A stretch of DNA of 35,139 bases. Source: an uncultured Bacilli bacterium. GTDB lineage: Bacteria; Bacillota_I; Bacilli_A; RF39; UBA660. The stretch is taken from contig CANQFD010000008.1 of NCBI GenBank assembly GCA_947598325.1, forward strand, positions 1-35,139, read 5' to 3'. This document shows, in pieces, positions 1-35,139 of this stretch (position 1 is the stretch's first letter; each line of letters starts with the position of its first letter). The notes under the pieces were generated by a model, which was given only the letters and a program-made list of their open reading frames with translations, was not told the DNA's origin and did no database searches. The translations under genes and the position numbers were made by a program.

Positions 1-1
1 C

Positions 2-73
2 AAACTAGATGTAAATGATAAATCAATGATAAATAATTATATACTTCTTAAAATAAATTCACTAAATAATTAA
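2..73 (+). CDS. C-terminal end of a gene cut by the window edge
   Basis: An open frame enters from the left edge and gives 23 residues ending in ILLKINSLNN before a TAA stop at 71-73. It is followed at once by a strong terminator hairpin whose A-rich arm starts at the stop codon, an arrangement seen after several genes in this window. That placement is the main reason to call it the tail of a real plus-strand gene. The residues are too few to assign a family. Confidence 0.45.
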   Translation, partial: KLDVNDKSMINNYILLKINSLNN

Positions 74-101
74 AAAAGTAATCCATAAAGATTACTTTTT
101 T
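72..101. terminator. Bidirectional terminator between converging genes
   Basis: A perfect 12-bp stem (AAAAAAGTAATC / GATTACTTTTTT) closes a 6-base loop. The arms are an A-run and a T-run, so it can end transcription in both directions. It lies between the plus-strand gene tail and the minus-strand RNHCP gene. Confidence 0.85.
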
Positions 102-104
102 ATA

Positions 105-410
105 TTATTTATTACTATTTGATAATTCAATAATTAAATCAAAATTATCATCTTTTGCCATAATATTTTTATGCAAAGTATTACATTTTTCACATTTATA
201 AATTATTTTAAATGTATCTTTAAATTTTTCAATATCAATTGGTTTAAGTAACCCTTTGCATTCATTTAATCTATCTCCAGGATTTATATCAACATGTTTT
301 GAATATAAGCAATAATTACAATGATCTCTTGCACTATAATTAAGTTTATTAACTTTTTTATTACAATGTTCACAAATAAAAGTTTCATCAAGCATATTAA
401 ATTTTTTCAT
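105..410 (-). CDS. RNHCP domain protein
   Basis: A 101-residue protein. An N-terminal CEHC pair is followed by the diagnostic stretch ARDHCNYCLYSKHVD and a PGDR motif, matching the RNHCP family (named for an Arg-Asn-His-Cys-Pro motif, here RDHCNYC). A C-terminal CEKC adds a further Cys pair. The pattern implies a small zinc-ribbon-like, probably RNA- or nucleic-acid-linked protein, but the family has no established function. The start at 410 is preceded by AAAGGA at about 10 bases. An internal Met at residue 6 is a possible alternative. It is transcribed divergently from the next gene and ends in the shared terminator at 72-101. Confidence 0.8.
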   Translation of the reverse strand: MKKFNMLDETFICEHCNKKVNKLNYSARDHCNYCLYSKHVDINPGDRLNECKGLLKPIDIEKFKDTFKIIYKCEKCNTLHKNIMAKDDNFDLIIELSNSNK

Positions 411-456
411 AATTCACATTCCTTTTACTAATATAATATCATATTTTTAAAATAAA

Positions 457-465
457 TGTTATAAT
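457..465 (+). promoter_or_regulatory. Extended -10 promoter (TGTTATAAT)
   Basis: TGT directly followed by TATAAT, with no good -35 element. It lies 31 bases ahead of the start codon at 497. The same nine bases recur before five other transcription units in this window. Confidence 0.65.
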
Positions 466-496
466 GAATATATATGTTGAAAAGGAGATTTTTTAT

Positions 497-2110
497 ATGT
501 TAAAAAAACATTCTAAATTATTTAGTTTATTATTTACAATATTAATAGGAGGATTACTGTATTATATAATTCTTCCAGCATTTAATTTACAAAGTTTTAT
601 ATTTTGGTTCTTTTTATTAATGTTATTAGCAATTTATTTTATAATAAATAATGTTATGAGTTTACCACAAAACATTATTTATATGGTGACTGGTGAAAAA
701 AGAAATCGCTTAAAAAATTATAAATTTTTATATGTTATACCTATTATAGTGTTAGTAATTGTTATTATGGATGTAATATTATCACCAGTATTTAATTCAA
801 AAGCATATTATAATAGAATTAAGGTTAATGAAAGTGCTAATTTTACTGAAGATGTAAAGCAGGTAGACTTTAGTAAGATACCTTTATTAGATAAAGATTC
901 ATCTGAAAAATTAGGAGATAGAAAAATGGGACAAATGAGTGAACTTGTTTCACAATTTGATGTATCTAATATATATACCCAAATAAATTATAATGATAAA
1001 ATTATTAGAGTTACGCCACTTGAATATAATGGCTTTGTTAAATATTTTACCAATAGAAAAGAAGGGGTCAAAGGTTATATAACAGTTGATTCTACAAATG
1101 GTGAATCCAAGCTTGTAAAAATGGAAAAGGGTATGAAATATATGCCATCTTCACTATTTAATGAGAATCTAACTAGAAAATTAAGATTTTCATATCCATT
1201 TGATGTATTTGGTGAATATAGTTTTGAAATAGACAATAAAGGTAATCCATATTGGATAGTACCAGTTATAAAATATTCTGGAGTTGAGCTTAGACGTGAT
1301 GTAAAAGAGATAATAATAATTAATCCGATAGATGGTAAAAGTAAAAAATATGATGTAGAAAAGGTACCAACATGGGTAGATCATGTATATCCAGCTGATT
1401 TAATAATTGAACAAATAAATGATTATGGTAAATATAAAAACGGTTTTATTAATACAATTTTTGGACAAAAGGGTGTTGTAAAAACTACAGAAGGGTATAA
1501 TTATTTAGTAAAAGATGATGATGTTTATTTATATACTGGAATAACATCAGTAATTAGTGATGAGTCAAATATAGGCTTTGTTTTAACAAATTTAAGAACA
1601 AAAGAAACAAATTTTTATAATATCGCAGGGGCAGAAGAAACATCTGCGATGGGATCTGCAAAAGGTCAAGTTCAGCAAATGAATTATTCATCAACTTTCC
1701 CACTTCTTATAAACTTAAATGATAGACCTACTTATTTAGTATCATTAAAAGATAATGCAGGACTAGTAAAAATGTATGGATTTGTAGATGTAGAAGATTA
1801 TCAGAAAGTAGTCGTAACTGATTCATCAAAGGGAATAGAAAAGGCTGCTGAAAATTATTTAAATGATATGGTTGATGATATTGAATCAAATAAAAGTTTA
1901 AAGGAAAAAGAAATAACAATAAAGACTATAAAAGATGTTATTATCGATGGTAATACATACTATTATATTGTAGATATAAATGATCAAAAGTATAAAGCTT
2001 CTATAAAAATTAATAAAGATTTACTTCCATTTATAAAGGAAAATGATAAATTAAAAATAGAATATTCAAAAGAGAATGATGTAATTAATATAAAAAATAT
2101 TGAAAGGTAG
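497..2110 (+). CDS. Large three-TM membrane protein of unknown function
   Basis: A 537-residue protein. The start at 497 follows AAAGGAG at about 10 bases; an in-frame ATG at 464 overlaps the -10 element and is rejected. Three hydrophobic helices occupy roughly residues 8-27, 31-52 and 73-95. The remaining 440 residues are soluble, mixed alpha/beta and probably extracytoplasmic, with a Lys/Glu-rich C-terminal domain of about 80 residues that looks OB-like or beta-rich. I recognise no catalytic motif. It forms a single-gene unit closed by a terminator at 2186. A conserved cell-envelope protein is plausible, but this is inference. Confidence 0.75.
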   Translation: MLKKHSKLFSLLFTILIGGLLYYIILPAFNLQSFIFWFFLLMLLAIYFIINNVMSLPQNIIYMVTGEKRNRLKNYKFLYVIPIIVLVIVIMDVILSPVFNSKAYYNRIKVNESANFTEDVKQVDFSKIPLLDKDSSEKLGDRKMGQMSELVSQFDVSNIYTQINYNDKIIRVTPLEYNGFVKYFTNRKEGVKGYITVDSTNGESKLVKMEKGMKYMPSSLFNENLTRKLRFSYPFDVFGEYSFEIDNKGNPYWIVPVIKYSGVELRRDVKEIIIINPIDGKSKKYDVEKVPTWVDHVYPADLIIEQINDYGKYKNGFINTIFGQKGVVKTTEGYNYLVKDDDVYLYTGITSVISDESNIGFVLTNLRTKETNFYNIAGAEETSAMGSAKGQVQQMNYSSTFPLLINLNDRPTYLVSLKDNAGLVKMYGFVDVEDYQKVVVTDSSKGIEKAAENYLNDMVDDIESNKSLKEKEITIKTIKDVIIDGNTYYYIVDINDQKYKASIKINKDLLPFIKENDKLKIEYSKENDVINIKNIER

Positions 2111-2185
2111 ATAATATTTATTGTAAAATTTTAATACTAGATATTTAATGTATAAAAATATATATCATAAAATAAATATAGATAA

Positions 2186-2217
2186 TGAAATTTAGAAAAA
2201 TCTAAATTTCATTTTTA
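2186..2217 (+). terminator. Intrinsic terminator after the membrane protein gene
   Basis: Stem TGAAATTTAG / CTAAATTTCA around a 6-base loop, followed by TTTTTA. It separates the membrane protein gene from the scpA promoter. Confidence 0.75.
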
Positions 2218-2227
2218 ATATAAAGTA

Positions 2228-2236
2228 TGTTATAAT
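2228..2236 (+). promoter_or_regulatory. Extended -10 promoter of the scpA operon
   Basis: An exact TGTTATAAT copy directly after the preceding terminator and 28 bases ahead of the scpA start. Confidence 0.65.
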
Positions 2237-2263
2237 TATTTATAGTTAAAGTAGGTGAAGAAA

Positions 2264-2998
2264 ATGGATTATAAGTTTGTCATAAATGATTTTGAAGGAC
2301 CACTTGATTTATTACTTCACTTAATAAAAATATCAGAAGTAGATATATATGATATTGAGATAGAAAAAATAACTAATCAGTATTTAGATTTTATAGAGAG
2401 TATGGAAGAAATGAATTTAACAGTAGCATCAGAGTATTTAGTTATGGCATCAGAACTAATTGAATTAAAATCAAGATTACTACTTCCATCTAATAAAGAT
2501 TTAGGTGAAGATGAGTATGAAGAAAATACAAGGGAGAATTTAATAAATAGGCTTTTAGAATATAAAAAATATAAGGATATGACTGAAACTTTTAAATATC
2601 TTGAAAATGTTAGAAAAGATATTTGTACAAAAGAACCAATAAATTTTAGTGAATATAAGGATATTGAGACTATTAATGATGGAGATATAACACTTGATGA
2701 TTTAGTAAATGCTTTAAATAATTTTTTAAAAAGAAAAGAAGAAGAAAAACCAATTCAAACTAAAATAACAAAAAAAGAACTATCAGTAAAAGATAGAACT
2801 AATGAAATAAGAAGTATATTGAAAAATAAGAAGAGAGTATCGTTTTTTGACTTGTTTTCAATTAAGACAAAAGAGTATGTTGTAGTTACATTTTTATCAA
2901 TACTTGAAATGGCTAAAAAAGGAGAACTTAATATTATTCAAGAAAATAATTTTAATGATATAATAATAAATATAAAAGAAGGTGAGTCAAATGGTTAG
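2264..2998 (+). CDS. scpA: Segregation and condensation protein A
   Basis: A 244-residue kleisin subunit of the Smc-ScpA-ScpB condensin, which compacts and segregates the chromosome. The N-terminus carries the family signature FEGPLDLLLHLI, followed by the helical Smc neck-binding region (residues about 40-90). An acidic linker leads to the C-terminal winged helix that binds the Smc cap. The start at 2264 has AGGTG six bases upstream; the in-frame GTG at 2255 lies inside that ribosome binding site and is rejected. It overlaps scpB by 8 bases, indicating coupled translation, as in other Bacillota. Confidence 0.96.
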   Translation: MDYKFVINDFEGPLDLLLHLIKISEVDIYDIEIEKITNQYLDFIESMEEMNLTVASEYLVMASELIELKSRLLLPSNKDLGEDEYEENTRENLINRLLEYKKYKDMTETFKYLENVRKDICTKEPINFSEYKDIETINDGDITLDDLVNALNNFLKRKEEEKPIQTKITKKELSVKDRTNEIRSILKNKKRVSFFDLFSIKTKEYVVVTFLSILEMAKKGELNIIQENNFNDIIINIKEGESNG

Positions 2999-3557
2999 TA
3001 TTTTAGAATCAATTTTATTTGCGATTGGTGAAGAAGGACTAGACATTAATCAAATTTCTAATATAATGGAAATTGATGAGGAAGAGGTAAGTAATTTAAT
3101 AGATAAATTGACTACAAAGTATGAAGATAAGGATAGTGGGATTGAACTTAAACTTCTTGGAAATAAATATAAATTAATAACAAAAGCAAAAAATATTGAT
3201 TATATAAAAAAAATGACTGATAATGTTAGTAACACACTTAGTAAATCTGCACTTGAAACTTTAGCAATAATAGCATATAATGAACCAATAACAAGATTAC
3301 AAATTGATGAATTAAGAGGAGTAAATTCATCTCAAATGCTTAGAAATTTGCTTTCTAAGGGATTTATTGAGGATGATGGAAAAAGTGATATGCCAGGGAA
3401 ACCTATCTTATATAAAACTACAAACCACTTTTTAGATTATTTTGGATTATCTACAAAAAATGATCTTCCAAAGATTAATTTAGATGATATAGAGGTGTTA
3501 GATGATGAAGATCTATTTTTATCAAAATATAAAGAGAAATCAGGTATAGACGAATGA
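2991..3557 (+). CDS. scpB: Segregation and condensation protein B
   Basis: A 188-residue ScpB made of two winged-helix domains. The first starts at SILESILFAIGEEGL and the second contains ALETLAIIAYNEPITR followed by IDELRG, both typical of the family. It dimerises and binds the ScpA linker. The start at 2991 is preceded by GAAGGTGAG. The gene ends in TGA, one of only two TGA stops seen in the window. That stop overlaps the next start as ATGA, so all three genes are translationally chained. Confidence 0.96.
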   Translation: MVSILESILFAIGEEGLDINQISNIMEIDEEEVSNLIDKLTTKYEDKDSGIELKLLGNKYKLITKAKNIDYIKKMTDNVSNTLSKSALETLAIIAYNEPITRLQIDELRGVNSSQMLRNLLSKGFIEDDGKSDMPGKPILYKTTNHFLDYFGLSTKNDLPKINLDDIEVLDDEDLFLSKYKEKSGIDE

Positions 3558-4210
3558 TTGGGGTTTTAATAGCATCTAAATCAGAATTTAGAATATTGCT
3601 TGACATATACAATATAACTAGTGAGCATTTGGAAAATTATCCATATGGAGAGTATTATAGGTCTAAATTTAATAATAAGGATATAGTATTTTTTAGAAGT
3701 GGTACGAGAAAAATAAATGCAGCTGCAGCTGTTCAATATATGATTGATAGGTTCAATTTAGAAAAGGTTATAAATATAGGAACGTGTGTATCATCAAATG
3801 AGGAACTTAATTATGGTGATATATTAGTACCAAATGGAATAGTAGATTATGATTTTTTTATAAATGGTGTAGATAGTGAAATAAAGGAAGAATATATAAC
3901 CGATATAGATGTGCCAAAGATATCTTTAGATTATAATGTGGGTGTGTTAGGAACTTCTGATAAAGCTCTTGTGACGTGGAAAGATTATACATATTTAAGT
4001 AGTAATGGAATTTTAGGCTCAGATATGGAAGCATCTTCTATATTAAAGGTATGTAATGCAAATGGAATACAGTGTATTATAATTAAAGGAATTACTGATA
4101 AACCAATTAAGGGTGAAAACGGGTATAATGAACAACTTGAAGTTTATGAATATAACTTACCAATCGTTATGAAAAAATTAATAGAGGATTATTTAACTGA
4201 GGTATTGTAG
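3554..4210 (+). CDS. MTA/SAH nucleosidase-like phosphorylase-family protein
   Basis: A 218-residue member of the PNP/UDP phosphorylase superfamily, closest in layout to 5'-methylthioadenosine/S-adenosylhomocysteine nucleosidase. Visible elements are RSGTRKINAAAAVQYM (phosphate/water site region), VINIGT, the purine/ribose motif SDMEASSIL with Glu159, and KGITD with the probable catalytic Asp182. These enzymes cleave the glycosidic bond of adenine thioethers to recycle SAM by-products. Sequence outside the motifs departs from standard MTAN, so another nucleoside substrate is possible. The ATG overlaps the scpB stop, so it belongs to the same operon. Confidence 0.75.
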   Translation: MIGVLIASKSEFRILLDIYNITSEHLENYPYGEYYRSKFNNKDIVFFRSGTRKINAAAAVQYMIDRFNLEKVINIGTCVSSNEELNYGDILVPNGIVDYDFFINGVDSEIKEEYITDIDVPKISLDYNVGVLGTSDKALVTWKDYTYLSSNGILGSDMEASSILKVCNANGIQCIIIKGITDKPIKGENGYNEQLEVYEYNLPIVMKKLIEDYLTEVL

Positions 4211-4211
4211 T

Positions 4212-4694
4212 ATGAAAAAAGTAGTTTTGATATTATTAATATTTATTTGTCTTAGTTTTACATTATTATTACCAAAAAATACTAAAGATGAAAATGTAGA
4301 AAAAGAAAAAAATGAATATATAAAGTATGTAAAAAAGTTAAAAGAGGTAGAAAAAACATCAAAGGATTTACCTTTTGATGTAGAAACTAAATATGATAAA
4401 TTAACTGGTAATGAAATTAGATATCAAATAATAATTGATAATCCTAAATATGAAATAACAAATGTAAAAACAGTTGCAATTCATAATAAAAATACTGATG
4501 ATATTTTTCCAAGCGCAGGAATATTTGAAAAGCCTATGAAATTATCTAAAGATAAAAAACCTGAAGGTATTATATTAGTTGGATATATTCCATATAATGG
4601 CTCAATTAAGAATTTTAAATGTAAGATTAAAGTTATAATTGAATATAAATATGAGAATAAAGTATATACTCGATATTATGTGACAAAAAAATAA
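4212..4694 (+). CDS. Small exported or membrane-anchored protein
   Basis: A 160-residue protein starting one base after the nucleosidase stop, so it is the last gene of the scpA operon. An N-terminal hydrophobic stretch (VVLILLIFICLSFTLLL, residues 4-20) after two lysines forms a signal peptide or anchor. There is no lipobox cysteine. A Lys/Glu-rich helix (about 25-50) leads to a predicted beta-rich domain with the repeated pattern of an Ig-like fold (about 55-158). The family is not recognised. The operon position does not by itself reveal a role. Confidence 0.65.
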   Translation: MKKVVLILLIFICLSFTLLLPKNTKDENVEKEKNEYIKYVKKLKEVEKTSKDLPFDVETKYDKLTGNEIRYQIIIDNPKYEITNVKTVAIHNKNTDDIFPSAGIFEKPMKLSKDKKPEGIILVGYIPYNGSIKNFKCKIKVIIEYKYENKVYTRYYVTKK

Positions 4695-4730
4695 CCTAGG
4701 AATATATTATAATTTTACTAGGTGATAATG

Positions 4731-4898
4731 ATGAAAGTAAAAATATATGATGAAAGTCATGAAGCAGATTTAGAATCTAGAATTAATGAATTTTTAAAGG
4801 AACACAAAGATATTATCGATATAAAATATCAAGTTAGTATAACTATGTTTTCAGAAGAACAAATATATTGTTTTTCTGCGATGATTATGTATAAATAA
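4731..4898 (+). CDS. Sporulation protein Cse60-like
   Basis: A 55-residue protein: KVKIYDESHEADLESRINEF near the start, then IDIKYQVS and EEQIYCFSAMI before the end. This matches the small Spore_Cse60 family, whose founding member is a sigma-E-controlled sporulation gene in Bacillus subtilis. Its molecular function is unknown. Two adjacent ATGs exist; 4731 is preferred because AGGTGA at 4720-4725 would be too close to 4728. TATAAT at 4708-4713 is a possible -10. A bidirectional hairpin follows directly. Family assignment is from memory of the sequence pattern. Confidence 0.75.
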   Translation: MKVKIYDESHEADLESRINEFLKEHKDIIDIKYQVSITMFSEEQIYCFSAMIMYK

Positions 4899-4930
4899 AA
4901 AAACACCATTTATATAATGGTGGATTTTTT
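4895..4930. terminator. Bidirectional terminator
   Basis: Stem CACCATT / AATGGTG with loop TATAT at 4904-4922. An A-run lies on the left and TTTTTT on the right. It serves cse60 on the plus strand and the converging minus-strand gene. Confidence 0.85.
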
Positions 4931-5267
4931 ACATTATGTTCATGGAATTTTGATATGATGCGTTTATGTAATCACTACTCATTTCTGTATAATCAACTGC
5001 CTTTGGATATATATTTTTTTCTAATTTTTGTAATTTATTTTGTAAATCTTGAACAGAATTTTCTAAATTACTAACTCTATTTTCTAATTGATTATAACTA
5101 TTTACTTGATTATTTTGGTTTCCAAGAGGAAATCCTCCCATTCCCATTCCCATATTCATTTGAGGATATACTGGCATAGTAGGCATAGGATATTGCATAT
5201 TAACAGCATTATATGCTTCAAAACCAGGTCTTTCGTCATATACGAAAGTTTTATCACAACTATTCAT
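4929..5267 (-). CDS. Met/Pro-rich coiled-coil protein, possible spore-surface protein
   Basis: A 112-residue protein. The start at 5267 follows a perfect AAGGAGGT at 5273-5280; an upstream in-frame ATG at 5306 is rejected because that ribosome binding site lies between the two. The N-terminus reads NSCDKTFVYDERPG. Next comes a low-complexity Met/Pro/Gly stretch (YPMPTMPVYPQ, MGMGMGGFP) and a heptad-like coiled coil with NQLENRVSNLENSVQDLQNK. The composition recalls spore coat or coat-morphogenetic proteins, and cse60 is adjacent, but no family is recognised and the spore link is inference. Confidence 0.65.
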   Translation of the reverse strand: MNSCDKTFVYDERPGFEAYNAVNMQYPMPTMPVYPQMNMGMGMGGFPLGNQNNQVNSYNQLENRVSNLENSVQDLQNKLQKLEKNIYPKAVDYTEMSSDYINASYQNSMNIM

Positions 5268-5355
5268 AAGTAACCTCCTTATTTCTTTCATATTTAGTAT
5301 ATTCATATATTTATTTTTTGTTTGGGCTATAGTATAATTAAAAAAGGTGGTATTT

Positions 5356-5985
5356 ATGAGACTTAGAAATGTGAAAAACGCTTATGAAATAATAAATAAA
5401 TCAAAATATTTTGTTTCAAATCCAGAAAATTATAAAGGAAAATGGTCTAGTTTATTTGAAAATGATAATCCTATTCATATTGAAATAGGAATGGGAAAAG
5501 GAGATTTCATAATAGGTATGGCTAAATTATATCCTAATATTAATTTTATTGGAATTGAGATGTATGATAGTGTACTAGTAAGAGCCGTTAACAAATTAGA
5601 AAATGAAAAATTAGATAATTTAAGAGTAATAAGAATGGATGCTAGAATGATTGAAAATATTTTTGATAAAGAAATAAATTTAATATATTTAAATTTTTCA
5701 GATCCATGGCCAAAAAATAGAACTGCTAAAAGAAGACTAACACATGAGAGATTTTTGAAAAGGTACGATAATATTTTTAAAGATAAAAATATAATATACT
5801 TAAAGACAGATAATATAAATTTATTTGAATTTTCCATAGAATCATTAAGTGAATATGGATATAAATTAAAAAATATTTCTCTTGATTTACATAATAGCGC
5901 TTATGAAAATAATATAATGACAGAGTATGAAAAAAAATTTAATGAAAAGGGTGTTAGAATCAATAGATTAGAGGCATATAAGTAG
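5356..5985 (+). CDS. trmB: tRNA (guanine-N7)-methyltransferase
   Basis: A 209-residue enzyme that makes m7G46 in the tRNA variable loop using SAM. It has the SAM motif IEIGMGKGDFI, the acidic ribose-binding FIGIE, and the TrmB signature NFSDPWPKNRTAKRRLTH with the catalytic Asp. The C-terminus YEKKFNEKG matches the family's substrate-binding helix. The start at 5356 has AAGGTGG five bases upstream; a GTG at 5347 lies inside that site. A -10 TATAAT sits at 5333-5338. It is monocistronic. Confidence 0.95.
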   Translation: MRLRNVKNAYEIINKSKYFVSNPENYKGKWSSLFENDNPIHIEIGMGKGDFIIGMAKLYPNINFIGIEMYDSVLVRAVNKLENEKLDNLRVIRMDARMIENIFDKEINLIYLNFSDPWPKNRTAKRRLTHERFLKRYDNIFKDKNIIYLKTDNINLFEFSIESLSEYGYKLKNISLDLHNSAYENNIMTEYEKKFNEKGVRINRLEAYK

Positions 5986-6048
5986 ATTTTTATTATTGAT
6001 ATAATAGAGAAAATATGATAATATTATTATAATATTGGGAGGCAATAT

Positions 6049-6480
6049 ATGAAAAAAATATGTAAAATAATATCTTTAGTATTTTTAACTATTATAATTT
6101 CTGGATGCTCAAATGATTATAAAAAACTTGCTTATACAACTTATAATGAATATTTTAATAATAAAACGGATTATGTTGTCTTAGATCATTCAGATAATTT
6201 TGAGTTAAACATTGTAAGAAATTTAGAGGCTGGTAATGGCAAAATTCAATTTATTTATATGGAGTTTTCCGATGATGAATTAGCTAAAAAATATATTAAA
6301 GATAACTATAATAAAGCTGAATATAAAGTAAAAGAAAATGGTAAATATACAAAAATTAAAAATACTAAAAATAGATATTTTAAATTATATAGAGTTGATA
6401 ATGTTATTTTATATGCCGATTCTGATGATAAAAAAAATAAAGGTGAAATAAATAGTATTTTAAAAGATTTAGGATATTAA
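6049..6480 (+). CDS. Small lipoprotein
   Basis: A 143-residue protein. The signal peptide KKICKIISLVFLTIIISGC ends in a lipobox (ISGC), so it should be lipid-modified at Cys20 and anchored on the outer face of the membrane. The mature part is a small, Lys/Tyr-rich alpha/beta domain of about 120 residues with no motif I recognise. A strong GGGAGG ribosome binding site lies upstream. The stop codon sits in the loop of a terminator, so the gene is probably transcribed alone. Confidence 0.8.
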   Translation: MKKICKIISLVFLTIIISGCSNDYKKLAYTTYNEYFNNKTDYVVLDHSDNFELNIVRNLEAGNGKIQFIYMEFSDDELAKKYIKDNYNKAEYKVKENGKYTKIKNTKNRYFKLYRVDNVILYADSDDKKNKGEINSILKDLGY

Positions 6481-6494
6481 TATCCTATTTTTTT
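6471..6494 (+). terminator. Terminator containing the lipoprotein stop codon
   Basis: Perfect dyad AGGATA-TTAA-TATCCT followed by ATTTTTTT. The TAA stop of the lipoprotein gene is part of the loop. The gpmI ribosome binding site follows immediately, so gpmI may depend on read-through or on an unrecognised promoter. Confidence 0.8.
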
Positions 6495-6506
6495 AGGAGG
6501 AAATAT

Positions 6507-7988
6507 ATGTGTAAAGTTTTGTTATGTATTTTAGATGGAGTAGGTGAAAATAACAATTCTAAAGGAAATGCTGTAAATATTTCAAATACGCCGAATCTAA
6601 ATTATTTAAAAAATAAATATGGATTTAAAAGTATAGAAGCATCTGGAGAGTATGTTGGGCTTCCTGATGGACAAATGGGAAATAGTGAAGTAGGGCACAT
6701 GGTAATAGGAGCCGGGAAGATTTTATATCAACCTCTTCAACTTATAAATAAGAGTATAGAAGATGGAAGTTTTTTTAGTAATAAATCTATAATTAACGCT
6801 ATAAATCATGCTAAAGAGAATAATTCAAAATTACATATAATGGGGCTTTTAAGTGATGGAGGGGTACATTCTCATATAAATCATTTTAAGGCTATACTAA
6901 AGTGTTGTTATAATGAAAACTTTAAAAATGTTTATTTCAATATATTTACTGATGGAAGAGATACATATATAAAAAGCAGCAAAAAGTATTTAGATGATCT
7001 TCAAATGGAAATTGATAAATATGGTATAGGGGTAATTTCAAGTATATGTGGAAGATATTATTCTATGGATAGAGACAAAAGATTTGATAGAGTTAAAGAA
7101 GCTTATGAAAGCTTAGTTTATCCATCTACTAATACTTTTAAAGATTATAATGAACTTATAAATTATAATTATAAAAATAATATAACAGATGAATTTATAA
7201 AACCAGGTGTAATAACAAATAAAGGTGTAATAGAGGATAATGATAGTATTATTTGGGTTAATTTTAGACCAGATAGAGCAATAGAAATATTAAGTTCATT
7301 TAATAATTCTAAATTTAATGGGTTTGAAACCAAAAAAATAAAAAATTTATACTTAACTACGATGATGTATGTAAATGATTCTATAGTTTCTGATATAGCA
7401 TTTAAACAAGAATTAGTTGACAATAGTCTTGGTATATACTTATCAAAATTAGGTAAAAAACAGCTTAGAATAGCAGAAACAGAAAAATATGCACATGTAA
7501 CTTATTTCTTTGATGGAGGAAGAGATATAGATTTAAAAAATTGTAATAGAATTTTAATTCCTTCTCCTAAAGTAACTACATATGATAAAAAACCTGAAAT
7601 GAGTGCTTATGAAATAACTTATAGACTACTATTAGAAATGAAAAAAGATTATGATTTTATTTTACTTAATTTTGCAAATGGTGATATGGTAGGGCATACT
7701 GGAAATATTATGGCTACAAAAAAAGCAATAGAGGTACTAGATGACTTAATTGGCAAAATATATAAAGAATGTGAAAAGGAAAATTATTTGTTTATAATAA
7801 CTGCAGATCATGGTAATGCTGAATTAATGCTAGACTCAAATGATAATGTAGTTACAAGTCATACTACTAATAAAGTACCATTTATAGTATGTAAGGATAT
7901 AAAAGAAAATAATGTTGAAAAACTTTCTGATATAGCTCCTTTTATATTAAGATATATGAATTTAAAAATTCCAGATGAAATGTTATAA
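6507..7988 (+). CDS. gpmI: 2,3-bisphosphoglycerate-independent phosphoglycerate mutase
   Basis: A 493-residue cytosolic glycolytic enzyme that interconverts 3- and 2-phosphoglycerate through a phosphoserine intermediate with two Mn ions. Visible are the metal-binding start LCILDGVG (Asp10), the catalytic serine motif LPDGQMGNSEVGH (Ser60), TDGRDTY, RYYSMDRDKR, WVNFRPDRA and the C-terminal metal site ADHGNAE followed by SHTTNKVPF. Length is slightly under the usual 505-515. TTAGGAGGA precedes the ATG. Confidence 0.96.
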   Translation: MCKVLLCILDGVGENNNSKGNAVNISNTPNLNYLKNKYGFKSIEASGEYVGLPDGQMGNSEVGHMVIGAGKILYQPLQLINKSIEDGSFFSNKSIINAINHAKENNSKLHIMGLLSDGGVHSHINHFKAILKCCYNENFKNVYFNIFTDGRDTYIKSSKKYLDDLQMEIDKYGIGVISSICGRYYSMDRDKRFDRVKEAYESLVYPSTNTFKDYNELINYNYKNNITDEFIKPGVITNKGVIEDNDSIIWVNFRPDRAIEILSSFNNSKFNGFETKKIKNLYLTTMMYVNDSIVSDIAFKQELVDNSLGIYLSKLGKKQLRIAETEKYAHVTYFFDGGRDIDLKNCNRILIPSPKVTTYDKKPEMSAYEITYRLLLEMKKDYDFILLNFANGDMVGHTGNIMATKKAIEVLDDLIGKIYKECEKENYLFIITADHGNAELMLDSNDNVVTSHTTNKVPFIVCKDIKENNVEKLSDIAPFILRYMNLKIPDEML

Positions 7989-7994
7989 ATTTTA

Positions 7995-8003
7995 TGTTAT
8001 AAT
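7995..8003 (+). promoter_or_regulatory. Extended -10 promoter of the sortase gene
   Basis: An exact TGTTATAAT copy, 27 bases ahead of the sortase start codon, directly after the gpmI stop. Confidence 0.6.
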
Positions 8004-8029
8004 GATTATAGAGTAGGAGAGGTTATAAT

Positions 8030-8614
8030 ATGAAACATTTTATAAATATATTAATATTCTTATTTATATTTGCACTTTATTTTATAACTTTTCTAATGAT
8101 ATATGATAATTTTAGAGAAAGAAAACTAAATTCACAGGCACAAGAAGCAATAGATATATTTGAAAAAAAAGTTCCTGAAAAAAAACAAGAAGAAATTAAT
8201 GAAACTATTAATGTAAGTTATGCAGGTTATACAATTTTAGGTAAAATAGAGATACCAAAAGTTGGAATTAGTTCTGTAATATTAAAAGAACATACATATG
8301 CCGCTATGAATATTGGCGCAATAAAAACATATGGTGTTGATTTAAATGAACCAGGAGGATTTGTAATATCAGCTCATAATTTTAGAGGCTCTAAACCATT
8401 TTTTTATCCTATAAGAAATTTAAAAAATAATGATGATATATATATATATGATAACATTGGTAGAAAATTACAGTATACTGTATATTCAGTAGAAAGATAT
8501 GTATCACCAAACGATACAAGTTATCTAACTACTTTTGATGGTTATCATGTGACGTTAGTAACCTGTGAAAATGGTGGTAAGAGTAGAATTATAGTAAAAG
8601 CAAAAATAGATTAA
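8030..8614 (+). CDS. Sortase (transpeptidase)
   Basis: A 194-residue sortase, membrane-anchored by one N-terminal helix (about residues 5-25), with the catalytic domain outside. The catalytic residues are visible: His116 in ISAHNFRG, Cys179 in TLVTC, and Arg186 in KSRIIV. The spacing and the TLVTC form fit class A/D enzymes that attach LPXTG-like proteins to the wall; I cannot fix the class. No sorting-signal substrate or pilin gene is in the window, so it may act as a housekeeping sortase. AGGAGAGG precedes the start. Confidence 0.92.
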   Translation: MKHFINILIFLFIFALYFITFLMIYDNFRERKLNSQAQEAIDIFEKKVPEKKQEEINETINVSYAGYTILGKIEIPKVGISSVILKEHTYAAMNIGAIKTYGVDLNEPGGFVISAHNFRGSKPFFYPIRNLKNNDDIYIYDNIGRKLQYTVYSVERYVSPNDTSYLTTFDGYHVTLVTCENGGKSRIIVKAKID

Positions 8615-8627
8615 TCTATTTTTTTTA
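8602..8627 (+). terminator. Terminator containing the sortase stop codon
   Basis: Stem AAAATAGA / TCTATTTT with a TTAA loop that carries the stop codon, followed by T residues. Confidence 0.75.
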
Positions 8628-8691
8628 TGCTCTTCTATAAATAATATTAATATTTTAAACATGTTTCTTTATTTTTATTATAATAAAGTTG

Positions 8692-8720
8692 TTGACATAA
8701 GAATTGATGTATTATAGAAT
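8692..8720 (+). promoter_or_regulatory. Sigma-A promoter TTGACA-N17-TAGAAT
   Basis: A consensus -35 at 8692-8697 and a near-consensus -10 at 8715-8720 with 17-base spacing, 27 bases ahead of the start at 8748. This is one of the best canonical promoters in the window. Confidence 0.75.
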
Positions 8721-8747
8721 ATATAACTAATTTGGGAGATGAATATT

Positions 8748-9485
8748 ATGAATAATTTAAACGAGTTAAAAAGAATAATATATGAACATGAATTTCTAGA
8801 AAAGTTAAAAAAACTAAATAAAAATATCTATTTGTATCTAGTTTGTTTATGTGATTATAAATTTATAGGTAATATTAAAAATGATTTTACAGCATTATTT
8901 GAAAATGATAAAAATGAAAAAATTTATGTTAGAATAATTAATCCTAATAAGGTAGTATTTATAGAAGTTACAGATGAATTAAATGCAAAAAATACACTGC
9001 TTAAATTAAATGATGAGGGAAATATTGACGCTATTTATAAAAACGTAATAGATATAAGGAAAAATGGTATTATTTTATTAGATTTTTGTAAAGATTTAAA
9101 TCTAAAAGAAATTGAATCAAGAAGATATGTATTTTCAAATGAAAAAATTTCAAAAATATATCCAAATAATAATATAGATATGAACTTATTTTTTAAAGGG
9201 TCTGGACTTGATATTTTAGAAAATGCGCAAATCAAAGATATAAATCCTGATATTATTAATATACTAAATTTGAACTTAAAGAATAAAAAAATAAAAGCAT
9301 ATTTTAATAGAGCTAATTTATCTAAAATATTTGATACATATAATAAATCAGAAATATTTTTACAAAGTGAATCATTAAATTCATTTATATCAAAGGAAAT
9401 TGATTCTGAATTATTAAGTGTATATGAAAAGTCAGATATAAAGAAGGATGAAGATTTAAAGGTTGGACCAACATTACATCTTTAA
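8748..9485 (+). CDS. Hypothetical cytosolic protein
   Basis: A 245-residue protein with no signal peptide and no membrane helix. The start at 8748 is chosen because GGGAG ends directly at an earlier ATG (8739), which is too close for initiation. The sequence is rich in Asn, Lys and Ile. The first 150 residues look alpha/beta (a segment around VRIINPNKVVFIEVTDEL), and the C-terminus is charged and probably disordered. No motif is recognised. It has its own strong promoter, suggesting a separately controlled gene. Confidence 0.65.
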   Translation: MNNLNELKRIIYEHEFLEKLKKLNKNIYLYLVCLCDYKFIGNIKNDFTALFENDKNEKIYVRIINPNKVVFIEVTDELNAKNTLLKLNDEGNIDAIYKNVIDIRKNGIILLDFCKDLNLKEIESRRYVFSNEKISKIYPNNNIDMNLFFKGSGLDILENAQIKDINPDIINILNLNLKNKKIKAYFNRANLSKIFDTYNKSEIFLQSESLNSFISKEIDSELLSVYEKSDIKKDEDLKVGPTLHL

Positions 9486-9513
9486 ATTTAATCTTTTTTT
9501 TTGATAAAAATAT

Positions 9514-9522
9514 TGTTATAAT
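9514..9522 (+). promoter_or_regulatory. Extended -10 promoter of the polyprenyl synthase operon
   Basis: An exact TGTTATAAT, 24 bases ahead of the start at 9546. No -35 element at the standard distance stands out in the T-rich stretch upstream. Confidence 0.6.
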
Positions 9523-9545
9523 ATGTAAGTAAGAGGAGACTAGTA

Positions 9546-10625
9546 ATGGATAATATTGTTGTTTTTAAAAACTATTATAATGAAATTAGAGATAGAATAA
9601 AGGATAAAATAGACATATTTAATAAAAAAATAAACGAAAATAAAATATTAAAGGATAATATTAAACTTTTTTCAGATTTAAATTCTAATGGGAAATTAAT
9701 AAGAGGAACATTAATAAATCTTGGATATAGATTAATAAAAAATGAAGATAACCATTATAGTGATAATTTATCACTTGCATATGAGGTATTTGAAACATCT
9801 ATATTAATCCATGATGACATAATAGATAAAGATAATTTAAGAAGAGGAAAAGATACAATCCATTTTTATAATTATAAAAAATATGAAGATATAGAAGAAA
9901 ATAAAATAGAATTGAACCATGTATCTAATTCTATAGGGATTTGTATGGGTGATTATGGTCTTTATTTATCAAATAAGATAATTTCAGATTCATATTCCGA
10001 TGATAAAAATTTAGGTAAAATATTAAGTTATTATAATGATATAGTGTTAAAAACTATAGAAGGGGAAACCTTAGACACCATATTAGCATTTGAATGTAAA
10101 AAAAATATATCAAATATAGAAGAATTAGAAAAAAATATATTAACAATATATAAACTTAAAACATCATATTATACAATAATTGGACCACTTTGTATTGGTA
10201 TGATATTAGCTGGTGCGTCATCTTCTAAAATATCTGAAATAACTAAGTTTGGTGAAAAAATAGGAATTGCATACCAAATTCAAGATGATATACTTGGTAT
10301 ATATTCTGATAATATGGGAAAAATTACGGGTTCTGATATAAAGGAATTTAAACAAACAATTTTATATTCATATGTAAAGAGCAAGGAAGATAATTATAAT
10401 TTAGAATTATTAAAATACTATGGTAAAGATAATTTAGATGAAAATATAATTAATGACGTAAGGAGAATTTTTGATAAGTCAGGCGCTAAGGACTATTCAA
10501 TTAATATGATGAATTCATTATATGATGAAGGATTAAATATACTAGAAAATATATCATGGCTTAGTAAAGAAAATAAAAATATTTTAATGGGATTTGTTGA
10601 ATATTTAAAAGAAAGAAATAGATAA
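9546..10625 (+). CDS. Trans-polyprenyl diphosphate synthase
   Basis: A 359-residue enzyme that condenses isopentenyl diphosphate onto an allylic primer. The first aspartate-rich motif is HDDIIDKDNLRR (Asp90, Asp91, Asp94, then Arg99-Arg100), and the second is QIQDDILG (Asp247, Asp248). The residues four and five places before the first motif are Ile86 and Ser85, not aromatic, so a product longer than farnesyl (geranylgeranyl or longer) is likely; that is inference from known chain-length rules. It is longer than typical IspA (about 290). A loop of about 20 residues separates the first motif from the next helix. It is the first gene of a run with the methyltransferase and pseudouridine synthase. 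Confidence 0.88.
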   Translation: MDNIVVFKNYYNEIRDRIKDKIDIFNKKINENKILKDNIKLFSDLNSNGKLIRGTLINLGYRLIKNEDNHYSDNLSLAYEVFETSILIHDDIIDKDNLRRGKDTIHFYNYKKYEDIEENKIELNHVSNSIGICMGDYGLYLSNKIISDSYSDDKNLGKILSYYNDIVLKTIEGETLDTILAFECKKNISNIEELEKNILTIYKLKTSYYTIIGPLCIGMILAGASSSKISEITKFGEKIGIAYQIQDDILGIYSDNMGKITGSDIKEFKQTILYSYVKSKEDNYNLELLKYYGKDNLDENIINDVRRIFDKSGAKDYSINMMNSLYDEGLNILENISWLSKENKNILMGFVEYLKERNR

Positions 10626-10626
10626 A

Positions 10627-11325
10627 ATGAAAGATATTTTGTATAAAGACTATAAAAAAGATGCAAATTTTTATGATATCTTTAATAAAGATAGACCATA
10701 TAATTTGGAGGCAAAATTTTTACTTGATACTCTCCAAACAAGAAAAAGAGTTTTAGATGTTGGATGTGGAACAGGTACGCATTTTGATATTTTAGAAAAC
10801 TTGGGGTACATAGTAGAGGGAATAGATATAAATCGCAAAATGATTGATGTAGCAAAAACAAAGGTAAAAGGTAATATCTATGAATCAGATTTATTAACTT
10901 TTAAAACAGATGAAAGATATGATGCGATTATTTCTATGAAAGATGTATTTAATCATTTAAAAAGTTATGAAGAATTTGAAAAAGGTCTAGTTAATTTACT
11001 TAATCATTTAGTGAGTAAAGGTATGATAATTATTGATCTTGATAATAAAAGACAAACTGGAAAAATAGAAGATAAGGTAGATGGAATTAGGAGAATAATT
11101 GAATGTAGTTATAATAAAGAAACTGAAATTCAAACAAGAAAAATTACCTATTATATTGGAACAAAAAAATTTCAAACTATGCATGAATATTTAATTTATA
11201 ATCCAAAAAAATTAAAACAGATTCTAGATAAATTAAATATAAAATATGTCATGTTAACAAATTATTGTAAACAAGAATTTAATATAAAACAAAAAAGGAT
11301 GCAACTTATTATTAAAAAAAATTAG
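10627..11325 (+). CDS. SAM-dependent class I methyltransferase
   Basis: A 232-residue protein with motif I VLDVGCGTGTHFDIL (about residues 39-53), the acidic turn VEGIDIN, and the post-I segment DAIISMKDVFNHL typical of small-molecule methyltransferases. Layout matches methyltransferase domain 25/11-type proteins of unknown substrate. It starts one base after the synthase stop, so it is cotranscribed. A role in modifying a prenyl-derived compound is suggested only by this position. Confidence 0.82.
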   Translation: MKDILYKDYKKDANFYDIFNKDRPYNLEAKFLLDTLQTRKRVLDVGCGTGTHFDILENLGYIVEGIDINRKMIDVAKTKVKGNIYESDLLTFKTDERYDAIISMKDVFNHLKSYEEFEKGLVNLLNHLVSKGMIIIDLDNKRQTGKIEDKVDGIRRIIECSYNKETEIQTRKITYYIGTKKFQTMHEYLIYNPKKLKQILDKLNIKYVMLTNYCKQEFNIKQKRMQLIIKKN

Positions 11326-11342
11326 TTTAAGAGGTTTATATA

Positions 11343-12206
11343 ATGAGTAAAAATAATTATTTTATAGTTCAAAAGGAAGATATTTTATTTAATTTTTTAA
11401 GACAAAATATGCAAAATAAATCAAAAAATAATATTAAAAGCTTACTTCTAAGAGGGTATGTTTTAGTAAATAACAAAACACAAGAAGCGTATAATTATAA
11501 TCTTAAAATAGGAGATATTGTATCTATTAAAAATAATAAAATTATATCAAATAATTATAATATTGATATAATTTATGAAGATTCTAATATTATTGTACTT
11601 GATAAACCAAGTGGTCTTCTTACAATATCAACAAAGGACGAAAAAAATATTACTTTATATCATTTTGTAATGGAGTATTTAAAAAGTAAAAACAAAAATA
11701 ATAAAGTTTATATAGTACATAGATTAGATAGGGATACATCTGGAATTATTATTTTTTCCAAAAATGAAAAAACGAAAAAATTATTGCAAAATAATTGGAA
11801 TGATATTGTTATTTGCAAAAAATATTGTGCAGTTATAAGTGGACATGCTCCAAAGAATAAGGGAATTATTAAATCTTATCTAAAAGAGAATAATCAATAC
11901 TATGTTTATTCTACGTCTGATAAAAATAAAGGAAAATTATCTATTACAGAATATAATGTTATAAGTGAAGGTAAAAACAATAGTTTAGTAGATATAAATT
12001 TAAAAACAGGTAGAAAAAATCAAATAAGAGTACATATGAAGGATATTGGTTGCCCAATAGTTGGTGATAAAAAATATGGAAATAAGACAAGCGATATAAA
12101 TAGACTTTGTTTACATGCTTATTTCATAAAATTAAGAAATCCATATAATAGTAAAATTATGGAATTTACATCGAATATACCAAAAGATTTTTATAAATTA
12201 CTGTAA
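11343..12206 (+). CDS. RluA-family pseudouridine synthase with S4 domain
   Basis: A 287-residue RNA pseudouridine synthase. An S4-like RNA-binding domain spans about residues 12-65 (with VLVNNKTQEAYNYNLKIGD). The catalytic domain contains IIVLDKPSGLLT and the signature HRLDRDTSGIIIFSK with catalytic Asp129. It ends with INLKTGRKNQIRVHM and GDKKYG. It isomerises uridine in rRNA or tRNA; the target cannot be told. It is the third gene of the run beginning at 9546. Confidence 0.92.
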   Translation: MSKNNYFIVQKEDILFNFLRQNMQNKSKNNIKSLLLRGYVLVNNKTQEAYNYNLKIGDIVSIKNNKIISNNYNIDIIYEDSNIIVLDKPSGLLTISTKDEKNITLYHFVMEYLKSKNKNNKVYIVHRLDRDTSGIIIFSKNEKTKKLLQNNWNDIVICKKYCAVISGHAPKNKGIIKSYLKENNQYYVYSTSDKNKGKLSITEYNVISEGKNNSLVDINLKTGRKNQIRVHMKDIGCPIVGDKKYGNKTSDINRLCLHAYFIKLRNPYNSKIMEFTSNIPKDFYKLL

Positions 12207-12229
12207 ATACTAGATTATAATATTATTTT

Positions 12230-12239
12230 GTGATATAAT
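12230..12239 (+). promoter_or_regulatory. Extended -10 element
   Basis: GTGATATAAT, a TGn-TATAAT extended -10, lies 27 bases ahead of the start at 12266. Confidence 0.55.
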
Positions 12240-12265
12240 GTCTTGTAAGAATCGAGGTGTTCATC

Positions 12266-13852
12266 ATGGATGCTAAAAACAAAGAATTGGCAAAGGATTA
12301 TGCAGAGTTAGTAGTTAAATATATTAATTATATGAAGGAAATTAGAAATTTAAGAGAAAAAGATAACTCTGAAGATGCCAAAATAAAAGAAGAAATTATA
12401 CAAATAGAAGAAACACAAATTGCATTATTAGAAAGAATAAATTTATTAAGAGATCATTTTAATTTACCAAGATTTTCTACTAGTGATATGGAAAAAAAAT
12501 TAGCTGAATATGGCGTTAGTAATGTTGATGCAGAAAAGGCAAAAAAAGAAGAAAATAAAACAGATAAGTTAAATGAAGAATATGAAAAATTACTTAGCAT
12601 TCGTGATTCAATTAAGAAGAAAATAAACGAGTTAAGAGAACAACATATTAATAGTATTAGCAAAATTAACTTAGATGGGGATATTTCATTATTAAATCAA
12701 ATAAAAATTCAAGAAAAAGAATTAGCAAAATTAAATGCTCATATTAATGAAGTAAGAAATACTTTAAAATTTACTAATAATGTTAAATATAACAATGATA
12801 ATGTTATAGAAAATACAAAAATAGCAAAATTAGACGATAATATAAAACAAAATAATGAAAATGAAGTCATCACTGAGAAAAAAAATAATATAGATTTAAC
12901 TAAATTAAAAATTATATTTGATGGTAAAAATGGAAGATATGAAATAAAATTCTATGAAAATAACATAGAAAAATCAAAATTATATCCTATTAACAAAGAA
13001 TTACTTGATAAGAAAAGTAATAAATATATCGGATATAGCATGAAGTATCAAGATGATGTAGATTATAACCTAGTAGAGGCTATGTCTGAATTTGACAAAG
13101 AATATAATACAAATTTAAAAGATTTATATGTTAATAATAAGTTAATAAATAATATAATTTATGATCTTAGAAAATTCTCTTCATTAGATAAACGTATATT
13201 AACTAATAAGGAAAAGAAAACATTTAAGAAGAATGTTAAAAAATATAAGGAAAGAGATAATGTAGAAGTAATTAGATTTTCTAAGAAAAAAGCTGCAACT
13301 CTATTAGTTCTTGGAACAGTAGCAGCTGCATCAGTAGGTACTGTTTTGAATGATAAAAAAGAAGATACTCCTGATAATTCCAAAGAGAAGATTGAAAGTA
13401 CTACACAGGATAATTTACAAGAAAAAACAACCGAAAAATTAACAACAGAGGATAAAACAACAGAAGATAAAATGGTTATAGATCCAGAAAAAAGTGAAAT
13501 TGAAGTAACAGTAGATAAGGTAAAAGAACCAAAACATCAAGTTGGCAGTAGAGTTGATTTAAATGGTGCAGATATTTATTATACTGTATTTGATGAAAAT
13601 CCAAGAACAAATACAGATATAATAGATGCAGAGCAGTATTATATTGACAGAATTATTGTTAAGCAATATGGTTCTCAAATTTCAGAAGATATTACTAAAA
13701 GAGGTAAATCAATAGAAGAATTAAATAAAGAATATGGTCCAGATGCTGAAATTTGGTTCCTTATTAGAACTAATAATCCTAAATTGGATAAAGTAGGATG
13801 GATAAATGCAGAAGTCTTATTAAATAATATTGAAAATGTGAAAACAAGATAA
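12266..13852 (+). CDS. Coiled-coil, membrane-anchored protein with SH3-like C-terminal region
   Basis: A 528-residue multi-part protein. Residues 1-170 are highly charged and heptad-rich (coiled coil). A beta-rich domain follows at about 212-290. A basic helix precedes a single hydrophobic segment (ATLLVLGTVAAASVGTVL, about 342-360). A Thr/Glu/Lys-rich linker comes next. The C-terminal domain (about 425-525) contains VGSRVDLNGADIYY and ends WINAEVLL, like bacterial SH3 domains. The N-terminus would be inside and the SH3-like end outside. The start at 12266 has GAGGTG six bases upstream. The precise function is unknown; a wall-binding or division-related role is speculation. Confidence 0.7.
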   Translation: MDAKNKELAKDYAELVVKYINYMKEIRNLREKDNSEDAKIKEEIIQIEETQIALLERINLLRDHFNLPRFSTSDMEKKLAEYGVSNVDAEKAKKEENKTDKLNEEYEKLLSIRDSIKKKINELREQHINSISKINLDGDISLLNQIKIQEKELAKLNAHINEVRNTLKFTNNVKYNNDNVIENTKIAKLDDNIKQNNENEVITEKKNNIDLTKLKIIFDGKNGRYEIKFYENNIEKSKLYPINKELLDKKSNKYIGYSMKYQDDVDYNLVEAMSEFDKEYNTNLKDLYVNNKLINNIIYDLRKFSSLDKRILTNKEKKTFKKNVKKYKERDNVEVIRFSKKKAATLLVLGTVAAASVGTVLNDKKEDTPDNSKEKIESTTQDNLQEKTTEKLTTEDKTTEDKMVIDPEKSEIEVTVDKVKEPKHQVGSRVDLNGADIYYTVFDENPRTNTDIIDAEQYYIDRIIVKQYGSQISEDITKRGKSIEELNKEYGPDAEIWFLIRTNNPKLDKVGWINAEVLLNNIENVKTR

Positions 13853-13870
13853 TTTTTTACATTTTTTTTT
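13833..13870 (+). terminator. Terminator spanning the stop codon
   Basis: Stem AAAATGTGAAAA / TTTTTTACATTTT (one G-U pair) around a loop carrying the TAA stop, followed by a long T-run. Confidence 0.7.
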
Positions 13871-13901
13871 ATTTTCTGTTAAATATAATAATGGTGATAT
13901 T

Positions 13902-14681
13902 ATGAATATTTTAATAACTGGTGCAGCTTCTGGAATTGGATATAAAACAGGAATTATGTTCGCAAAATTAGGATATAATGTATACTTAACTACAGAAACG
14001 AGTAAACAATTAGAAGTCTTAAGGGAAAAAATAGATGATAATTTTAATATAGGTACTTTTAAATTAGATGTAAAGGATAAAAAAGATAGAGAAAAATTAA
14101 AAAATATGGATATTGATATATTAATATCAAATGCTGCGATTGGTGTTGGTGGAAGTATACTAGAAACTAATATGGATAAAGTAAGAGAAAATTATGAAGT
14201 TAATGTTTTTTCAAACTTTGAAATAATTCAAATAGTTTTAGAAAACATGTTAAATAAGAACAAGGGAAGGATTATAATAATGTCTTCAATGATTAGTAAT
14301 ATACCTATACCATTTTTGGGAATATATGCATCTACTAAGGCTAGTATATCAATGCTTGGACATTGTTTAAGAAAAGAAATAAAACTTATAAAAAATAATA
14401 TAGATATAGTATTAATAGAACCTGGCTTATATAAAACAGGATTTAATAAAGTAATGTTAGATAATAAATATGATAATAAATATAGTAGATTTAAAAAATT
14501 AAATAATTCAATAATGGTATTAGAAAATGAGATATTGAATTATGTAGGATCAGATGATATAGATAACATAGCTAACGTAGTGGTAAAAGCAGCAACTACA
14601 TATAAACCAAAAGCAATATATAGAGCCCCATTTCTTCAAAATTTGTTTATAAAATTATATATAAAATTTATAAAAAGATAA
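13902..14681 (+). CDS. Short-chain dehydrogenase/reductase
   Basis: A 259-residue classical SDR. The NAD(P)-binding glycine motif TGAASGIG spans residues 6-13, the NAG-equivalent is SNAAIG, and the catalytic residues are Ser128/129, Tyr142 and Lys146 (YASTK). The motif EPGLYKTGF matches the family's PG region. The C-terminus is basic with hydrophobic segments (FLQNLFIKLYIKFIKR), suggesting membrane contact. The substrate is unknown. GGTGATATT precedes the start; a -10 TATAAT lies just upstream. Confidence 0.88.
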   Translation: MNILITGAASGIGYKTGIMFAKLGYNVYLTTETSKQLEVLREKIDDNFNIGTFKLDVKDKKDREKLKNMDIDILISNAAIGVGGSILETNMDKVRENYEVNVFSNFEIIQIVLENMLNKNKGRIIIMSSMISNIPIPFLGIYASTKASISMLGHCLRKEIKLIKNNIDIVLIEPGLYKTGFNKVMLDNKYDNKYSRFKKLNNSIMVLENEILNYVGSDDIDNIANVVVKAATTYKPKAIYRAPFLQNLFIKLYIKFIKR

Positions 14682-14715
14682 AATAAAATAATTTGACATT
14701 TTATTTTATTTTTTT
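14678..14715 (+). terminator. AT-only terminator overlapping the next promoter
   Basis: A perfect 12-bp stem ATAAAATAAAAT / ATTTTATTTTAT with an 8-base loop, then T residues. The left arm holds the SDR stop codon. The promoter below starts inside the loop. Confidence 0.6.
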
Positions 14716-14720
14716 ATAAT
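14693..14720 (+). promoter_or_regulatory. Sigma-A promoter TTGACA-N16-TATAAT
   Basis: Consensus -35 (14693-14698) and consensus -10 (14715-14720) at 16-base spacing. The -35 lies in the loop and right arm of the preceding terminator. Confidence 0.75.
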
Positions 14721-14748
14721 ATAACTGTATTTTTAAAGGGGAATGACT

Positions 14749-15195
14749 ATGGAAATAGAAGAATATAAAAAGGCATTAAGATATGTACAAAATAATTTAA
14801 AAGAAAAATTAAATAATGAAAACAAGGTTAACAACATTCTTAAAGAATTATTTTTAGAACTAAAAAATACTGATGAGAATGATTTAGACAATATAAAAAT
14901 GTTTAATAATTTACAGATCTTAACATTTATATTTATGTTAATAAGCATATATAGTAAAGCATACTTATCTTTATCAATAATGCTTGCTACATATTTGATT
15001 TTTAAAAAGTCAGAAAAATGCATTTACAATATAAATATCCCATGTAATATTTATGAAGATGATAAAAATATATTTAATGGTAGTAAATCGCCTAATAAAT
15101 ACAAAGTAGAAATATCAAAAATTGAAACAGCAATGTCTTTTCTTAATAGTTTAGATAAAGATGAAGCTAAGAAATATTTGAAATATAAAATTTAA
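14749..15195 (+). CDS. Small two-TM membrane protein
   Basis: A 148-residue protein. The start at 14749 is preferred because AAAGGGGA ends against an earlier ATG at 14743. An N-terminal charged helix (residues about 1-48) is followed by two closely spaced hydrophobic helices (ILTFIFMLISIYS and AYLSLSIMLATYLIF). A C-terminal soluble tail of about 60 residues follows. No family is recognised. It is driven by a consensus promoter and forms a single-gene unit. Confidence 0.65.
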   Translation: MEIEEYKKALRYVQNNLKEKLNNENKVNNILKELFLELKNTDENDLDNIKMFNNLQILTFIFMLISIYSKAYLSLSIMLATYLIFKKSEKCIYNINIPCNIYEDDKNIFNGSKSPNKYKVEISKIETAMSFLNSLDKDEAKKYLKYKI

Positions 15196-15259
15196 ATTGA
15201 TATTTAATACTAGTTTTTTAATGTCCTTTATTATATAATAAAGTTTAGGAAGTGAACTT

Positions 15260-16129
15260 ATGAAATTAGCTGTTAACTGGAAAGATTATAAAATATTAGA
15301 TATGGCAGATGGTATGAAACTAGAATCATGGTCAGGAATAATTTTATCTAGACCAGATCCACAAATAGTTTGGAGTGAAAAACAAAATATAAAATTATGG
15401 GATAAAGCTAATGCTATTTATCATAGAAGTAAAACTGGTGGTGGATACTGGGAATACAAAAAAAATACTTTAGATAGATGGACTGTTAATTATAAAGATT
15501 TAGTTTTTAATATAAAACTTATGGGATTTAAACACACGGGATTATTTCCAGAGCAAGCTGTTAACTGGGATTATATGATTGATAAAATAAAAAATAGTAA
15601 TAGACATATAAAGGTTCTTAATTTATTTGCTTATACAGGAGGAGCTACTGTTGCATGTGCTTACGCAGGTGCTGATGTTGTTCATGTTGATTCATCAAAA
15701 GGTATGGTAGCGTGGGCAAAAGAAAATATAATAAATTCTAAGCTAGAAGATAAATATGTTAGGTTTATAGTAGATGATGTAATTAAGTTTGTAAAAAGAG
15801 AAATTAGAAGAGGAAATAAATATGATGCTATTGTTATGGATCCACCATCTTTTGGAAGGGGAGCCAATGGAGAAGTATGGAATATAGAGAATAATTTATA
15901 TGAACTTATAAAATTATGTGAAGAAGTATTAAGTGATGATCCATTATTTTTCCTTATTAATTCTTATACAACAGGTATGAGTCCAAAAGTACTTGAAAAT
16001 TTACTTAATTTGACAATTAATAAAAAACACAAAGGAATTGTTTCATCTGGTGAAGTAGGTTTGCCAATGGAAAATAGTGAGCTAATTCTTCCTTGTGGTA
16101 TTTATGGAAGATGGGAAAAAGATGAATAA
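15260..16129 (+). CDS. Class I rRNA-type methyltransferase (RlmI/COG1092-like)
   Basis: A 289-residue SAM-dependent methyltransferase. The core has motif I LNLFAYTGGATVACAYAGA, the acidic VHVDSS, and motif IV MDPPSFGRG, which is characteristic of the RlmI/RlmK-like group acting on 23S rRNA. The N-terminal region (LESWSGIILSRPDPQIVW) is conserved in this family's substrate part; there is no obvious PUA domain, so it is shorter than E. coli RlmI. It overlaps the following pseudouridine synthase by 8 bases, so the two RNA-modifying enzymes are cotranscribed. Confidence 0.85.
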   Translation: MKLAVNWKDYKILDMADGMKLESWSGIILSRPDPQIVWSEKQNIKLWDKANAIYHRSKTGGGYWEYKKNTLDRWTVNYKDLVFNIKLMGFKHTGLFPEQAVNWDYMIDKIKNSNRHIKVLNLFAYTGGATVACAYAGADVVHVDSSKGMVAWAKENIINSKLEDKYVRFIVDDVIKFVKREIRRGNKYDAIVMDPPSFGRGANGEVWNIENNLYELIKLCEEVLSDDPLFFLINSYTTGMSPKVLENLLNLTINKKHKGIVSSGEVGLPMENSELILPCGIYGRWEKDE

Positions 16130-16802
16130 ACTAAATATTTTATATGAAGATAATCATATTATAGTTGTTGAAAAAATAATAAATATACCAGTTCAAGAAG
16201 ATTCTAGCAAAGATTTATCAATGCTTACAATTATTAAAAATTATCTAAAAGAAAGATATAATAAACCTGGTAATGTTTATTTAGGACTTATTCATAGACT
16301 TGATAGACCAGTAGGGGGTATTATGGTATTTGCTAAAACTAGTAAAGCAGCATCTAGATTAAGTGAAGATGTCAGATTAAATAGAGTAAATAAAACATAT
16401 TTAGCAGTAGTACATGGTAAATTAGATAATAATAAGGGAAAACTTATAGACAAATTAACTAAAAACACTAAAACTAATACATCATATATAGATAACAAAA
16501 ATGGTAAAGAGGCAATATTAGAATATGAAGTTTTGAAGTACGATAAAAAAGATGATTTATCACTTTTAAAAATTAATTTAATAACAGGTAGACATCATCA
16601 AATCAGAGTTCAAATGAGTAATATTTCTCATCCAATATATGGTGATCAAAGATATGGATATCAAGATAAAAAACAAATTGCACTCTATGCATATAAATTA
16701 GAGTTTATTCATCCAGTAAAGAAAGAATTAATGAAATTTAAAAATTTTCCACAAGAAAAAGATGTATGGAATATACTTAAAGATGTAAAGGAGATGTTAT
16801 AG
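16122..16802 (+). CDS. RluA-family pseudouridine synthase without S4 domain
   Basis: A 227-residue catalytic-domain-only pseudouridine synthase. It has NIPVQEDSS near the start, the active-site motif HRLDRPVGGIMVFAKTSKAA with Asp61, and LITGRHHQIRVQ followed by GDQRYG. The start at 16122 lies inside the end of the methyltransferase gene; an earlier in-frame ATG at 16104 is less likely on length. The target uridine is unknown. It is the second RluA-type enzyme in the window and differs from the one at 11343 by lacking the S4 domain. Confidence 0.9.
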   Translation: MNKLNILYEDNHIIVVEKIINIPVQEDSSKDLSMLTIIKNYLKERYNKPGNVYLGLIHRLDRPVGGIMVFAKTSKAASRLSEDVRLNRVNKTYLAVVHGKLDNNKGKLIDKLTKNTKTNTSYIDNKNGKEAILEYEVLKYDKKDDLSLLKINLITGRHHQIRVQMSNISHPIYGDQRYGYQDKKQIALYAYKLEFIHPVKKELMKFKNFPQEKDVWNILKDVKEML

Positions 16803-17303
16803 ATGAAAAACTTATATATAGATTTCGATGGAGTAATATTAGATACTCTTCCACCAGTTTACAAACTTGCTAAACAACTAAATTTAGATGTTAAAACCCA
16901 AACTAAAGAAATTGGAATGTTATTTTCTAAAATTGATTGGGAAGAGTTAATTGAAGATTCAGTAGATTTAAATGATAGCGTAAATGCTCTTTCAAAATTA
17001 TCAGAATCTGGTAAATTTAATATAACAATATTAACACATGTTAATTCACTAAAAGAAGCAAAAGCAAAAATAAACTTTTTAGATGGAATAACATCTGATT
17101 TAACTATTATTCCTGTACCATCAGGGGTTTCAAAGACTAAAATGACTCAAACAGTAGGAGCTATACTTGTAGATGATTTTTCTGGTAATTTAAAAGAGTG
17201 GGAAGAATCAGGTGGAACAGGAGTAAAATTTACAAAAGAAAAAGAAAATGATTGTAAGTTTATAAATATAACTTCTCTAGAAGACCTTATTAGTATTTTT
17301 TAA
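16803..17303 (+). CDS. HAD-superfamily phosphatase-like protein
   Basis: A 166-residue HAD fold. Motif I is YIDFDGVILDT with Asp7 (nucleophile) and Asp9; motif II is probably ITILTHV; motif III Lys is in SKTKM; motif IV is LVDDFSGN. The small cap and the DDFSGNLKEWEESGG segment resemble 5'(3')-deoxyribonucleotidases, but the substrate cannot be settled. It starts directly after the pseudouridine synthase stop, so it is part of the 15260-17879 operon. Confidence 0.78.
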   Translation: MKNLYIDFDGVILDTLPPVYKLAKQLNLDVKTQTKEIGMLFSKIDWEELIEDSVDLNDSVNALSKLSESGKFNITILTHVNSLKEAKAKINFLDGITSDLTIIPVPSGVSKTKMTQTVGAILVDDFSGNLKEWEESGGTGVKFTKEKENDCKFINITSLEDLISIF

Positions 17304-17315
17304 TAGGAGATAATT

Positions 17316-17879
17316 ATGAAAATAGAAAAAATTGTAGTTGGTTTATATCAAGAAAACTGTTATTTAATTATTAAAGATAATAAATGTATAATAGTAGATC
17401 CTGGGGATGAATCAGAAAAAATAATATCAAAAATAGAAAAGCTAAAATTAAATGTTTTATGTATAATTATTACTCATGCTCATTTTGATCATGTGGGAGC
17501 ACTTAATGATGTACTTGATAAATATAAAGTACCTATTTATTATCGTAATATTAATAACGAAATAAAGTATAATAATTTAATAGATGTAAACGAAGAAAAG
17601 TATATAGTTGATGACTTTAAATTTGAAGTAATATTTACTCCTGGTCATAGAAATGATTGTATTACTTATTATTTTTATGAAGAAAATATAATGTTTACAG
17701 GAGACTTTCTATTTAAAGGCACAATTGGAAGAACTGATTTAGAATATGCAAGTGTATCTGATATAAAAAAATCACTTAATAAAATAAAAAAATATAATAA
17801 TGAAATTACTATTTATCCTGGACATGGACCAAGTAGCAATTTAAAATATGAAAAAGAAAATAATGTGTATTTAACTTAG
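17316..17879 (+). CDS. Metallo-beta-lactamase-fold hydrolase (YqgX/glyoxalase II-like)
   Basis: A 187-residue MBL-fold hydrolase. Metal ligands are visible: THAHFDH (His54, His56, Asp58, His59), TPGH (His111), TGD (Asp130) and PGHGPSS (His170). This ligand set and the short length match YqgX-type glyoxalase II-like proteins, which hydrolyse thioesters such as those from methylglyoxal detoxification; the actual substrate is unknown. It is the last gene of the operon starting at 15260. TAGGAGA precedes the start. Confidence 0.88.
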   Translation: MKIEKIVVGLYQENCYLIIKDNKCIIVDPGDESEKIISKIEKLKLNVLCIIITHAHFDHVGALNDVLDKYKVPIYYRNINNEIKYNNLIDVNEEKYIVDDFKFEVIFTPGHRNDCITYYFYEENIMFTGDFLFKGTIGRTDLEYASVSDIKKSLNKIKKYNNEITIYPGHGPSSNLKYEKENNVYLT

Positions 17880-17912
17880 TATAATTAATCCATTTTATTT
17901 TCTTTTTTATTG

Positions 17913-17921
17913 TGTTATAAT
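17913..17921 (+). promoter_or_regulatory. Extended -10 promoter of the ThyX-like gene
   Basis: An exact TGTTATAAT, 39 bases ahead of the start at 17960. Confidence 0.6.
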
Positions 17922-17959
17922 TTAACTGTATATAATACTCATAGATAGGGGGAATAGTA

Positions 17960-19465
17960 ATGAAAATAGAAGTATTGGGCTCATTAGAAGAAAAAAAGTT
18001 AAAAAAATTAATTGAAGAAAATGGTTTATTGGCAAATGATGAAGAAAATTTTAAAAATAGATTACAAGAAATTGAAAGTGAAAGAAGGGCACAAATAGTT
18101 TCGACAGCAGCTTCTTTATCAAGATTTAAAGGAACAGTATTTGAAATATTAGAAAAAAGGGAAAATAAAACTTTCAATCAAAATGTTAATATGATAAAGT
18201 CTGTTATAGGTATGGGACATGATTCAATTGCAGATCATGACTATTTAGTATTTGCTATTCAAGATGTAACTCCAGTAATTGAGCAAACAATAATAGCTGA
18301 GAGATTCTCGTCTTTTACAATTAAATCAAGAAGAGAGGTAGATTTTTCTACAGTTGGATATTACACACCAGATTTTCATGATATGTATGGTAATGTTTTA
18401 GAAAATAATAAAGATATAAAAGAAGAATATAATGAGTATATGAAATCATTATTTAATTCATATTCAGAATTAGTTAATTTAGGCATACCTATGGAAGATT
18501 CTAGATTCGTATTGCCGTATTGTTATTATTCTAATATAGTTATGGGTGTTGATGCACATACGCTAAAAGATATGATTATAAAATATACCAAAACCAAATT
18601 ATCAAATATACAAGAAATAAAGGAATTTGGTCAATATTTATATGATATTGCAATGAAAATATGTCCATATATAATTTCTGAGATAGATAAAGAAGAATAT
18701 CAAAAACATGATAAAATTTTTGAATTACTAGATGAAAACTTAAATCAAAAAATAGGGAACTCAGTTAATCATTATGAAATTTTAGATAGTTCTAGATTAA
18801 TGAATTATACTGAAAATATTGATGATACAATTATAATTAGTTCGATAATGAGAAGATATCAATTTAATTACGATAGAGCAAAGAAAATTATTGAAGCAAT
18901 GGATAAAGAAACAAAAATAAGTATAATTAGAAAAATTGCATTTGAGTCAGATCAATTAGAACTTACTCAAGTTAATTTTGAGTTTCAAATACCTTTATCA
19001 TTTGCAGTACTTACTCATTTGACAAGACATAGAACTCATCATATAATGGTTCCAGATTTTGTACCAAATGTTGATTTGTCTAAATATAAAATACCACCAA
19101 CAGTAAAAAATATTTGTGAAGATAAATTTAAAGGAATATTTGAAAAAAATATAAAAATGTATAATCATTTTAAGTATGATTATGGTATTTGTGAAGAAGA
19201 TCTAGTTTATTTTACTTTATCAGGTAATATGGTTAATGTTTTAACTAATATGGACGGGAAAACATTAAAACATATAATAGGTCTAAGAGAATGTAATAAA
19301 GCTCAATGGGAGACAAGAAAAATGGCATACGACATGCATAAAGAGATAGATAAAATTCCTAATGCAGAAATATATTCAAGTATTTTGGGTGCAACATGTA
19401 CTACTCAGGGATATTGTAAAGAGGGGAAGGAATCTTGTGGTAAAATAAAATCACTTAAAAAATAG
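17960..19465 (+). CDS. Tandem ThyX-like (FAD-dependent thymidylate synthase family) protein
   Basis: A 501-residue protein with two ThyX-like domains in one chain. Standard ThyX is about 220-250 residues and acts as a homotetramer, methylating dUMP with methylene-THF, FAD and NADPH. Domain 1 (about 40-245) has GHDSIADHDYLVFAI and ERFSSFTIKSRR (114-125), which keeps the Ser-x4-Ser-x-Arg half of the ThyX motif, and SRFVLP. Domain 2 (about 295-470) has TRHRTHHIM (Arg356-His357-Arg358), which keeps the RHR half, and GLRECNKAQWE with Arg443. A Cys-rich tail (CTTQGYCKEGKESC) ends the protein. Whether it makes dTMP is untested. It is monocistronic with its own promoter and terminator. Confidence 0.85.
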   Translation: MKIEVLGSLEEKKLKKLIEENGLLANDEENFKNRLQEIESERRAQIVSTAASLSRFKGTVFEILEKRENKTFNQNVNMIKSVIGMGHDSIADHDYLVFAIQDVTPVIEQTIIAERFSSFTIKSRREVDFSTVGYYTPDFHDMYGNVLENNKDIKEEYNEYMKSLFNSYSELVNLGIPMEDSRFVLPYCYYSNIVMGVDAHTLKDMIIKYTKTKLSNIQEIKEFGQYLYDIAMKICPYIISEIDKEEYQKHDKIFELLDENLNQKIGNSVNHYEILDSSRLMNYTENIDDTIIISSIMRRYQFNYDRAKKIIEAMDKETKISIIRKIAFESDQLELTQVNFEFQIPLSFAVLTHLTRHRTHHIMVPDFVPNVDLSKYKIPPTVKNICEDKFKGIFEKNIKMYNHFKYDYGICEEDLVYFTLSGNMVNVLTNMDGKTLKHIIGLRECNKAQWETRKMAYDMHKEIDKIPNAEIYSSILGATCTTQGYCKEGKESCGKIKSLKK

Positions 19466-19487
19466 AATAATTATTATTCTATTTTTT
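19457..19487 (+). terminator. Terminator spanning the ThyX-like stop codon
   Basis: Stem AAAAAATAGAATAA / TTATTCTATTTTTT around a 3-base loop. The TAG stop lies in the left arm. Confidence 0.85.
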
Positions 19488-19532
19488 AATTTTATTCATA
19501 TATTTAAGTGTAATATTAAGGAGGCAAGAAAT

Positions 19533-19793
19533 ATGGAAACAATCAAAGTTTCATCAAAATCAAATCCAAATTCAGTAGCAGGAGCACTTGCTAATGTATT
19601 TAGAGAAAAATCATCGGTAGAAATGCAGGCTATTGGAGCAGGTGCTTTAAATCAAGCTATTAAGGCAATTGCAATAGCAAGAGGTTTTGTTGCACCCTCT
19701 GGAAAGAATTTAGTATGCATTCCAGCATTTACTGATATACTAATAGATTCAGAAGAAAGAACAGCAATAAAACTAATCGTAGAAGCAAGATAA
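19533..19793 (+). CDS. spoVS: Stage V sporulation protein S
   Basis: An 86-residue SpoVS, nearly textbook: ETIKVSSKSNPNSVAGALAN at the start, then GAGALNQAIKAIAIARG and the end TAIKLIVEAR. It is a small Alba-like fold protein that in Bacillus subtilis is required for coat assembly and core dehydration at stage V; it also occurs in some non-sporulating bacteria. AAGGAGG precedes the ATG. It is monocistronic with a tight terminator overlapping its end. Confidence 0.97.
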   Translation: METIKVSSKSNPNSVAGALANVFREKSSVEMQAIGAGALNQAIKAIAIARGFVAPSGKNLVCIPAFTDILIDSEERTAIKLIVEAR

Positions 19794-19806
19794 GCTTCTT
19801 TTTTTC
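19781..19806 (+). terminator. Terminator spanning the spoVS stop codon
   Basis: Stem AGAAGC / GCTTCT with loop AAGATAA that includes the stop codon, followed by a T-run. Confidence 0.85.
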
Positions 19807-19812
19807 TTTTTT

Positions 19813-19840
19813 TTGACAATCTTTATTAAATATATATAAT
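19813..19840 (+). promoter_or_regulatory. Sigma-A promoter TTGACA-N16-TATAAT
   Basis: Consensus -35 (19813-19818) and consensus -10 (19835-19840), 23 bases ahead of the Fic gene. Confidence 0.75.
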
Positions 19841-19862
19841 ATATTTCAAAGAAGGTGCTATT

Positions 19863-20636
19863 ATGTTTGCAGAATTTTTAACACAAAATGATTTTTATGA
19901 AGAATATATTAAGTTATTTTCTACAAGATTTACAATGGGAAGTTTAAGAGTTGAGGATAGTAAAACTGATTTAACATCTAATAAAAGAGCAATTGAAATA
20001 TATAATAACATGAAGGCTTTTATGGAATTAATAAAGAAAAATTCTGACAAATTAACTCCATATGATGTAATTGATACTGCTGAAATAGTTAACAAAAATT
20101 TAAATTATCTTGATAGAGGTTTCAGAAAGGTTGGGGTAGAAGTAAGGGGAGCTTCATTTTTCCCAGTTAGAGCACAAGACGTATTTCCTGAAATGTATAA
20201 TTTGTTTGATTGTTATTATAATGTATGGAATATATTACCTGTATATGAAAGAGAAGCAAGATTTCATATTAGATATATTAGAATTCATCCTTTTGAAGAT
20301 GGTAATGGAAGAACTGGTAGAATACTAACTAATTATAATTTATGTAATCAGAATAAGGCACCTATAATTATAAGTAGCAGAGAAAGAAAAAAATATTTTA
20401 GTTTTATTAATAAAAATGATGCAGATTCATTAGCCCTTTTCTTTGAAAAAAAGTCAAAAGAGGAATTAGAAGTTATGCTTGATTTATATAAAACAATATG
20501 TGGAGATACTATTGTTAATAATGATAATAATATTTTAAATAAAAATGCTAATATTGTTAGCTTATCAGAACAGATAAAAAATGAAAATAAAGAGTCAAAT
20601 GATTTAAGTTATAATTATATTAATAAATTAAAATAA
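19863..20636 (+). CDS. Fic-domain AMP-transferase-like protein
   Basis: A 257-residue Fic protein. The catalytic motif IHPFEDGNGRTGR is complete (His142, then Gly-Asn-Gly-Arg-x-x-Arg), so it should bind ATP and transfer AMP, or another group, to a protein hydroxyl. An N-terminal segment GSLRVEDSKTDLT resembles the inhibitory alpha-helix motif S/T-x3-E-G/N with Ser27 and Glu31, but with Asp where Gly/Asn is usual. The last 50 residues are Asn-rich and probably disordered. No separate antitoxin gene lies beside it, consistent with self-inhibition. GAAGGTG precedes the start, under a consensus promoter. Confidence 0.9.
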   Translation: MFAEFLTQNDFYEEYIKLFSTRFTMGSLRVEDSKTDLTSNKRAIEIYNNMKAFMELIKKNSDKLTPYDVIDTAEIVNKNLNYLDRGFRKVGVEVRGASFFPVRAQDVFPEMYNLFDCYYNVWNILPVYEREARFHIRYIRIHPFEDGNGRTGRILTNYNLCNQNKAPIIISSRERKKYFSFINKNDADSLALFFEKKSKEELEVMLDLYKTICGDTIVNNDNNILNKNANIVSLSEQIKNENKESNDLSYNYINKLK

Positions 20637-20682
20637 AAAATTATATTTATAGAGTATAATATAAATAGTTAGAAGGTGTCTA

Positions 20683-22233
20683 ATGAATAATATAAATTTT
20701 GTTGCAAAAAAACTTAATTTATCTGATATCGATTGCTATGGAAAGTATATGGCAAAAATTAATTATGATTATGAAAAAAGCAATAACGAAGATGGTAAAT
20801 TGATTTTAGTTACATCTATAAATCCAACACCATATGGTGAAGGTAAAACAACTCTATCAATAGGATTGAACGATTCATTTAATAAGCTAAATAAAAAAAG
20901 TGTAGCAGTTTTAAGAGAGCCATCATTAGGCCCAGTATTTGGAAGAAAAGGTGGTGCGATAGGTGGTGGAAGAGCTAGAATTGAACCAAGTTTAGATATT
21001 AATTTACATTTTACAGGAGATTTTCATGCAATAACAAGTGCTAATAATTTACTTTCTTCTGTAATTGATAATCACATTTTTCAAGGTAACGAATTAAATA
21101 TAAATAAAGTAGTTTTTAAAAGATGTATGGATATAAATGATAGAGAATTAAGACATATATCATTAAAAAATAGAGATGAATCTTTTGTAATAACTCCTGC
21201 AAGTGAAATTATGGCAATTTTATGCCTATCAAAAAATATAAATGATCTAAAAAGAAGAATAGGTAATATTTTAATAGGATATACATTTGATAATAAGGAA
21301 ATATATGCAAAGGATTTAAAAGTGGTTGATGCACTTACAATTTTATTAAAGGATGCAATAAAACCAAATTTAGTTCAAACCTTATATGGTAATCCAGTAA
21401 TAGTTCACGGGGGTCCATTTGCAAATATAGCACATGGTTGTAATAGTTTAATAGCTACTAAAACAGCACTTAAAATTTGTGATTATACAATTACGGAGGC
21501 AGGTTTTGGAAGTGATATGGGTGCTATTAAATTTTTTGATATAAAATCAAGAAAAGGGAATATATATCCAGATGCAGTTGTAATCAATTGTACAATTAAA
21601 GCATTAAAATATAATGGATATGATAATTTGGATAGTGGCTTAGATAACTTAAAATTTCATATAGAAAATATGAAGAAATTTAATGATAATATTGTTGTTG
21701 CATTAAATAAATTTGATAATGATAAGATAGATGAAATAAATAAAGTAGAAGAACTGTGTAAAAAATATAATGTAGATTTCTCTATATGTTATATGTATCA
21801 AAATGGAGAAGATGGATGTATAGATTTAGCTGAAAAATTAGTTAGAATTTGTGAGAAGAAAACTAAACATTATTGCATATATAATGATAATGATTTAATA
21901 ATAGATAAAATAAAAAAAGTGTGTAATTTATTTGGATGTAAAAAAGTAATTATAAATGATGAAATAAAAAATAAAATAGAAAATTTACAAAATAGTAAAT
22001 TTTCTAAATTTCCAGTATGTATAGCAAAAACTCCAGTTTCAATATCAGATGATAAAAATAAATTAGGATATCCAAAAAACTTTGATATGACAGTAACAGA
22101 TATTTCTTGCTTTAGTGGGGCAGAATTTATAGTTGTTTATATGGGTAACATATTAACTATGCCAGGACTTGGAAAAACATCTAATTATTTAAATATGAAA
22201 ATAATTGATGGAAAAATATTAGGAGTTGATTAA
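20683..22233 (+). CDS. fhs: Formate-tetrahydrofolate ligase
   Basis: A 516-residue enzyme that makes 10-formyl-THF from formate, THF and ATP. The P-loop is TPYGEGKTTLSIGL (about residues 49-62). The family signature follows as LREPSLGPVFGRKGGAIGGG and DINLHFTGDFHAITSANNLL, with GFGSDMGAIKFFDIKSR further on. Family members are usually about 556 residues, so this one is short by some 40. The usual Cys/Met in PCFGMKGG are Val/Arg here. Formyl-THF would feed purine and initiator-tRNA formylation. A -10 TATAAT sits at 20655-20660. It converges on the next gene. Confidence 0.93.
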   Translation: MNNINFVAKKLNLSDIDCYGKYMAKINYDYEKSNNEDGKLILVTSINPTPYGEGKTTLSIGLNDSFNKLNKKSVAVLREPSLGPVFGRKGGAIGGGRARIEPSLDINLHFTGDFHAITSANNLLSSVIDNHIFQGNELNINKVVFKRCMDINDRELRHISLKNRDESFVITPASEIMAILCLSKNINDLKRRIGNILIGYTFDNKEIYAKDLKVVDALTILLKDAIKPNLVQTLYGNPVIVHGGPFANIAHGCNSLIATKTALKICDYTITEAGFGSDMGAIKFFDIKSRKGNIYPDAVVINCTIKALKYNGYDNLDSGLDNLKFHIENMKKFNDNIVVALNKFDNDKIDEINKVEELCKKYNVDFSICYMYQNGEDGCIDLAEKLVRICEKKTKHYCIYNDNDLIIDKIKKVCNLFGCKKVIINDEIKNKIENLQNSKFSKFPVCIAKTPVSISDDKNKLGYPKNFDMTVTDISCFSGAEFIVVYMGNILTMPGLGKTSNYLNMKIIDGKILGVD

Positions 22234-22235
22234 GT

Positions 22236-23690
22236 TTATTTGTTTTTAATTTTAATTAAAAATGGAGAATTAATATTATCAGTATTATGATATTCTTTAT
22301 ATAAAATGCCATTTTTATTTAAATAATTTATTATGACTTTAAATTCTTTTTTTCCTTCCTTATGAGGATAAAATACAATTAATATTATTCCTTTATTATT
22401 AAGCATATTAAATGCTTTTTTTAATGCATTTAAAGTACTTATATGATTTGTTGTAATACTTTTATCACCATTAGGTAAATATCCTAAATTAAATAATATT
22501 AAGCTTATTTTATTTTTATAATCACTCAAAACTATATCTATATTTTCATGACTTTCATTAAATAGACTATAGTTTGTTATATTATTTTCTTCTAAAAGTT
22601 TTTTTGTATTATATATAGCTCTTTGTTGTATATCAAAACCAAATACATGACCTTTATTAACTAAATTACATAAAAATAGAGTATCATTACCATTGCCAAC
22701 TGTCATATCAACTACCAAATCATTAGGCTTTAGAGTATTTTCTTCTATTTGCCTAACTCTATTTAATATACTTCTATTAAATCCTTGATATGTATTTCTT
22801 CTTGCAAGTTCTTTATCTATTTCGTTTAATACACCAAATTTTTTAGTAAGCCACTTTGGTTCAATTAATTCATTTTTATCAGGATCACCAGTTATTCTAT
22901 TTATAACTATATTTTCATTTAAATATTCAATTTGATCACAAACAATATCAACATATTCCTCTTTAGTTAGTACATGAAAATTTTCATTTAAATAAAGTTT
23001 TAATAAGTTAGTATTTTTTAAAATATGAAGCATATGTATCTTTATACCTAATATTTTTTTATTTGATAAATATTTTACTGTTTCAATCATCATTTCCTTA
23101 GTTTCATAAGGTAATCCATTTATAATATGTACAACTACATCTATATTTTTATTATTTAATTTATTTAAACAATCTTCAAATTCTCTTAAAGTACTACCAC
23201 GGTTAATAAGTTTACTAGTTTTATCATGTATAGTTTGAAGCCCAAGTTCTATAACTAAATCAGTTTTCTCATTAAGTTTAGCTAGATATTCTAATACCTC
23301 ATCACTAATTGAATCCGCTCTAGTTGCGATGTTAAGTCCAATAACATTATCTTGTTTTAATATTAATTCATATTTTTCCTTTAACTCAGAAAGTGGGGCA
23401 TATGTATTAGTATTTGCTTGAAAGTAACCTATGTATTTTGCTTTAGGCCATTTTTTATGTAACTTTTCTTTTACTTCATTAAATTGTGTTAATAGATCAG
23501 TATTTTCTTTATAATAATCCCCAGAACCATGCAGGCAATATATACAACCACCATAACCCTTAGAGCCATCTATATTTGGACATGAAAAATTAGCATTTAA
23601 ACTTACTTTAAATACCTTACATCCATATTTTTTATTATAATAATAGTTAAGTGTATGATATCTTTTATTATCTAGTGTATATTTAAACAT
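22236..23690 (-). CDS. Radical SAM (YtqA/MnmL-like) fused to methyltransferase (YtqB/MnmM-like)
   Basis: A 484-residue two-domain protein. The start at 23690 follows GGTGA; a GTG at 23702 is rejected. The N-terminal 300 residues are a TIGR01212-type radical SAM enzyme: CPNIDGSKGYGGCIYC with Cys37, Cys49 and Cys52 for the [4Fe-4S] cluster, then LGLQT and HIINGLPYET. The C-terminal 180 residues are a class I methyltransferase with VVDMTVGNGNDTLFL (about 325-339) and NLGYLPNGDK (about 401-410), the hallmark of YtqB. In B. subtilis ytqA and ytqB are separate neighbours; YtqB/MnmM methylates nm5(s2)U at the tRNA wobble position and YtqA is tied to the same pathway. Translation here yields both from one chain. 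TATAAT on the minus strand at 23707-23712 is a likely -10. Confidence 0.92.
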   Translation of the reverse strand: MFKYTLDNKRYHTLNYYYNKKYGCKVFKVSLNANFSCPNIDGSKGYGGCIYCLHGSGDYYKENTDLLTQFNEVKEKLHKKWPKAKYIGYFQANTNTYAPLSELKEKYELILKQDNVIGLNIATRADSISDEVLEYLAKLNEKTDLVIELGLQTIHDKTSKLINRGSTLREFEDCLNKLNNKNIDVVVHIINGLPYETKEMMIETVKYLSNKKILGIKIHMLHILKNTNLLKLYLNENFHVLTKEEYVDIVCDQIEYLNENIVINRITGDPDKNELIEPKWLTKKFGVLNEIDKELARRNTYQGFNRSILNRVRQIEENTLKPNDLVVDMTVGNGNDTLFLCNLVNKGHVFGFDIQQRAIYNTKKLLEENNITNYSLFNESHENIDIVLSDYKNKISLILFNLGYLPNGDKSITTNHISTLNALKKAFNMLNNKGIILIVFYPHKEGKKEFKVIINYLNKNGILYKEYHNTDNINSPFLIKIKNK

Positions 23691-23780
23691 AAACTTCACC
23701 AAGTGTATTATATCAAATTATTTACAAAAAATCCTTTTTTATATAAAATATTATTGTGAGATAAAAAAGAGGTGATATGT

Positions 23781-24431
23781 ATGCCTAGTCATAAAATTCA
23801 TATTAAAATAGCACAAGATATAGGACAAAAATTAGATGTTAATATAGATTCTTTTATTTTAGGAGCAGTACTTCCAGATTTAACAAATAAAATCCCACAT
23901 TATATTGCTCATTTTAAAACTGATCCTAATAACCATATATTTTATAATAAAGATATGTTCATAAATAAATATTTAACTAAAAATAAAAATCCTTTTCTAT
24001 TAGGATATTTAACTCATATACTTACTGATGAATACTATAATAATTATGTCAAAAAAAACTATTATGTTTTTAAAGATGGTAAACTATGTGGAATAACTAA
24101 ATTAGATGGACAAATAGTATATTCTACTCCAAAAGAAGCATGTGATATAAAGCAAAAAGAGTTTATAAAATATGATAAATATTTACTTAATAATTATAAA
24201 TTTCCTCCACTTAAAGATTATAACGTATTAGATAATATTCCAATAATAGAAGAATGTGATTATGATAAGAAATATTTAAAGAAATATATAGATAATTATA
24301 ATAATGAGATAAAATATAAAAAAGAAAATGAAAAGTTAAATTTTGATATTATATCTAAAGATATTTTAGATAAATTATATAATGACTGTATAAACTATAT
24401 AATTAATTATATGAAAAATTTAGGTGTGTAA
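23781..24431 (+). CDS. Zinc-dependent phospholipase C-like protein
   Basis: A 216-residue protein of the zinc-dependent phospholipase C superfamily common in Bacillota. Visible metal-site features are PSHKIHIKIAQ near the start, GAVLPDLTNKIPHY, and GYLTHILTDEYYN. There is no signal peptide, so it should stay in the cytoplasm, unlike secreted phospholipase C; the real substrate is unknown. The start at 23781 has AGAGGTGAT upstream, and the in-frame GTG at 23772 is inside that site. Divergent from the radical SAM gene. Confidence 0.8.
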   Translation: MPSHKIHIKIAQDIGQKLDVNIDSFILGAVLPDLTNKIPHYIAHFKTDPNNHIFYNKDMFINKYLTKNKNPFLLGYLTHILTDEYYNNYVKKNYYVFKDGKLCGITKLDGQIVYSTPKEACDIKQKEFIKYDKYLLNNYKFPPLKDYNVLDNIPIIEECDYDKKYLKKYIDNYNNEIKYKKENEKLNFDIISKDILDKLYNDCINYIINYMKNLGV

Positions 24432-24442
24432 AATATATTTTT

Positions 24443-24607
24443 ATGAAGATAATTAATATCTATATTGTTAGTTTATTAGTATATGAAGATGAAGCAGAAG
24501 TAGCAAGAAAAGTAGGTGCTAATTTAACAGATGTAGAAATAATTGATTATAAAAAAATAGAAGATGGAATAACAAAAGCATTTGAAAAACAATTAATATT
24601 AAAATAA
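24443..24607 (+). CDS. Small open frame, possibly a gene remnant
   Basis: A 54-residue frame. The first part is hydrophobic (INIYIVSLLVY), then it turns into a charged, well-ordered looking segment EVARKVGANLTDVEIIDY and KKIEDGITKAF. It ends just before a good terminator (24613), which supports a real transcript end. The only ribosome-binding-like site, AGGTGTG, lies too far upstream. It reads like the C-terminal end of a larger protein, so a decayed or truncated gene is as likely as a small functional one. The family is not recognised. Confidence 0.35.
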   Translation: MKIINIYIVSLLVYEDEAEVARKVGANLTDVEIIDYKKIEDGITKAFEKQLILK

Positions 24608-24612
24608 TAATT

Positions 24613-24634
24613 GACCTAGATATAGGTCTTTTTA
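24613..24634 (+). terminator. Intrinsic terminator
   Basis: Stem GACCTA-GATA-TAGGTC followed by TTTTTAT. It closes the unit ahead of the leucine T-box promoter. Confidence 0.8.
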
Positions 24635-24680
24635 TATTTTTAACTATATTTTATGGAATAATAAATTTTAATTAATATAC

Positions 24681-24709
24681 TTGAAAAAATTATAGAAATA
24701 TATTATACT
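24681..24709 (+). promoter_or_regulatory. Promoter of the leuS T-box transcript
   Basis: TTGAAA (24681-24686) and TATACT (24704-24709) with 17-base spacing, placing the start of transcription at about 24716, just ahead of T-box stem I. Confidence 0.7.
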
Positions 24710-24715
24710 TGTATC

Positions 24716-24912
24716 ATTAAGTGATGAAGAAAAGTAGTAATAAATAATTTTATTTAAAGAGAGTTAATAATTGGTGAAAATTAACATTAAAATGTTTATG
24801 AACTTGTTTTGGAGCTTAAACGTTATTTCGCGTTAAGAAAAAGAGTGCATATATTCTATGAAGTAGGGTGGTACCGCGCCTAAGCGTCCTTACATCATGG
24901 GATTTTTATTTT
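24716..24912 (+). promoter_or_regulatory. T-box riboswitch, leucine specifier UUG
   Basis: A complete tRNA-sensing leader. Stem I has GATGAAGAAAAGTAGTAA, the AGAGAG and GGTG apical elements, and a specifier loop GAAC-TTG-TTTTGGAG; the specifier TTG at 24804-24806 codes for Leu. The T-box sequence AGGGTGGTACCGCG lies at 24865-24878. The terminator is a long stem between 24856-24868 and 24887-24900, with one mismatch, followed by GATTTTTATTTTT. Uncharged tRNA-Leu should stabilise the antiterminator and allow transcription of the 118-residue membrane protein gene and leuS. The UGGU of the T-box matches a tRNA ending in ACCA, which fits tRNA-Leu at 33397. Confidence 0.93.
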
Positions 24913-24925
24913 TATGAGGTGATTT

Positions 24926-25282
24926 ATGAACAGAGAGACTATATTATTATTTATTATATTTTTTGTTATTATATATATTATATATTATTTCTTATATGTT
25001 AGAAAACAAATAAAATATGATAAAAAGAAGCTACCAAGTGATTTAAGAATACTTGAAGTATATTACAAAGTAAATGTAAAAAAAATAGGTTATAAAAGAG
25101 TACTTAAAATATTAAATTTTGTAAATTCTTTAATGCTTACAACAATTATGATGATGATCATAAATTTAGATAGATTTATATATAAATTTTTGCTGGCTTT
25201 AGTTCTTATGATCCCATTTATTTGGGTAACATATTATTTTTTAGCAAAATATCTTAAATATTTAGAAAGGAAGAGTGAATAG
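24926..25282 (+). CDS. Small membrane protein in the leuS operon
   Basis: A 118-residue protein. One N-terminal helix (LLFIIFFVIIYIIYYFL), a basic cytosolic loop (about residues 26-62 with KKLPSDLRILEVYYKVNVKK), then two more hydrophobic helices and a charged end. The function is not recognised. It is the first gene after the leucine T-box and ends two bases before leuS, so its expression must follow leucyl-tRNA charging. AGGTGAT precedes the ATG. Confidence 0.75.
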   Translation: MNRETILLFIIFFVIIYIIYYFLYVRKQIKYDKKKLPSDLRILEVYYKVNVKKIGYKRVLKILNFVNSLMLTTIMMMIINLDRFIYKFLLALVLMIPFIWVTYYFLAKYLKYLERKSE

Positions 25283-25284
25283 AT

Positions 25285-27687
25285 ATGTATAATCATGAAA
25301 AAATAGAAGCAAAATGGCAGAAAAGATGGGAAGAAGAAAAGGTTTTTGAAGCTTCAAATGATAGTGATAAAGAAAAATTTTATTATTTAGTAGAATTTCC
25401 ATATCCATCTGGAGCAGGGTTACATGTAGGACATGTTAGAAGTTATACAGCATTAGATGCGATGGCTAGAAAGAAAAGAATGCAGGGATATAATGTTTTA
25501 TATCCAATGGGATGGGATGCTTTTGGACTTCCAGCAGAACAATATGCTATAAAGAACCATATACATCCATCAAAAGCAGTAGAAGAAAATATAAAAACAT
25601 TTAAAAGTCAAATAAAATCTCTTGGTATATCTTTTGATTGGTCAAGAGAAATAGCAACTACTGATCCAGAATATTATAAGTGGACACAATGGCAATTTTT
25701 AAAATTCTATGAAAATGATATGGCATATAAAGCAAAAAAAGAAATAAATTGGTGTCCTAATTGTAAAATAGGTTTGTCAAATGAAGAGTCAGAAGGTAAT
25801 GTATGTGAAAGATGTGGTGGGCCTGTAGAAAAAAGAGAAAAAGAACAATGGATGCTTAAGATGAGTAAGTATGCAGATAGATTATTAGAAGGTCTTGATA
25901 AGACAGAATTTTTAGAAAAGATAAAAGTTGCACAAGTAAATTGGATTGGTAAAAGTGAAGGTGCTGAAGTTGATTTTAAAATAAAAGGTGTAGATGATAT
26001 TTTAAAAGTATTTACAACTAGATGTGATACCTTGTATGGGGTAACATTTATGGTAATCTCTCCTGAACATAAATTTATTTCTAAATATGAAAATTTAATA
26101 ACCAATATAGATGAAATAAAAAAATATCAAAGAGAGGCAGCTAAAAAAACAGAAATCGAAAGAACTGATATGACCAAAGAGAAAACAGGTGTTAAAATAG
26201 AAGGAATGATGGCTATTAATCCTGTAAATGGAAAAGAAATAGAAATATGGGTTAGTGATTATGTTTTAACTAATTATGGAACAGGTGCAATTATGGCAGT
26301 TCCTGCTCATGATGAAAGGGATTATGCATTTGCTAAAAAATTTGGTATAGATATCATTCCAGTTATAGAGGGTGGAGATATTTCAAAAGAAGCATATACT
26401 GGAGATGGAAAAATGATTAATTCTGGTGTTTTAAATGGATGTACTAATAAAAAAGAATCTATTTCTAAAATGCTAGATTATTTAGAAGAAAATAAGATAG
26501 GTAAAAGAAAAGTAAATTACAGATTACAAGATTGGGTATTTTCTCGTCAAAGATTTTGGGGGGAACCAATTCCAATGATTTATTGTGATAAATGTGGATG
26601 GAATCCTGTTCCTTATGAGGATTTACCCGTTACTTTACCAGAAGTAGCATCTTATGAACCAACAGATGATGGAGAAAGTCCACTTGCAAATATTACAAAT
26701 TGGGTTAATACAACTTGTCCAAAATGTAAAGGTATTGCAAAAAGAGAAACTGATACTATGCCAAACTGGGCAGGATCAAGTTGGTATTATTTAAGGTATA
26801 TGGATCCACATAATGATAAAGAATTTGTTAGCAAGAAAGCATTAAATTACTGGAATATGGTAGATTATTATAATGGTGGTATGGAACATGCTACAAGACA
26901 TTTATTATATGCAAGATTTTGGCATAATTTTCTATATGATCAAGGATTAATTCCATATTCAGAACCATTCAATAAAAGAGTAGCGCATGGTATGATTTTA
27001 GGCCCTAATGGTGAAAAGATGAGTAAGAGTAAAGGAAATGTTATTAATCCAGATGATATGGTAAAAGAATATGGTGCGGATGCTCTTAGATGTTATGAAT
27101 TGTTTATTGGAGATTATTCTATGGATGCAGCTTGGAGTGAAAATGGTCTTAAAGGATGTAAAAAATTCTTAGATAGGATATATAGATTAAAAGATAAATT
27201 AAATGGTAGTAATGAATATACAAAAAGTTTAGAGATACTTATTAATCAAACGATTAAGAAAGTAACTGATGATTTAGAAAATATGAAATATAATACTGCA
27301 GTTTCATCTTTAATGATTTTACTTAATGAACTAGATAAATTAGAGGAAATAACAAATAAAGATTATAGAACTTTATTACATTTATTAAATCCAATTTCTC
27401 CTCATATTACAGAGGAACTAAATGAAATGTGTAATCTAGGAGAAGAATTGTGTAAATCTTCTTGGCCAATTTATGATGAAAATAAATTAATTTCTGAAAC
27501 ATTTACAATGGTAGTTCAAGTAAATGGAAAAGTTAGAGGTAAAATAGAGGTATCAACTGATACTACTGAAGAAGAAATGAAAAAACTTTCAAAAGAAATA
27601 GATAATGTAAAAAATTATATTGAAGGTAAAGAAATAGTTAAAGAAGTAGTAGTACCTAAGAAATTAGTTAGTATTGTTGTAAAATAG
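25285..27687 (+). CDS. leuS: Leucyl-tRNA synthetase
   Basis: An 800-residue class Ia synthetase of normal bacterial length. The catalytic motif is HVGH (in GAGLHVGHVRSYTA) and the second is GEKMSKSKGNV. The zinc-knuckle region has CPNCKIG and CERCGG. The CP1 editing domain, which clears misacylated tRNA, contains TTRCDTLYGVTF and YGTGAIMAVPAHDERD. The C-terminus has VQVNGKVRGK typical of LeuRS. It contains only TGG for Trp. It is controlled by the leucine T-box and closed by a terminator at 27741. Confidence 0.98.
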   Translation: MYNHEKIEAKWQKRWEEEKVFEASNDSDKEKFYYLVEFPYPSGAGLHVGHVRSYTALDAMARKKRMQGYNVLYPMGWDAFGLPAEQYAIKNHIHPSKAVEENIKTFKSQIKSLGISFDWSREIATTDPEYYKWTQWQFLKFYENDMAYKAKKEINWCPNCKIGLSNEESEGNVCERCGGPVEKREKEQWMLKMSKYADRLLEGLDKTEFLEKIKVAQVNWIGKSEGAEVDFKIKGVDDILKVFTTRCDTLYGVTFMVISPEHKFISKYENLITNIDEIKKYQREAAKKTEIERTDMTKEKTGVKIEGMMAINPVNGKEIEIWVSDYVLTNYGTGAIMAVPAHDERDYAFAKKFGIDIIPVIEGGDISKEAYTGDGKMINSGVLNGCTNKKESISKMLDYLEENKIGKRKVNYRLQDWVFSRQRFWGEPIPMIYCDKCGWNPVPYEDLPVTLPEVASYEPTDDGESPLANITNWVNTTCPKCKGIAKRETDTMPNWAGSSWYYLRYMDPHNDKEFVSKKALNYWNMVDYYNGGMEHATRHLLYARFWHNFLYDQGLIPYSEPFNKRVAHGMILGPNGEKMSKSKGNVINPDDMVKEYGADALRCYELFIGDYSMDAAWSENGLKGCKKFLDRIYRLKDKLNGSNEYTKSLEILINQTIKKVTDDLENMKYNTAVSSLMILLNELDKLEEITNKDYRTLLHLLNPISPHITEELNEMCNLGEELCKSSWPIYDENKLISETFTMVVQVNGKVRGKIEVSTDTTEEEMKKLSKEIDNVKNYIEGKEIVKEVVVPKKLVSIVVK

Positions 27688-27740
27688 ATATTAACAAAAT
27701 GCTAATTAAGAGGGTGTTATTAGTAAAAATAAAAAAGTAT

Positions 27741-27780
27741 ACATCTGAAATCAACAATAGTTGAAATCAGATGTTTTTAT
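27741..27780 (+). terminator. Terminator of the leuS operon
   Basis: A long stem: ACATCTGA / TCAGATGT, an internal AA/AA loop, then TCAAC / GTTGA with an AATA loop, followed by TTTTTATT. Positions 27688-27740, before it, hold no recognisable gene. Confidence 0.85.
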
Positions 27781-27857
27781 TACTTTTTCTTTATCAAAAT
27801 TATATTAAACGTTTGTTCTATATATAATATTTAATTAAAAAAATGAATGAAATTTTA

Positions 27858-27886
27858 TTGACAAAATATAATAGTAATGATATTAT
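27858..27886 (+). promoter_or_regulatory. tRNA-Asn promoter TTGACA-N17-TATTAT
   Basis: Consensus -35 and one-mismatch -10 at ideal spacing; the -10 ends 21 bases ahead of the tRNA. Confidence 0.75.
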
Positions 27887-27907
27887 TGTTTGTGTCAACT
27901 GATATGT

Positions 27908-27983
27908 GCTCGATTAGCTCAGTTGGTAGAGCAAACGGCTGTTAACCGTTGGGTCGTAGGTTCGAGTCCTACATCGAGCGCCA
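27908..27983 (+). tRNA. tRNA-Asn (anticodon GTT)
   Basis: A full 76-base cloverleaf. Acceptor GCTCGAT / ATCGAGC, anticodon stem AACGG / CCGTT, loop CTGTTAA with anticodon GTT at 27941-27943, and T-arm with GGTTCGAGTCC. The discriminator is G and CCA is encoded. It has its own promoter and terminator. It lies directly ahead of the AspRS/GatCAB operon, whose products are expected to make Asn-tRNA from Asp-tRNA on this molecule. Confidence 0.97.
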
Positions 27984-27993
27984 TATTGATATT

Positions 27994-28020
27994 AAAAAGT
28001 TCATTATTGAACTTTTTTTT
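27994..28020 (+). terminator. Terminator of tRNA-Asn
   Basis: Stem AAAAAGTTCA / TGAACTTTTT with a TTAT loop and T-run, eleven bases after the tRNA CCA end. Confidence 0.85.
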
Positions 28021-28055
28021 AATAATTATTCTGTAAAATCATATAATATACATGA

Positions 28056-28084
28056 TTGACATTGAAATTTACTTATGTTAATAT
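28056..28084 (+). promoter_or_regulatory. Promoter of the aspS-gatCAB T-box transcript
   Basis: TTGACA (28056-28061) and extended -10 TGT-TAATAT (TAATAT at 28079-28084) at 17-base spacing. Confidence 0.7.
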
Positions 28085-28091
28085 ATTTTTA

Positions 28092-28340
28092 GTTAAAAAC
28101 TTTGATGCAGAAAAGTAATATTAAGATTCTATTTAAGAGAGTCCTACATGGTGAAAATGGATATAGATATTAATATGAAAGAACACTTGCGGAGTTCTCT
28201 TCCTGAAATAATAGTAGGGAAGTAGCGCGATAATTGATGCGTTATTCAAAAGAGTGATCATAGAAATATGATAAACTGGGTGGTACCACGGATATAACAG
28301 TTATTCGTCCCTATATTTTGGGATAATAACTGTTTTTATT
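28092..28340 (+). promoter_or_regulatory. T-box riboswitch with overlapping Glu/Asn specifier codons
   Basis: A tRNA-sensing leader of about 250 bases. Stem I has GATGCAGAAAAGTAATATTAA, AGAGAG and ATGGTG; the helix AATATTAA / TTAATAT positions the S-turn GAA, after which the specifier loop reads AGAACAC before TTGCGGAG. In register with the leucine T-box (GAA, one base, codon) the codon is GAA (Glu); shifted by one it is AAC (Asn). The T-box is GGGTGGTACCACGG at 28278-28291. The terminator is AACAGTTATT / AATAACTGTT (28296-28334) with a U-run. It should induce aspS-gatC-gatA-gatB when its cognate tRNA is uncharged. Confidence 0.92.
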
Positions 28341-28356
28341 ATTTAGGAGGAAAAAT

Positions 28357-30111
28357 ATGAAAATAAATAAGTATAGAACAAATATTTGCGGGGAACTTAC
28401 AATATCTGATTTAGGAAAAGCTGTAATATTATCTGGTTTCGTTCAAACTATAAGAGACCATGGTGGAGTTATGTTTATTGACTTAAGAGATCATACAGGA
28501 ATAACACAAGTCGTTGTTCATGATGAAGAGATGCTTAAAGGAGTAAGCAAAGAAACTGTTATTAAAGTAACTGGTAAAGTTATTAGAAGAGATGAAGAAA
28601 CAATAAATACAAAACTTGTAACTGGTGAGATAGAAATTATGTGTGATACTTTGGAGATATTATCAAAAAAAGCAGAAACACTTCCATTTGAAATTGACGG
28701 GATTAATGAGGTAAATGAAGATGTTAGACTTAAATATAGATATTTGGATATGAGAAATAAAAAAATATCTAATAATATGAAGCTTAGAAGTGATGTTCTT
28801 CATTATTTGAGAAATAAAATGTATGATTTAGGATTTATGGAAGTCCAAACTCCAATACTTACCGTATCTTCACCAGAGGGAGCTAGGGATTTTGTTGTTC
28901 CATCAAGAAAATTTAAAGGTAAATTTTATGCATTACCTCAAGCACCACAAATTTATAAAGAATTGTTAATGGTTGGCGGTGTAGATAAATATTTCCAAGT
29001 TGCACCATGTTTTCGTGATGAAGATAGTAGAAAAGATAGAACTTTAGAGTTTTATCAATTGGATATGGAAATGAGTTATGTAACAGAGGATGATGTTTTA
29101 GAAATTGGTGAAGAAATATTCTATGATGTATTTACTAATTTCAGTAATAAAAAAGTATCTGATAGACCATTTAGAAGGATATCTTATAAAGAAGCAATGG
29201 ATAGTTATGGAACAGATAAACCAGATTTACGTAATCCGCTTATTATTAAAGATGCATCAGAAGTACTTAAAGAAACTACATTTAATCCATTTAAAAATAG
29301 TATTATTAAAGTAATAGTAGTAGATGAAATAGGTACTAAACCAAATAGTTGGTTTAATGAAATAGTTGAATTTGCTTCAAGTATTGGAATGCCAGGTATT
29401 GGATATATAACTCTAATGGAAGATGGAAGTTTAAAGGGACCTATTGATAAATTCTTAAGTCAAACAGAAAGAGAATCTTTAATAAAAGAATTTAATATGA
29501 AGACAAATAGTGTAATGTTCTTCATTGCAAATAAGAAATTATCTGTAGCTCGTAAATTTGCAGGTCAAATACGTGATGAACTTGGACGTAAGTTAAATTT
29601 AATGGATCCAAATAAATTAGAACTTTGTATTATTAATGATTTTCCTATGTTTGAATACGATGACAAAACTAAAAAATATGAGTTCTGCCATAATCCATTT
29701 TCACTACCTCATAATGGTATTAAAGAATATGAAAAAGAAAATATAGATGATATTTTAGCTTATCAATATGATTTTGTATGTAATGGTAATGAAATGGCAT
29801 CAGGAGCAATAAGAAATACAGATTTAGATTCTTTAGTTAAAGGATTTGAAATAGTTGGATATAAAAAAGAAGAAGTTGAAAAAAGATTTAATAGTTTATT
29901 TACAGCATTTAAATATGGAGTACCTCCTCATGGTGGAATGGCTCCAGGAATAGATAGAATACTTATGCTTATAAATGATGAACCAAATTTAAGAGAGGTT
30001 CAAGCATTTCCAGCAAATGCATCAGGTGCTGATCAAATGATGGGTTCACCAAGTACTTTGGATGATGAACAGTTAGAGGAACTTGGGTTAGAAATATCTA
30101 AGGAGGATTAA
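28357..30111 (+). CDS. aspS: Aspartyl-tRNA synthetase, probably non-discriminating
   Basis: A 584-residue bacterial-type class IIb synthetase: N-terminal OB domain (1-110), catalytic core with motif 2 CFRDEDSRKDRTLEFYQLD, a bacterial GAD insert, and motif 3 GGMAPGIDRILML. His35 in IRDHGGVMF aligns with the His that marks non-discriminating AspRS (Leu in strict enzymes), so it should charge both tRNA-Asp and tRNA-Asn. The gatCAB genes directly downstream support this: GatCAB would amidate the Asp-tRNA(Asn). Transcription is under the T-box. TTAGGAGGA precedes the ATG. Confidence 0.97.
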   Translation: MKINKYRTNICGELTISDLGKAVILSGFVQTIRDHGGVMFIDLRDHTGITQVVVHDEEMLKGVSKETVIKVTGKVIRRDEETINTKLVTGEIEIMCDTLEILSKKAETLPFEIDGINEVNEDVRLKYRYLDMRNKKISNNMKLRSDVLHYLRNKMYDLGFMEVQTPILTVSSPEGARDFVVPSRKFKGKFYALPQAPQIYKELLMVGGVDKYFQVAPCFRDEDSRKDRTLEFYQLDMEMSYVTEDDVLEIGEEIFYDVFTNFSNKKVSDRPFRRISYKEAMDSYGTDKPDLRNPLIIKDASEVLKETTFNPFKNSIIKVIVVDEIGTKPNSWFNEIVEFASSIGMPGIGYITLMEDGSLKGPIDKFLSQTERESLIKEFNMKTNSVMFFIANKKLSVARKFAGQIRDELGRKLNLMDPNKLELCIINDFPMFEYDDKTKKYEFCHNPFSLPHNGIKEYEKENIDDILAYQYDFVCNGNEMASGAIRNTDLDSLVKGFEIVGYKKEEVEKRFNSLFTAFKYGVPPHGGMAPGIDRILMLINDEPNLREVQAFPANASGADQMMGSPSTLDDEQLEELGLEISKED

Positions 30112-30112
30112 T

Positions 30113-30415
30113 ATGAATAATAAATTTACAAAAGAAATGGTTGATAATTATGCTGACAAATTATTAATTGGTTTAACAGAAGAAGAAAATAAAATGGTTT
30201 TAGATGAATTTGAAATAATTGATGAAACAATTAATACTATAAATGAGATAGAAGGAATAGAAAAAGTAGAACCTATGACACATACTCTTGATGATTTTAA
30301 GTATGAACTTAGGGAAGATGTAGTAGAAGAATCAGTTCCAATTGAAGATTTGCTTGCTAATTGTGATGTACATAATGGAAGAGAAATAGAAGTTCCAAAG
30401 GTGGTGGGTGAATAA
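30113..30415 (+). CDS. gatC: Asp/Glu-tRNA(Asn/Gln) amidotransferase subunit C
   Basis: A 100-residue GatC, the chaperone-like belt that holds GatA and GatB together. Features are the N-terminal helix region with MVDNYADKLLIGLTEEE and the later EKVEPMTHTLDDFKYELRED, matching the family's conserved PMTH segment. It starts just after aspS with AAGGAGGATT upstream, and its TAA stop shares an A with the gatA start. Confidence 0.95.
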   Translation: MNNKFTKEMVDNYADKLLIGLTEEENKMVLDEFEIIDETINTINEIEGIEKVEPMTHTLDDFKYELREDVVEESVPIEDLLANCDVHNGREIEVPKVVGE

Positions 30416-31887
30416 TGAGATATATGAATAAAAGTATAGAAGAACTTCATGAATTATTAGTAAAAGGTGAAGTAACTTCAAAAGAATTAATAGATGAATC
30501 TTTAAAGTTATCTCATAAACTTCAAGATGAATGTAATGCTTTTGTAACTATATTAGATGAAGCAAAAGAAACGAAAGTAACTGATAACTTATTATCTGGA
30601 ATACCTTTTGGTTGTAAAGATAATTATTCAACAAAGGGAATTTTATCTACTGGGTCAAGTAATACACTTAAAGATTATGTACCATTTTTTGATGCAACTG
30701 CATATGAAAAATTAAAAAATGCAGGAGCAGTAATGGTAAATAAGACTGTTATGGATGAATTTGGTATGGGAGGTACAGGTACAACAGGACATACAGGTAC
30801 TGTTAAAAATCCATGGGATAAAACAAGAATGTGTGCAGGTTCATCTTCAGGTTCTGCATGTGCTGTAGCAGCAGGTGTTTATCCATATGCAACAGGATCT
30901 GATACAGGAGATTCTATTAGAAAACCAGCTGCATATTGCGGAATTGTTGGATATAAACCAACATATGGGTTAATAAGTAGATATGGCTTATTTCCATTTG
31001 CTTCATCACTTGATCATTTAGGTGTACTTACACGAAATGTTAAAGATGCTGCAATAGTAGTTGACAATATGAAGGGCATAGATAAAAATGATATGACTTC
31101 TTGGGATTCATCTAATATTCATCTAAAAGACTCTTTAACTGGTGATGTTAAAGGTAAGAAATTATGTTATATAAAAGAAATATGTGATATAAATAATTAT
31201 AAAAATCCATCTAATGAATTAAAAGAACATTTAGAAAATTTTATGAATACAATACAAAAAGCAAAAGAACTTGGTATTGAGGTAGTAGAAGAAAGTGTTG
31301 ATCAAACTTTACTTAATGCTTCACCTGCAGTTTATGTAGTAATATCTTGTGCGGAAGCAACTTCTAATATGTCTAACTTGACTGGAATTATATTTGGTCC
31401 AAGAGGTGAAGGAGATAACTATATTGATATGATGAAAGATCATAGAACAAAAGGTTTTTCACCACTTATAAAAAGAAGATTTGTAATTGGGTCATATGTA
31501 CTTCAATCTCAAAATCAGGAAAGATATTTTAGAAATGCACAAAGGGTAAGAAGATTACTTGTAGATAAATGGAAGGAATTATTTAAAAAATATGATGCAG
31601 TTATACTTCCAGTTGGTTCAGGTCCTGCTAAAAAGTTAGATGGTTCAAAAGATATCTTAACTAAAGAAACACAAGTACTTGAAGAACATTTACAAATTGG
31701 AAATTATGGTGGATTCCCATCAATCACTATTCCAAATGGATTTATTGATAATTTACCTGTTGGTGTAAATATTACAGGTAACTGTTATGATGATGAAAAT
31801 ATACTTAACATAGCATATGCTTTAGAAAGCACAATGCCTTATAAAAATCAAATCGCAGGGATTGTTGGAGGTGAAATGGATGAGTAA
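30415..31887 (+). CDS. gatA: Asp/Glu-tRNA(Asn/Gln) amidotransferase subunit A
   Basis: A 490-residue glutaminase subunit that releases ammonia from glutamine for GatB. The amidase Ser-cisSer-Lys triad is visible: Lys68 in FGCKDNYSTKG, the cis-Ser in AGSSSGSACAVAAG (143-145), and the nucleophile Ser167 in GSDTGDSIRKPA. The usual motif is GSDTGGSIR, so an Asp replaces the Gly just before the nucleophile. The start at 30415 overlaps the gatC stop; an ATG at 30424 is also possible. It overlaps gatB by 8 bases. Confidence 0.96.
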   Translation: MRYMNKSIEELHELLVKGEVTSKELIDESLKLSHKLQDECNAFVTILDEAKETKVTDNLLSGIPFGCKDNYSTKGILSTGSSNTLKDYVPFFDATAYEKLKNAGAVMVNKTVMDEFGMGGTGTTGHTGTVKNPWDKTRMCAGSSSGSACAVAAGVYPYATGSDTGDSIRKPAAYCGIVGYKPTYGLISRYGLFPFASSLDHLGVLTRNVKDAAIVVDNMKGIDKNDMTSWDSSNIHLKDSLTGDVKGKKLCYIKEICDINNYKNPSNELKEHLENFMNTIQKAKELGIEVVEESVDQTLLNASPAVYVVISCAEATSNMSNLTGIIFGPRGEGDNYIDMMKDHRTKGFSPLIKRRFVIGSYVLQSQNQERYFRNAQRVRRLLVDKWKELFKKYDAVILPVGSGPAKKLDGSKDILTKETQVLEEHLQIGNYGGFPSITIPNGFIDNLPVGVNITGNCYDDENILNIAYALESTMPYKNQIAGIVGGEMDE

Positions 31888-33349
31888 ATATAAAACTAAA
31901 ATAGGACTTGAGATGCACTGTGAAATAAGTGAAACTAAAACAAAAGTATTTTCAAGTGCTGCAAACAGTTATTCATCAATTCCAAATAGCAATATAAGAC
32001 CAGTTGATATGGCTTTTCCTGGAATTCTTCCAGTGGTTAATAAAGAAGCAGTAAGAATGGCTTTAATGACAAGTATGGTTCTTAATTGTTCTCAACCAGA
32101 ATATATGTATTTTGAAAGAAAAAATTATTATTATCCTGATCTTCCAAAAGGATTTCAATTGACACAAGAAACTAAACCAATACCAGTTGGAATATATGGA
32201 AAAGTAGTATTTGAATGTAATGGTGAAGAAAAAACAGTTAGAGTAAATAATTTACATTTAGAAGAGGATGCAGCCTCATCAGATCATTTATATGATATAA
32301 CAACAATAGATTATAATAGAGCAGGGGTACCACTTCTTGAACTTGTTACAGAACCAGACTTGCATTCAGCAGATGAAGCAGTTGCATTTTTAGAACATAT
32401 GAGAAGTGTTTATCAATATTTAAATATTTCAGAAGCTGATAGCAAAAAAGGGCAAATAAGATGTGATGTTAATGTTTCTATTATGGATTCTGATTTAGAT
32501 GAAGAGGATCCAAATAATTGGGGTACAAAAATAGAAATTAAAAATGTTAATTCTTTTGGTGGCGTTAGAGATGCTATTAATTATGAGATTAAAAGACAAA
32601 CTAAATTAAAAGAAAATGGTACTTATGATGATATGGAACAACAAACAAGAAGATGGGACGAAGAATCTGGAACAACAATTGCAATGAGATCAAAAGTAGA
32701 TGCTGTTGATTATAAGTATTTTGTAGAACCAAATATTCCTAAATTTAAAATAAGTAAAGAATGGTTAAATGAAATAAGAAAAAATATACCAGAACTCGCT
32801 TATGATAGAAAAAAGAAATATATGAACGAGTATGGGTTAAGTGAATATGATTCAAATATTTTGGTAAAAGAAAAAGATATTAGTGATTATTTTGAAAAGA
32901 GTATTTCAATTGGTACAGATGTAAAACAAGCTGCTAACTGGGTAAATGGTATGATACTTAGTTATTTAAATTATAATGAGATATCAATTAAAGATTTCTT
33001 TATGACTCCAGAAATGTTAAAAGAATTAATTGATTTAATTGAGTCTAAGACTATTTCAAGTAAACAAGGTAAGGATGTTTTTTATAAGTGCTTAGAAGAT
33101 AAGAAAGACCCTAAACAAGTAGTAAAAGACGAAGGTATGATGCAAATAACAGATGAAAATCAAATTATGGATATTGTTAAAGAGGTTATAAATGAAAATT
33201 TAGAACAAGCTAGAACATTTGATCCACAAAATCCAAAGGCACTTGATTATTTCATAGGTCAAGTTATGAAAAAAACAAGAGGTAAAGCTAATCCATCAAT
33301 TGCAAGTAAACTTATGAGAGCAGAACTTGAGAAAATTGTTAGTGAATAA
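31880..33349 (+). CDS. gatB: Asp/Glu-tRNA(Asn/Gln) amidotransferase subunit B
   Basis: A 489-residue GatB, the kinase/amidase subunit that activates and amidates the misacylated tRNA. Signatures are IGLEMHCEI at the start, FERKNYYYPDLPKGFQLTQ, VNNLHLEEDAA, DYNRAGVPLLELVTEPD, and EIKNVNSF; the tail GKANPSIASKLM is the tRNA-binding YqeY-like end. The start at 31880 has GGAGGTG upstream. It completes the aspS-gatCAB operon, which ends in a terminator at the stop codon. Confidence 0.97.
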   Translation: MSKYKTKIGLEMHCEISETKTKVFSSAANSYSSIPNSNIRPVDMAFPGILPVVNKEAVRMALMTSMVLNCSQPEYMYFERKNYYYPDLPKGFQLTQETKPIPVGIYGKVVFECNGEEKTVRVNNLHLEEDAASSDHLYDITTIDYNRAGVPLLELVTEPDLHSADEAVAFLEHMRSVYQYLNISEADSKKGQIRCDVNVSIMDSDLDEEDPNNWGTKIEIKNVNSFGGVRDAINYEIKRQTKLKENGTYDDMEQQTRRWDEESGTTIAMRSKVDAVDYKYFVEPNIPKFKISKEWLNEIRKNIPELAYDRKKKYMNEYGLSEYDSNILVKEKDISDYFEKSISIGTDVKQAANWVNGMILSYLNYNEISIKDFFMTPEMLKELIDLIESKTISSKQGKDVFYKCLEDKKDPKQVVKDEGMMQITDENQIMDIVKEVINENLEQARTFDPQNPKALDYFIGQVMKKTRGKANPSIASKLMRAELEKIVSE

Positions 33350-33378
33350 AAGATTTCTATTTGAAATCTTTTTTTTTT
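33348..33378 (+). terminator. Terminator of the aspS-gatCAB operon
   Basis: Stem AAAAGATTTC / GAAATCTTTT with a TATTT loop and T-run; it begins inside the gatB stop codon and ends just before the tRNA-Leu -10. Confidence 0.85.
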
Positions 33379-33379
33379 A

Positions 33380-33388
33380 TGTTATAAT
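33380..33388 (+). promoter_or_regulatory. Extended -10 promoter of tRNA-Leu
   Basis: An exact TGTTATAAT ending only eight bases before the mature tRNA 5' end. The preceding terminator's T-run occupies the -35 region. Confidence 0.65.
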
Positions 33389-33396
33389 TAATTTGC

Positions 33397-33481
33397 GCGG
33401 GAGTGGCGGAATGGTAGACGCGAAGGTCTCAAACACCTTTAACCTTTGGTTGTGTGGGTTCAAGTCCCATCTCCCGCACCA
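33397..33481 (+). tRNA. tRNA-Leu (anticodon CAA)
   Basis: An 85-base type II tRNA with a long variable arm. Acceptor GCGGGAG / CTCCCGC, anticodon stem AAGGT / ACCTT, loop CTCAAAC with anticodon CAA at 33430-33432, discriminator A and encoded CCA. It reads the UUG codon, which is the specifier of the leuS T-box in this window. Its last bases start a 25-base direct repeat found again at 34806. Confidence 0.97.
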
Positions 33482-33500
33482 GATAGATAGTAAACTCGGA
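33476..33500 (+). repeat. Direct repeat copy 1, tRNA-Leu 3' end (att-like)
   Basis: GCACCAGATAGATA, two variable bases, then AAACTCGGA. It starts inside the tRNA-Leu acceptor and continues into the terminator. Copy 2 is at 34806-34830 with 23 of 25 bases the same, 1330 bases away. Confidence 0.75.
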
Positions 33501-33537
33501 CTTTTTAAATTATTTAATAAGTTCGAGTTTTATTATT
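33492..33537 (+). terminator. Terminator of tRNA-Leu
   Basis: A 12-bp stem AAACTCGGACTT / AAGTTCGAGTTT (one G-U pair) followed by TATTATT. The left arm is shared with the direct repeat. Confidence 0.7.
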
Positions 33538-33581
33538 CAATAATTTATGATAAAATGACTTTAGTAATTAAGGGGGAAAAT

Positions 33582-34442
33582 ATGAATAAAGAAATAATAA
33601 AATCAGAGATTAATGTGAATAATAATAAAATTAATGTTATGCGAATAGGAAATAAAGAATATATTTCTCTTACTGATTTAGCAAGATATGCAGATGAAGA
33701 TGATCCAAGATACCCTATTCAAAACTGGATGCGTAATAAAGATGTTATTGCTTATTTAGGATTGTGGGAAAAATTAAATAATGAAAATTTCAAAGGTGTC
33801 GAATTCGACGCGTTTAAAAATGAAGCAGGTAGTAATAAATTTAAAATATCACCTCAAAAATGGATTAAAGAAACCAATGCTATTGGTATAATTTCTAAAT
33901 CAGGTAATAATGGTGGAACGTATGCTTGTAGTGATATAGCATTAGAATTTGCAAGTTGGCTATCTCCAGAATTTAAATTGTATGTTATACAAGAATTTGA
34001 AAGATTAAAAAGAAATGAAGCATATCAATATAAAGTTGATTGGACAGCTAGTAGAATGCTTGCTAAATCTAATTATCATATTCATACCGATTCAATTAAA
34101 GAAAATATTATTCCTAAATTAACTGAAAAACAAAAACAATATGTGTATGCTGAAGAAGCTGATGTTTTAAATGTTGCTTTATTTGGGATGACTGCAAAAG
34201 AATGGCGAGATAAGAATCCTAATATTGAAGGAAATATTCGAGATTATACTGATTTAAAACATTTACTTATTTTATGTAATTTAGAAAATACAAATGCTGA
34301 ACTTATTAACGATGGCATACCACAAAAAGAAAGATTGATAAAGCTTAATAATTCAGCTATCAGGCAAATGAAAATATTAGCAAATGATAAATCTATAAAA
34401 GAATTAGAAGATTTAAATAAAAAATTAATAAGTACTAAATAG
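33582..34442 (+). CDS. KilA-N domain protein
   Basis: A 286-residue protein. The start at 33582 follows AAGGGGGA; the frame is open further upstream only because it reads through the tRNA-Leu gene. The N-terminal part is a KilA-N domain, a DNA-binding module of phages, large DNA viruses and bacterial islands: YISLTDLARYAD, then IQNWMRNKDVIAYLGLWE, and GGTYACSDIALEFASWLSPEF. The C-terminal third is helical (about 175-286) with VALFGMTAKEWRDKNP, a segment often seen with such proteins. The role is unknown; regulator or phage remnant are options. It sits between the tRNA-Leu direct repeats. Confidence 0.85.
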   Translation: MNKEIIKSEINVNNNKINVMRIGNKEYISLTDLARYADEDDPRYPIQNWMRNKDVIAYLGLWEKLNNENFKGVEFDAFKNEAGSNKFKISPQKWIKETNAIGIISKSGNNGGTYACSDIALEFASWLSPEFKLYVIQEFERLKRNEAYQYKVDWTASRMLAKSNYHIHTDSIKENIIPKLTEKQKQYVYAEEADVLNVALFGMTAKEWRDKNPNIEGNIRDYTDLKHLLILCNLENTNAELINDGIPQKERLIKLNNSAIRQMKILANDKSIKELEDLNKKLISTK

Positions 34443-34461
34443 TTATGACAATTTAGTAAAT

Positions 34462-34493
34462 ACACTTGCATATTGACAACCAATATGTGTGTG
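34462..34493. promoter_or_regulatory. Dyad over a -35 element (possible operator)
   Basis: CATATTG-ACAAC-CAATATG, a 7-bp inverted repeat at 34469-34487, overlapping TTGACA at 34473-34478. A weak -10 AATAAT follows at 17 bases; a better TATAAT lies at 34552-34557, closer to the 34585 gene. It could be a binding site for a local regulator such as the neighbouring KilA-N protein; that is inference. Confidence 0.4.
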
Positions 34494-34584
34494 AAAATAA
34501 TAAATTATTTTAAATTACTCTAATAATATCCCAATTTTAAAATAAAAATATTATAATATACAACAAACAAGGAGAAGTAATCAA

Positions 34585-34881
34585 ATGGTTAATTTAGAAA
34601 ATAATCTTACAGTAGATGATTTAATTGTAGAATACATGATATACAAAGTTAACAACGGATATGAACCACAATTTTTATCATCCGAACTTATAAGTTTTTT
34701 ATATTTTTTTGAAAATAAAATGCCAGTTCAAGATTCATTATATGAAAATGAAAAATTATTTCAAAGATTTTTTGAAAGAAAAGCTGTCGTACTCCTTCCT
34801 ACAGGGCACCAGATAGATACCAAACTCGGAAAACTCGAGTATAAAGCAGCACCTTGCAAAAAAGTTGCTTTTATGTTATGA
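34585..34881 (+). CDS. Small hypothetical protein with a repeat-derived C-terminus
   Basis: A 98-residue protein with AAGGAG about 10 bases ahead of the ATG and TATAAT at 34552. The first 70 residues look like an ordered helical domain (NLTVDDLIVEYMIYKVNNGY, then FLYFFENKMPVQDSLYENEK and FQRFFERK). The last 25 residues are translated from the second copy of the tRNA-Leu direct repeat and beyond, giving the odd end GHQIDTKLGKLEYKAAPCKK. The native C-terminus may have been replaced by recombination. It ends in TGA, rare in this window. Function not recognised. Confidence 0.6.
   Translation: MVNLENNLTVDDLIVEYMIYKVNNGYEPQFLSSELISFLYFFENKMPVQDSLYENEKLFQRFFERKAVVLLPTGHQIDTKLGKLEYKAAPCKKVAFML
34806..34830 (+). 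repeat. Direct repeat copy 2 (att-like)
   Basis: GCACCAGATAGATA, CC, AAACTCGGA; 23 of 25 bases match copy 1 at the tRNA-Leu end. Upstream of this core the two copies do not match. The repeat lies inside the 34585 gene. Confidence 0.75.
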
Positions 34882-34882
34882 T
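34854..34882 (+). promoter_or_regulatory. Promoter of the candidate antisense RNA
   Basis: TTGCAA (34854-34859), 17 bases, then extended -10 TGT-TATGAT (TATGAT at 34877-34882). It differs at one base from the TGTTATAAT promoters elsewhere. It predicts a start near 34889. Confidence 0.6.
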
Positions 34883-34903
34883 GAATATGTCAAGGAAACT
34901 TGA

Positions 34904-34951
34904 ATAAAATAAAAAAGGAATACCTAATTTTGACGAGTTAGGTACTATTCC
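34904..34951 (-). terminator. Predicted terminator of the minus-strand peptide mRNA
   Basis: Hairpin GGAATACCTAA / TTAGG-TAC-TATTCC (34917-34951, three bulged bases, 10-base loop). Read on the minus strand it is followed by TTTTTT and TTTTATT, so it should stop transcripts coming from the peptide gene. Confidence 0.6.
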
Positions 34952-34964
34952 AAAATTTTAGGTT

Positions 34965-34997
34965 AGTACCGACTTATACAGTTGGTACTATTTTTAT
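34965..34997 (+). terminator. Terminator of the candidate antisense RNA
   Basis: A 10-bp stem AGTACCGACT / AGTTGGTACT (one G-U pair) around loop TATAC, followed by ATTTTTATT. Its left part contains the stop codon of the minus-strand peptide. Confidence 0.8.
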
Positions 34998-35066
34998 TAA
35001 TATGATTAAAATCACAATAATAAGGAGTATTATGATAGTACAAAGATATTTCTCTTGTTTTCTCAT
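34974..35066 (-). CDS. 30-residue single-TM peptide, candidate type I toxin
   Basis: A short frame with a perfect GGAGGTGA ribosome binding site six bases upstream. The peptide starts MRKQEKYLCT, continues with an all-hydrophobic helix IIILLIIVILIILI, and ends KIVPTV. Positive charges in front and one membrane helix are typical of type I toxins and other small membrane peptides; it does not match the Fst, TxpA/BsrG, Hok or Ibs patterns I know. Its Shine-Dalgarno can pair with CTCCTT upstream (35075-35101), and a convergent RNA covers its 3' end. The promoter is not visible and may lie beyond the window edge. Confidence 0.6.
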   Translation of the reverse strand: MRKQEKYLCTIIILLIIVILIILIKIVPTV

Positions 35067-35074
35067 AACTTCAC

Positions 35075-35101
35075 CTCCTTCCACTTTAAAAAGTAAAGGA
35101 G
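35075..35101 (-). promoter_or_regulatory. Hairpin masking the peptide's ribosome binding site
   Basis: On the minus strand CTCCTT...ACTTT pairs with AAAGT...AAGGAG, the second arm being the Shine-Dalgarno sequence. A small internal loop separates the two helices. Such sequestration is characteristic of type I toxin mRNAs. Confidence 0.6.
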
Positions 35102-35129
35102 AATAGTACCTAAACTAACTAAGTATTCC
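35101..35129. repeat. Inverted copy of the 34917-34951 dyad
   Basis: GAATAGTACCTAA ... GTATTCC, an imperfect inverted copy of the left hairpin. On the minus strand both it and the reverse of the left copy share GGAATAC and TTAGGTACTATTC elements. It lies in the predicted 5' untranslated or promoter region of the peptide gene. Nothing further is readable in the ten bases to the window end. Confidence 0.55.
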
Positions 35130-35139
35130 TAAAATAATT

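Follow-up and report, generated by a model that had tools for sequence, protein, structure and literature searches.

Which tRNA is sensed by a T-box leader whose specifier loop carries overlapping codons for asparagine and glutamate, ahead of an operon for tRNA-dependent amino acid synthesis? The question is raised by a 35,139-nucleotide stretch (the window; contig CANQFD010000008.1, positions 1 to 35,139, forward strand) of an uncultured Bacilli bacterium, whose 943 kb genome is 89% complete and which has as its closest named relatives Bacilli of the gut and rumen that are represented by metagenome assemblies. A first-pass annotation, made from the letters alone, had placed a T-box before aspS-gatCAB and favoured GAA (Glu) as its register codon, with AAC (Asn) one base further on. 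Comparison with related leaders makes it probable that this is a transcription-attenuating T-box sensing uncharged tRNA-Asn via AAC.

The leader is a real T-box riboswitch, as first annotated, with aspS, gatC, gatA and gatB downstream. It comprises Stem I with an AGUA/GAA loop E and specifier loop, stem III, a UGGN-ACC bulge and a terminator, and its AAC triplet fits both the tRNA-Asn (GUU) of the genome and the downstream aspS2-gatCAB genes. The elements are:

28056-28084, + strand: promoter-like site of the T-box operon, TTGACA-17-TAATAT with TG (consensus scan, 10/12)
28093-28315, + strand: T-box leader (RF00230; full-length Rfam match, 119.2 bits, E 4.7e-26, gathering score 93)
28107-28110, + strand: GCAG, 5′ strand of the stem immediately beneath the specifier loop (Rfam structure; compensatory changes in relatives)
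28177-28185, + strand: 3′ strand of the specifier loop, GAA-A-GAAC-A (sequence; comparison with relatives)
28181-28183, + strand: GAA (Glu) in register −1, overlapping AAC (also in 21/37 Asn leaders and 14/29 gatCAB leaders)
28182-28184, + strand: AAC (Asn) specifier in the canonical register (3′ register in 7/7 other T-boxes of the genome; 37 Asn leaders)
28281-28284, + strand: T-box bulge UGGU, predicted to pair with the tRNA acceptor end (Rfam structure; tRNA comparison)
28296-28334, + strand: intrinsic terminator hairpin, then a U run (fold −17.9 kcal/mol, z −7.2)

That the element is known from metagenome-assembled genomes alone could suggest a degenerate, non-functional leader with constitutive operon expression through read-through, but the Rfam match spans the full model, the terminator is intact, the core is conserved and the stem shows compensatory changes, all of which render this highly unlikely.

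The loop (28177-28186) reads GAA A GAAC A C, so both proposed triplets are present and overlap, and the choice between them is one of register. The TBDB rule starts at the 3′ end of the bulge and takes bases 2-4 as the specifier (PMC7778990). This 3′ register yields the correct amino acid in all seven other T-boxes of the genome (leuS UUG, gltX GAA, valS GUU, tyrS UAC, pheS UUC, ileS AUC and thrS ACU); on the window leader it gives AAC, with GAA one base upstream. A count that starts at the 5′ S-turn instead (‘GAA plus one’) was rejected, as it misreads pheS (L001) as UCA, not UUC. The leuS T-box of the window had been invoked as pointing to GAA; its loop (GAA-C-UUG-U, then UUUG) is compatible with a register from either side and is therefore no arbiter between GAA and AAC.

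The stem beneath the loop gives the same answer. In the Rfam alignment GCAG is paired with UUGC and this stem ends at AACA; in the window a single C separates AACA from the four-base stem or, alternatively, a U is bulged inside the stem. Across 37 leaders the stem terminates right at AACA or one base further, and relatives carry double changes that preserve it (GTGG/CCAC, CTGG/CCAG, GAAG/CTTC, TGAG/CTCA, GGGG/CCCC and GAGG/CCUC). Our stem-search script was allowed some latitude (five gaps and two offsets), but its result agrees with the independent Rfam structure and we therefore regard the boundary as firm.

The 37 leaders are Asn leaders from the same bacterial family, in each of which the base before AAC was read. 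AAC occupies the same position throughout, whatever lies downstream (aspS2-gatCAB, gatCAB-aspS2, aspS2 alone, asnS or asnA). Sensing of tRNA-Glu alone, with AAC incidental, would fit the 5′ register of the first-pass annotation and the GAA-A-GAA-A loop of the genome’s own gltX leader; given the 3′ register, the conservation of AAC and the lack of GAA in many of these leaders, it is barely credible.

A two-codon T-box deserves more weight, although we judge it unlikely overall. Here tRNA-Asn (AAC) and tRNA-Glu (GAA, by a one-base shift) would both antiterminate, and the operon would answer to either shortage. GAAC is invariant in the window’s own clade (G at −1 in 7/7), and the 3′ strand of the window loop has one base more than its counterpart in the gltX leader and in 19 of the 37 related leaders (GAA-N-AAC-A), so that a 5′ register falls on GAA and a 3′ register on AAC; AG precedes AAC in all 18 loops with this extension. 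Against such dual sensing, the family’s 29 gatCAB leaders vary in the base before AAC (14 with G, 9 with U, 5 with A and one with C), so that 15 lack a Glu codon, and the identical GAAAGAACA loop also heads asnS and asnA operons that lack gatCAB. Extended loops are likewise found before aspS2 alone (L046, L128). The Glu codon is thus, on this comparison, not required in gatCAB leaders, nor does the second codon appear to be kept owing to GatCAB, and the earlier attribution of GAAC to the Glu and Asp routes of that enzyme is not supported. The G before AAC is instead probably a trait of an Asn-T-box lineage with asnS and asnA among its targets, and its presence would not of necessity imply sensing of Glu.

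The four asnS/asnA leaders were retrieved with a pattern demanding the G and so demonstrate existence, not frequency; six of the ten matches to this pattern lay within coding sequence and were not T-boxes. A Fisher test for association of G at −1 with gatCAB (p = 0.10) was set aside on account of this retrieval. Within the same family, T-boxes with Asp codons (L168 and L295, GAU; L174, GAC) precede AspRS of the Leu type, whereas leaders of His-type AspRS carry AAC, so the specifier appears to track the tRNA served by the downstream enzymes, which for the gatCAB set would be tRNA-Asn.

Pairing at the acceptor end bears on both readings. In every genome examined, tRNA-Asn has G73 and tRNA-Glu A73; the genome’s own tRNA-Glu has anticodon UUC with A73. 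The UGGU of the window’s clade would form a Watson-Crick pair with A73 and a wobble with G73, so that both acceptor ends are able to pair and that of tRNA-Glu does so better, a point in favour of dual sensing. Other GAAC leaders carry UGGC, which suits G73 only, and in two of these (L126 and L139) the A73 of the same-genome tRNA-Glu would mismatch, which counts against it. UGGU was rejected as a sign of tRNA-Glu, since Asn leaders that lack a Glu codon can have either U or C at this position. The caution first voiced about the discriminator, that UGGU meets G73 only through a G-U wobble, is correct; it presents no obstacle to tRNA-Asn, because both letters are found among these leaders and TBDB records G-U at this position for Trp leaders (PMC7778990).

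The genome encodes two AspRS enzymes, that of the window with the motif RDHGG and a second (C1:48192-49910) with RNLGG. The His of this anticodon-domain motif (H31 in P. aeruginosa), which the window AspRS2 carries, we take to go with non-discriminating AspRS; PDB 4o2d also has His at this position. His versus Leu holds as a marker in the window’s family but was rejected as a general one, as Clostridia loci pair Leu or Phe with AAC leaders. Searches of the 89%-complete genome for AsnRS, GlnRS, AsnB and glutamine synthetase found none, absences that are provisional. Asn-tRNA is therefore probably made here by AspRS2 plus GatCAB.

Bacterial AspRS enzymes are able to attach Glu to tRNA-Glu in vitro (PMC6523644), which lends some plausibility to dual sensing; it is speculation that a Glu codon before aspS is tied to Glu-tRNA-Glu made by AspRS. 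The gltX gene of this genome is already under a Glu T-box of its own, which weighs against the need for a second.

Sensing of tRNA-Asn, our preferred reading, suggests the following scheme, in which binding, antitermination and enzyme specificity are predictions from sequence. The GUU anticodon of tRNA-Asn would pair with AAC (28182-28184), and a free acceptor end, G73-C-C-A, with UGGU, including the wobble at the discriminator. This pairing would favour the antiterminator over the terminator and allow RNA polymerase to enter aspS2-gatC-gatA-gatB. AspRS2, of non-discriminating type, would produce Asp-tRNA-Asn and GatCAB would amidate it, so that the operon makes Asn on the tRNA when Asn-tRNA is low.

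The operon and its upstream neighbour are arranged as follows:

27858-27886, + strand: promoter-like site of the tRNA-Asn gene, TTGACA-17-TATTAT (consensus scan, 11/12)
27908-27983, + strand: tRNA-Asn, anticodon GUU, G73, CCA encoded (ARAGORN and Rfam)
27994-28021, + strand: terminator hairpin with U run after tRNA-Asn, between it and the T-box operon (fold −8.9 to −9.7 kcal/mol, z −5.1)
28357-30111, + strand: aspS2, bacterial AspRS with the putative non-discriminating-type motif RDHGG (PRK00476, 721 bits)
30113-30415, + strand: gatC (TIGR00135, 44.6 bits, just below the NCBIfam cut-off of 47.1)
30415-31887, + strand: gatA (TIGR00132, 435 bits, below the NCBIfam cut-off of 481)
31880-33349, + strand: gatB, ATG at 31880 (ORF listed from TTG at 31862; PRK05477, 556 bits)

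The operon does lie just after a tRNA-Asn gene, as first described. With a promoter-like site and a terminator of its own, this gene is probably transcribed separately. At the other end, tRNA-Leu(CAA) was ruled out as the operon’s tail, as a promoter-like site and a hairpin followed by a U run stand between it and gatB. This tRNA (33397-33481) matches the UUG specifier of the leuS T-box in the same window (24715-24894); UUG is a rare Leu specifier, at 2% in TBDB.

Relatives show a different order of tRNA and T-box. At two loci (L057:2130-2733 and L060:2160-2752) an Asn T-box, which starts 22 bases after tRNA-Ile and tRNA-Glu and thus lies within a tRNA cluster, has four tRNA-Asn genes starting no more than about 30 bases downstream, and gatCAB-aspS2 after them. 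Their T-box terminators fold at −18.6 and −19.6 kcal/mol, and no forward promoter-like site was found between T-box and tRNA-Asn genes. At two further loci (L050:1242-1657 and L120:1830-2196) a pair of tRNA-Asn genes directly follows the Asn T-box, but the U run ahead of them is weak or missing, and a hairpin and U run separate tRNA-Asn from gatC. L277 was excluded as a further case, having a promoter-like TTGACA between T-box and tRNA-Asn. We tentatively suggest that in these relatives the Asn T-box may control synthesis of the very tRNA-Asn that it senses, the window being a variant with tRNA-Asn upstream under its own promoter and terminator. Such an arrangement would constitute positive feedback, enlarging the pool of tRNA-Asn on which Asn is made. 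Our literature search turned up no account of tRNA genes under T-box control, a weak indication that the arrangement is new; if true, these would be an unreported kind of T-box target.

Other genes also stand behind Asn T-boxes in this set. A tRNA_edit-domain protein (PF04073) is the first gene at L273:207-1104 and L274:285-1184, and a small protein with this domain precedes asnS at L276:1552-2470 (− strand); it is possible that these are trans-editing deacylases under Asn control. A 266-residue ORF without Pfam match lies between the T-box and asnA at L275:217-2320, and an M29 aminopeptidase is found ahead of aspS2-gatCAB in the Asn T-box operons at L059:3733-5998 and L146:1-1498.

Among known systems, the closest parallel is the aspS-gatCAB T-box of Clostridium acetobutylicum, in which Asn and Glu codons overlap and both tRNAs are reported to bind (PMC4052509, in a passage citing Saad 2013), a precedent in the same kind of operon for the two-codon alternative. 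The comparison drawn at first reading is sound: passages in PMC4052509, PMC4206432 and PMC2494555 describe a T-box ahead of a transamidation operon, one of several aspS genes and the codon overlap, all of which recur here. The window, however, comes from another class of bacteria, and in its family the Glu codon shows no conservation with gatCAB and is also found ahead of asnS and asnA. Comparison among relatives is a cheap means of separating a chance codon overlap from a selected one; its result here opposes a link between Glu codon and GatCAB and advises caution over ‘two-codon’ T-boxes called from sequence alone. The genome’s own gltX T-box (G000:C4:8636-8823, L005) has the same architecture and a near-identical loop, but is one base shorter, has GAA (Glu) in the canonical register and precedes gltX; shortage of Glu-tRNA is thus already sensed elsewhere in the genome. 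The Bacillus cereus lysK T-box, which responds to tRNA-Lys and tRNA-Asn (PMC2916919), also lends support to dual sensing as a further T-box with two effector tRNAs, but its second tRNA comes from a mixed Lys/Asn codon box, not a one-base frame shift, and it precedes another gene. Beside C. acetobutylicum, the window leader adds a second, uncultured lineage in which a T-box would control tRNA-dependent Asn synthesis.
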